From: Verrucomicrobiota bacterium | Lineage (GTDB): Bacteria > Verrucomicrobiota > Verrucomicrobiia > JADLBR01 | Direction: 5' to 3' | DNA: 43,789 nt | Assembly (NCBI GenBank): GCA_029560585.1 | Contig: JAKQKQ010000173.1 | Location: 1-43,789 of the forward strand | Part shown: positions 1 to 43,789 of the stretch, piece after piece | Layout: each line of letters starts with the position of its first letter | Position numbering within the stretch: position 1 is the first letter of the stretch | The notes under the pieces: model-generated | The model's database searches: none | Told to the model about the DNA's origin: nothing | What the model saw: the letters and a program-made list of their open reading frames with translations, nothing else | Program-made: the position numbers and the translations under genes

Positions 1-2
1 CG

Positions 3-347
3 ACGAGCTATCGGGCGGCGCAGGGGGCGTGCGACCGATGCCACCTGCGCTCAAAGTGTTTGAGGCATCCCGGGCAACGGACGGCCCGGCAGGTCCGGAT
101 CTTCTACCGGCAAGGATCCGGCGGGCTCACCCACGCGATGAGGGCCAAGATCGACACGCCAGAGGGACGGAAGATCTACTCCCGGCGGCTGGGGATCGTC
201 GAGCCGGTCTTCGCCAACATCGCCGCGCAGAAGGGGCTGGACCGATTCACGCTGCGCGGCCGCGCCAAGGTCAACGTCCAGTGGAAGCTCTACTGCATGG
301 TCCACAACCTCGAGAAAGTGGCCGGAAAGGGCAGAAGATGGAGTTGA
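3..347 (+). CDS. IS1182-family transposase, C-terminal part (5' end outside window)
   Basis: This is the C-terminal part of a DDE transposase of the IS1182 type. The frame is open from the left edge and reads TSYRAAQGACDRCHLRSKC, a cysteine-rich knuckle typical of this family just before the last catalytic segment. It continues through RRLGIVEPVFANIAAQKGLDRF and RGRAKVNVQWKLYCMVHNL, the usual C-terminal region, and ends in a TGA. A second, decayed copy at 7425-8176 is nearly identical over this stretch. Compared with that copy, this one lacks the single-base deletion in the CCCGGG run, so this part of its frame is intact. Whether the whole gene is intact cannot be judged, because most of it lies to the left of the window. 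Confidence 0.85.
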   Translation, partial: TSYRAAQGACDRCHLRSKCLRHPGQRTARQVRIFYRQGSGGLTHAMRAKIDTPEGRKIYSRRLGIVEPVFANIAAQKGLDRFTLRGRAKVNVQWKLYCMVHNLEKVAGKGRRWS

Positions 348-434
348 CCGAGGATGCCGCTGGACGGCGAACACGCCGCGGGCCGGACAAACCCCCCATT
401 GTTCCGGGCGATGGCGGCCATTTATCTCATCGAC

Positions 435-480
435 CCAACAAAGGCCTGACTCCAAGATGGTTTTTCGACAGACTCGTTCG
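435..480 (+). mobile_element. Right end of IS1182-type element, copy 1
   Basis: The 46 bases ending TTCGACAGACTCGTTCG reappear at 8194-8240 after the second copy of the same transposase, with a few mismatches. Beyond the final TTCG the two flanks are unrelated, so this marks the right border of the insertion sequence. The stretch between the stop codon at 347 and this end is poorly conserved between the copies. Confidence 0.75.
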
Positions 481-493
481 CTGATTGAAGAAC

Positions 494-521
494 TTGACCC
501 GTAGCACAATAGAGCTACATT
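494..521 (+). promoter_or_regulatory. Promoter and operator of the toxin-antitoxin pair
   Basis: TTGACC (494-499) and TACATT (516-521) are separated by 16 bases and fit a sigma-70 type promoter. An inverted repeat, GTAGC (501-505) and GCTAC (514-518), lies inside the spacer and overlaps the -10. This is where an autoregulating antitoxin of the RelB/DinJ type would be expected to bind. The promoter starts only 14 bases after the IS border. Confidence 0.5.
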
Positions 522-539
522 GTGGCCATGAAGGAAACC

Positions 540-755
540 ATGGTGAGGGCGCGGGTCGAGTCCCGCCTTAAGAAAGACGCCGAGGCAGTCTTTGACGCCC
601 TGGGCATAAACACGACTGAGGCGATTCGGATGTTCTTGAGCCAAGTCCGGCTGCGACGCGGTCTGCCTTTCCGCGTCGAGGTTCCAGAGAATGCCGACAT
701 TGTGTTGCCTGCTCGCCTGCGGCAAGCGGCCATGGACGTTATCTATGACGACTAG
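540..755 (+). CDS. RelB/DinJ-family type II antitoxin
   Basis: This 71-residue antitoxin has the ribbon-helix-helix N-terminus of RelB/DinJ proteins: MVRARVESRLKKDAEAVFDA, then NTTEAIRMFLSQVRLRRGLPF. The C-terminal tail should wrap the toxin. I chose ATG 540 because AAGGA lies five bases upstream. GTG 522 and ATG 528 are in frame but lack a ribosome site and would fall at or before the predicted transcription start. The gene overlaps the next one by 11 bases, so the two are translationally coupled. The partner is MazF/PemK-like and not RelE/YafQ-like, which is a mixed pairing. The position in the accessory array fits a cassette-borne addiction module. Confidence 0.85.
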   Translation: MVRARVESRLKKDAEAVFDALGINTTEAIRMFLSQVRLRRGLPFRVEVPENADIVLPARLRQAAMDVIYDD

Positions 756-1062
756 GCCCGGGCAGGTCTACAGGATCGATCTGGGTATTGGCGGCAAGGT
801 CCGGATGGTGGTTGTCGTGTCTCGGGCGGATCCCGACGCACCTCGCGCCCTGACTTTATGTGTTCCTATCACGACCGCGTACAGAGAATCTGAGTACGAG
901 GTGGAGCTACCGTCCAGACCCTTCCTGCGACAGAAGAGCTATGCCAACGTCCAGGGTCTACAGACAGTACAGGACCACGAGTTGGACGGTCCGATAGGGA
1001 CGATTCCCGATGACTCGCTCCAGCGAATTCGCAGGGCGCTCCGATACATCCTTGAGCTTTAG
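745..1062 (+). CDS. MazF/PemK-family endoribonuclease toxin
   Basis: This 105-residue protein is an mRNA interferase of the MazF/PemK fold. It opens with the diagnostic RPGQVYRIDLG segment, followed by VRMVVVVSR, where the conserved arginine of the active site lies in or near this strand. LTLCVPITT is the second conserved strand, and LQTVQDHELDGPIGTI ends the fold. The start is ATG 745, inside the end of the antitoxin gene, which is the usual arrangement. The length is normal for the family and there is no internal stop, so the toxin is probably active and needs the upstream antitoxin. Confidence 0.85.
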   Translation: MTTRPGQVYRIDLGIGGKVRMVVVVSRADPDAPRALTLCVPITTAYRESEYEVELPSRPFLRQKSYANVQGLQTVQDHELDGPIGTIPDDSLQRIRRALRYILEL

Positions 1063-1471
1063 AGAACCAGCGCATGCAGGTTCTTAATCAAGGAGAAAAA
1101 TCACACCTTTGGCGCGCCCGCCGAGGATCGCGATTTTGATCCGGCAGGGTTGGCCCAGACCGACGAGTTTGCCTTAGGAGGACAGAGTTAGTGGGGCGGG
1201 GCAGAGTCGAGCCGAGAGAGTTTCCCCAGCTGTGATGACTGATCGCGTTCCATGCAGGTTCACGGGGCTCCCGGGAAACCGGGGTCCAAGGTCATCATGG
1301 GGAACGGCGGGAAGCCGGGGGCCGGGCACCACTCACTAAACGATCGGATCTCGCCGAAGCGCGGTGGTTGTTCACCGCCCGTTGCGGCAGATCGAATGCG
1401 CTGGTCGGGTGTCCCGGCCCCTTTTCCCGGGCCGGGGAGCATCGGGCGATCCTCATGGCCCCTTTGCCCCC
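1063..1471. other. Gene-poor gap, possible attC remnant and IS110 flank
   Basis: I find no convincing gene here. Just after the toxin stop, GAGAACCAGCGCATGCAGG resembles the 5' arm of the attC sites further right but has no matching 3' arm. AGAACC and GGTTCT (about 1070-1091) can pair as a weak hairpin. The string CATGCAGGTTC occurs twice, near 1073 and 1252. A short open stretch at about 1100-1191 (NHTFGAPAEDRDFDPAG) looks protein-like but is not recognised. The part nearest 1471 is probably the non-coding 3' flank of the truncated IS110 element. Confidence 0.4.
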
Positions 1472-2265
1472 TCAGCCCGCAACGCCCCTCGGCATCATTG
1501 TCGGCGTCGCTTGCGGGAAGAAGAGTTCGGGGTCGTAGGTCCGGTTCTTGCGCCAGATAGTCCACATGACCTCGATGATCTTTCGCTGGGTGTTGAGCCG
1601 GGCGTGGCGCACGCTGCCGGTGCGCGCGAGACTGGCGTGGTAGAAGCGCTTGACCTCGTTGTCGCCGGTGGTGCTCTTGCAGGCGGTGCGCCAGGCGGTG
1701 TAGCTGACGTTCTTGAGCTCGCCGTGGCCGGCGCGGTCGATGCGGCGGTAGCCGAGGGGCTTGTTGTCGCTGGTGCGGTCGGTGACGCCCAGCCGGCAGA
1801 AGCGCCAGAGCCGGGAGATTTTCTCGAAACGGTTGGGGTCCTCGACGATCGCGGCGAAAACGTGAGAGCCGACGGTGGCGATGCCGGGGATCTTCTGGAA
1901 CTCGCTGGTTTCGCGGAACGGACGGCCCAGGCGGCGCACCTGGTGTCCTGTCTCCAGCCAGAGGGTCCAGGCCTGGTCGAACTGGCGGTAAAGCCTTTCG
2001 AAGAGGATCCGGTGCTCCGGGTCGGCGAGGCGGTCCAGGAACTCCGCGCGCCCCGTGCGGCTGAAGACGGCCTTGCCCTGGATTTGGCCGAGGCCGAGCT
2101 GTTGGTACCGGCATTTGATCAGCCTCTTGAGTCCGCGTTGGTGGTCGCGCCACTTGAGGTATTCCATGACGGCGGCCCGGTGGAGGTCGCGCCGTGGGTC
2201 CTGGCCGACCCAGACTTCCTTGATCTCGCCCAGCCTCACTCGAACCCTCGCAAAGCTCGGGTCGG
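1472..2265 (-). pseudogene. Truncated IS110-family transposase (C-terminal part)
   Basis: On the minus strand the frame encodes the C-terminal half of an IS110-type transposase. FQKIPGIATVGSHVFAAIVE followed by FEKISRLWRFCRLGV is the Transposase_20 signature. It is preceded by a helical linker (RGRAEFLDRLADPEHR, LFERLYRQFDQAW) and ends after YDPELFFPQATPTMM. The N-terminal DEDD nuclease domain is missing. Upstream, the frame runs into the antisense of the DUF4258 gene and stops resembling a transposase, so the element lost its 5' half, probably by deletion or by being overrun by the neighbouring cassette. It belongs to a different IS110 subgroup from the intact copy at 3208-4509, because the two proteins share only the general family motifs. 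Confidence 0.8.
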
Positions 2266-2326
2266 TGATGCGCGGCGTTCGACAATCCGAATTGCGTTTC
2301 CGGCTGGCCGAAAATAGACTGTCGAT

Positions 2327-2656
2327 GTGGACGGGGCGAGAGAGTTTCTGGTGCTTGTGAGGCGGCGCGCGGCGACAAAGCTGCTTTTCCTGCCCCACGC
2401 GGTTCGACAGATGTCCCGTCCGGAGCGGATGATCAGCACGGCGGAGGTCCGCGCCGTGATCGATTAGGGGGATATCATCGAGGATTATCCGGACGATGCG
2501 AGGGGTCACAGCGCCCTGATGTTGGGCGGAGGAACTGGCGGACGACCGATTCACGTGGTATGCTCTCCGCAGGATGAGTTTCTGGCGGTGATAACGGCGT
2601 ACCTGCCGGACCCCGCAGAGTGGGCTGACGACTACAAGCAGAGGAAGACGAAATGA
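2327..2656 (+). pseudogene. DUF4258 protein (putative toxin) with in-frame TAG
   Basis: The frame reads KLLFLPHAVRQMSRPERMIS, then AEVRAVID, a TAG stop at 2465-2467, and then GDIIEDYPDDARGHSALM, HVVCSPQDEFLAVITAYLP and EWADDYKQRKTK before its natural TGA. Without the TAG this is a full-length DUF4258 domain of about 100 residues. DUF4258 proteins next to YgiT-type zinc-finger proteins are regarded as type II toxins resembling MqsR/HigB. The stop sits where family members usually have a glutamate (GAG or GAA), so one G-to-T change explains it. The natural stop overlaps the YgiT start (AATGA). The start codon is uncertain: GTG 2327, 2351 or 2357. It is most likely an inactivated toxin whose antitoxin survives. 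Confidence 0.8.
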
Positions 2657-2865
2657 AGTGCGTGCACTGTCAGGGCCGGATGGAGCGTTCGTTCGCTCCA
2701 TTCCATGTCGATCGCGACGGCGTGCATTTGAGTTTGGACGCCGTGCCCGCCTGGGTGTGCCGACAGTGTGGCGAGTCGTATTTCGAGGAGCGCGAGGTTG
2801 ATTCGATCCACCAAATCATCCGAACCGTTGATGCGGAGACCAAGAAACTGGCCGCGACGGTCTGA
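2653..2865 (+). CDS. YgiT-type zinc-finger protein (MqsA-like antitoxin N-domain)
   Basis: This protein of 70 residues has two CxxC knuckles, MKCVHCQGRM near the start and WVCRQCGESYFEE near residue 35, as in the zinc-binding N-domain of MqsA/YgiT. It ends in a helix (VDSIHQIIRTVDAETKK) and lacks the C-terminal HTH of full MqsA. Such short forms commonly follow a DUF4258 gene and act as its antitoxin partner. Its ATG overlaps the stop of the interrupted DUF4258 gene, so the pair was translationally coupled. With the toxin broken, this gene may be expressed poorly or be on its way to loss. An attC-like site follows 15 bases after the stop. Confidence 0.85.
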   Translation: MKCVHCQGRMERSFAPFHVDRDGVHLSLDAVPAWVCRQCGESYFEEREVDSIHQIIRTVDAETKKLAATV

Positions 2866-2880
2866 GCTGCACCGAGGAAT

Positions 2881-2942
2881 CTCGAACCAGCGGCTGCAGC
2901 GAACCTGCGCAAAAGCTCCGGTCGCTGATATAGACGTGCGGA
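2881..2942 (+). other. attC-like cassette recombination site 1
   Basis: The site is about 62 bp. It starts with an R''-like CTCGAAC (2881-2887), has arms GCAGCGAACC and GGTCGCTGA that pair with one extrahelical A, and ends near CGTGCGGA, which would be a degenerate R'. The 5' arm AACCAGCGGCTGCAGCGAAC is a close relative of those at 8680 and 9194. It lies directly after the YgiT gene and directly before the intact IS110 element. Confidence 0.6.
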
Positions 2943-3207
2943 TGTCAAGTGGGTAAGTGAGTCCCGCGCTCATTGGTGTGAGTTATTCTTAGTTAGAGGT
3001 GTCCGGTGGAGGGGCGGCCGCCGCCGGCTGGGCGGTGCTTGTCCAGCCCGCTGATGGGAATGCTGATATCCGTGGGTTGCCGCGGCTCTCGCCGTGGCCT
3101 ATCCGTCAGCTTCTCTGTCCACCTCGGCCCTATCCCCAGTCTAGGCGCGAGTATCGGGCGCCGGATCGCTCCGTCGCCTGTCTCTTAACGTCGTCGGGGG
3201 TTGGCCA
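2943..3207. mobile_element. Non-coding 3' flank (right end) of intact IS110 element
   Basis: These 265 bases lie between attC site 1 and the stop codon of the IS110 transposase and hold no recognisable gene. IS110 elements lack terminal inverted repeats, so the border cannot be set by inspection. In the IS1111 branch of the family the bridge (seeker) RNA is encoded in a long non-coding end on this side of the transposase, which makes this a candidate region for it. Confidence 0.4.
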
Positions 3208-4509
3208 TCAGCCGGGGGCGACGCGCCCCGCCGCCGTGCACCTGGTCTGTGGTTCTATGTGCCGATCGGTTCCTCCGCGTTGGCTTCTTGGAGAATACTT
3301 CTCAGGTGGCCGCGAGGGCCGGCCGCGGTATCGCCGGTCGTAGGCCTCCGCGGTGGCGGGCAGGCCCGCGGGGTTCTCGTCGCTTGGCGTGCCGGGGGCC
3401 GGGGCGATGGCGCGCAGCGCGTCCCAGATGAAGGCGCAGAGTTCGCGCGCCAGCGCGACGGTGATCTTGTTGCGGTTGAGCAGCCGGCCCGAGAGGTGCC
3501 GGGCGCGGGCGTGGAGCCGGTTCTGCGCGGCCCAGCTGATGCGGCGCACGGACTCTGGCTGGCCCTGCTGCCGGACAGAGAGTTGCTTGCTGACCTTGGG
3601 CGGGGTCCAGTAGTGCCGGGCGCATTCCACCAGCATCCAGCGGGCGTGGCCGTTGCCGGTCTTGGTGATGCGGCCCTGGCTGCGGCTCGGGCCCGAGGAG
3701 TACTCGCTCGGCGTCAGGCCGAGGTAGGCCATGAGCTGCCGCGCGTGGCGGAATCGGCCGAAATCCCCTATCTCCCCGACGATCACCATCGCCGAGACAA
3801 GCTGGAAGCCCCTGAAGGCCATGAGCGCCTCCACCAGGGGCCTTCGCGCCCAGGATTCCAGCAGCGAGCGCATCTGGGCCTCGGTCCGCCCGACTCGCGC
3901 GGCGGCCGCCTCGACCGCGATGAGGTACTCCTCCAGGATCACCTTCTGCGCCGGGTGGGCTGCGTCCAGCTCCCGGAGGTAGCGCATGTGCGCGGCGGTC
4001 CAGTGGCTCTTTCCGCCGTAGCGGTATCCGTTGCGCAGCAGGAACGCGCCCAGCTGCTGGCGGGCGCGGCGCTGGTCCCGGACCGCATCGGAGCGGGCCC
4101 GGCAGAGGTCGCGCATGGTCTCGTCGCCCGCGTCGGGCACGTGCACCGCCACCAGGTCCCCGGCCCGGTGAAGACGCGCCAGCTTGGCCGCGTCGCGCCG
4201 GTCGGTCTTCACGCGGTCCCCGGAGCGCGACGGGACCAGCGAGGGCGCCACCACCGCGCAGGGGATCCCCAGCTGCCGCAGCCGCCGCCAGATCACGAAG
4301 CCGCAGGGGCCGGCCTCGTAGACCACGGAGAGCTGCCCCGGCTCGATCCTGGCCGCGGCCGCGATCCGCCTCAGGTGCCTCTCCAGCACCTGGAGGTCGT
4401 TGGTCGTGGTGCAGACCTCCCGCACCTCGCCGCGGGCGCCGGCCTCCGCCACCGCGATGGTCACCGTTTCCTTGTGGACATCCAGCCCAACGTAGAGTCT
4501 AGTCTTCAT
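3208..4509 (-). CDS. IS110-family transposase, apparently intact
   Basis: This protein of 433 residues is an RNA-guided DEDD recombinase of the IS110 family. The N-terminal RuvC-like domain has LYVGLDVHKETVTIAV (first Asp), VVYEAGPCGFVIWRRL (Glu) and RVKTDRRDAAKLARL (the Asp pair). The C-terminal Transposase_20 domain has LMAFRGFQLVSAMVIVGEIG and YLGLTPSEYSSGPSRSQG, with the serine region needed for strand exchange, then ITKTGNGHARWMLVECA. I chose the ATG at 4509 because AAAGGAGA lies about a dozen bases upstream. The last 50 residues are a Pro/Arg-rich tail not typical of the core family. All catalytic positions are present, so the element may still be mobile. It sits immediately after an attC site. 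Confidence 0.9.
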   Translation of the reverse strand: MKTRLYVGLDVHKETVTIAVAEAGARGEVREVCTTTNDLQVLERHLRRIAAAARIEPGQLSVVYEAGPCGFVIWRRLRQLGIPCAVVAPSLVPSRSGDRVKTDRRDAAKLARLHRAGDLVAVHVPDAGDETMRDLCRARSDAVRDQRRARQQLGAFLLRNGYRYGGKSHWTAAHMRYLRELDAAHPAQKVILEEYLIAVEAAAARVGRTEAQMRSLLESWARRPLVEALMAFRGFQLVSAMVIVGEIGDFGRFRHARQLMAYLGLTPSEYSSGPSRSQGRITKTGNGHARWMLVECARHYWTPPKVSKQLSVRQQGQPESVRRISWAAQNRLHARARHLSGRLLNRNKITVALARELCAFIWDALRAIAPAPGTPSDENPAGLPATAEAYDRRYRGRPSRPPEKYSPRSQRGGTDRHIEPQTRCTAAGRVAPG

Positions 4510-4602
4510 GGTGTGCTCGTCGTCTCCTTTCGTGTTTGAGAGGGCGGGATCCGACTCGGACACGCCCCCAGACGTGCGGCCCTGCCCGGCACACACCGGG
4601 CA
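4510..4602 (-). mobile_element. Left end of intact IS110 element with terminal hairpin
   Basis: These 93 bases upstream of the transposase are about 85% identical to 9314-9406, and the match stops abruptly at CCGGGCA, which I take as the element border. The last 20 bases, TGCCCGGCACACACCGGGCA, form a hairpin with 7-bp arms. In the second copy the arms are the same but the centre is CACGTG. A short end with a subterminal palindrome resembles the IS1111 branch of IS110. The region also carries the ribosome site. It could hold part of a structured guide RNA, but its length is short for a complete bridge RNA. Confidence 0.55.
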
Positions 4603-4743
4603 ATCCGCGACAGTATCGAGCCGCGGGCACACCACTCTTTTCAATCCCAATCCCGAAACGCCGCAGCATCCTTCCGGAGGAACGCACGGCCATAAGGTCT
4701 CGGCGGGAAAGACATCGCCAAACCAAAACAAAGGAGACGCACA

Positions 4744-5151
4744 ATGAGTAAGACAGAGACCGTCGCACTAATCGTATCGCTCGTGCTCACACTCGCGAAC
4801 TGTGCACAGGCTGCGGATGCCACGAGCAGCAACAAGTCCGCAAAAGCGGACTCAGTCGCCAACGTAGCACAAGCGAAAACGGGCAAGTTGCTCAAACGAG
4901 AGGTCGCTGAATTGAGCAGCGTCGCGAGTCAACTCCTTGGTGGCGGCGCGCGAGCCATTGTGGAGTTTTACTACCTCGACGTCGCCGTCCCAGGCGCCAC
5001 GAAAGAACAACTATTATCTCTCGGTCAGTTCTCAGGTCCACTCGAAGCCACCGCAAATCCCTTGGTCGGGAAAAAGGTTACCGTTATTGGCCAGTATGAT
5101 GAGAAGGAGAGGCGGATGACGGACATTACAAAGATTTCCGCAGCCCCTTGA
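4744..5151 (+). CDS. Small exported protein, function unknown (cassette gene)
   Basis: This 135-residue protein has a clear Sec signal peptide (LIVSLVLTLANCAQAADA, cleavage near AQA-AD). The mature part is Lys/Ser-rich at first and then contains a beta-rich domain (ARAIVEFYYLDVAVPGATK, then VGKKVTVIGQYDEKERRM). The end resembles the small OB-like domains of periplasmic proteins (VGKKVTVIGQYD...ITKI), but this is only an impression. A strong AAAGGAG precedes the ATG. The 140 bases back to the IS110 border contain no other gene. An attC-like site begins seven bases after the stop, so this looks like a complete integron cassette. I do not recognise a family. Confidence 0.7.
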   Translation: MSKTETVALIVSLVLTLANCAQAADATSSNKSAKADSVANVAQAKTGKLLKREVAELSSVASQLLGGGARAIVEFYYLDVAVPGATKEQLLSLGQFSGPLEATANPLVGKKVTVIGQYDEKERRMTDITKISAAP

Positions 5152-5157
5152 CCCAAA

Positions 5158-5218
5158 GCCGAACAATTCGTGGGAGCGACCGGGCGCAAGCGCCCGTCGC
5201 TCCACTCTGACGTTACGT
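5158..5218 (+). other. attC-like cassette recombination site 2
   Basis: This is the cleanest attC of the array, at 61 bp. R'' is GCCGAAC (5158-5164) and R' is GTTACGT (5212-5218). The arms GGGAGCGACCGGGCG (5172-5186) and CGCCCGTCGCTCC (5191-5203) pair completely except for one extrahelical C. The loop is CAAG. An unpaired base on one strand is the feature by which integron integrases choose the correct strand. Confidence 0.75.
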
Positions 5219-5234
5219 GTGACTCGGAAGCCTT

Positions 5235-5546
5235 ATGAAGACGAAACCTCTCATGATTGTCCTAGTGCTGGCGTGTTCCGTCGCTGGTTTATTGACGTAT
5301 TACTATTACACGCAGCACCGTCATCCCACGACCGTTCCTTCCGCGATTCAACCTCCGCGCCTATCCGTCAGCATGTTCACACAGTCAGTGACCTCCACAC
5401 AGAACGTACACCATCGAGAAACTCGCGTTTTGTACCGCCATGAGGACGGTCTTTTGTACCAGACACCCGAACTGCAGGGGGACCGACGCTACGATCTCAT
5501 CGACATGCGTTTTCGACCAGACACGGACGTCAACGGCACCAAATGA
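5235..5546 (+). CDS. Membrane-anchored small protein, function unknown (cassette gene)
   Basis: This 103-residue protein has one N-terminal membrane segment (LMIVLVLACSVAGLLTYYYY) followed by a polar, probably periplasmic part with no recognised domain (LYRHEDGLLYQTPELQGDRR). A cysteine in CSVAG is not in a good lipobox. The gene is enclosed by attC site 2 upstream (17 bases away) and attC site 3 downstream (5 bases away), the expected shape of a single-gene cassette. No strong ribosome site is visible, which is common in cassettes. The function is unknown. Confidence 0.65.
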   Translation: MKTKPLMIVLVLACSVAGLLTYYYYTQHRHPTTVPSAIQPPRLSVSMFTQSVTSTQNVHHRETRVLYRHEDGLLYQTPELQGDRRYDLIDMRFRPDTDVNGTK

Positions 5547-5550
5547 AAAC

Positions 5551-5676
5551 ACCTAACCAGGCGGTCGAGGGTAACCGCCGACAAAGCGCTCGCTTCGGGC
5601 TGACGCCGGAGGGTGGTTCTAGGCATTATGATGTAGAGGTGCCGATCAGGCGGTCTCCTCAGCAGCAACGTTGGGG
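5551..5676 (+). other. attC-like cassette recombination site 3
   Basis: The site spans about 126 bp from R'' ACCTAAC (5551-5557) to R' GTTGGGG (5670-5676). The outer arms AACCAGGCGGTCGAGGG.ACCGCC and GGCGGTCTCCTCAGC pair imperfectly with extra bases. The middle holds smaller hairpins such as AAGCGCTCGCTT. Its 5' arm is almost the same as that of site 4. The R' end lies only nine bases before the next start codon. Confidence 0.6.
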
Positions 5677-5685
5677 ATCTTGAAC

Positions 5686-6264
5686 ATGACACGATCACAA
5701 TTCTCAGACATTGCGCTGCGCCTGCTCGCAGTGATGTTGATTCTCATCGGCGTCCAATTCGGCTTATCGGCCATCGCTGCATACCAGAAAAACGGGGTGG
5801 CGGCGAGCATGGAACGAGCGAAGGCCCTGCTCGACCAAGACGGGCAGGGATCCCAATCTGCAAGCCCTACTTTGGAATTGGCACCGCCGGGTCAACTCCG
5901 GATGAATGGATTCCTTGCATTGTCGCATCTTGTTTTTGGCGCACTCCTCTTCATCGCCGTTCCGATGCGAAGCCGTTCTCTAGATTTCGGTTTGCATGGG
6001 GACTTCCTGCCGTTCCATGCGGCGTCTATTGTCGTACGGGCTACCTGCGTTCAAGCGGCGTTGACCGGGCTCCTGCAAGTTGCCGCGCTTTTCGTATATG
6101 GGAGCCCTGATCCGAAGGTTTTTGGAGGCACACTATTGCTGATGATGATCGGTCGTGCGGGGATTTGGCTTGTCATCTGTTTCGCATTGGCGCCCCTTAT
6201 AGGGCGGATCCTGACAGTCGGAATGAACAACCCCAACCAGGCGATCGAGGGAACCGCCAAATGA
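5686..6264 (+). CDS. Four-helix membrane protein, function unknown (cassette gene)
   Basis: This protein of about 192 residues has four hydrophobic segments: LRLLAVMLILIGVQFGLSAI near the start, LALSHLVFGALLFIAV near residue 85, CVQAALTGLLQVAALFVY near 130 and a long one starting LLLMMIGRAGIWLVICFA near 155. A polar loop with Asp/Gln/Ser lies between the first two. No family is recognised. I chose ATG 5686 over the in-frame TTG 5671, which would lie inside the attC. The last residues, NPNQAIEGTAK, are encoded by the 5' arm of attC site 4. The gene therefore borrows the recombination site for its C-terminus. Confidence 0.7.
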   Translation: MTRSQFSDIALRLLAVMLILIGVQFGLSAIAAYQKNGVAASMERAKALLDQDGQGSQSASPTLELAPPGQLRMNGFLALSHLVFGALLFIAVPMRSRSLDFGLHGDFLPFHAASIVVRATCVQAALTGLLQVAALFVYGSPDPKVFGGTLLLMMIGRAGIWLVICFALAPLIGRILTVGMNNPNQAIEGTAK

Positions 6265-6356
6265 GCTGCCGTTTCAGGCCGACGTGGGTGCTCAGGCCTG
6301 ACTCTACTGGTTTAGAGACATTCTACGGGCGGTGCCCTCATCGCCAGCGGTTACGC
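6231..6356 (+). other. attC-like cassette recombination site 4
   Basis: This 126-bp site runs from R'' CCCCAAC (6231-6237) to R' GTTACGC (6350-6356). The 5' arm AACC-GGCGAT-GAGGG-ACCGCC pairs with the 3' arm GGCGGTGCCCTCATCGCC...GGTT with only a few unpaired bases, one of them an extrahelical C. The 5' arm overlaps the end of the membrane-protein gene. Confidence 0.7.
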
Positions 6357-6397
6357 TGTGACCGAATCTATCCACACCCGTAAGGAGATTTTTCACA

Positions 6398-7144
6398 ATG
6401 GACATCCCACGAATATTCAACATCACTGAAAGCGCTCACCGCATCCACAACCCGATCACACCCGAAAAGCTCGCCACTCTCGGCACGGCGCTGCGTCTGG
6501 AATCGGGTGCCCGAGTGCTGGACCTCGGCAGCGGTTCGGGGGAGATGCTGTGCACCTGGGCACGCGATCACGGCATCATCGGCACCGGCATCGACATGAG
6601 CCAGTTGTTCACCGAGCAATCAAAACGCCGTGCTGAAGAACTCGGCGTCGCCGATCAAGTCAAGTTCATCCATGGCGACGCTGCCGGCTATGTCTCTGAC
6701 GAGAAGGTCAGTGTGGCAGCCTGTATCGGTGCCACCTGGATCGGCGGGGGAGTCGCCGGCACCATCGAGCTTCTGGCGCGGAGCCTGCGCACCGGAGGGA
6801 TCATCCTGATCGGCGAGCCCTACTGGCGGCAGTTACCGCCGACGGAAGATGTTGCCAGAGGATGTCTGGCCCACTCGATCTCCGACTTTCTCATGCTTCC
6901 GGAACTTCTCGCGTCCTTCGGCCACCTTGGCTACGACGTCGTTGAAATGGTTTTGGCTAACCAAGACGGCTGGGACAGATACGAGGCGGCCAAATGGCTC
7001 ACCATGCGCCGATGGCTTGAAGCCAACCCCGACGACGAGTTGGCCAAAGCGGTTCGCGCCCAACTGACCTCGGAACCCGGTCGCTACGCCACATACACGC
7101 GTGAATACCTGGGCTGGGGTGTGTTCGCGCTGATGCCGCTGTGA
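6398..7144 (+). CDS. Class I SAM-dependent methyltransferase (cassette gene)
   Basis: This 248-residue protein has a Rossmann-type methyltransferase core. Motif I is ARVLDLGSGSGEML (residues about 42-55), motif II is GIGTGIDMS-like (IIGTGIDMSQLF), the acidic loop is FIHGDAAGYV, and motif IV is AACIGATWIGGG. LARSLRTGGIILIGEPYW matches the post-IV strand of UbiE/COQ5-like small-molecule methyltransferases. The substrate is not evident. AAGGAGA lies ten bases before the ATG. The gene shares one cassette with the DUF4177-like gene that follows, as no attC lies between them. Similar methyltransferases are frequent integron passengers. Confidence 0.85.
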   Translation: MDIPRIFNITESAHRIHNPITPEKLATLGTALRLESGARVLDLGSGSGEMLCTWARDHGIIGTGIDMSQLFTEQSKRRAEELGVADQVKFIHGDAAGYVSDEKVSVAACIGATWIGGGVAGTIELLARSLRTGGIILIGEPYWRQLPPTEDVARGCLAHSISDFLMLPELLASFGHLGYDVVEMVLANQDGWDRYEAAKWLTMRRWLEANPDDELAKAVRAQLTSEPGRYATYTREYLGWGVFALMPL

Positions 7145-7189
7145 TGCGTCGGCAGATGAAAAGACAGAATGGAGAAGCGAGTTTAATAG

Positions 7190-7393
7190 ATGAAGAAATA
7201 CGAGTATCGGATCGAGTTCTTGAAGTTGGTGACGGGGAAAAAGAACGAGGAGCAGATTCTCGATGCCATTAACCTATGGGGCAACGAAGGCTGGAGGCTC
7301 AACCGACTTTACGGAGACTTCAGCCTGCGCACGATGGCATCGTGGAAAGGCGGCTTCAATCTTCTCCTTGAGCGTGAGATCGAATCGCCTTAA
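7190..7393 (+). CDS. DUF4177-like small protein (cassette gene)
   Basis: This 67-residue protein has the layout of DUF4177: an N-terminal strand (KKYEYRIEFLKL), a helix with the signature ILDAINLWGNEGWRLNRLYGD (compare the LN.LG.EGWEL core), and a final strand (NLLLEREI). These small proteins have no established biochemical role. GGAGAAG lies about a dozen bases upstream of the ATG. It follows the methyltransferase by 45 bases and is probably co-transcribed with it. Confidence 0.7.
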   Translation: MKKYEYRIEFLKLVTGKKNEEQILDAINLWGNEGWRLNRLYGDFSLRTMASWKGGFNLLLEREIESP

Positions 7394-7403
7394 GTGAAAT
7401 CAC

Positions 7404-7430
7404 CGAACCAGGAGCACCACCGAATGGCGG
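7404..7430 (+). other. Partial attC (5' arm only) cut by IS1182 remnant
   Basis: CACCGAACCAGGAGCACCACC directly after the DUF4177-like stop resembles the R'' and 5' arm of the neighbouring sites (AACCAGGCG...). No 3' arm follows. Instead the IS1182 remnant begins. It was probably an attC destroyed by the insertion or by later deletion. Confidence 0.35.
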
Positions 7431-8176
7431 CCCCGCGACGTGCTCTGGCGGTTCGGGAGTCGGCGGGGGCCGGCCAGCGGCCGAACCACAGCACGATCGC
7501 GACGTCTATCTCGGGGATGGGGCCGGGGCGGATCGAGGACCTCTTCGCGCAGGTGCCGCTGGTGTGCACGGAGGAGGGGCTGCTGGGCGGGACGCACTTC
7601 GCCATCGACGGCTGCAGGATGTCGTCGAACGCGTCCAAAGAGTGGAGCGGCAAGCGGTCCGACCTGATCAGGAAGAGGAACAAGCTCAGGGCGGCTGATC
7701 TGCCCCGCCGGGGTGCAGATGCACCGCAACGGCGAGCGCTTCAAGGGCCGCGACGGGGCGATGGCGACCAGCTACCGCGCCGCCCAGGGGGCGTGCGACC
7801 GCTGCCACCTGCGCTCAAAGTGCCTGAGGGATCCCGGCAACGCACGGCCCGGCAGGTCCGCATCTTCTACCGACGCGGATCGGGTGGCCTAAGTCACCCG
7901 ATGAAGGCCAAGATCGAAACGCCGCTCGGGCGTGGCATCTGCTCGCAGCGGCTGGGGATCGTCGAACCGGTCTTCGCCAACATCGCCGCGCAGAAGGGCC
8001 TGGATCGATTCACGCTGCGCGGCCGGGCCAAGGTCAACATCCAGTGGAAGCTCTACTGCATCGTCCACAACCTCGAGAAAGTCGCCGGAAAGGGACGAAG
8101 ATGGAACCGACCGACACCTTGGCCGGCCCGCAGGCGTCTGGCCGGCAGAAATCCATCGATCCCATACGATAGATAG
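7425..8176 (+). pseudogene. IS1182-family transposase remnant, internal deletion and frameshifts
   Basis: The middle of an IS1182-type transposase is recognisable: RPNHSTIATSISGMGPGRIE, then LLGGTHFAIDGCRMSSNASK with a catalytic Asp and the SNASKEWSG signature. The frame then jumps. The segment ICPAGVQMHRNGERFKGRDG with GACDRCHLRSKCL lies one frame over. A one-base deletion in the CCCGG run near 7834 then restores the first frame for RTARQVRIFYRRGSGG and RGRAKVNIQWKLYCIVHNLE. About 100 family residues between KRNKLR and the cysteine knuckle are missing, and so is the N-terminus. The normal stop is lost, so the frame runs on to 8176. It cannot make an active transposase. Confidence 0.85.
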
Positions 8177-8193
8177 CCCTCGGCCGCCTCGAG

Positions 8194-8240
8194 CCAACAA
8201 ATGCCCTGACTTCAAGATAGTCTTTCGACAGACTCGTTCG
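8194..8240 (+). mobile_element. Right end of IS1182-type element, copy 2
   Basis: This stretch matches 435-480 with few mismatches and ends in the same GACAGACTCGTTCG. The acetyltransferase start codon lies eight bases beyond the border, so the insertion replaced whatever preceded that gene, probably an attC and ribosome site. Confidence 0.75.
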
Positions 8241-8248
8241 ACTACAAG

Positions 8249-8719
8249 ATGAACGTCCGTCGCTATCAGGTTGAGGACGAGGAGTCGGTTATCCGCCTCT
8301 GGATGGATTGCGGTTTGGTTGTGTCGCACAACAATCCCATCCGAGATATTCAGCGCAAGTTGCGCGTCAACCCCGAGTGGTTTCTGGTTGGCGAGATCGA
8401 CGGGCGGGTCGTGGCGACTTGCATGGCAGGATATGAGGGGCATCGCGGATGGATCAATTACCTAGCGGTCTCCCCGGCGCGGCAGCGGACTGGGCTGGCC
8501 TCGCAGATCATGGCGCGCGCTGAAGAGTTGTTGCGAGCCGCGGGCTGCCCAAAGATTAACCTGCAGATTCGATCGAGCAATCGGCAGGTGATCGAGTTCT
8601 ACAAAAGCATCGGGTTCAAGATTGACAGTGTCGTCAGCATGGGGAAGCGCCTTGAGCCAGACGAACCATACAAAGTCGAACCAGGCGCTTCAGCTAACCG
8701 CGCGGAGCGCGGTCGGTGA
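8249..8719 (+). CDS. GNAT-family N-acetyltransferase (cassette gene)
   Basis: This 156-residue protein is a Gcn5-type acetyltransferase. MNVRRYQVEDEESVIRLW is the usual first strand and helix. WINYLAVSPARQRTGLASQI is motif A, the acetyl-CoA loop, with QRTGLA in place of the common QGRGIG. INLQIRSSNRQVIEFYKSIG is motif B, ending in the FYKSIGFK signature. It resembles the YpeA subgroup. The substrate is unknown. The tail after about residue 140 (EPGASANRAERGR) is encoded by attC site 5 and is not part of the fold. An IS1182 border lies directly upstream and there is no visible ribosome site, so expression may be weak. Confidence 0.85.
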   Translation: MNVRRYQVEDEESVIRLWMDCGLVVSHNNPIRDIQRKLRVNPEWFLVGEIDGRVVATCMAGYEGHRGWINYLAVSPARQRTGLASQIMARAEELLRAAGCPKINLQIRSSNRQVIEFYKSIGFKIDSVVSMGKRLEPDEPYKVEPGASANRAERGR

Positions 8720-8733
8720 GCTCTCCGTTGGCA
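8675..8733 (+). other. attC-like cassette recombination site 5
   Basis: This 59-bp site has R'' GTCGAAC (8675-8681) and R' GTTGGCA (8727-8733). The arms around CTAACCGCGC and GCGCGGTCGGTGAGC pair across a three-base loop (GGA), with mismatches further out. It overlaps the C-terminal codons of the acetyltransferase gene. Its length is that of the classical 59-base element. Confidence 0.65.
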
Positions 8734-8815
8734 GGTGAGGGATGTGCAAGACTTTAGCGGAGTGGCGGCTTGCGTGAGGGCGACGATGCTGCGAGGTGTT
8801 TTCTGAGGGTCAGAA

Positions 8816-9015
8816 ATGAAGATTGAGATCGAGAGGGAAGAGGATGGCCGGTGGATCGCGGAAGTCACTGATTTGGCGGGGGTCATGGTTTATGGCGCAA
8901 CACGCGACGAGGCGGTTGCACGTGCCAGGGCGCTGACTTTGCGGGCAATGCCGACCGATTGGTGCACGGGGAGCGCATTCCAGAGTTGAATGGTCTCCTT
9001 TCAGTAGCCGAGTGA
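8816..9015 (+). pseudogene. HicB-family antitoxin, frameshifted
   Basis: The first 45 or so residues are a standard short HicB domain: MKIEIEREEDGRWIAEVTDL, AGVMVYGATRDEAVARA. In the reading frame from ATG 8816 the protein then ends early at a TGA (8987-8989). In the neighbouring frame the expected HicB ending continues as ADRLVHGERIPELNGLLSVA and stops at 9013-9015. Loss of one G near 8950 (ATGGCC to ATGCC) accounts for the shift. No HicA toxin is visible on either side. It was probably a solitary HicB cassette that has now decayed, although the truncated 57-residue product might still fold. Confidence 0.8.
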
Positions 9016-9194
9016 GCCACTGGGGTGCCGCGATCGCCATCATCGCACTTGCTGTTGGTACCGCTTGCATCTTGGGCGGACAATGGGGCCCTGGTCTCAT
9101 TCTCGTGTTCGCTGCTGTGGCTGGGGTCATGACCGCATGGCAGATGCGCGGACGCATGAGACAGCGGAGCACAGACGATGACCACGCGGCCTAA
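9012..9194 (+). CDS. Two-helix membrane peptide, function unknown (cassette gene)
   Basis: This 60-residue frame with a GTG start has two hydrophobic segments (AAIAIIALAVGTACILGG and GLILVFAAVAGVMTAW) separated by a short turn and followed by a charged tail (RGRMRQRSTDDDHAA). The start overlaps the HicB stop (GTGA). The stop codon lies at the R'' end of attC site 6, which supports it as a cassette gene. No ribosome site is evident and no family is recognised, so it remains a tentative gene. Confidence 0.45.
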   Translation: MSHWGAAIAIIALAVGTACILGGQWGPGLILVFAAVAGVMTAWQMRGRMRQRSTDDDHAA

Positions 9195-9281
9195 CTATGC
9201 GCTCCAGCGAACGGCGGCCTCGCGTCGCGGCTGCAAACGGTACGCCCCGTGGCCGCCGTCGCTGATCTTGGGTCGTTGCGG
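9189..9281 (+). other. attC-like cassette recombination site 6
   Basis: R'' is GCCTAAC (9189-9195), the exact consensus form. The arms CAGCGAACGGCGGCC and GGCCGCCGTCGCTG pair fully except for one extrahelical A. R' is GTTGCGG (9275-9281). The IS110 scrap begins at once after R'. It is the last recognisable site of the array on this side. Confidence 0.7.
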
Positions 9282-9406
9282 ATATCCAATCCCACGTAGA
9301 GTCTGGTATCCACGGTGTGCCCGTCGTCTCCTTTCGGGTTTGCGAGGGCGCCATCCCACTCGGACACGGCCCCAAACGTGTGGCCCTGCCCGGCACGTGC
9401 CGGGCA
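9282..9406 (-). mobile_element. IS110 left-end scrap with first codons of transposase
   Basis: The sequence matches the left end of the intact IS110 element at 4480-4602. It includes about a dozen N-terminal codons (VDTRLYVGLDIR, with GTG in place of ATG at 9313), the AAAGGAGA ribosome site and the terminal hairpin, here the perfect palindrome TGCCCGGCACGTGCCGGGCA (9387-9406). The rest of the transposase is absent. It abuts attC site 6 in the same orientation as the intact element next to attC site 1. Confidence 0.75.
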
Positions 9407-9516
9407 CCCGGAGTTGCCTCCGGGCGCATCGCGTGATCCGGTGAGCGTGGATGATTCTTCGATGCGCCCCGGACGCGGCATCACGTCCGACGATGGGACG
9501 TGGCCGGACCGACATG

Positions 9517-9561
9517 CTACGCGAGCGCGCGGGGTCTCATGCGCGCCCTACGCGAGCGCGC
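9517..9561. repeat. 14-bp direct repeat at the end of the reductase gene
   Basis: CTACGCGAGCGCGC occurs at 9517-9530 and 9548-9561. The second copy is the 3' end of the aldo/keto reductase gene, including its stop. This may be a trace of a small duplication at the junction between the accessory array and the conserved genes. The rest of 9407-9547 shows no gene. Confidence 0.5.
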
Positions 9562-10453
9562 CGTTGATGCGGGCGATGGCCTCGTCGATCTCCTGCTTGC
9601 TCTTGAAGCCGATGGTGACGGCATCGACGCAGCCGCAGGCCATGGTGTGTCGGATGGACTTCTCGCGGTCCTCGGGGTCGGTGAAGTCGCCGTTGCCGAT
9701 GATCTTCATGCCAAGGACGCCGCGGCCCTTGTCGTGCATGGCGCGGATCTCGCGCATGCAGGCATCATAGTCGCCCGGCTCCGTCCACTTATCGGTGGCC
9801 CCGTCCATGTGGAGGGCCTTGTGGTTGACGCGCACGAGGTGGACATCGACCCAATCGACCAAGGTGGCGCGCGTGAGGCCCGGCAGGCCGTGGCAGGAGA
9901 CGCCCTTGGCGCGGATCATTCCCTTCTTCTTGGCCTCGTCGAAGGCGGCCATGAGATCCTTGAGCTGCTCATGCCAGTCGTTCACCGTGGCGCAATGGAT
10001 CAGGAGGCAGTCCAGATAATCGGTGCCCAGTTCCTTGAGGTACCGCTCGATGCTCGCCAGTGGCTTGTCCGAGACGCCCGCCTTGCGCCAGGGCATCTTA
10101 CTCAAAATGAAGAGTTCCTGGCGAGGTAGTCCCTTGATCGCCTGGGCCACCATGCCGTGGGTCTTGTAATTGTCGGCGGTATCAACGTAGCGGATGCCCT
10201 TGTCGAAGGCGTGATGGAACAGTTCCGTGAACGCGTCTTGGCCCAGATCGCGCTGGACGCGGCCGCCATTGCTACCGGTACCGAATCCCAGGCGCGTCGC
10301 TTTCACGCCACATTTGCCGAGCGTCACCACATCGGCGTGGGTGCCCTTGGTGGGGGCGGCCGGCCAAGCCGGCGACTGCGGCAACAGGGCGGCGCCCGCG
10401 GCGGCGGATGCCCGCATCAGAAACTGGCGGCGGGAAATAGAGCGGCATTCCAT
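9548..10453 (-). CDS. Aldo/keto reductase with Tat signal
   Basis: This 301-residue NAD(P)H-dependent oxidoreductase has the TIM-barrel fold of the aldo/keto reductase family. The N-terminus SRRQFLMRASAAAGAALL is a twin-arginine signal, so the enzyme is exported folded. Catalytic motifs are RYVDTADNY (Asp and Tyr), FILSKMPW (Lys) and LLIHC (His region). CVDAVTIGFKSKQEIDEAIA is the cofactor-binding end. The ATG at 10453 has AAGGAG seven bases upstream, while an earlier in-frame ATG lacks one. Exported Tat-type members are common in bacteria rich in carbohydrate metabolism, but the substrate is not known. It stands alone on the minus strand. Confidence 0.88.
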   Translation of the reverse strand: MECRSISRRQFLMRASAAAGAALLPQSPAWPAAPTKGTHADVVTLGKCGVKATRLGFGTGSNGGRVQRDLGQDAFTELFHHAFDKGIRYVDTADNYKTHGMVAQAIKGLPRQELFILSKMPWRKAGVSDKPLASIERYLKELGTDYLDCLLIHCATVNDWHEQLKDLMAAFDEAKKKGMIRAKGVSCHGLPGLTRATLVDWVDVHLVRVNHKALHMDGATDKWTEPGDYDACMREIRAMHDKGRGVLGMKIIGNGDFTDPEDREKSIRHTMACGCVDAVTIGFKSKQEIDEAIARINGALA

Positions 10454-10553
10454 ATGGTTCTCCTTCATCAATGTGGCTCAACCACGCACTGACTGTACCT
10501 TATCTCAGGCGACTGGCAAAATCTCTGTTTCAGGGAATATCGCGGCGGGGTCC

Positions 10554-10735
10554 AGGAAAACCGCGCTCCGAAGAACGCGACTTTGAAGGGTCTGGGGCCA
10601 CCGGTCCGCGAAACACACTCCGCAACCGCGAAAAAACCCAGCCTTAGCCTGACCTTTCCCAATGAATGGCTCTCATGGCGCGGTTTTCCCAGAGCCCGGA
10701 ATTTCACAGCCGGCAGGCCGTGAAATATCCGGGCT
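10554..10735 (-). repeat. Palindrome-ended dispersed repeat, copy A
   Basis: Read on the minus strand, about 180 bases match 43518-43700 at close to 88% identity. The block begins with a 43-base near-perfect palindrome (10693-10735; AGCCCGGA...ATTTCACGGCC arms). It then runs through TGGGAAAACCGCGCCATG and GAGTGTGTTTCGCGGA to GGAGCGCGGTTTTCC. The distal hairpin present in copy B is degenerate here. The rest of 10454-10806 shows no gene. Confidence 0.8.
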
Positions 10736-10806
10736 AGGTGAAACACCCCATCCCCGCACTCTTGCGGTCGGGGGAAATGGCTCCACGTTTTCCCGCAATC
10801 TCTGCC

Positions 10807-12585
10807 ATGAGTGATCAGAGCGACAGGACCGAAGGTCACCCCAGACCGTGGACGGCCCCGCAGCGCGGGACCGCGGTTCTGGCCATCGGGCAGGCGCTCT
10901 CCCTCGCGGCCCTGGCTTCGCTGGCGGCATCCATGCGCCTCCCATTCCTGTGGGCGCACGCGGTTTCCTTCTTCTGGGGAACGGCGGTCGCGCTAAACAT
11001 GTTAACCTTCCTGCGTGGTCCGGACAGCTTTGCGCGGGGTCCCGCACAGGGCAAGGTCGCCCGGGCATTTTGCGCCTCCCTGCCCTTCTTGTTCCTGGTG
11101 CTGGGTTTGGCGGGCGCGGTCACTTCCGTTTATGCCTGCCGCTGGGGCGCGCGCGTGACCCTGCCCGCTGACCGGCCCGAGGTCCTCCGGCTGGCCGCAA
11201 TCTTGAGCGGCGTCGCCGCCTTCGTCCTCTTCTTTGCGGGACGATGGGCGCAGTCATCGCACCGGCAATGCCAGGATGCGGTGCTTCGCAGCGCCATCCA
11301 TTTCAACTGGGTGGGGACCATTGTGCACCTGCTGGGAGCCGCCGCCCTATTCCTATACCTCTACTCGGGAATCGATGGACTCATCTGGACCGGGAGGGCC
11401 GTGGCGCTCGCGACCCTGGTGCTCGTCTGCGATGCCGCGGTGGGCCTCCTGGCGGACTTCTACCGGCCCGCGGTGAATCGCGGCACGAGCCCGCTCGGAC
11501 GCAGCGCCCTGCTGGATTGGACGTTAACCCGCGCCAATCCGGTGAGGCGGATTGCCCTTGCCATCGAGACGACCTACGGCATCAAACTCGGCGAGATCTG
11601 GGCCTTCAGGTTTTTGCGGGGGATGCTCGCGCCCCTCGCGTTGCTGGGGACAATGATGGCGTGGGCATCGAGTTGCCTGACGGTCATCCCCGCGGAAAGC
11701 GAGGGGGTGAGGATTCGAATGGGCCGATTCCAGCCCGAGCCTCTCCCGCCCGGCATTCACACGGGCTGGCCATGGCCTCTCGAGACGATCGCCATCGTGC
11801 CAACGCGCCGCATCGAGGAGATCCACCTGGGCTATGATGAGGATCTCGGGGGGCCGATCCTCTGGAACGAGCGGCATTATCGCGGCGAGAAAAACATGCT
11901 CGCGGGCAACGGTGAGGAATTGCTCACGGTCAGCATCCTCATCCACTACCGGATCGCCAATCCCGTGGCGTACCTCCTACACGCGCGCGGCCACGCGGAG
12001 GCCCTGACGCACATCGCCTACAGCGAACTGGTGCATGTCCTCGCGGCCCGCGAAAGCTTCCGCGTCATGATCCTCGAGCGCGAGGAGATCGCCGAGCGCA
12101 TGCGCGCGACGCTGCAGGCCGACGCGGACCGGTTCGGCCTCGGCATCGAGGTGCTGTTCGTGGGCCTGCGCGACATCCACCCCCCGGTGGACGTGGCGCC
12201 CGCGTACCAGGAAGTCATCAGCGCCGAGGAACAGCGCCACGCCATGGTCTATGGGGGCCAAAAGTATCGCGCGCTCAACATGCCCGCCGCCGAGGCGAGG
12301 TCCAACAAGTTGAGGCGCGAGGCCGAATCCAAGGGTCAGGCCCGAGTGACCCAGGCCTCGGGCGAGGCCAACAAATTCCGCGAGATCGCGTCCGCCTTTC
12401 AGGCCGCGCCAGAGTTTTTGCGCGAGCGATATCGGCTCGACCTCCTCGAAGAAATCCTGCCGGGCCGCCCCAAGATCGTCGTTGATGCCGATGCGCCGCC
12501 CGCAGGACCCGCGCTCCTCTACCTGCCGCTCGACCCTGGATACTCCATGCTGCCGCTGATGGAGGACAAGACTCAGATGAAGTGA
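10807..12585 (+). CDS. Polytopic SPFH/Band 7 protein, HflK-like
   Basis: This protein of 592 residues has a long membrane domain followed by an SPFH domain. Seven hydrophobic segments precede it, the last at about residues 270-293 (LAPLALLGTMMAWASSCLTV). The SPFH part starts with ESEGVRIRMGRFQPEPLPPG and GWPWPLETIAIVPTRRIEEI, the HflK pattern, and contains LTVSILIHYRIANPVAYLL. A coiled-coil helix rich in Glu, Ala and Arg follows (EARSNKLRREAESKGQARVT). HflK proper has only one membrane helix, so the N-terminal six-helix block is an addition. It heads a four-gene operon, eight bases before the next gene. The start is uncertain: ATG 10777 is also in frame. Confidence 0.8.
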   Translation: MSDQSDRTEGHPRPWTAPQRGTAVLAIGQALSLAALASLAASMRLPFLWAHAVSFFWGTAVALNMLTFLRGPDSFARGPAQGKVARAFCASLPFLFLVLGLAGAVTSVYACRWGARVTLPADRPEVLRLAAILSGVAAFVLFFAGRWAQSSHRQCQDAVLRSAIHFNWVGTIVHLLGAAALFLYLYSGIDGLIWTGRAVALATLVLVCDAAVGLLADFYRPAVNRGTSPLGRSALLDWTLTRANPVRRIALAIETTYGIKLGEIWAFRFLRGMLAPLALLGTMMAWASSCLTVIPAESEGVRIRMGRFQPEPLPPGIHTGWPWPLETIAIVPTRRIEEIHLGYDEDLGGPILWNERHYRGEKNMLAGNGEELLTVSILIHYRIANPVAYLLHARGHAEALTHIAYSELVHVLAARESFRVMILEREEIAERMRATLQADADRFGLGIEVLFVGLRDIHPPVDVAPAYQEVISAEEQRHAMVYGGQKYRALNMPAAEARSNKLRREAESKGQARVTQASGEANKFREIASAFQAAPEFLRERYRLDLLEEILPGRPKIVVDADAPPAGPALLYLPLDPGYSMLPLMEDKTQMK

Positions 12586-12592
12586 ACCCAAG

Positions 12593-13561
12593 ATGAAAAC
12601 CAGAGACCTCCTGTTCCGATTCCTCGTGGCCGCCATCGTGGCCACGATCCTCGCCTTCGTCATGCTTTCGTTCCAGGTCAGGCAGGACCAGATGGCGGTC
12701 GTGACCCGCCTCGGCCGCCCCGTTCGAGTCATCGAGGAACCGGGCCTCTATTTCAAGTACCCCTGGCCCATGGAGTCCGCCCGGCTTTTCGACCGCCGAC
12801 TGATGGTCTTTGAGAGCCGTCCCGCCGAGGCCCTGACGCAGGATAAGCGCAACGTGATCTTGTTCGTCTATGCGGCCTGGCAGATCCAGGATCCCCTGCT
12901 CTTCCTCCAGAGTGTCGGCGGCGAAGAGAATGCGCGGCAGAAACTCGACGGTGTCGTCACCGGTGCGAAGAATACCGTGCTGGGGCAATACGACTTCCAG
13001 AACCTCGCCTCCACCAACCGGGCCGAGGTGAAACTCGAGGAGATTGAAAAACGCCTGACCGACGTCGTCGCGGAGCGGGCCTTGGCCGCTTTCGGGATCG
13101 CCGTGCGCCAGGTCGGCATCTGCCGCCTCGGGCTGCCAGAGTCCAATACGCGTTTCGTCTTCGAGCGCATGCGCGCCGAACGCGCGCAGATCGCGGAGCA
13201 CTATCGTTCCATCGGCGCGAAAGAGGCGGACGATATCCGCGCACGCACGGATTCGGAGGCGACCGTACTCGTGGCCGAGGCCGAGCGCTCCGCCGCCGAG
13301 ACGATCGCCAAGGCGGAAGCCGAGTCCGCGCGGCTCGTCGCGGATGCCTACCATCGCGACCCGGACCTCTACGGATTCCTCAGGCGGCTGGACGCTTTGC
13401 GCAAGGTCGGCGACGTGAATACCACGCTGATCCTCGACACGAGCACACCTCCCTTCGACGCGCTGCGCGTGCCGCTCGGCGGCCGCACGCCAGCACAAGC
13501 GCCAACGCCGACACAAGCGCCGACACAAGCGCCGGCCAATCCGACGGCTCGCCCGGAGTGA
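12593..13561 (+). CDS. SPFH/Band 7 protein, HflC-like
   Basis: This protein of 322 residues has one N-terminal anchor (FRFLVAAIVATILAFVML). A typical HflC SPFH domain follows: DQMAVVTRLGRPVRVIEEPG, LYFKYPWPMESARLFDRRLM, NVILFVYAAWQIQDPLLFLQ. The conserved FGIAVRQVGICRLGLPES and the helix FERMRAERAQIAEHYRSIGA with EAERSAAETIAKAEAESARL fit HflC, the inhibitor/regulator partner in the FtsH-HflKC complex. The last 25 residues are a Pro/Thr/Gln/Ala repeat (PTPTQAPTQAPA) not found in classical HflC. It overlaps the next gene's possible GTG start. Here the partner would be the two flanking SPFH proteins. No ftsH gene is adjacent. Confidence 0.88.
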   Translation: MKTRDLLFRFLVAAIVATILAFVMLSFQVRQDQMAVVTRLGRPVRVIEEPGLYFKYPWPMESARLFDRRLMVFESRPAEALTQDKRNVILFVYAAWQIQDPLLFLQSVGGEENARQKLDGVVTGAKNTVLGQYDFQNLASTNRAEVKLEEIEKRLTDVVAERALAAFGIAVRQVGICRLGLPESNTRFVFERMRAERAQIAEHYRSIGAKEADDIRARTDSEATVLVAEAERSAAETIAKAEAESARLVADAYHRDPDLYGFLRRLDALRKVGDVNTTLILDTSTPPFDALRVPLGGRTPAQAPTPTQAPTQAPANPTARPE

Positions 13562-13563
13562 CC

Positions 13564-14640
13564 ATGGCCGATCGAGAAGAGGTGACGCGATCCGCACCGT
13601 CCGCAACGCTGGAGGCGCTTCGGGCCTCGATCGGGGTGCTGCGCTGGGCGCTGATGCTCCTGATCGTCATCTACCTCGTCTCCAACATTCGCGTCATCAG
13701 CCCCAACGAAAACGGGCTGGTCCTGCGATTTGGCCGCCTGACCGGACATGTGCATCCGCCCGGCCTGCTGTTGGCGCTCCCCTTCCCGATCGATCACGTG
13801 ATCGTCGTGCCCACGCGAACCGTCCAGGAGATCGAGCTGCAGGAATGGTCCGCGCCGCACGCCGCGGCGCCCGCCGCCGATGCTTCGGCCGGAGCGTCGC
13901 CCCCGGTCAAAGAAACCCTCCACCCAGTCAACGATGGCTACCTGCTCACGGGCGACGATAACCTGGTCCACGCGACCTTCCTGGTCCGCTACACCATCTC
14001 GGATCCCGAGGCCTATGCCCTGAATACCAAGGATACGGAAGGGTTCCTCCGCAAGACCGCGGGCGCCAAGGACACGAAGGAGCTGCTGCGCAAGATCCTG
14101 CGCGATGCGGCGACGGAGGCCGTGCAATCCGTGGGGGTCGATGACGCCCTCACGAGCGGCCAGGAGCAACTTCGCAACGAGTGCCGACGGATCGCCCAGG
14201 GCAAAATCGACCGGCTGCAGCTCGGCATCGCGCTTCAGGCGTGGGAGATCCGTGAGATTATTCCCGCCCGACAAGTCCTCCAGTCGTTCGAGGAAGTGGT
14301 CAGCGCCCAGGTCGAGGCGCGCACGATGACGGAGAAGGCGAACGCCTATCGCCAGGCGCGGCTTCCCGAGATCGAGGCGCGCGTCTTCCGGATCAAGCAG
14401 GAGGCCAGCGGCCAGGCCCAGCGCACGATCGTGAAGGCGCGCGGCGAGGCCACCAGTTTCCTGGCCCAGTGGGATGCCGCGCGAGAAAACCCCGATGCTT
14501 TCCGCATACGGCGACACCTCGAGGTCATCGAGTACATCATGCGCCGCACGTGGTTGCCCGCCATCAACGCGGGCAAAGGCCTTCCACTGCAACTGCTCAT
14601 AAAGCCCCCCACACATGATCCAGAGCCAGTCACTGAGTGA
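13564..14640 (+). CDS. Third SPFH/Band 7 protein, HflK-like
   Basis: This protein of 358 residues has a single N-terminal membrane helix (LRWALMLLIVIYLVSNIRVI) and an SPFH domain starting at SPNENGLVLRFGRLTGHVHP. An Ala/Pro-rich insert (about residues 98-118) lies between the first strands. The core continues with LVHATFLVRYTISDPEAYAL, and the region QLGIALQAWEIREIIPARQV matches the HflK signature IxVxxVxIxxxxPP. The coiled-coil part (EARVFRIKQEASGQAQRTIV) follows. I chose ATG 13564 because GGAG lies just upstream; GTG 13558 is an alternative. It overlaps the metal ATPase gene by 26 bases, which indicates one mRNA and coupled translation. Confidence 0.82.
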   Translation: MADREEVTRSAPSATLEALRASIGVLRWALMLLIVIYLVSNIRVISPNENGLVLRFGRLTGHVHPPGLLLALPFPIDHVIVVPTRTVQEIELQEWSAPHAAAPAADASAGASPPVKETLHPVNDGYLLTGDDNLVHATFLVRYTISDPEAYALNTKDTEGFLRKTAGAKDTKELLRKILRDAATEAVQSVGVDDALTSGQEQLRNECRRIAQGKIDRLQLGIALQAWEIREIIPARQVLQSFEEVVSAQVEARTMTEKANAYRQARLPEIEARVFRIKQEASGQAQRTIVKARGEATSFLAQWDAARENPDAFRIRRHLEVIEYIMRRTWLPAINAGKGLPLQLLIKPPTHDPEPVTE

Positions 14641-16525
14641 TGTCGAGGCCCCCCCGGCCTCCACCGCACAGAGCGCCCTCGCCCGACGCCTCGTCGTCCT
14701 GGCACTTGGCGCCGTCCTGTTGCTCACCGGCGGCCTGCTGCGGCTCTTCCGGCCCGAACAGGATTCGCTTGCCTCGCTCTTCGGGATGCTCGCGATGCTG
14801 TCGCTTGGCGCGCCGGTCCTCTGGGACGCGATCACCTCGATGCGCGTACACGGATTTGAGGCCACGCGTTTCTACATGGACCAATTCATCGCGCTCGCAC
14901 TGGCGGCCTGCTTCGCCGCGGGCGAATACTTCACCGGCTCGATCGTGGCCATCGTGCTGATCTCGGGAGAATTGCTCGAGGAACGCAGCATGATCGGAGT
15001 CCAGCAGGCCGTCAGGGACCTGCTGAGCCTGACCCGGGTCTTCGCGCAGCGCCTTACGGATTCCGGCGAGGAGCGCGTCGACTCCGCCACCCTCAGGCCC
15101 GGCGATACCGTCCGGGTGCGCCCCGGGGACACGGTGCCCGCGGACGGCAAGGTCGTGCGCGGCACATCCACGATCGATCAAGCCAGCGTCACCGGCGAGT
15201 CTTTGCCAGTGGACGTCTCGGAGGGCGGTCGCGTCTTCGCGGGCACCGCCAATCTCACCGGTTCAATCGATGTCGCCGTTGAGCGCTCCGGCGAGGCCAC
15301 CCTCATAGGTCGGGCCGGGCAGATCGTCCTGGAGGCGCAGCAATCGCGCGCGCCGATCATCCGCCTCACGGAGGAATACGCCAGCTACTACACCCCCATG
15401 GTGCTATTGCTCGCGGGCTTCGTGCTGTTCTTCACCAGCGAAATCCAGCGCGCCATCTCGGTGATCATCGTCAGCATCCCGTGCGCATTCGTCCTCGCCG
15501 GACCATCCACCATGATCGCCGCGCTGGCGACGGCCTCGCGACTGGGCATCCTCGTCAAGAGCGTCCGCTTCTTCGAGACCGCCAGCCAGATCGACACGGT
15601 CGTGTTCGACAAGACCGGCACCCTCACCCACGGGCAGCTCAGCGTGGCGGCCATCCGCCCATCCGCGCCATTCACAGAAAGCGAGGCCCTCGCCCTCGCC
15701 GCGGCGGTCGAGTGCCACTCGCGCCATCCGGTCGCCAAGGCCATCACCCACGAGGCGCGCCGCCGCGAACTTGCGCTGCCAGAGGCCGAGTCGCTGCGCG
15801 AAGTCGCCGGCCAGGGCATCGAGGCCCAGGTGGATCGCCGCAAGATCCGCGTCGGCCGACTGAGCTGGATCCAGTCCGAGGGTGTTGCCGCAGGCGATGA
15901 TCGCGATGCCGAGGCGGGCACGAGCGCCCTCGGCGTGGCGGTCGACGACCGCCTGGCCGCCATCATCTGCCTCAGGGACAATCTCCGCGACGAGGCACGC
16001 AACATCGGCCGCCGCCTCGGGGATCTCGGGGTGCGCCGCTTCCTCATGGTCACCGGCGACCACAAGGATGTTGCGCGCCGCATCGCGGACGAGGTGGGCT
16101 TCAGCGAGGTCATCGCGGAAACCCTCCCAGAGGAGAAACTCGCCGTCGTCCGAAGACTCAAGCAGGAGGGGCATCGCGTTGCCGTTGTCGGCGACGGCAT
16201 CAACGACGCCCCCGCCCTCGCCGCCGGCGACCTCAGCGTCGCCATGGGAGCCCTCGGCAGCGACCTCGCCATCCAGACCGCCGACGTCGCCCTCATGCAC
16301 AACGACCTCCATCGGCTTCCCACACTGATCCGCATCTCAAGGAGCGCGCTCCACCTCATCAACCAGAACCTCCTCTGCGGCCTGATCTTCATCGGCATCG
16401 CCATCATCACCTCGGCGGCCGGCTGGGTCAGCCCCATCGCCGCCGCATTCATCCACGAGTTCAGCGCCTTCTTCGTCATTTTCAACGGCGCCCGCCTCCT
16501 CCGCTTCGACGAACCCAAGGGCTGA
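14615..16525 (+). CDS. P1B-type (heavy-metal) translocating ATPase
   Basis: This 636-residue cation pump has all P-type ATPase hallmarks: TGESLP (about residue 193), the phosphorylated Asp332 in FDKTGTLTHG, the SRHP histidine-proline motif that marks P1B pumps, MVTGDHKDVARRIA, and GDGINDAPALA near residue 525. The last helices contain IHEFSAFFVIFNGARLLR, the usual P1B ending. There is no N-terminal metal-binding domain. The transmembrane metal site is SIPCAF (about 287-292), with Ile where Cys, Ser or Thr usually precedes Pro-Cys, so the ion cannot be predicted. Its ATG lies inside the preceding SPFH gene. The operon position suggests that the SPFH proteins scaffold or regulate the pump. Confidence 0.9.
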   Translation: MIQSQSLSDVEAPPASTAQSALARRLVVLALGAVLLLTGGLLRLFRPEQDSLASLFGMLAMLSLGAPVLWDAITSMRVHGFEATRFYMDQFIALALAACFAAGEYFTGSIVAIVLISGELLEERSMIGVQQAVRDLLSLTRVFAQRLTDSGEERVDSATLRPGDTVRVRPGDTVPADGKVVRGTSTIDQASVTGESLPVDVSEGGRVFAGTANLTGSIDVAVERSGEATLIGRAGQIVLEAQQSRAPIIRLTEEYASYYTPMVLLLAGFVLFFTSEIQRAISVIIVSIPCAFVLAGPSTMIAALATASRLGILVKSVRFFETASQIDTVVFDKTGTLTHGQLSVAAIRPSAPFTESEALALAAAVECHSRHPVAKAITHEARRRELALPEAESLREVAGQGIEAQVDRRKIRVGRLSWIQSEGVAAGDDRDAEAGTSALGVAVDDRLAAIICLRDNLRDEARNIGRRLGDLGVRRFLMVTGDHKDVARRIADEVGFSEVIAETLPEEKLAVVRRLKQEGHRVAVVGDGINDAPALAAGDLSVAMGALGSDLAIQTADVALMHNDLHRLPTLIRISRSALHLINQNLLCGLIFIGIAIITSAAGWVSPIAAAFIHEFSAFFVIFNGARLLRFDEPKG

Positions 16526-16592
16526 GCCAGAAACTTCGGGCGGGTTCCTGAGCGCGGCTCGTGCCGCGACCCAGGACCCGGGTCGGGAGGGC

Positions 16593-16733
16593 TTTGGACT
16601 GCGGTGGCAGAGCCCCGGATCGGGGCGGCGCTACCGCTTTGGCAGCGCGCGGAGCGCGAGTCGGGACCTTCGGCTTCGGCTCCGCCGGAGGCAAAAGCGG
16701 TGTCGCCGCTTCGCTATGCCACCGCAGTCCAAA
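16593..16733. repeat. 141-bp element with 17-bp perfect terminal inverted repeats
   Basis: TTTGGACTGCGGTGGCA (16593-16609) and TGCCACCGCAGTCCAAA (16717-16733) are exact reverse complements. Inside, ACCGCTTT and AAAGCGGT also pair, so the whole unit can fold into one long branched hairpin. It has no coding capacity. It looks like a miniature inverted-repeat element or a dispersed structured repeat. It starts about 70 bases after the ATPase stop and could also act as a terminator. Confidence 0.75.
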
Positions 16734-16839
16734 ACGGCCCCTCCCACAGAAGTCTCACCCTGAATAATCCGGCGCGTGGACGTTTCTGGCTAGTGCCGCC
16801 CCGTCGCGCCGGGGGCGGCGCTGACCTAAAACTTCGGAC

Positions 16840-16897
16840 GCGTCTGACGTCTCGCCCAGACGCCCCACAAGTCTTGTGGGCCGCCTGTGTCAGGCGG
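16840..16897. repeat. Triple-hairpin repeat, copy 1
   Basis: Three adjacent small hairpins follow without spacing: GCGTCT/AGACGC with a disturbed centre, CCCACAA-GTC-TTGTGGG (16864-16880), and CCGCCTG-TGT-CAGGCGG (16881-16897). Copies lie at 22097-22148 and 40843-40894. The following 50 bases (CAACGGGCGTCGA..., to about 16945) are also shared with the 22-kb copy. Confidence 0.8.
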
Positions 16898-16978
16898 CAA
16901 CGGGCGTCGAGTTTCCCCGTGATTGATGCGGCGCCGTCCGGCGTCGGCGGCGGGCCTTGCTCGAAAATTGAGTAGCCT

Positions 16979-17096
16979 GTTTGCAGGCGACTCCATGCGC
17001 GAATCGCGCGCAAGCGCGCTCCTACATCTCATTTTCACCCCCGGTGGCGCCCCGGATGCCCGCCGTCGGGCGGGCGACCGGGCATGGGGTCTGACC
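16979..17096. repeat. 118-bp dispersed repeat, copy 1
   Basis: The sequence GCAGGCGACTCCATGCGCGA through GGGGTCTGAC is about 90% identical to 21958-22075. It contains the hairpin GCGCGCAAGCGCGC and a GC-rich hairpin around GCCCGCCGTCGGGCGGGC. It has no coding content. With the two repeats before it, it fills the 650-bp gap between the ATPase and metallophosphoesterase genes. Confidence 0.75.
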
Positions 17097-17174
17097 CAAA
17101 GATTTCAAACCGTGGGCGGCGCGGATTCCCCACGTCTCGCGATGCGGCTTGATCGCGAATCCGGAGCCACCACA

Positions 17175-17978
17175 TCAAAAGCCTATCACCGTGATCTCCG
17201 GCCGACAACCGAAGCGCACCCCCAGCATGTACGTTCCGATCCCGGGGCTCACGTGCAGCGGTCCGGCGGCCGTCCGGAACAGCCCCTTGTCGCATGGCAG
17301 CACGGTATGCCTGAGAATCGGACGGTCCCATAGGGGGATCCGCACCTGACCCCCGTGGGTATGCCCTGCAAGCATCAGGTCGTATGCACCGGCAGGAACC
17401 CCGCCGACCGCATCAGGATAGTGCGTCAGCAGGAGGCGCTTCCGAGCCTCTTTTCTCCCCTCGCGCGGAATCCGCGCCGCCCGGCCAGAGCTTCCCACGA
17501 TCTCCAGCGCACCCACCATCGCGACGACGTTCGTCTCCACCAACCAGTCGCCCCCGGTCTTCCGAAATGCCTGCCGGACTGCCTGCCCGTGGCTCAAGCC
17601 CAAGTGATCGTGGTTGCCCGGCACCCCATAGAGGGGTCTACGAATCCCCGATAGAATCTCCAGGCCCTCGCTCAAATGCTCGGCATCCTCCACCAGGTCC
17701 CCGGTGAAACAGACAATGTCGGCGCCGATCGAATTAATTGTCGCCACCACCTTCGCGAGATACTCCCGCTCCCCCTTGTAGTGGATGTCGCTGATGTGGA
17801 TCACGCGCAAGGTCGGTTCTCTCGAAACTTCGATCCTGCGCACCTTGATCCAGTGCGGCTCGATCAGAAATCCATACGCGGCGCAGAGGCCAACCGCCAC
17901 GCCCACCGCCAAAAGTGTGGCGGCCGCTAAGACACTGACACGTCGGACGCGCGCGCCCACGGAAACCCAATCGATCAT
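17175..17978 (-). CDS. Calcineurin-like metallophosphoesterase, membrane-anchored
   Basis: This 267-residue protein has all five motifs of the calcineurin-like phosphoesterase family: ISDIHYKGE, FTGDLVEDAEHL, VPGNHDHLGL, LLTHYPDAV and LMLAGHTHGGQVRIP, so the binuclear metal site is complete. An N-terminal membrane helix (VLAAATLLAVGVAVGLCAAY) anchors the catalytic domain outside. The layout matches the YkuE/YaeI group, which contains lipid A precursor or phospholipid phosphohydrolases. The true substrate is unknown. I chose the ATG at 17978. The longer frame to 18095 adds a low-complexity leader that does not resemble the family. It is divergent from the histidine kinase. Confidence 0.85.
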   Translation of the reverse strand: MIDWVSVGARVRRVSVLAAATLLAVGVAVGLCAAYGFLIEPHWIKVRRIEVSREPTLRVIHISDIHYKGEREYLAKVVATINSIGADIVCFTGDLVEDAEHLSEGLEILSGIRRPLYGVPGNHDHLGLSHGQAVRQAFRKTGGDWLVETNVVAMVGALEIVGSSGRAARIPREGRKEARKRLLLTHYPDAVGGVPAGAYDLMLAGHTHGGQVRIPLWDRPILRHTVLPCDKGLFRTAAGPLHVSPGIGTYMLGVRFGCRPEITVIGF

Positions 17979-18190
17979 CGCGATCACAGCGTAAACGCGC
18001 TCATCCAAAAAGACGGAGCTCAAACTCCGCCCGGACGAGCCGCTCTCGCCCTTCGGACTCATGGGCCCGCTGCCACTCGTTCCCACCCAGCCCATCCCAG
18101 TGCCGTGAATGCGGCAGAGGCAGACATAGGAAATCGGCGCCCGCCAAAACCGGATTGACTCCCCCGCCCAACTGAAGACGATTGTGGAAA

Positions 18191-18208
18191 TCTGTTCTTC
18201 CGAACAGA
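18191..18208. promoter_or_regulatory. Palindromic operator candidate, LexA-like (TGTTC-N4-GAACA)
   Basis: TCTGTTCTTCCGAACAGA is a perfect 7-4-7 inverted repeat in the divergent region between the metallophosphoesterase and the kinase. Its core TGTTC-N4-GAACA equals, as far as I recall, the LexA-binding motif described for Verrucomicrobia. The rest of 17979-18299 holds no gene. Confidence 0.5.
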
Positions 18209-18299
18209 GGTGGGTTTAACTGTGTCGGTCAAAGAGAGTAATCGGGCAGAGGAGCGCAAGGTACTTGAAAGCGGGGACCCGCCCGCGCAGGATAATACG

Positions 18300-19445
18300 A
18301 TGCACCGCCATAAGAACGAGACGCACTCTGCGTTCGCGCCGGCGTTCCGCGCCAGCGATGCTGAGGTGCACCGTCAGCACGATCTGTTCATTTCAAAGGC
18401 CACCCTCGCCCCCGTGCTCGATGCCGTGCCGTTCTCCGTCGTCGTGCTGAACCACTGGCGCCAGATAATCTACACGAACAAGGCGATGCTGGCGCTGGTT
18501 GGTCAACACGACATGCGCTCCATTCTGGGCAAACGCCTCGGCGAGGTCGTCGGATGCGCTCACGCCATTGAAGCACCAGGCGGCTGTGGCACCACCGAGT
18601 TCTGCCTCTATTGCGGTGCCGTGCACGCGATGCTGCGGGCGATTGAGGTCCGCCGACCCGATGTCCAAGAATGCCGCATATCCTGCAGTCCGAACGGGCA
18701 GGCGCAGGACCTGCGCGTGTGGTCGCGGCCGATCATCGTGGGGGACGAGGCCTTCGTTGTTTTCAGCCTGCTCGATATCGCCGCGGAAAAACGCAAGGAG
18801 GTGCTCGAGCGCCTGTTTTTCCACGATATCGCCAACACGGCCGGCGGACTCTCTGGCCTTGCCGAACTCCTGCCCTCCGCCGATCCAAACAGGATCGTGG
18901 AACTCGCCGGGATGATACATCGCTTTTCCCGCCAGTTGATCGAGGAGATCCAGGGCCAGCGCGAATTGATCATGGCCGAATCCGGGACCCTCACCGTGCG
19001 TCCGGAGACCCTGGACATGGGCGAGCTGGTGGGAGTGATTGCCGAAGGCTATCGCCACCATCCCAGCAGCCACGGCAAACGGCTGGAGTTCTCGGCGCCC
19101 CCGAGTCCCATTGTCGTCAAGACCGACCGCGCCTTGGCCGGACGCATCATCGTCAACATGATAAAGAACGCGATAGAGGCTGCGCCACGGGACGGGGTCG
19201 TCATGATCTGTTGCACCAGTTCGGACGGCGGCGCCCAAGTCGATGTCCATAATTCCGGGCACATGCCCAAGCATGTGCAACTCCAGCTATTCAGACGTTC
19301 GTTTTCGACCAAGGGCGAGGGCCGCGGCCTTGGAACGTACAGCATGAAGCTCCTCGGCGAGCAGTACCTCAAGGGCAAGGTCGATTTCGCATCCACGCCG
19401 GAAACGGGCACCACCTTCCGCGTCACGCTCCCATCGATGGGCTGA
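18300..19445 (+). CDS. PAS-domain sensor histidine kinase, soluble, cysteine-rich
   Basis: This 381-residue kinase has no membrane helix. A PAS domain (about 40-160) starts at LDAVPFSVVVLNHWRQIIYT. It carries four clustered cysteines, C86, C96, C102 and C105, in GCAHAIEAPGGCGTTEFCLYCG. This pattern suggests a bound metal or a redox switch. The phosphoacceptor is His175 in LFFHDIANTAGGL. The ATP-binding part has the N-box NMIKNAIEAA, DVHNSGHMP, and the lid GRGLGTYSMKLLGEQYLKG, ending with TTFRVTLPS. I chose ATG 18300 because AGGA lies seven bases upstream; GTG 18210 is in frame. No response regulator is nearby, so it is an orphan kinase. Confidence 0.85.
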   Translation: MHRHKNETHSAFAPAFRASDAEVHRQHDLFISKATLAPVLDAVPFSVVVLNHWRQIIYTNKAMLALVGQHDMRSILGKRLGEVVGCAHAIEAPGGCGTTEFCLYCGAVHAMLRAIEVRRPDVQECRISCSPNGQAQDLRVWSRPIIVGDEAFVVFSLLDIAAEKRKEVLERLFFHDIANTAGGLSGLAELLPSADPNRIVELAGMIHRFSRQLIEEIQGQRELIMAESGTLTVRPETLDMGELVGVIAEGYRHHPSSHGKRLEFSAPPSPIVVKTDRALAGRIIVNMIKNAIEAAPRDGVVMICCTSSDGGAQVDVHNSGHMPKHVQLQLFRRSFSTKGEGRGLGTYSMKLLGEQYLKGKVDFASTPETGTTFRVTLPSMG

Positions 19446-19507
19446 ACATACCCGAAACGTCCCCGAGATTTGACTGACTTTGCCCGCGGGGACGCTACGA
19501 CTGCCGC

Positions 19508-21952
19508 ATGCCGATCCGCAGCGCTGTACCGCCGGCCCTGATCGCCGCGATTGCCATTGCATCCGGCGTCACCGCACGCGCCCTGGAACCTTCGCCGCCG
19601 GAATCCCCGCCGCTCTTCGGCGGTTGCGGGGGCGCCTACCTCCTCGCCGCGCCAGGGCCCCTCGAGATCGAAGTCGTGAAGCGCGACCGGAACACACGCG
19701 ACGGCGCGTCGGAACTGCGCGCGATCCTCTTTGGGCCCGACCGAAGCGTCCTCGCCGAAGCGAGGATTCCCGATGACGGTCGTCCGAAGGGCAGCGGCAT
19801 GGGTCCCGTGCAAACGGTCCGGTTGTCCGCCAAGGCCGAACGCCGGGGCATCTATGGCCTCATGATCACCATGTCCGGAGACCGCTATGGCGAGACCGCC
19901 GTATGGGGGTTTCGCTCGAATTGTCCGCGCTATCTGATCGAAACGGCCCGGGGCCACAAAGACGCGCGCCATGAGGAACCCATCGTTCTCTTCAGCCCGG
20001 ATCGCCCCGCCTCCATCTGTTTCCTGCCTCGCCGCGGACCATTCGCGCTGGAATTGAAACACCGGGGCGCCGGGGGCACTGCCGAATTGCGCGATGCCTC
20101 CGGGAAATCCCTGGCCTCATTCCCTATCCAAAACGGCACGGCCCTGGGCCAGATCACCGCAGCGGTTCCGCGCGGCAGTGGCCCGTGGCGCCTGATCGTC
20201 CCGGCCGGCGAGTCCATCGCACAAATCGACGGCGTGACCCGCTGGGAGAATGGCGACCCCTTCCCCGACATGGCCTGCTGGACTCCCCAGCCAGACTCCT
20301 GGTTCGCGGCAACGGAAAACCATTGGTTGCTCACGCCCTACCGCAGGCTGGTCTACTCTTCGGCCGCCTCTCAGGGCAAAGTCACACTCCGCGCGCATAA
20401 CAACGCCACGCGCGGACGCGCCATCAACCTGGCTGTCGAGTTCCCCGATGGCCCATGGCCCGCCGCGCTCTCGACAAACCGCGTCGCGCTCGAGCCAAAG
20501 AAGTCTGCGGATATATCGCTTTCGTTCACGGCACCGCCGGGGGGCGAATCCCGCACCTGCCACGTCCGCGCCACCTCCGCCGATGATTCCTCGGTTTCCA
20601 CCTACGTCACCGTGACCATCCGATCGGGCGAACCCCCCGCGAGGAAACCGCTGCATCTTCCAATTACCCTCCGCGCCTTCGAGCACGAGAACGAGCAATT
20701 CGGGCATCTTCCCGGCTACCCCCATGACGCCGAGATCTACTTCGACGCGAAGAACCACCCCTTCACCCTCGACGGCGGCAAACTGGCCACGCCGGTCGGC
20801 CGCGACTGGACAAGGCTGCCCATCGCCGCCCGTCCGGACCACGCCGACCCGAACTCACCCGCACAGTCCTTTTCCCCGCTCGGTTCGAAGGTCGCATTTG
20901 ATCGCGCCAACAACCTCTATCTGCTTGGCACCACCGGATCGCGCCGCGCCCTGCTTCGCTCTGCCGATGGAGGCATGAGTTTCGCCGCCTGCGACCTGCC
21001 CAGATCCGGCCGGGGTTCGGCCAGTTTCGACATCGAACAGTTCTCTGGCCACAATATGCCCGACGGTCCTCCGCCCATCGTCCGATACACCCTGACCGCC
21101 ACAGACCCGAAACTGTTTTGGCGCAGGGTCCACGATATCGAACTGCTGCTGGCCAGGGACACCGAAAAGGGCATGGTCTTCGACCGGCCAATCGCCGTGT
21201 CCACGCAGGGCATCGGCCTCGCCATGCACTCGGGAATCCCCGCCACGCTGGCCTCCCGCGGGGACCGCACCCACATCTGCTGGGGCGAGGCCACCGATCC
21301 CGCCACAAAAGTCCCGGGCGTCCCCGCCTTTGTCGCGACCTTCGACCGCAAGGCGAATCGGTTGGGCCCGCCCTCGCTGATCGGCTATGGCGCGCCTGCG
21401 AATGACATCCACAACACGCCGAGCCTCACGATCGACGGGAACGGCCTGCTCCACGCCATCGGCGGAACCCACGGCCGCCCGTTCCCCTACGCCGCTTCCC
21501 TCAGGCCCGACGATGCCGCCGGCGGCTTGACCCCGCCCGCCACAACCGGCGACGATCTCTCCCAGACTTACATAGGCATGGTCTGTGGCCCAGATGGCAG
21601 CCTCCACACCGCCTTCCGCCTGTGGCAACGCAACAAAGATCCCTTCCCGCTCAGCAGTTATGCCACGCTCGCCTATCAGCGAAAGCGACCCGGCCAGCCG
21701 TGGGAACCTCCCAAGATCCTCATCGTCCCCCCGATCTCGGAGTACAGCGTCTTCTATCACCGCCTCACCATCGATCGCAAAGGTCGCCTCTTCCTGTCCT
21801 ATGACTACTGGTCCACGTTCTGGTTCTACCGCAATGATCACCTTGGGCGACGCCGCAGCCTCCTCATGTCCCCCGACGGCGGCGATTCCTGGAAACTCGC
21901 CGAAGACCGCGACCTGATAGGGTACCTCGAGAATTCAGATGCCGGGCAGTAG
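19508..21952 (+). CDS. Exported BNR-repeat protein (BNR_4-like, possible polysaccharide lyase)
   Basis: This protein of 814 residues has a signal peptide (PPALIAAIAIASGVTARALE). Its first half is beta-sandwich-like with no clear family. One part (NLAVEFPDGPWPAALSTNRV ... FTAPPGGESRTCHVRATSAD) looks like an Ig-like, NPCBM-associated region. The C-terminal 400 residues have the repeat pattern of a BNR/sialidase-type propeller: SLTIDGNGLLHAIGGTHGRP, YIGMVCGPDGSLHTAFRLWQ, YHRLTIDRKGRLFLSYDYW and RSLLMSPDGGDSWKLAEDRD. BNR_4 proteins include ulvan lyases of PL24/PL25 and many uncharacterised secreted proteins. I cannot assign a substrate. It follows the kinase by 62 bases and may be a separate unit. 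No ribosome site is evident. Confidence 0.7.
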   Translation: MPIRSAVPPALIAAIAIASGVTARALEPSPPESPPLFGGCGGAYLLAAPGPLEIEVVKRDRNTRDGASELRAILFGPDRSVLAEARIPDDGRPKGSGMGPVQTVRLSAKAERRGIYGLMITMSGDRYGETAVWGFRSNCPRYLIETARGHKDARHEEPIVLFSPDRPASICFLPRRGPFALELKHRGAGGTAELRDASGKSLASFPIQNGTALGQITAAVPRGSGPWRLIVPAGESIAQIDGVTRWENGDPFPDMACWTPQPDSWFAATENHWLLTPYRRLVYSSAASQGKVTLRAHNNATRGRAINLAVEFPDGPWPAALSTNRVALEPKKSADISLSFTAPPGGESRTCHVRATSADDSSVSTYVTVTIRSGEPPARKPLHLPITLRAFEHENEQFGHLPGYPHDAEIYFDAKNHPFTLDGGKLATPVGRDWTRLPIAARPDHADPNSPAQSFSPLGSKVAFDRANNLYLLGTTGSRRALLRSADGGMSFAACDLPRSGRGSASFDIEQFSGHNMPDGPPPIVRYTLTATDPKLFWRRVHDIELLLARDTEKGMVFDRPIAVSTQGIGLAMHSGIPATLASRGDRTHICWGEATDPATKVPGVPAFVATFDRKANRLGPPSLIGYGAPANDIHNTPSLTIDGNGLLHAIGGTHGRPFPYAASLRPDDAAGGLTPPATTGDDLSQTYIGMVCGPDGSLHTAFRLWQRNKDPFPLSSYATLAYQRKRPGQPWEPPKILIVPPISEYSVFYHRLTIDRKGRLFLSYDYWSTFWFYRNDHLGRRRSLLMSPDGGDSWKLAEDRDLIGYLENSDAGQ

Positions 21953-21956
21953 GAGC

Positions 21957-22075
21957 CTGCTCGCAGGCGATCCCATGCGCGAATCGCGCGCAAGCGCGCT
22001 CCTACGTCTCATTTTCACCCCCGGTGGTGCCCCGGATGCACGCCGTCGGGCGGGTGGTCGGCGCATGGGATCTAA
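21957..22075. repeat. 118-bp dispersed repeat, copy 2
   Basis: This is about 90% identical to 16979-17096, including GCGAATCGCGCGCAAGCGCG and the GCCGTCGGGCGGG hairpin. It starts a few bases after the stop of the BNR gene. In this copy it precedes the triple-hairpin repeat, while in copy 1 it follows it. Confidence 0.75.
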
Positions 22076-22096
22076 CGTGAAAGTTCGCATGCGTCA

Positions 22097-22148
22097 GGCG
22101 TCTCGCAGAGACGCCCCACAAGTCTTGTGGGCCGCCTGTGTCAGGCGG
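22097..22148. repeat. Triple-hairpin repeat, copy 2
   Basis: GGCGTCTC-GCA-GAGACGCC (22097-22115), CCCACAA-GTC-TTGTGGG (22115-22131) and CCGCCTG-TGT-CAGGCGG (22132-22148) follow one another directly. All three stems are perfect. It lies between the convergent BNR and bipA genes. Apart from these repeats, 21953-22252 is empty. Confidence 0.85.
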
Positions 22149-22252
22149 CAGCGGGCGTCGAATTGTCCCTGAAGATGCGGCGCGTCCGCGCACCGACGGC
22201 CTCGGCCCAGCGATTCCGTTCCGCCTTGCTGCCCGACATGCGGGCCATGGGT

Positions 22253-24088
22253 TCACCCCTCCGCGAGGCGTTGCTCGGCACGTCGGCGCCTGGTGTGATC
22301 CAGGATCTTTTTGCGCAGCCGCAAACACGTCGGCGTCGCCTCCACAAACTCATCCGGGCCGATGTATTCCAGGGCACGCTCCAGACTCATCTTGATCGCC
22401 GCCTCGAGCTGGATGCCCTTGCCGTCGCCCTGCGATCGCATATTCGTGAGGTGCTTGGCCCTGCAGACGTTCACCACCATGTCCTCGGGTCGCGAGTTCT
22501 CGCCCACGACCATCCCCATGTACACCTCCTCGCCGGGACCCACGAACATCCGCGCCCGTTCCTGGAGCTGATCCAATGCGTACGCCGTCGAAACGCCGGG
22601 TTCCATGGCCACCAGCACGCCGCTCGGCCGAGTCGGGATCTCCCCCTTGAACGGGCCGTACTGCTTGAACAGGTGGCTCATCACCCCCGTGCCCCGCGTC
22701 AGATTCAATAGATCGGTCTCAAAACCAATCAGCCCCCGGGTCGGGATGACCGCCTCGACCGTCACGCCATGCGGATGGTGCTCCATGTTCGCCACCTCGC
22801 CCTTGCGGCCGGCGAGATTCTGCATCACCGCGCCGAGAAACTCTGACCCGACGTCCACGTAGAGGGTCTCCATCGGCTCGAGCCGGCCCCCCGCGCCATC
22901 CTTCCGAAAAATCACCTCCGGGCGCGACACCATCACCTCGTAGCCCTCCCGTCGCATCTGCTCCACGAGGATCGCGATCTGCATCTCGCCACGCGCGTGC
23001 ACCTCGAAGACCGCCGCCTGCTCCGTGTCCTCGACCTCGATGGAAACGTTGTTGCGCGACTCCCGTATAAGGCGTTCCCGGATGTGTCGCGCCGTCAGGA
23101 ATCTCCCCTCCCTGCCCGCCAACGGCGAATCATTCACAACGAATTGCATCCGGATCGTCGGTGGATCGATCTCCGCGAACGGCAGCGGTTCGCGCTCTTC
23201 CGAGTCGGTGATGGTCTCGCCGATCAGCGCGTCCTCGAATCCCGCTATCCCGACGATCTCGCCGGCCGCCGCCTCTTCGACCTCCACTTTCTTCAGCCCC
23301 TCGTGCGAAAACAACGCCGAGCAACGCGCCTTCTCCCGCCGCCCGTCCTTATGGATGCAGACGATCTGCTGGCCGGCCGCGACCTTCCCGGCCAGCACCT
23401 TCCCGTAGCAGATGCGCCCCAGGAAATCCGAATACTCCAAATTGCAGATGCTCATCCGGAAGTACCCCGCGTCATCCGCTCGGGGCGACGGGATCTTTTC
23501 GACGATCGTCTCAAAAAGCGCGGTCATCCCCGCGGTGCGCACCCCCTCGGTCACCGACCCGCCCCACTCGCGCACCGCATAACCGTCACGGCCCGACGCA
23601 TAGATGATCGGAAAATCCAACTGCGCATCGGTCGCGTGCAGTTCCAGAAAAAGCTCAAAGACATCATCAAGGACCTTGTGCGGGTCGGCGTTCTCGCGAT
23701 CGATCTTGTTGATCACCACGATCGGCTTCGCCCCGGCCTGCAACGCCTTGCGCAGGACGAACTTTGTCTGCGCCTGGGGCCCCTCCCACGCGTCCACCAC
23801 CAGCAGAACGCCGTCGATCATGCTCATGGCCCGCTCGACCTCGCCCCCGAAATCCGCGTGCCCCGGCGTATCCACGATGTTGATGTGGTAACCGTTCCAC
23901 CGGAACGCCGCGTTCTTGGCCCGGATGGTGATGCCCTTCTCGCGCTCCAGATCCATGGAGTCCATCACACGCTCTTCGACCTGTTGGTTGTCGCGGAAGG
24001 TCCCCGACTGCCTCAGGAGTTGGTCCACGAGCGTGGTCTTCCCGTGGTCGACGTGTGCGACGATCGCAATGTTCCGGATGTTTTGCAT
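22253..24088 (-). CDS. bipA: Ribosome-associated GTPase BipA/TypA
   Basis: This translational GTPase of 611 residues has the usual length and domain order of BipA. G1 is [14 protein letters not shown], switch I is EREKGITI, G3 is [19 protein letters not shown] and G4 is [10 protein letters not shown]. Domain II/III and the C-terminal part follow, with [39 protein letters not shown] and [20 protein letters not shown], which is diagnostic of BipA. BipA binds the 70S ribosome and helps 50S assembly and stress adaptation. GGAGGGG lies before the ATG at 24088; the longer open frame upstream is not family-like. The 116 bases up to the ccdA-like gene probably hold its promoter. Confidence 0.97.
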
Positions 24089-24204
24089 GCTGTCCCCTCC
24101 TCGGGGACCGGGGCCTTTATCAGGACTTTGAGCTTTACGCCAGCGGTAAAATACAACAACTGGCGCAAAAGGCGAGATTCCAGACGCCCTTGCACCCCCG
24201 CCCG

Positions 24205-24903
24205 CTATGGGGCAATATAGATGAGCCACGCCCCACCCAAGATCACGAGAACACCGCAGACGATCTTGACGACCGACACGCCTCTCGAGCGTTCGTTCCA
24301 ACGCAGATAGCGCTCGACGAGTTCGGTCGATGTGCCGGCCGCCACGATCACGGCGCAGTGGCCCATGCCATAGGCCAAGAGCAGGAGCGCGCCATAGGCA
24401 GCGTCACTGGCAGCCAGCTTGAACGTCACGCCAAGCATCGGGGCCATGTATGCAAAAGTGCAGGGCCCCAGCGCAACGCCGAAGACCAGCCCCAGAATAA
24501 ATGCCGCGAAGAAGCCCCTCCCCTTCATGTTGACCTGGCCCGGTGCCGACCACGGCATGGGCATCGCACCCACCAAGTGCAGTCCCATGGCGAAGAAGAT
24601 CAGCGCGACAAAATAATTCGCCCACGACCCAACGTCGCCCAGGATTCGCCCTGCCGCCGCAGTGATGGCGCCGATGGCGCCGATCGTTATCAGGATGCCC
24701 ACGGCGAAAAGCGACGATGTCCAGAATGCGCGCCTCGTGGTTGCGGCGCCCTGCTCGCTGATGAACCCCACGATCAGCGGGATGCTGGCGAGATGGCACG
24801 GGCTGAGGACGATGCTCAAAACACCCCAGGCGACGGCCGCCATCAGGGCAATGGCCGGTGCCCCCTCGATCGCTTTTGCCAATCCCGAGAACAGCGCTTC
24901 CAT
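24205..24903 (-). CDS. CcdA/DsbD-like thiol-disulfide membrane transporter
   Basis: This 232-residue polytopic membrane protein has about six helices. It carries the two conserved membrane cysteines of the CcdA/DsbD-beta family in SPCHLASIPLIVGF (near residue 35) and LGPCTFAYMAPMLGV (near 150). CcdA passes electrons from cytoplasmic thioredoxin to proteins outside the membrane. Here the likely acceptor is the anchored thioredoxin encoded just upstream in the operon. The ATG at 24903 is preceded by GAGGG; the 23 extra in-frame residues upstream lack a site. It is the last gene of the arsR-permease-thioredoxin unit. Confidence 0.88.
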   Translation of the reverse strand: MEALFSGLAKAIEGAPAIALMAAVAWGVLSIVLSPCHLASIPLIVGFISEQGAATTRRAFWTSSLFAVGILITIGAIGAITAAAGRILGDVGSWANYFVALIFFAMGLHLVGAMPMPWSAPGQVNMKGRGFFAAFILGLVFGVALGPCTFAYMAPMLGVTFKLAASDAAYGALLLLAYGMGHCAVIVAAGTSTELVERYLRWNERSRGVSVVKIVCGVLVILGGAWLIYIAP

Positions 24904-24923
24904 GCCAACCCTCTTCCCTCGAA

Positions 24924-25016
24924 TCAGGGTTTGATCTTGTCGAACAGCGGCGGCAACCGTCGCTGGTAACAATCACGGATGGTGGCCTCGTCCTCGCCCA
25001 GCGGGGCGAGGTTCAT
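24924..25016 (-). CDS. 30-residue protein coupled to thioredoxin gene, unknown
   Basis: This small frame runs from MNLAPLGEDEATIRDCYQ to LPPLFDKIKP. Its ATG overlaps the thioredoxin stop (ATGA), and its stop lies 20 bases before the ccdA-like start. GGGGG lies about seven bases upstream of the ATG. It is polar, with one cysteine and no membrane segment. Its tight position in an operon in which other junctions also overlap suggests a real gene. I do not recognise it. Confidence 0.5.
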   Translation of the reverse strand: MNLAPLGEDEATIRDCYQRRLPPLFDKIKP

Positions 25017-25447
25017 GGCGTGCCCCCGAGATCCACCCCCAGCTCCTTCCATTTCGCGAGGATCTCCTCCCGCCCGAAAAAGCCCTCGTGACGCCACAGC
25101 TCCTTCCCGGTGACATCGTAGAAGATCTGGGTCGGGATCAGGTTGATGTTGTATTTGTCACTCGCGCCCGGATTTTCCCAAACGTCGATGAACTCCACTA
25201 CCAACCGGCCCGCATATTCCTTTTTCAACTGCTCGAGGATGGGCGCCATCTTCTTGCAGGGAATGCACTTGCCTGCCCCGAGATCGACGAGCCGAGGAAG
25301 GGGTCTTTCCGCTGGCGCATTTGCCGTCGCAACCGGTGCGGCCGCCCCCTTCACCGGCGTGCCGCGATTCGCGCGTTTGGCGACGAAAGCCGCGGCCGCC
25401 AGTGCCACGACCACACCGATAATAAGCGCCTTGGCGGATGCTTTCAT
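25013..25447 (-). CDS. Membrane-anchored thioredoxin-fold protein (CIPC)
   Basis: This protein of 144 residues has an N-terminal helix (ALIIGVVVALAAAAFVA) that anchors or exports it, a Pro/Ala linker, and a thioredoxin domain. The active site is GKCIPCKKMAPILEQL (near residue 60), with the cis-proline in NLIPTQIFYD and the final strand and helix GFFGREEILAKWKELG. It would act on the outer face as reductase, charged by the CcdA-like protein. Its ATG overlaps the stop of the mini-thioredoxin gene (ATGA), and its own stop overlaps the next small gene, so the three are translated together. Confidence 0.9.
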   Translation of the reverse strand: MKASAKALIIGVVVALAAAAFVAKRANRGTPVKGAAAPVATANAPAERPLPRLVDLGAGKCIPCKKMAPILEQLKKEYAGRLVVEFIDVWENPGASDKYNINLIPTQIFYDVTGKELWRHEGFFGREEILAKWKELGVDLGGTP

Positions 25448-25701
25448 ACGCTGGTCGTTTTCTCAGAAGCGGCGGCGAGGATCCGCTTCATCTCCCCGAT
25501 GTCTGGCACCCGGCCCGAAATCTTCACCGCGCCATCGACCACGAGCGCCGGGGTCATCATGACCCGCAGCGCCATGATCTGTCTGATGTCCGTTATCTTG
25601 TCGATCTCGAATGGCCCCCCGAGTTGGCGGGCGGCCTCCTCGGCTATCTCGTAAAGCTTCTTGCACTTCATGCATCCGGTTCCGAGTACGAGTATCTTCA
25701 T
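25444..25701 (-). CDS. Mini-thioredoxin (Trx_3-type redox-active disulfide protein)
   Basis: This 85-residue protein starts MKILVLGTGCMKCKKLYEIA, with the CxxC (CMKC) of the Thioredoxin_3 family, and has the cis-Pro loop in VMMTPALVVDG and ends with EMKRILAAAS. The length is normal for the family. Genes of this kind regularly stand beside DUF318/ArsP permeases. They probably supply or take thiols, or bind the metalloid, at the cytoplasmic face. A strong AGGAGG lies upstream of the ATG. The permease stop is 21 bases away. Confidence 0.92.
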   Translation of the reverse strand: MKILVLGTGCMKCKKLYEIAEEAARQLGGPFEIDKITDIRQIMALRVMMTPALVVDGAVKISGRVPDIGEMKRILAAASEKTTSV

Positions 25702-25722
25702 CGCGCATCCTCCTGGGGGTTT

Positions 25723-27039
25723 CTATCGTGGAAAGCAGTGGCCAAACCACGTGCCGGTGACGGTCGCCATGACCACCACCAGCAAAACGAATACGGCGGT
25801 CTTCCGGGCGCCGACCACCTTGCCGATCACCAGCATGCTGGGCAGCGAGAGTGCGGGCCCGGCCAAAAGCAGCGCCATGAGGGGGCCGTTGTGCATGCCC
25901 AGCCGCCGCAGGGCCTCGCAGATCGGTATCTCCGTCAGCGTTGCAAAATACCAGAAGGCGCCAATCACGCTGGCCACCAAGTTCGAGCGCAGCGAGTTGT
26001 CGCCCACGAATCCGGCGACGTAGGCCTCTGGCAAAAGCGCCCCCACCACGCCAACCACGAACACCCCGCCAAAAAGAAGCGGGACGAGCGTTTTCGCGAA
26101 ATCCCAGGTGTTGGACATCCACAGGTTCAGCTCGTCGCGCTCAAACCATCTCCAGACCATCAGCAACACCAATGCGCCCATCAGCCCAGCGAGCACCCAC
26201 TTCTGATGGTTGATCGCGATGACCCATGTCTTCGCCTCTTCGACGGACGCGATCGACGCCTTGGGCAGCGTGACCTTTTCGCCCGCGGTCTTTCCGCCCC
26301 ATGGCTCACTGAGCTGAAACACCACTTCATGGCGCATCTCCTGAAGCTGCACCGCTGCGAATTTCGTGCCGTCTGCCCGGTGCACCACCACATCGCCGGG
26401 GTTGTACCAGTCGCTGAAGACCAGGAAGGCCACCATCGCGGCCAGAAAACACGAGGTCTTCCAAAGCGGGCGCCTCGGCGCCTCTGGCGCGGCCAGATCG
26501 GCGGCCCCCGCAAAGCGCTCCCCCTCGCTCCGGCGGAAGATGACGGCCATCATCGCCCCGATGATCACGGCAAAGAACACCGCGCCCACCGCCCGCCCGG
26601 CCCCGATCGGAATGCCCAGCACCCGCGCGGTAAGGAAGATTGCCAGGATGTTGATCGCCGGGCCCGAGTACAGAAACGCCGATGCCGGCCCCAGGCCCGC
26701 GCCCATGGTGTATATGCCCGCGAACACCGGCAGCACGCTGCAGGAGCACACCGCCAATATGACCCCCGAGACCGAAGCCACCCCGTAGGCCAAGACCTTG
26801 TTCGATTTCGGCCCGAGATGCCGCATCACGGAGCCCTGCGACAAGAACGTGATGATCGCCCCCGCGATGAACATCGCCGGCAGCACGCACGCCAACGTGT
26901 GGTTCCGCACGTACCACTGCAGCAACCGGAATCCTTCCAGAATCGCGCGGCTGAAGGCCCCGCCCTCCGACAGCGGCATGAAGTACGCCGCGACGAACAC
27001 CCCGGCCATCCACAAAAATACCTTCAGGTCTCGCCTCAT
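25723..27039 (-). CDS. ArsP/DUF318-type permease
   Basis: This 438-residue protein has about ten membrane helices in two bundles, as in the DUF318 (permease, YraQ/ArsP) family. The first bundle has VSGVILAVCSCSVLPVFAG, with the Cys-Ser-Cys-Ser of ArsP, and SAFLYSGPAINILAIFLTAR. The second has FWYFATLTEIPICEALRRLG and ALLLAGPALSLPSMLVIGKV. A long central soluble loop of about 130 residues (AVIFRRSEGER to AINHQKWVLAG) is larger than in short ArsP proteins. ArsP exports trivalent organoarsenicals, and other members may move other metalloids. Neighbouring arsR, thioredoxins and CcdA support a thiol-linked export role. The ATG at 27039 lies five bases after the arsR gene. Confidence 0.85.
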   Translation of the reverse strand: MRRDLKVFLWMAGVFVAAYFMPLSEGGAFSRAILEGFRLLQWYVRNHTLACVLPAMFIAGAIITFLSQGSVMRHLGPKSNKVLAYGVASVSGVILAVCSCSVLPVFAGIYTMGAGLGPASAFLYSGPAINILAIFLTARVLGIPIGAGRAVGAVFFAVIIGAMMAVIFRRSEGERFAGAADLAAPEAPRRPLWKTSCFLAAMVAFLVFSDWYNPGDVVVHRADGTKFAAVQLQEMRHEVVFQLSEPWGGKTAGEKVTLPKASIASVEEAKTWVIAINHQKWVLAGLMGALVLLMVWRWFERDELNLWMSNTWDFAKTLVPLLFGGVFVVGVVGALLPEAYVAGFVGDNSLRSNLVASVIGAFWYFATLTEIPICEALRRLGMHNGPLMALLLAGPALSLPSMLVIGKVVGARKTAVFVLLVVVMATVTGTWFGHCFPR

Positions 27040-27043
27040 ATCC

Positions 27044-27400
27044 TCAGCCCCCCGACCTGCCCGCGCTTGCCATGGCCGCCTCGCCAGTCGCCCCGCGCGA
27101 CCGCCCCTCACACACGTCCGCCACGCAATCGAAAAGACGCACCACGCACCGCGTCCTCAGCCTGTAGAACACCTGCTGCCCCCGCTTCTCGTCCTCCACC
27201 ACCCCGGCCTCCCGCAACACCGCCAGATGCCGCGACACCGTCGGCATCTCAAATCCCACCAGCGCCTTCAGCTCGCACACGCACCGCTCGCCCCGCGATA
27301 ATTCGTCCACCATCATCAGCCGCGCCGGATGCCCCAGCGCCTTGAACACCCGCGCCGCCACCCGATGCCGTCCCACCACTGAAGCGCACGCCTTGGCCAT
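27044..27400 (-). CDS. arsR: ArsR-family repressor (upstream of permease unit)
   Basis: This 118-residue winged-helix repressor has the ArsR layout. ALGHPARLMMVDELSRGERC is helix 1-2, CVCELKALVGFEMPTVSRHL is the recognition region with the CVC arsenite-binding pair, and AGVVEDEKRGQQVFYRL is the wing. CVADVC near the end adds two more thiols. The start ATG at 27400 gives the standard N-terminus; a longer frame to 27436 is less likely. It should repress its own unit (permease, thioredoxins, ccdA) and release on As(III) or a related metalloid. The AT-rich GAATATATGG just upstream, in otherwise GC-rich DNA, is a plausible operator region. Confidence 0.9.
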   Translation of the reverse strand: MAKACASVVGRHRVAARVFKALGHPARLMMVDELSRGERCVCELKALVGFEMPTVSRHLAVLREAGVVEDEKRGQQVFYRLRTRCVVRLFDCVADVCEGRSRGATGEAAMASAGRSGG

Positions 27401-27520
27401 ATATTCGTTATTTAGCAAAACAGCGAAGTCTTGCAACCGATTTTCCTCGGCGCTGTCGCGGCCCCGCTGGCGATGGGCACAGTCGGCGCTTTGTTGGCTC
27501 CCTCACTGCGATGACGATAC

Positions 27521-28563
<1,043 letters not shown>

Positions 28564-28567
<4 letters not shown>

Positions 28568-29202
28568 GTCTTTCGCGCCTTCACCTCCAGGCTGGTGATA
28601 TAATCGGAGGGTTTTGCCCCCGGTGGCAGCTCCGCCATGATTTTCTGATAGAGCGGATCCTGCCAGTCCACCATGCCGTCCACGTAGCCAGACTTGCTGG
28701 CCATGACGATCTGACCCAGACCCGCGTCCCTGGCCATTTGCTCGGTCTCGGATGCCAGCACGGCGCCGGGCAGCGCCTCGACGAACGTGCGTATCTCGTC
28801 CCGAACGCGCCGGTAAACAGCCAGCTTCTCCTCGGCCTCGGGCATGTTCTTTGTCAGCTCGGGCGGGTCATCGAACCCCACATGGATGACCTTCGCCTTC
28901 CCGGGGAAGACAGGGCAATGCCCGCTGGCGTGGCCGCAGACGGTGATCACGTAGTCGGGGACCAGGTCGCCCAGCTCGTCCACCGTCTTCGACCGCTGTC
29001 GAGAGATGTCCACGCCCGCCTCCGCCATCACGCGCACCGCGTGCGGGTTCATGCCGTGCCTCTCTATGCCGGCGGAATACGGCTCGATGACATCGGCCTT
29101 GAGGTGCCGCGCCCAGCCCTCCGCCATCTGGCTGCGGCACGAGTTCCCCGTGCAGAGGAAAAGGACCCTCGTCTTGGCTCTCATCCCACCGCCCTGCCGC
29201 AT
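28564..29202 (-). CDS. arsC: Thioredoxin-type arsenate reductase ArsC with C-terminal extension
   Basis: This protein of 212 residues reduces arsenate to arsenite. The N-terminal 140 residues are a low-molecular-weight phosphatase-like ArsC with VLFLCTGNSCRSQMAEGWAR (P-loop Cys), DVIEPYSAGIERHGMNPHAV, and VITVCGHASGHCPVFPGK with the two resolving cysteines. VIHVGFDDPPELTK contains the DP motif. Usual ArsC proteins end soon after the next helix (VRDEIRTFVEAL). Here about 65 further residues follow (from LASETEQMARDAGLGQ to DYITSLEVKARKT), which I do not recognise. The ATG at 29202 has GGGGGAG six bases upstream; ATG 29184 and 29217 are alternatives. Confidence 0.92.
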
Positions 29203-29221
29203 GATCGCTCCCCCCATTCTC

Positions 29222-29599
29222 TCAGCAGCATCCCCGAACCCTTACCGCGTCTGGGCATCCCTCACGCGTCCGCGCGATCCGCCGCACCACCGAGGCCCGC
29301 CGCTCCAGATCCCGCCGGAATACACCGTCCTCGCGCGCCACGTCCTGCAGGCACTTCAGGTTCTCTTCCAGAATCGGGTGCCGGCGATCCGGCAGCCGAT
29401 ACATGATCCAGTTGTTGTGCCGCTGCGACTCCACAGCCCCGTGCGCCCGCAAGTATCCCAGCTGCCGCGACACGTTGGGTTGCGCCTCCCCCAGGATCTC
29501 GTGCAGGTGGCACACGCACAGCGGCCCTTCCCGCAACAGGTTCAAAATCCGCAGCCGCGTCCGCTCGCAGAGGCATTTGTAGATCTCGATATATTCCAT
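29222..29599 (-). CDS. arsR: ArsR-family repressor (upstream of arsC-acr3)
   Basis: This protein of 125 residues has the ArsR winged helix: YKCLCERTRLRILNLLREGP, the metal-binding and recognition helix CVCHLHEILGEAQPNVSRQL, and the wing HGAVESQRHNNWIMYRL. CVC matches type 1 As(III) sensors. The C-terminus is Arg-rich and ends in CC. It is not closely similar to the other ArsR in the locus, so the two units probably respond separately. The ATG at 29599 or 29608 starts within a few bases of a palindromic operator. It is the first gene of the arsR-arsC-acr3 unit. Confidence 0.9.
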   Translation of the reverse strand: MEYIEIYKCLCERTRLRILNLLREGPLCVCHLHEILGEAQPNVSRQLGYLRAHGAVESQRHNNWIMYRLPDRRHPILEENLKCLQDVAREDGVFRRDLERRASVVRRIARTREGCPDAVRVRGCC

Positions 29600-29605
29600 T
29601 TTAGG

Positions 29606-29621
29606 CATATTCCCATATGCG
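29606..29621 (-). promoter_or_regulatory. Probable ArsR operator
   Basis: GCATATGGGAATATGC (minus strand) is a perfect 6-4-6 inverted repeat directly upstream of the arsR start. AT-rich palindromes of this size are typical binding sites for ArsR dimers. The 246 bases from here to hisG contain no gene and must hold both divergent promoters. Confidence 0.65.
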
Positions 29622-29867
29622 CATTCTCTGTCAAGGGCGAATCAGGCAAGGCCCCCAGGGCGCCCAGCCATCGCCCGGCTCGGGAAACCCCAGCCGGCCA
29701 CGGCCGGTCGCGTCCGCAACACGCAGTGCGCCTTGGCCGTCGGCCCAGGCCGCCATTCGGGCGAAACTACTTCCCGTAAATCTGGCCCCACGTTCCCCAT
29801 TTTTTCGCCCGCCCTTTTTCGGCTCGACAATCGTGCCCACAATGTCGAGAAAGAAGGGCTCTAGAAG

Positions 29868-30767
29868 ATGAGTTTGAAGGGACAGACAGAACAGGGCCTG
29901 CCGCTGCGCCTGGGACTGCCAAAGGGCAGCCTCCAGGATCAGTGTTTCGCGCTGTTCGAGCACGCCGGCTGGCGGATCACCGTCAGCTCGCGATCCTATC
30001 GCCCGATCGTTAACGACCCGGGCCTGGACCTCCGCCTGCTCCGCGCACAGGAGATGAGCCGCTACGTCGAAAACGGTTTCCTCGACGCGGGCATCACCGG
30101 CAAGGACTGGATCGCCGAGAACGGGAGCGATGTCCACGTCCTGGGCGACCTTCCCTTCAGCCGGGCCACGTCCTCCCCGGCCCGATGGGTGCTCGTCGTG
30201 CCCGAGGAGTCCCCCGTGCGCTCGGTCAAGGATCTCGCCGGAAAGCGCATCGCGACCGAAGCGGTGGGCCTGACCCAAGGCTACCTCGCCAAGAATGGCG
30301 TCGAGGCGCACGTCGAGTTCTCCTGGGGCGCCACCGAGGTCAAGGTCCCCGAGATGGTCGATGCGATCGTCGATATCACCGAGACCGGTTCCTCCCTCCG
30401 CGCCAACAAACTGCGCATCGTCGATACCCTGATGGAGTCCTTTCCCCAGCTGATCGCCAACCACGCCGCCTGGACCCATCCCGCCAAGCGCGAAAAGCTT
30501 GAGAACCTGATGCTCCTGCTGCGGGCGGCGCTCGCCGCCAGGGACAAAGTGGGGCTCAAGATGAACCTCCCCGAAAAGGCCCTGCCGGGCTTGCTTTCGG
30601 CGCTCCCCGCGCTTAGAAATCCCACGGTGTCCCCGCTGGCAAACGGCGGCTGGATTGCGGTCGAGACGGTCCTGGACGAGTCGGTCGTCCGGGAAATTGT
30701 CCCGCGCCTCAAGGCCCTCGGCGCCGAGGGGATCATCGAATATCCGCTGAACAAAGTCGTCTACTGA
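29868..30767 (+). CDS. hisG: ATP phosphoribosyltransferase, long form
   Basis: This 299-residue enzyme catalyses the first step of histidine biosynthesis, joining ATP and PRPP. The bilobal catalytic part starts [20 protein letters not shown] and contains [34 protein letters not shown], and the PRPP loop region [22 protein letters not shown]-terminal regulatory domain (from about residue 220: [20 protein letters not shown] to [11 protein letters not shown]) shows that it is the long, self-sufficient form that is inhibited by histidine and does not need HisZ. No other his gene is in the window, so the pathway is scattered, as in many non-proteobacterial phyla. Confidence 0.95.
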
Positions 30768-30778
30768 AACGGAAGCCC

Positions 30779-30883
30779 ATGGGTTCGCTAAAGAAACACC
30801 GCAAGGCGAAAATCAATAAGCACAAGCGTCGCAAACGCAATCGCGCCAACCGGCACAAGAAGCGCCTGCGATACAAGTCTTGA
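30779..30883 (+). CDS. AURKAIP1/COX24-domain small basic protein
   Basis: This 34-residue protein starts MGSLKKHRKAKINKHKRRKR and ends NRHKKRLRYKS, almost entirely Lys, Arg, His and Asn. It matches the bacterial AURKAIP1/COX24 domain group, related to mitochondrial mS38 and the small ribosomal protein bS22, so it probably binds rRNA in the 30S subunit. GGA lies six bases before the ATG. It starts 11 bases after hisG and may be co-transcribed. Such genes are easily missed because of their size. Confidence 0.85.
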   Translation: MGSLKKHRKAKINKHKRRKRNRANRHKKRLRYKS

Positions 30884-31021
30884 GTCGCCGCGGTTGCACG
30901 CGGGCCAGCCGCCGAGCACACATCACCCGCGCAGGTCGGGGTGTGCCCCGCATCCAGAATCCGAGAGGCGCCGTTTGGCCCGCCGGGCTTTAAGAAGTCC
31001 GCCATGCTGCTAAAGGTCCTC

Positions 31022-32872
31022 ATGCCCACGGGGTTCCGAGATTCCACCCCCACGCCGCGCAGCGTGGCCAGCGCCCTCATCGCCGTGCTGCTGGTCGCCG
31101 CCTGTTCGCAAGAGGAATCGCCTTCGCGCCGGATGTCAGATCCGGGAGCCCGGGCGGCGCTGCGTTCCGACGACGGCCCGTCGCTCCAGCTCAGCCAAAA
31201 GGATGAATCATACGCCACCGCGCTGGCGGAATACGCCCAGGGCATCCGGGCGCGCAGGGCGGGGCAACTTGATCGCGCGCTCCTGCTCTGGCACGATGCC
31301 GCGGGTCGCGATGCCGGCCTCACCAATCTGGCCCTCGGCCTCGCGCACGAATTCCTCCAGCGCGGAGACACGAACCGCGCCCTCGCCAATCTCGACCGGA
31401 TCCGAGAGCAACTTCCCGATGATCCGCTCATGCAGCTGCGCCTCGCCGTCGATTTCCGCAGGACGGGACGCCCGGACGACGCCCGCGAGGCCGCCATGCG
31501 CGCCCTGGACGGAGAACAATCAGGCCATCTTGCCCAGGCCGTGCTCTATGACTTGGACGCCAACCAGTATGGCCCCCAGATCGCCATCGACTTCCTGCGC
31601 ATCCGCGCCAAGGACAACGCCGATGATAGCGCGTTTTGGGAATTCGTAGGCCGCAGCTACGCCGACATTCTCTCGGAGCACGATAAGCTCGGCGTCAAAG
31701 ACATCGCCATCAAGACACTCCCCCTCTTCGAGGCGGGCGCCGCACTGCCCAACGCCGGTCCAGCGCTCAAGCTGAAGATCGCGCAGCTCCGCATCTACGC
31801 GGAAAAACCCGCCGAGGCCCTGCCCATCCTTGGGCCCCTGGTCCACTCAGAATCCGCGGTCGCCTCCGACGCGCGGCGCCTCTTGGCCGCCGTCTATGCG
31901 CAGCTCGGTCGCCACAACGACCTCATCCCCCTGCTCGAACGCATCGTCGGCGAACGACCCGACCGCCCCGACCTCCTCGTCAGCCTTGCGGACGTCTATG
32001 GCCGGATCGGCCGCCGCGACGAGATGCGCAGGGCCCTTGACGCCGCCCGCCAGAAGGGGATCCCGCTCGGCGACCTCGCCGCCATGAGCGAACGCCACAA
32101 GGATTGGGAATACGCCGAACGGTTTCTCCGCGAGATAGTCAATGGCCCTGTCGCATCCCCAAACCCCTATCTCGATCTCCACAGGCTGTTGTCCGAGATC
32201 CTGAAACGTCACGCCGATTCCCTCCAGATGCTCGAGCAGGCGTCAAAACGTTTCCCGGCATCCATCCCCCTGCGGCTCGCCGCCGCGAACGCCGCAACCG
32301 AGATGCACGACTTCGATCGCGCGCTGGCCGCCCTCGCGGAGGCCGAGAAGATCGCCGAGTTCGGCGAGCAACAGGCCAGCCTGCCCTTCATCTGGTTTAA
32401 CCGCGGCATCGTGTTCGAGCGCAAGGGAGATCTCGCCGAGGCCGAGGGCTGGCTCCGCAAGACAATCGGGGCCCAGCCCCGCCACCACCCCGCCATGAAT
32501 TACCTCAGCTACACATGGGCCGACCGGGGCATCAACCTGGCCGAGGCCCTCGAGCTGGTGCAAAAGGCCCTGGAATTGGAACCCGGCAACACCGCGTATC
32601 TCGATACCCTCGGGTGGGTCTACTTCCGACTGGGTCGCCTTGACGAGGCACTCGCCGAAGTCGACCGCGCGCTCAAGGCCGAGCCCGACGAGCCCGAGAT
32701 CCTCCAGCACCGCGGCGACATCCTCGAGAAACTCGGGCGCCACCAGGATGCCCGAGAGTCGTGGGAGAAGGCCCTGAAACTCGATCCCGATCGCGCCACG
32801 CAGATCCGCCAACGGCTCGGGCCAAAGGCACCCGCTGCCACCCCCACCCCCCAGCCGCAGGCGAATCCATAG
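31022..32872 (+). CDS. TPR-repeat lipoprotein
   Basis: This protein of 616 residues has a lipoprotein signal (SVASALIAVLLVAACSQEES, lipobox VAAC). The rest is tetratricopeptide repeats, for example AEYAQGIRARRAGQLDRALL near the start and, near the end, YLDTLGWVYFRLGRLDEALA and ILQHRGDILEKLGRHQDARE. HPAMNYLSYTWADRGINLAE is the pattern of the outer-membrane TPR proteins of the BamD/PilF-like and tetratricopeptide 'MNYLGY' group. It ends in a Pro/Thr/Gln tail. The role is likely scaffolding at the outer membrane. I chose ATG 31022 because AAGG lies seven bases before it; 31004 is also possible. Confidence 0.8.
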   Translation: MPTGFRDSTPTPRSVASALIAVLLVAACSQEESPSRRMSDPGARAALRSDDGPSLQLSQKDESYATALAEYAQGIRARRAGQLDRALLLWHDAAGRDAGLTNLALGLAHEFLQRGDTNRALANLDRIREQLPDDPLMQLRLAVDFRRTGRPDDAREAAMRALDGEQSGHLAQAVLYDLDANQYGPQIAIDFLRIRAKDNADDSAFWEFVGRSYADILSEHDKLGVKDIAIKTLPLFEAGAALPNAGPALKLKIAQLRIYAEKPAEALPILGPLVHSESAVASDARRLLAAVYAQLGRHNDLIPLLERIVGERPDRPDLLVSLADVYGRIGRRDEMRRALDAARQKGIPLGDLAAMSERHKDWEYAERFLREIVNGPVASPNPYLDLHRLLSEILKRHADSLQMLEQASKRFPASIPLRLAAANAATEMHDFDRALAALAEAEKIAEFGEQQASLPFIWFNRGIVFERKGDLAEAEGWLRKTIGAQPRHHPAMNYLSYTWADRGINLAEALELVQKALELEPGNTAYLDTLGWVYFRLGRLDEALAEVDRALKAEPDEPEILQHRGDILEKLGRHQDARESWEKALKLDPDRATQIRQRLGPKAPAATPTPQPQANP

Positions 32873-32879
32873 GGGTCTC

Positions 32880-32894
32880 TTGGACTCGGTCCAA
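32880..32894. terminator. Small hairpin between convergent genes
   Basis: TTGGAC-TCG-GTCCAA is a perfect six-base stem with a three-base loop. It lies in the 30-base gap between the TPR lipoprotein and the convergent glycosyltransferase. There is no U-tract on either strand, so it is only a weak terminator candidate. Confidence 0.35.
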
Positions 32895-32902
32895 CAGCCG
32901 GA

Positions 32903-34531
32903 CTAACCGTTCTGGAGGCCCCGACCCCCGATGGGCCAGCTCATCAGTGCGACGGTGATCGGGCTAAGCATCATGGCCCCGAGGGCGAACTGGAGCATGG
33001 CGGGGCCGAATCCTGGATTGTCGCACGCCGCCCTGGGCCAAAGCGCCAGTGCCAAGAGGGAGATGGGGAGCATTTGCGCGGCATCCCAAAGGGGGTTGCA
33101 TCGGATCTGGGCGTTTCTGAAAGGACGCGGGGACCACCGCGCACGCACGGGCCCCAGAAGGAATGCGACTGTCCTCGGCCATATGAGTCCGGTGAAGAGC
33201 AGCAGGCGCAAAACGGAGGCGACGATGACGGTGCGCAGGGAGCGCCCGGCCAGTTTCTTGGTGATGAGCGGCGCCGAGACGACGATGGCGAGCAGAAAGT
33301 ACGCGGGGGCGGCGGCGTGCATGAGGGTCATGTCGTGACGGTAGGCCAGACAGGCCAGCAAGATCGCCGCGCATCCGCCGTACTGCGCCAGGTAGTTGGA
33401 GAGGGCGAGGAGCAGATAGACCGACGGGCGCCAAGGGGGCCTCTTGCGCAGGAGATAGTGCCACCACTGCCCACATCCACGCGCCCAGCGTGCGTCGCGG
33501 CGCAACCAGGCGCTGGCTGGTTCCTCGGGCCTTTCGGAGGTCGCGGCGGCCTGGGTCATGAAACATGATTTTCCGTGGGCGGCAAGAGATGCCGATTCGA
33601 TCATGTCGTGCGACAGGTAGTCGGTCCGCAGGTGCCTGGAGAACTCGGAGGGACGGCAGATGAAGTTGTGCCCAAAGCAAGGGGCCTGATTTCCGAAGAT
33701 CAGCGCGAAGATGCCGGCGTGGAAACTGGATGCGGAGGATTCTTCCTCCTCGAGCCAGCCGAAAATGGTTCGCCCGCCGGTGACGCGGATGCTGGTTTGG
33801 ATGAGGTGGGGCCTTGGCGCATATCGCTCCATCGCAAACAGCAGCCGGTGCACGACGTCGGTTCCCTCCAGATCGCGGGCGCCGATGGGGCGGAGCGAGC
33901 TGTCGGCGTCGAGCACCATCATGTATTCGAAGGCATGGCCGTGATCTTTGAGCCACAGGGAAAGGCTCCCCGGTTTGCTTCTTAGCTGGGGAGGCTTATC
34001 CCGATACTCCACGACGCGGATGCGGCCACACTGCGGTCCGTGTCCGGCCTCTTCGAGCATCTGACGCGCACGGCGCACGACCGCTTGCTCCGACTCTCTC
34101 TGGGCCGACGGGGAGTCGAAGAGGATGAACAGGGGTGCGGCGCGGGGTGTGAGCTGGATGATTTCGGCGATATTCTTGGCGAAGGCCTCGGAATCCTCCG
34201 GCGTGGACGCCTCGTTGTGGGCGGGGATGACGAGGGCGAGCCCCGCCGCGGCGCGCTCGGCATCCTCCCGTTCCGCCGGTGACAGCGCCAGCGGCACCGG
34301 ATCTGGACCGCAAAGGCCCCGGAAGCGAGCGAGCGACCAGATCGTCAGGAGGGTGCAGTCCCAGGCGGAGTACGCCAAGAGGCATCCCAGGGTTATGGTC
34401 CAGCCGACCCAGAGAAAGCCATTCTCGTCACGCAGGTGGCATGAGGCGAGGAAAAGGGCGATCTCAAAGACCAGCGTCCATGCCGCCCAAATCGAGAAGA
34501 CCGTCCCGCCATGGAGCGAATGTTTCGTCAT
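32903..34531 (-). CDS. Membrane glycosyltransferase family 2 (MdoH/BcsA-like)
   Basis: This 542-residue protein has two N-terminal helices (FSIWAAWTLVFEIALFLASC, TITLGCLLAYSAWDCTLLTI), a GT-A catalytic domain and about five C-terminal helices. LALVIPAHNEASTPEDSEAF starts the nucleotide fold. FEYMMVLDADSSLRPIGARD carries the DxD-type metal site. FGHNFICRPSEFSRHL and DYLSHDMIESASLAAHGK match the acceptor-site region of MdoH glucan glucosyltransferase, where the base is an Asp. WLRRDARWARGCGQWWHYL is the Q/RxxRW motif of processive synthases. It probably polymerises and extrudes a glucan or similar polymer. The start at 34531 overlaps the membrane-fusion gene by 68 bases. Confidence 0.82.
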   Translation of the reverse strand: MTKHSLHGGTVFSIWAAWTLVFEIALFLASCHLRDENGFLWVGWTITLGCLLAYSAWDCTLLTIWSLARFRGLCGPDPVPLALSPAEREDAERAAAGLALVIPAHNEASTPEDSEAFAKNIAEIIQLTPRAAPLFILFDSPSAQRESEQAVVRRARQMLEEAGHGPQCGRIRVVEYRDKPPQLRSKPGSLSLWLKDHGHAFEYMMVLDADSSLRPIGARDLEGTDVVHRLLFAMERYAPRPHLIQTSIRVTGGRTIFGWLEEEESSASSFHAGIFALIFGNQAPCFGHNFICRPSEFSRHLRTDYLSHDMIESASLAAHGKSCFMTQAAATSERPEEPASAWLRRDARWARGCGQWWHYLLRKRPPWRPSVYLLLALSNYLAQYGGCAAILLACLAYRHDMTLMHAAAPAYFLLAIVVSAPLITKKLAGRSLRTVIVASVLRLLLFTGLIWPRTVAFLLGPVRARWSPRPFRNAQIRCNPLWDAAQMLPISLLALALWPRAACDNPGFGPAMLQFALGAMMLSPITVALMSWPIGGRGLQNG

Positions 34532-36353
34532 GTGAAAAGATGACCCTGATGCGCGCCTCGCTACCGGATATGGCGGAGAGTCCGCCGGACACGCGGAGGG
34601 GCAAGACCCATATGCCGGGTGCGAGGGGCACGCAGCGGGTCCAGGCCGCCTCCAGGAGAGGGGGTTTCGACGCGTCCAGGGCGAATTGCGGGGGACTGGG
34701 CGAGTCCGGGGGGGGCGATGGGACCAGGGCGTGCAGCTCACTGTCGCCGCCAATCATCCGCACCACCGGTTCGCCGACCTTGGCGTATTCTCCTTCGGCG
34801 GCGCACAGTTCCTGCACCCGGCCCCGGCAGGGGGCGAGGAGGCGATGGCGCCGGCGCAAGAGGCGATAATTTTCAAGCTCGGCCTTAGCGGTGCCGGCTG
34901 TCCTCTCGGCCACCAGGACCAGGGTCCGTGCCTTGTCGCGTTCGAGGGAGAGCAGCTTGTGGTCGAGATGGGGGAGCGAACCCGACTCGAACAGTTTGTC
35001 ATTTGTCTCCCAATTCGCATCGGCGATGGAAACGTTCAGCTTCGCCGCTTCGATCTCCGATTGGGCGCGCTCATAGATCTGCTCGTGCCGACGAATAAGG
35101 TTTTCGATCTCCTCGGGGTCGAGTTCGGCCAGCAGCTCACCCTCTTCGACGGTCTGGCCGGCCGATACGGGCAATGATTTGATCTTTCCCGACAGCTCGA
35201 AGGCCACGTCGAGCTTCTTGGCGTGGACCCACAGCGCGGGAATCGTCATCGCGGATCTGGAAACCGCGCGCGCGGCCGATGGCCGCCTATCGGTTCCGGC
35301 GGGCACCGCGGCCGGGGCGTGGCGGCCTTCTTCGGCGCGCCCCGGGAGTATCGATCCGCCGGGAAACAGCCCCTTGGCCCAGTCCATGGGGGAAGGCGTG
35401 ATGACGCTTCCGAACATGAACAGCCCGAAGTCGGCGGGCAGATCGTGCACGGGGGTTGCTGAGATGGTGGCCCATGCCTCGGGATTTGATCCCAATGGTT
35501 GCTTGGAGTAGGCCTGCAAGGACCGGATGTCCACGATTGCCGGGACGGTCAGCCGGCGATCGGGGGCGGTGAATTCGGCCCGGATCTTCCCCCGCCTGAG
35601 GAAATCCAGGGTTTGCGGGAGGGGCGCGTGCACCCGCAACTGCATGCGCGACCCCTCGGGGATGATGCGGGCGACCTCGGCATTCTTCTCAACTCGGCCC
35701 GGCACAGGCAAGTCGGTCGCCAACACGCCCCGGCAGGGGCAGCGAATAAACCGATCCTTCTCTTGGGCCTCAACGAGGCGGCGCTCCGCGGCGACCAGGT
35801 CCAGATCCCGGGCCAGTTGCAGGATCTCGCGGCGCAACTCATCCCGCGGCTCCTGCAGTTGGAGATTGGGCATTTCTTCGTCGCGGAGAAGTAGGTCGAG
35901 GACGAACCGGCGCTGCCTCAGGCGGACGGCCTCCAGTTTTTCGCCGTGTGTCTGGGACTCTATGACGCCGAGCACGGTGCCCGGGGCGAGTGGCGTACCC
36001 GCCGGGAGGGTGTCACCCGAGAAGAAGCCCTCGATCGGCGACCGCAATGCCAATGGTGCCGCAGGTACTGCCTCGACATACGATCGGCCCAGACTCATGC
36101 GCCCTGGGCGCAGGGAGGCCAGGAGCAAGACGAGGGCCAGGACGGCTACAAGCAGGACGCTCACGAGGATGAGGACCTGCTTGGACCAACCCGCGGGGAC
36201 GAATACGGCCTCCTGTTGCGGGACAGCCTCTAGGTCTGGGGCCATTGGCGCGAATCGGCTCTTGACCGGTGCCGCGGCCGAGGGTCGCCCATCTGGTCCC
36301 CGTCCCTCGTGATCGCCCCCACGGGAGAGGACTAGCTTTGATCTCGGTTTCAT
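34464..36353 (-). CDS. Tandem HlyD-like membrane-fusion protein
   Basis: This protein of 629 residues has one membrane helix (about 60-83, VLILVSVLLVAVLALVLLLA) and two HlyD-like units. The first has a lipoyl half-motif (RSPIEGFFSGDTLPAGTPLA), a coiled hairpin (QLARDLDLVAAERRLVEAQE) and CPCRGVLATDLPVPGRVEKN. The second begins at KKLDVAFELSGKIKSLPVSA, has the hairpin IRRHEQIYERAQSEIEAAKL and returns with LLAPCRGRVQELCAAEGEYA. Single-unit proteins of this kind (Alg44-, BcsA-associated or efflux-type) bridge inner and outer membrane. Two in one chain is unusual. Coupling to the glycosyltransferase suggests joint polymer export. The ATG at 36353 is chosen because the upstream Arg/Pro-rich part is not family-like. 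Confidence 0.8.
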   Translation of the reverse strand: MKPRSKLVLSRGGDHEGRGPDGRPSAAAPVKSRFAPMAPDLEAVPQQEAVFVPAGWSKQVLILVSVLLVAVLALVLLLASLRPGRMSLGRSYVEAVPAAPLALRSPIEGFFSGDTLPAGTPLAPGTVLGVIESQTHGEKLEAVRLRQRRFVLDLLLRDEEMPNLQLQEPRDELRREILQLARDLDLVAAERRLVEAQEKDRFIRCPCRGVLATDLPVPGRVEKNAEVARIIPEGSRMQLRVHAPLPQTLDFLRRGKIRAEFTAPDRRLTVPAIVDIRSLQAYSKQPLGSNPEAWATISATPVHDLPADFGLFMFGSVITPSPMDWAKGLFPGGSILPGRAEEGRHAPAAVPAGTDRRPSAARAVSRSAMTIPALWVHAKKLDVAFELSGKIKSLPVSAGQTVEEGELLAELDPEEIENLIRRHEQIYERAQSEIEAAKLNVSIADANWETNDKLFESGSLPHLDHKLLSLERDKARTLVLVAERTAGTAKAELENYRLLRRRHRLLAPCRGRVQELCAAEGEYAKVGEPVVRMIGGDSELHALVPSPPPDSPSPPQFALDASKPPLLEAAWTRCVPLAPGIWVLPLRVSGGLSAISGSEARIRVIFSHDETFAPWRDGLLDLGGMDAGL

Positions 36354-36405
36354 CTCATCTCGGGCTCGCAGCGATCCGGTAACGCCCCCAGGCCATGGCG
36401 GCGAT

Positions 36406-37122
36406 CTACCTGCCCGCGCGCTTCGGGGTTTTCTGGGTTCCTCCGCCCTGCGGCGAACCCGACGCGGTTTTGCTCCCCTTTGCCAATGGTTCAATCAACC
36501 GTTCCGCGGCCAGATTCGCTACGATCTTCCAGTCTTGGCGGTACAACTCCGGATCCGCCCAATAACCCTCGTTGTTAGAACCCTTCGGTTGCTTCGCGCC
36601 TTTCGCCACCACCGCATTCTTCTGCCACAATTGCTTGCCGCCGCTGTCGCGCAGCGTTGACACGACCATCATCGTAGGCTGCATCCGCCGCATCTCCCCC
36701 AGGCTCTTGACGCTGATCTGCATCGAATAGTATTTGATCTGGAGTTGGAACTGTCCCTGCGCCGGCGCTGCGCCCACCTGATCGAAAACCCCCGCGCCTT
36801 TCAGCCGCTCGATGAACGCCGTGCGGAACATCTCCGCCACGTCGATGTTATTGGCCCGGGCCAAATCCGCGTACTTGTTTCGAGGGTCGGTATTGCCCGC
36901 AGAGGCCACCGCGCCACCGATGGCCCCAAACAGGCCCGCCCCCCAGGCCCCCGTGGCTCCCGAGTAGCCCATGCCATTCTTCGGCATCGTGACCTCCTCG
37001 GCCACGGAAACCGTCGACACCCCCTTGAAACCACCCGCATGTCCGGCGAGCGCCGGCATCAATCCCGCGGCGAGCACCGCCATGGCTTTCGTTATGTCCT
37101 TCATCGATTTGTCATCCTCCAT
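36406..37122 (-). CDS. Exported protein of unknown function
   Basis: This 238-residue protein has a signal peptide (ITKAMAVLAAGLMPALAGHA). A Gly/Ala-rich stretch follows (YSGATGAWGAGLFGAIGGAV), then a globular part with RANNIDVAEMFRTAFIERLK, FQLQIKYYSMQISVKSLGEM and QPTMMVVSTLRDSGGKQLWQ. That pattern (a helix, then antiparallel strands, with a call to 'lysine/gluc' type DUFs) resembles the small outer-membrane or periplasmic proteins that adopt a CsgG/LpoB-like fold, but I cannot be sure. The ATG at 37122 overlaps the stop of the upstream matrixin gene (TGATG). The ATG at 37104 has GGAGG before it and is an alternative. It lies 52 bases before the membrane-fusion gene. Confidence 0.65.
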   Translation of the reverse strand: MEDDKSMKDITKAMAVLAAGLMPALAGHAGGFKGVSTVSVAEEVTMPKNGMGYSGATGAWGAGLFGAIGGAVASAGNTDPRNKYADLARANNIDVAEMFRTAFIERLKGAGVFDQVGAAPAQGQFQLQIKYYSMQISVKSLGEMRRMQPTMMVVSTLRDSGGKQLWQKNAVVAKGAKQPKGSNNEGYWADPELYRQDWKIVANLAAERLIEPLAKGSKTASGSPQGGGTQKTPKRAGR

Positions 37123-40100
37123 CAGGGTGCCACCTGCACCCGGTAGAATTTCGACTGTTCACTCCCCCCGAAATCCGTGAAAATGCTCGCCCCCGTTGTC
37201 GCCGCATTGGTCGCGCTGATCCCGCGCCAAGAACCGAGGCTTAGGTTGGTGCCCGACAGCACCAGATACCGCTTCCGCGGAACGCTGCTCCACACCAGCT
37301 CCACGCTCCCCGTCGGGCTCCGGTCGATGCTCAGGATCCGCAACAGCGACTCCCGGTCATCCGGATCGGTCCCCGCGATGGACTCGCCCCCATCGGGCAT
37401 GCCATCCCCATCCGCATCGAGGTTCCCGTCCCCCGCGATCCACGGGTCGCGGTACGCCAGCTCCCACCCGTCGGGCATGCCGTCGCCGTCGGTGTCCGCA
37501 AGCGACGGATTCAGCCCGTAGCGCGCCTCCCATTGGCTCGCCACGTCGTCCCCGTCACCGTCCACGAACTCGTCGGCGCCGATGTCACACCCCACCCCAG
37601 CAGGCCTTGACTCCCAGTCCATGTCGGAATTCAACCATGGAGCGATGTCCCTTCCCGCATCGATGTTCCTAGACTCCCTCGCCAGGTGCCAATCGAACAC
37701 CGCATACGCGCAGCCCGCCGTCGCGACCCCGCTCATATCTCCCCAAACAGTGATCGTCGTCGCCGTGTTCGTCACAATGCAGAACTGCAGCCACTGGTTC
37801 GTATTCGGATTAATGGTCAAACCACAAAGTGCCCCCGGCACGAGCATGGCCGAACTATCAATCAAAACGGACTTCCAGGCATCGCGGTCATACGAAACAG
37901 CCGCCACCGACCCACAGGGGGCGCCAACGAACTCTGGCACCCAATCGACATTATTCGCCACCCCGTGATGCGGTCCGTTCCGCACCAGACTATTTATGTC
38001 CGCCGCACTATTGTACGTGTTCGTCGTATCATAATCCCAGTAGTTGCCATGACCGTTTGCATAGAAATCATTCGACCATACATCCGGATCCGCGTCTGAT
38101 CGTCCCTCCCATATCCCGTAGCCTGAATTCAGAGCAAACACGTTATTGAACGCATCTATCGTATCGTCATTACCCGGACTTCGTATGCTCAGGGCGCTCC
38201 CCCGATTCAATGCTACTGTGTTGCCCAATAGCATCAGATTCTGGCTCTGCTTACTCACATCCATGACGGCATTTGTCTCACCAGCCATCGAGGCATTTCC
38301 GATGATGAGATTGTTGCATGCGGTTGAATCGAGCCAGGTGTAGTACCCATAGAATCTGATGCCCGAGCCATTTGTTGCCTGGTTGCCCACGATCCTGTTG
38401 GCGATTATCGATGGCCTGGCATTATCCGATCCGATTCCCCCTCCGCCACTCGCTGAATTCCCCACAAACACGTTGTCCTGAATGGTCGATCGAGTCAGAG
38501 ATCCATGCACAGATATGCCACCGCCATCGGTTGCACTGTTCGCTACGAAAACGTTTCTCAAGAAATACTCGCGATAACCATTGCACCACGCGCCGCCACC
38601 TCTGTTGGCGGCGATCAGATTATCGGCGACTTCCACCGAGATGGCGTACTGGTTTTGGAAGAGTTGTATCCCACAGCCCGCGTTGTCGATTATAGAATTT
38701 CCGAGGATCACAGGATAACTGTCGTATATGTCGCACGCCACCCCCCCGGACGTCGCCGTCACCCGGTTATTTATGATCACGGGTGCGGTCGGATCACGCG
38801 ATGAGATCGCCTGGATATTGTTTGTTATGACGTTCCCGACCACGGTGCTGCGGCCCTTGGCCGCCACTCCGAGGGCGCCATCTTGGATCACCATGCCGTC
38901 GAGTCGGGAATGGTCGGCTGCGACGACGACGGTGGCCGCCGAATTCCCCGCTTGGATCGTGCGATAGAGTTCCGTGTCGCGCTCCCAGTTCGCCGGGTTG
39001 AAGCCCCCGAGGACGGCGAGGTGGCTGGGGATCGTGACGGTTTCGGCATACGTGCCTGCGGCGACCGCGAGCGCCGCCGGCCGGTTTGCCGTTGCCGTGG
39101 CATGGTTAATGGCATAGAGGATGGTGGCCCACGGGCTGGCCATGGTCCCGTCGCCGCCCGAATCGCTGCCCGCCGTGCCGCTGACGTGATGCACGACAGG
39201 AGTCTGCTCTTTGATGGAAACCGCATATTGCGTGCCTGCACCGGCTCGGGCACTGAAGACCGCCCATGCGTCCGCATGCCTGACGCTGATGCTGTAAATG
39301 CCGTTTGTCTGTGGCAGGAAGTGGATCCACGAGTCGGTCGTGGGATCCTTCTGCGCGGAGAGAATGCGGCTCTTGGAGTCGGTGAGGATTGTGTAGGCGC
39401 CCGCATTTTCACCGTGATCGGTAGTCCGTATGATGTACTCTTTGTCGGCGGCAGCCGCGAACGAGAAACAATCGACATCGTACGCGGGATAGATGTTGTG
39501 GAATTCCTTTTTGCCGTCGGTGGAAATGGTCCTGGCTTGGACGGGGGTGTCGTCGTCTTCGAGGAGGTCGGCGACGTCACCGTCGCGGACGGCGAAGTTA
39601 GAGTTGGACGTGATGACAGCCGCGGCAACTGCCACAAGGGCGGCGTCCGCCTCTCGTGCGGCGTTCGCGTAGACCTGGGGTAAGAAGTCGACGTCGTACC
39701 AAGACTTGACGATGTCGTTGATAATGCTCCCGGTTGTCGCGCCTTTTGCCGCTTTTGGAAGAGGCTCGACTCGCAGGATGTAGCCGCCGGGCACGAGGCC
39801 ATCGATTCGGTACTGGCCGTTGGTGTCCGCGTAGCAGGCCACGACGTGGGAGAGGTCGTTGGTGAGGCGTGCAACGACGTGAGCCGAAGGCACCGCTCTC
39901 GAATTGTCCTGTCGGCGGATTTGGCCGGAGATCGAACCGAACGTGGTCGCGAAGGATGGCGAGGGATAGTACGCGGCGACACCGGCCTTATCGTCGGCGT
40001 ACAGTTCCCGTGCAGCCAAGCCGTCGGGATTGCTCTCGGCGAAGGGGTACATCGTGGCGGGGTAGGGCGCGCCGACGACGGAGTGGCACAGGCCGATGAA

Positions 40101-40721
40101 GTGTCCGATCTCGTGGGTGATGGTCGCCTGGATATCGATTTTGTCTCGCTCGCCCGTCACGCTCCACTGGGCGGTGGTGGAGAGCTGGATGTCGGCGTCC
40201 AGGATGGTCCCGGACGGGTAGGTGCCTTCGGGGATGTCGGGATCGGGGTCGCTGCCGCCGAAGGCGCTGTTGGTGCCGGTGAAGGTGTACTCGTCGTTGA
40301 GCACGAACTGGCAGGTCAGGCCCAGCACCCCGGAGGGCAGGCTGCCGAAACCCACGACGTTGTCCCCGTCGAGCTTCGGGCTGGGGGGCAGCGAGACGAT
40401 GTTGGTGCCCGAAGGGTTGTTGGTCGTGATCCCGCCGCAGGCGAATCGGATCTTGGTCTCGGGCGCCGATTGCCACGTTGCGAAGGAATTGCTCACGATG
40501 CCCTGGAACTGGGCCAGGCTGATGTTGGACAGGGTCGAGCCCGGGATCAGGTTGGTGCTGATCATCCAGGGGATGCCGTTGGAGAACGCGGCGTAGTCGT
40601 ACTGCCGCTCGTCCCAGAGGGTGTTGACGATGTTGGCGCGGGCGTCGTGGAACTGGAGGTTGCCATAGCCCCAGGAGAGAACCGGCACCAGCCCGATGAG
40701 ACCGCGGAGCGCGATGGCCAT
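37122..40721 (-). CDS. Secreted matrixin-type metalloprotease with beta-helix and Ca-binding repeats
   Basis: This protein of about 1,199 residues has a short signal (ALRGLIGLVPVLSWGYG). The protease domain carries ATITHEIGHFIGLCHSVVGA near residue 200, the full HExxHxxGxxH zinc motif of metzincins, with the Met-turn in PATMYPFAES. A carboxypeptidase-regulatory-like fold follows (ISGQIRRQDNSRAVPSAHVV to LRVEPL), then a PPC-like domain (FSFAAAADKEYIIRTTDHGE). A right-handed beta-helix of about 450 residues has repeats such as IQDNVFVGNSASGGGGIGSD. The C-terminus has Asp-rich repeats (SLADTDGDGMPDGWELAYRD), then a beta-sandwich ending in YRVQVAP. The start at 40721 is chosen because the longer frame translates the triple-hairpin repeat. 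Confidence 0.82.
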   Translation of the reverse strand: MAIALRGLIGLVPVLSWGYGNLQFHDARANIVNTLWDERQYDYAAFSNGIPWMISTNLIPGSTLSNISLAQFQGIVSNSFATWQSAPETKIRFACGGITTNNPSGTNIVSLPPSPKLDGDNVVGFGSLPSGVLGLTCQFVLNDEYTFTGTNSAFGGSDPDPDIPEGTYPSGTILDADIQLSTTAQWSVTGERDKIDIQATITHEIGHFIGLCHSVVGAPYPATMYPFAESNPDGLAARELYADDKAGVAAYYPSPSFATTFGSISGQIRRQDNSRAVPSAHVVARLTNDLSHVVACYADTNGQYRIDGLVPGGYILRVEPLPKAAKGATTGSIINDIVKSWYDVDFLPQVYANAAREADAALVAVAAAVITSNSNFAVRDGDVADLLEDDDTPVQARTISTDGKKEFHNIYPAYDVDCFSFAAAADKEYIIRTTDHGENAGAYTILTDSKSRILSAQKDPTTDSWIHFLPQTNGIYSISVRHADAWAVFSARAGAGTQYAVSIKEQTPVVHHVSGTAGSDSGGDGTMASPWATILYAINHATATANRPAALAVAAGTYAETVTIPSHLAVLGGFNPANWERDTELYRTIQAGNSAATVVVAADHSRLDGMVIQDGALGVAAKGRSTVVGNVITNNIQAISSRDPTAPVIINNRVTATSGGVACDIYDSYPVILGNSIIDNAGCGIQLFQNQYAISVEVADNLIAANRGGGAWCNGYREYFLRNVFVANSATDGGGISVHGSLTRSTIQDNVFVGNSASGGGGIGSDNARPSIIANRIVGNQATNGSGIRFYGYYTWLDSTACNNLIIGNASMAGETNAVMDVSKQSQNLMLLGNTVALNRGSALSIRSPGNDDTIDAFNNVFALNSGYGIWEGRSDADPDVWSNDFYANGHGNYWDYDTTNTYNSAADINSLVRNGPHHGVANNVDWVPEFVGAPCGSVAAVSYDRDAWKSVLIDSSAMLVPGALCGLTINPNTNQWLQFCIVTNTATTITVWGDMSGVATAGCAYAVFDWHLARESRNIDAGRDIAPWLNSDMDWESRPAGVGCDIGADEFVDGDGDDVASQWEARYGLNPSLADTDGDGMPDGWELAYRDPWIAGDGNLDADGDGMPDGGESIAGTDPDDRESLLRILSIDRSPTGSVELVWSSVPRKRYLVLSGTNLSLGSWRGISATNAATTGASIFTDFGGSEQSKFYRVQVAP

Positions 40722-40842
40722 CGCACGTGGGATGCGCGACCGCAAGCCATGCGCTTTGGCAGTCCGTTGAAAAACCTGTCCGCGGCCATGACCGACCCGG
40801 CCCGCGGGGCGAGCCTGTCTCAAAACCGAGTCGTCACATGGT

Positions 40843-40894
40843 GGCGTCTCGCAGAGACGCCCTACAGCTTTTGTAGGCCGCCTGTGCCAGGCGG
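40843..40894. repeat. Triple-hairpin repeat, copy 3
   Basis: GGCGTCTC-GCA-GAGACGCC, then CCTACA-GCTTT-TGTAGG, then CCGCCTG-TGC-CAGGCGG follow directly on one another. Compared with the copy at 22097-22148, hairpin 2 changes a C-G pair to T-A on both sides, so the stem is kept. It lies in the 284-base gap between the small exported protein and the matrixin gene, where nothing else is recognisable. Confidence 0.85.
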
Positions 40895-41005
40895 CGCCGT
40901 TCCCAGAGTTTTGAGGCGGACTTAGGCCGCGGGCCCTCCCGACATAATCTGGGGAGGGACGCCGGCCTCGGCATCCAAAGGCATCTTTCAATGGGCCGTT
41001 AGCCC

Positions 41006-41677
41006 TCACGGCCCGCCGCCTTTCGCCCCGCCAGGCTGCTTTTGCTTCTCCTGCTCAGCCCTGATCTTGCCGATGCGCCCGAGGAATCCCTCGAGGCTGC
41101 CCTCGGGGGTCGGTTCCTCCTGAGCGTCCGGTGCATCGGGGGCGACCGCCTTGCCGCTCTTGTCCACCCACTTGACCCCCTTCACGGGTAACTCGAAATG
41201 GACGGCCTTCTGCTTGGTCTTGGGTTCGTCGGATATCGGCAGCTTGCCCTGCGACATCCCGACGACGCGGCGGAACTGCTTCTTGTCCCCGAAACGCTCA
41301 AGGAAAAGCAGCATCTCCTCGCCCACGGCCATGGTCTCGGCGCCGGGCACGTGCATGGTCACCGGCAGCGGTTCCTTAACGCTCCCTCCCAGGGTGTGGA
41401 CCTGGATTTTCTGGCCCCCGGCCGCATCTCCCTTCGCCCCGTGGCTCACCGCGATGGTCGAGATGGTGAAGATCCGCCTCTCGATCCAGATCGTTTCCTT
41501 CTTCTCGCACCTCCCGACCGCGATGTCATCCGCGCTTGAGATCAGCTCATCCAACGAGAGCTTGCGGATGGTGGTGGCTGTGGCGGATACGGGGATCAAC
41601 AGGGCGGCAGTTAACACTGCCGACCGAAGCGTAAACTCGTGCAAACTCCAGCGATGTCGCCCGCAAACAACGCCCAC
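41006..41677 (-). CDS. Small exported protein paired with matrixin
   Basis: This protein of about 223 residues has a signal peptide (LRSAVLTAALLIPVSATATT). The mature part begins IRKLSLDELISSADDIAVGR, followed by IWIERRIFTISTIAVSHGAK and the strand-rich core KIQVHTLGGSVKEPLPVTMH, AVGEEMLLFLERFG. It ends in a Gln/Lys/Gly tail. Proteins starting with this 'LSLDELV..AD.IVVGRV' pattern often stand beside secreted matrixin-type proteases. Their role is unknown, perhaps binding or shielding of the protease. The start is uncertain: GTG 41677 or a TTG near 41640. The stop is 284 bases before the matrixin start. Confidence 0.7.
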   Translation of the reverse strand: MGVVCGRHRWSLHEFTLRSAVLTAALLIPVSATATTIRKLSLDELISSADDIAVGRCEKKETIWIERRIFTISTIAVSHGAKGDAAGGQKIQVHTLGGSVKEPLPVTMHVPGAETMAVGEEMLLFLERFGDKKQFRRVVGMSQGKLPISDEPKTKQKAVHFELPVKGVKWVDKSGKAVAPDAPDAQEEPTPEGSLEGFLGRIGKIRAEQEKQKQPGGAKGGGP

Positions 41678-42035
41678 GAACGGACGATATAGTCTCGAGC
41701 TAGGGCTTGCAAGGATGTTCGAATTCAGTGGGCCTACGCGATTAACTACCGAGTCATAAGGAAGGAATGGCGCGCGAAGTCCAGTCCCCAGCCACCACTG
41801 ATCTCAGCGACCAAGAATCACAAACTGGGACATCGATTCGTGTTGCGGGCAGAGGCTTTCCCGATATTCTGCCCGCGTGTGGTGTGAGCGGTGCGAGGAG
41901 GAGGTCGTGCCGGATGCCCCCGGCCGAGGGCGGGATCCGGGCCGGATCTTGGCCCTGTCGATGCCGTAGGAACTCCTTCGTCGCGCTCTGGAGGACAGAA
42001 ACCTGAAAATGGAACATCAAAACAAGGAGCGATGC
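41678..42035. other. Intergenic region with one doubtful small frame
   Basis: This 358-base gap separates divergent genes. A frame at 41767-42006 (+, 79 codons, start MAREVQSPATTDLSDQESQT) has AAGGAAGGA before it. Its second half is Arg/Cys/Ser-rich (SGARRRSCRMPPAEGG) and looks like non-coding GC-rich sequence. I do not accept it as a gene. Nothing else is visible except the promoter space for the two flanking genes. Confidence 0.4.
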
Positions 42036-42419
42036 ATGTGGAGCGCATTTAGCGGTTCGAAGCGGGGGGCGGGCATCCGCAGGCTCGGCGCCCTCATCGC
42101 GATTTCATTGCTGGGCGGCTGCGCGACCCAGCCATCGGGGTCGTCCGGTCCGTTTCGGGCGCAGTACGTCGCGGGCCTCGAAAAGCCCGAGGTCGTAATG
42201 GTGAACCGTACCGACCGGCAGATCTCCCTGCGCGTCTCGGGCGCGGTTGAGAGGCACTTGACGATCCCAGCGGGTGGCACATCCACGACCAGCCTGCCGG
42301 CGGGCGCCTACGAGTATTCGGCCACGGCAGCTGGCGTCATGCCGTGCTCGGGGACGGAGAGTTTCGAGAAGAACTACCGGTACACGTGGGAGTTCACGAT
42401 CGTCACCTCGGCATACTGA
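42036..42419 (+). CDS. Small lipoprotein, unknown function
   Basis: This protein of 127 residues has a lipoprotein signal (GIRRLGALIAISLLGGCATQ, lipobox LGGC). The mature domain is beta-rich: EVVMVNRTDRQISLRVSGAV, LTIPAGGTSTTSLPAGAYEY, SATAAGVMPCSGTESFEKNY. This pattern fits a small Ig-like or transthyretin-like sandwich, with one cysteine that may pair with another protein. I chose ATG 42036 because AGGAG lies six bases upstream; the first in-frame ATG (42009) would place nine residues before the signal. After the TGA the same frame stays open to 42671. Confidence 0.7.
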   Translation: MWSAFSGSKRGAGIRRLGALIAISLLGGCATQPSGSSGPFRAQYVAGLEKPEVVMVNRTDRQISLRVSGAVERHLTIPAGGTSTTSLPAGAYEYSATAAGVMPCSGTESFEKNYRYTWEFTIVTSAY

Positions 42420-42479
42420 GATGCGCGCCAGAAGGGCTTTCATGGATGGACCATCCTCGGGGCGCGGGAGGTCAAGGAG

Positions 42480-42671
42480 ATGCCCGGCGTTGTGATGGCC
42501 CCGGTGCGGAATGTGGTGGTCACGTTTCAGAAGATCGACATCCCGCTGTGGGAGCGGTGCAGCGGGGCGAAGGCGTCCCCGCTCCCGGCGGAGGTGGTGA
42601 CGGCGATGCCCGAACTGGTCCGCGCAAATGTGGTCGCGGGCCTTCAGGCTTTCGAGATGTTCCGGAAGTGA
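42480..42671 (+). CDS. Hypothetical 63-residue protein, doubtful
   Basis: The frame starts MPGVVMAPVRNVVVTFQKID and ends RANVVAGLQAFEMFRK. It is moderately protein-like (alternating strands, then a helix) but has no recognised family. It lies in the same frame as the preceding lipoprotein and is open right after that gene's TGA, with GARE.VKEM before the ATG. It could be a separate small gene or a tail cut off by a stop codon. The ribosome site GGAG directly touches the ATG, which is too close for this start, so a later ATG (42495) may be used. Confidence 0.35.
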   Translation: MPGVVMAPVRNVVVTFQKIDIPLWERCSGAKASPLPAEVVTAMPELVRANVVAGLQAFEMFRK

Positions 42672-42799
42672 TGGTGCACGGGAGAGATTGGGAATGGGAC
42701 CGAAGTTCCTTTTAATGGCTGCAGCATGCGTCCTCAGGCGATGCGGCTGCCCTTATTTCCATTCTAACCCACTGGCATCTGACGCATGGGGGTAATTCA

Positions 42800-43519
42800 A
42801 TGAACCGCGCATGGTACTATGCACAGGGCAGCACCCCAATTGGCCCGGTGCCAGAAGAACAGATCCTCGCGCTCCTGAATTCTCGCGCGATCGCGCCCCA
42901 GACCCTGATATGGACCGATGGAATGGGGGATTGGCTCCCTGCGCAGGATCTGATGCAGGTCACGGATCCTGTGGGGGTGCCTGTCAGCTCCGCGCCGCCA
43001 TTGCCTACCCCCTGTGCCTATGACGAACCCGCCCAGCGAAAGCAAGCCCAGGCACCGGCAGATCCCTCCACCCTGCAATCGATCGCCGCAATGCCGCAAT
43101 CGCCAATCGATCCCCCAACGGCTGTCACGGAACCCTATCCAGCCATCAAGGTATATGGCGGCATCCGGCGAATTGGTTACTGGTTCGGAACACTCGCGAT
43201 GTCGGCATTTTGGCTGTTCTCCAGCCTCAGCGGCGACAGTGGCCTGGCCATGTTCGGATCTCTCGTTTGCCTTTTCTTCGGCTTTGTCCTCGTGGTCAAT
43301 CGGCTGCATAACATCGGGAGAAGTGGATGGTACTCCTTGCTCATCTTGGTGCCGATCGTAAATCTCTTCGTCACGGTCCCCTGCGCGATCTGCCAGGAGG
43401 GCTATGATGACACAAAGGAGCTTGACCGCGCGGGGCGAGTGCTTCTCTTGATTTTCATCGTGTCCCTCGCCGTTGGGGGCGTTGCCATTCTGGTTCTGAT
43501 GACCGCCTCAAAGAACTAG
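42800..43519 (+). CDS. GYF_2 domain plus DUF805-like membrane protein
   Basis: This protein of 239 residues starts with a GYF_2 domain: AWYYAQGSTPIGPVPEEQIL and APQTLIWTDGMGDWLPAQDL, the W-Y-x-G-P pattern that binds proline-rich peptides. A Pro/Ala/Gln linker (about 65-115) follows. The C-terminal membrane part has about four helices (YWFGTLAMSAFWLFSSLSG, FGSLVCLFFGFVLVVNRLHN), with the signature RLHNIGRSGWYSLLILVPIV of DUF805. The combination is common in environmental bacteria but has no assigned role. GGGGGTAA lies eight bases before the ATG. Its stop codon TAG overlaps the first bases of the dispersed palindromic repeat. Confidence 0.85.
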   Translation: MNRAWYYAQGSTPIGPVPEEQILALLNSRAIAPQTLIWTDGMGDWLPAQDLMQVTDPVGVPVSSAPPLPTPCAYDEPAQRKQAQAPADPSTLQSIAAMPQSPIDPPTAVTEPYPAIKVYGGIRRIGYWFGTLAMSAFWLFSSLSGDSGLAMFGSLVCLFFGFVLVVNRLHNIGRSGWYSLLILVPIVNLFVTVPCAICQEGYDDTKELDRAGRVLLLIFIVSLAVGGVAILVLMTASKN

Positions 43520-43744
43520 CCCGGATATTTCACAGCCTTGCGGGCTGTGAAATTCCGGGCTCTGGGAAAACCGCGCCATGGGAGCCATTTATTGGGAAAG
43601 GTCTGGCAAAGACTGGGATTTTTCGCGTTTGCAGAGTGTGTTTCGCGGATCGGTGGCACCAGACCCTCCAAAATCGCGTTTTTCGGAGCGCGGTTTTCCT
43701 TTGAGCCTGCATTGTTTCACGCGGAAGCGTGAAATATGCAGGCT
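43518..43744 (+). repeat. Palindrome-ended dispersed repeat, copy B
   Basis: This 227-base unit is bounded by two hairpins. The first, at 43518-43561, has arms AGCCCGGA.ATTTCACAGCC and GGCTGTGAAAT.CCGGGCT around TTGC. The second, at 43704-43744, has arms AGCCTGCA..TTTCACGC and GCGTGAAA..TGCAGGCT around GGAA. Both hairpins carry TTTCAC/GTGAAA and end in GGCTAG or similar. An inverted partner lies at 10554-10735. The last 45 bases of the window show nothing. Confidence 0.85.
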
Positions 43745-43789
43745 AGACCGGCTTTGGTTCCTGTAGCATCCCATGGCATCGATTTGGCG

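Follow-up and report, generated by a model that had tools for sequence, protein, structure and literature searches.

E. coli HflK and HflC work with FtsH, and the best-known cage of the HflK/HflC type has FtsH inside. What, then, would a set of three such SPFH genes do when a heavy-metal pump, and not ftsH, is encoded next to it? This question is raised by four consecutive genes in a 43,789-nt stretch of DNA from a Verrucomicrobiota bacterium (contig JAKQKQ010000173.1; the whole stretch is referred to as the window), which a first-pass annotation had described as an operon of three SPFH genes and a P1B ATPase gene. Open reading frames, Pfam and NCBIfam confirm these four genes, lying head to tail:

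10807-12585, + strand: K1, polytopic HflK-like protein, 592 aa (Band_7, E 3e-16; hflK sub-threshold)
12593-13561, + strand: C, HflC-like SPFH protein, 322 aa (NCBIfam hflC passed, 158 versus 134 bits)
13558-14640, + strand: K2, second HflK-like SPFH protein, 360 aa, GTG start (Band_7, E 1e-19)
14615-16525, + strand: P1B ATPase, 636 aa, without an HMA domain (TIGR01525, 536 bits)

The genes are as tightly packed as annotated (eight bases or less, or overlapping), with a gap of 7 bp between K1 and C and overlaps of 4 bp (C/K2) and 26 bp (K2/ATPase), and an in-frame GTG at 10738 provides an alternative start for K1 upstream of 10807. Pfam places Band_7 in K1, C and K2 at E values from 3e-16 to 4e-22, and E1-E2_ATPase and Hydrolase domains, with no HMA domain, in the ATPase gene, while the NCBIfam hflK model matches both K1 and K2 below its cut-off. 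The window contains no ftsH, as had also been stated.

A conserved unit away from ftsH

The K1-C-K2-ATPase block is found in Verrucomicrobiota, in Planctomycetota and on proteobacterial plasmids (Klebsiella, Rhizobium); the operon recurs across several phyla, and the idea that it is an oddity of this one genome is rejected. Many genomes of the same class encode a K1 relative, and in about 30 of these, drawn from many families, the block itself was read. The search for conserved neighbourhoods suggested in the first-pass annotation was run on named genomes, using a profile from an eight-row K1 alignment, and gave 347 relatives, of which the best 80 (L082-L161) were examined. These come mostly from Verrucomicrobiota (one labelled Lentisphaerae), plus Planctomycetota (Phycisphaerae, Brocadiia), and MAGs labelled Omnitrophota and Auribacter contribute partial loci. 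Among these best 80, the order K1-C-K2 is kept in 65 of the 66 testable loci (the exception is L139, where K2 was not called), and the ATPase gene lies directly 3' of K2 in 62 of 63 (the script recognized 60; the other two, L113 and L114, have an ATPase ORF that was called too far upstream), the single exception being L136, with an ABC gene in place of the ATPase. Since the order recurs across genomes in which K1 is just 20-30% identical, the association goes beyond chance, and a fortuitous neighbourhood is discarded. In terms of distribution, the K1 profile has matches in 196 of the 388 genomes from this phylum (E<=1e-40; weaker matches are SPFH-only) and in 57 of 294 Planctomycetota genomes (E<=1e-75). 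Plasmids of Klebsiella aerogenes and Rhizobium tumorigenes carry all four genes, annotated as HflK, HflC or SPFH plus P-type ATPase, and relatives of both K1 and the ATPase are found on further Rhizobium, Paraburkholderia and Burkholderia plasmids.

Most PVC members have the block inside a larger cluster: an ABC-2-like membrane protein (P) is encoded upstream, and downstream come genes for an ABC ATPase (A), for M, an ABC-2-like permease, and for T, a protein that has no Pfam family. The commonest full arrangement reads P-K1-C-K2-ATPase-A-M-T. P, A, M and T are missing from the window clade and from the two plasmid loci read. The ATPase gene is at the opposite end of the cluster in some Planctomycetota (L201, L205, L208 and L217-L219), and 5 of 20 sampled loci of that phylum (L209-L213) have the trio and the ABC genes with no adjacent ATPase. 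Genes related to metals appear near some copies, either an ABC-3 permease with a DtxR-FeoA regulator or a CobW/ZigA-like GTPase with FeoB.

As regards ftsH, a regular-expression test detected no FtsH-like ORF in the 80 loci, up to 8 kb on each side, and an ftsH-linked operon is rejected. Of 35 genomes, 34 encode FtsH at another place, no closer than 34 kb when both loci share a contig. Peptidase_M41 was not found in this assembly (95.7% complete), but the sister genome and the 33 other genomes tested all have it. Furthermore, a classical hflK-hflC pair (L074) stands separately in the same genome. SPFH genes regularly lacking the ATPase and accompanied by ftsH, which would have spoken against a trio-pump unit, are thus not what is observed: a minority of Planctomycetota trios lack an adjacent ATPase, and none has ftsH. 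The trio and the pump form a real conserved unit that does not adjoin ftsH.

Separate lineages of SPFH proteins and pumps

Trees of each gene, as the annotation had advised, were built by a quick method and carry SH-aLRT supports only. Trio ATPases, whether from PVC bacteria or from proteobacterial plasmids, fall into a single clade (support 100) that includes neither E. coli ZntA or CopA nor sCoaT, nor the further P1B ATPases encoded in these genomes. Inside it, the window clade groups with the plasmid copies and one planctomycete (86), separately from a mostly ABC-bearing PVC group (99). K1, C and K2 make up one clade each, none of which includes classical HflK/HflC; supports range from 68 to 99, some of them below 95 (99 and 91 for K2); C forms its own group beside classical HflC. 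This points to an old set of three paralogues that has been kept together. None of the three is an orthologue of HflK or HflC, in the sense that they fall apart both from the E. coli proteins and from the separate hflKC pairs of the relatives. The trio shares with the E. coli HflK/HflC-FtsH cage the SPFH domains, the single helix before the SPFH domain, the long coiled coil and the presence of HflK- and HflC-type subunits; unlike it, the window trio consists of three paralogues in their own clades, its K1 has a six-helix CDF-like domain, and a metal ATPase replaces the adjacent ftsH.

The pump itself is a P1B ATPase by its core motifs (DKTGT, TGES, HP and GDGxND, all intact) and by the x-P-C of TM6, which reads VSIPCAF, Ile standing where CPC has its first Cys; its last helix bears an HE motif (HEFSAFF). 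It passes the NCBIfam models TIGR01525 and TIGR01512 (Cd family) and narrowly misses TIGR01511 (Cu); among solved structures, sequence comparison puts the PIB-4 ATPase sCoaT (7qbz) closest to it. The SIPC motif noted in the first-pass annotation is certainly present, but it does not characterize the system: the TM6/last-helix pair is CPC/HN in most members, and (I/M/L)PC/HE is limited to the window subclade, which distinguishes the window ATPase (IPC/HE) from its plasmid relatives (CPC/HN) as well. With sCoaT and ZntA/CadA it has in common the P1B core, eight helices and x-P-C in TM6, and with sCoaT also the absence of an HMA domain and the HE in the last helix. Nevertheless, the motif pair of PIB-4 is SPC/HEGxT (PMC8880997), and the window ATPase, with I for S in TM6, HEFSA for HEGxT and a clade separate from sCoaT, falls outside that subgroup.

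Among the ATPase ORFs 46 of 135, and among the K2 ORFs 21 of 140, have histidine-rich N-terminal tails, often with CxxC (some genomes being counted twice). Such tails also occur on Rhizobium HflC and ATPase and, in two fused sets, on K2; the window copy lacks them. In the fused sets, present in seven genomes (this one, with L073, among them) of two families, a P1B ATPase is joined at its C-terminus to an HflK-type SPFH domain, and in the loci read the fused gene is followed by its own HflC and HflK; in this genome CbiMQO adjoins the fused locus. The topology of P1B ATPases comprises eight helices, and the one helix beyond them in the fused form would place the SPFH domain in the periplasm, like that of HflK. 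The fused-form ATPases fall outside the trio clade, and so pump and SPFH protein have probably been coupled twice. The fused form was not found in the 294 Planctomycetota genomes, a set with no positive control.

The membrane domain of K1

K1 is composed of a six-helix CDF-like domain (residues ~14-221), a seventh helix (266-288), the SPFH domain and a coiled coil (461-533). AlphaFold2 predicts six helices ahead of the SPFH part both for the window K1 (pLDDT 80) and for a second member (pLDDT 79), and the top structural matches of both models are YiiP/ZnT (Z 19.1, 3.2 Å over 199 residues, and Z 20.4, 2.8 Å over 200); the K1 model also matches HflK (Z 16.7). The predicted models thus reproduce the CDF transmembrane fold. 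Foldseek agrees weakly (E about 0.03 and above), and the relation to CDF proteins rests on predicted structure, since the profile comparison gave just Prob 5.8, a weak match. In that same Prob 5.8 alignment, H153 and D157 of FieF TM5 face Phe and Gly in K1, so that the TM5 His and Asp ligands of the CDF transport site are not found there, and on visual inspection the TM2 Asp pair seems to be missing as well. What K1 would share with YiiP, FieF and ZnT is therefore the predicted fold of some 200 N-terminal residues, whereas it differs from them in having neither the TM5 ligands nor the cytoplasmic CDF domain, and in being joined to an SPFH protein. The N-terminal part of K1 is read as a putative pseudo-CDF domain.

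A probable relative of the Pseudomonas hmtA locus

The first-pass annotation knew of no described function for this combination, a claim overturned by the literature. P. aeruginosa has a cluster of the same gene types in the same order (PA2434-PA2439), with PA2439 (HflK-family), PA2438 (HflC), PA2437 (HflC-family) and PA2435 (HmtA), which is induced when znuA is mutated (PMC4542158). The promoter of PA2439 is bound by Zur (PMC8531726), and levels of the PA2439, PA2438, PA2437 and HmtA proteins go up when zinc is depleted (PMC11761036). HmtA reportedly imports Zn and Cu (Lewinson 2009, cited through PMC9147137). In strain PA14, three SPFH genes, PaFlo5-7, lie in one predicted operon, and their deletion has mild effects in conditions that included no metal tests (PMC13086221); they are presumably the same genes as PA2439-PA2437. 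By published types and order, the hmtA locus (PA2439-PA2435) and the window share two or three SPFH genes followed by a P1B ATPase, the window having three, although the published cluster carries the extra genes PA2436 and PA2434. The ATPases of the proteobacterial plasmid trios group in the tree with that of the window. Judged by the gene order given in the literature, the window operon is probably a divergent relative of the HmtA locus. A simple palindrome scan found no Zur-like box upstream in the window, where the phylum's own motif may differ. An account of a general SPFH trio-P1B system did not emerge from the literature search. The flotillin/stomatin-NfeD operons (SPFH1, 2 and 5) also combine an SPFH gene with a conserved operon partner, but there the partner is NfeD, and the survey names no ATPase (PMC2636767).

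Proposed function and alternatives

What is, then, the function of the operon? On balance, it probably encodes one metal-transport complex of the Pseudomonas hmtA kind, with the pump in an SPFH dome and a zinc-like metal as its substrate. The reasons for seeing a metal-transport complex are the recurrent operon, the single ATPase clade, the fused ATPase-SPFH proteins and the His-rich tails on an SPFH subunit. The metal genes near some copies, the CDF-like fold predicted for K1 and the published hmtA data point the same way. That a cage encloses the pump, which metal is moved and in which direction, and that the window copy behaves like HmtA, are inferences. K1, C and K2 would form a hetero-oligomeric SPFH dome on the periplasmic face of the inner membrane, like HflK/HflC, and the P1B ATPase, not FtsH, would be the membrane enzyme within the dome or docked to it; the trio may house or gate the transporter, as initially proposed. 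The degenerate CDF-type domain of K1 would probably dock or regulate the pump, because the TM5 zinc ligands of a true CDF are missing. In many relatives, the cytosolic His-rich tails of the ATPase and K2 would gather the zinc-like metal at the pump. By analogy with hmtA, the module would most likely be used under scarcity of a zinc-type metal, carrying Zn2+ (or Co2+/Cu+) through the inner membrane, possibly into the cell. Of the original reading, the conserved trio-pump unit away from ftsH stands; its undescribed character does not, and SIPC is no hallmark of the system.

Counted against this explanation were the tail-less window copy with its unusual IPC/HE site, the missing Zur-like box, the five Planctomycetota trios out of 20 with no adjacent ATPase and the weak CDF sequence match. 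To our knowledge, moreover, P1B ATPases of known mechanism are exporters, HmtA being called atypical.

In a more tentative generalization, which could well be wrong, the operon would belong to a widely distributed class of caged metal transporters, with a three-subunit SPFH dome bearing a pseudo-CDF domain, a P1B pump in place of FtsH, in many PVC bacteria also an ABC exporter, His-rich tails that gather metal, and a fusion of pump and cage that arose at least once. If true, the pairing would show that HflK/HflC-type domes serve membrane enzymes besides FtsH, and would set the isolated hmtA observations from Pseudomonas in a wider context, together with a testable reason why an atypical P1B importer might need partners. 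A further prediction would be that hundreds of genes now listed as protease modulators code for metal-transport subunits.

The direction of transport is where the preferred reading has its most serious competitor. The same complex might move Zn2+, Co2+ or Cd2+ from the cytoplasm into the SPFH-enclosed periplasm, for detoxification or for loading periplasmic metalloproteins, and this is a quite conceivable outcome: the closest families are exporters (TIGR01512, ZntA, sCoaT), the HE motif of the window clade resembles that of PIB-4 (PMC8880997), the cytosolic position of the His-rich tails is the entry side for export, and in one relative genome (G029) the trio-type ATPase is the only strong P1B ATPase. 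Against export stand a zinc-depletion-induced hmtA cluster whose HmtA is reported as an importer (PMC4542158, PMC11761036), and the uptake-type genes (CbiMQO, ABC-3 permease, CobW/ZigA, FeoB) beside some copies.

Two further explanations take the metal pump out of the centre, and both seem unlikely. The trio could be a variant FtsH modulator or a general microdomain scaffold, the ATPase being a mere co-regulated neighbour, as the partnership of E. coli HflK/HflC with FtsH and the Planctomycetota trios lacking an adjacent ATPase would suggest; yet the ATPase is kept beside the trio in nearly all tested loci, belongs to a clade specific to trio loci and has a counterpart in the fused ATPase-SPFH proteins, while the separate classical pair of the same genome, the never adjacent ftsH and the His-rich tails of K2 also argue against it. 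It is similarly improbable that the PVC trio mainly scaffolds an ABC-2 exporter (P, A, M) together with T, with the P1B ATPase as an accessory and the window operon as a reduced form. This would fit the commonest full arrangement and the five sampled Planctomycetota that retain trio and ABC genes, but the trio and the ATPase occur alone in the window clade, on proteobacterial plasmids and in some Planctomycetota, the fused form has no such ABC genes alongside in the loci read, and the His-rich tails favour metals.

FtsH and variant arrangements in relatives

Peptidase_M41, the Pfam domain by which FtsH (the protease partner of classical HflK and HflC) is detected, has no match in the whole source assembly of the window and is present in all of the compared genomes (34/34); the missing FtsH is probably an assembly gap.

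Among the relatives, the SPFH trio (the polytopic HflK-like K1, the HflC-like C and the second HflK-like K2) occurs with ABC genes and without an adjacent P1B ATPase in the Planctomycetota loci L209-L213 and L136, and K1-like genes lacking C, K2 and the ATPase are found in L237 (8579-10564) and L238 (7831-9810), each adjoining a gene of ~550 aa. Immediately 5' of the cluster in L135 and L137 stands another P1B ATPase, with an open frame of 914 aa. The regular last gene of the eight-gene PVC cluster encodes family T (L120 16241-17755 and relatives; ~500 aa), for which Pfam and NCBIfam gave no match. In L109, from a MAG labelled Omnitrophota, K1 is 85% identical to that of a verrucomicrobial genome, which suggests either transfer or a mislabelled contig.

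Fused ATPase-SPFH proteins

An HflK-type SPFH domain and a P1B ATPase are joined in one protein of 1000-1090 aa in L076, L078 and a further locus of this genome (G000:C3, L073 10972-16177), and the fused gene comes with an HflC and an HflK of its own. The tail of K2 is very His-rich in L073, and this locus lies next to cbiM and cbiQ, which serve cobalt/nickel uptake, and to a gene for an ABC ATPase.

Upstream repeats and other genes of the window

An imperfect palindrome (GAATTTCAC ... GTGAAATATCC) lies 5' of the operon, at 10699-10730, and an inverted copy is present close to the window end (43523-43555); this is perhaps a dispersed repeat. Upstream of K1 in the relative L084 (~7470-7500), an inverted repeat seen by eye, CTATTGA ... 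TCAATAG, is reminiscent of a Fur-family box, a putative likeness likewise judged by eye.

Elsewhere in the window, one region looks like an arsenic cluster, judged by eye apart from the Pfam domain DsbD_TM:

~24205-29217: DsbD_TM-domain membrane protein, large permease, ACR3-like transporter and low-mass ArsC-like phosphatase
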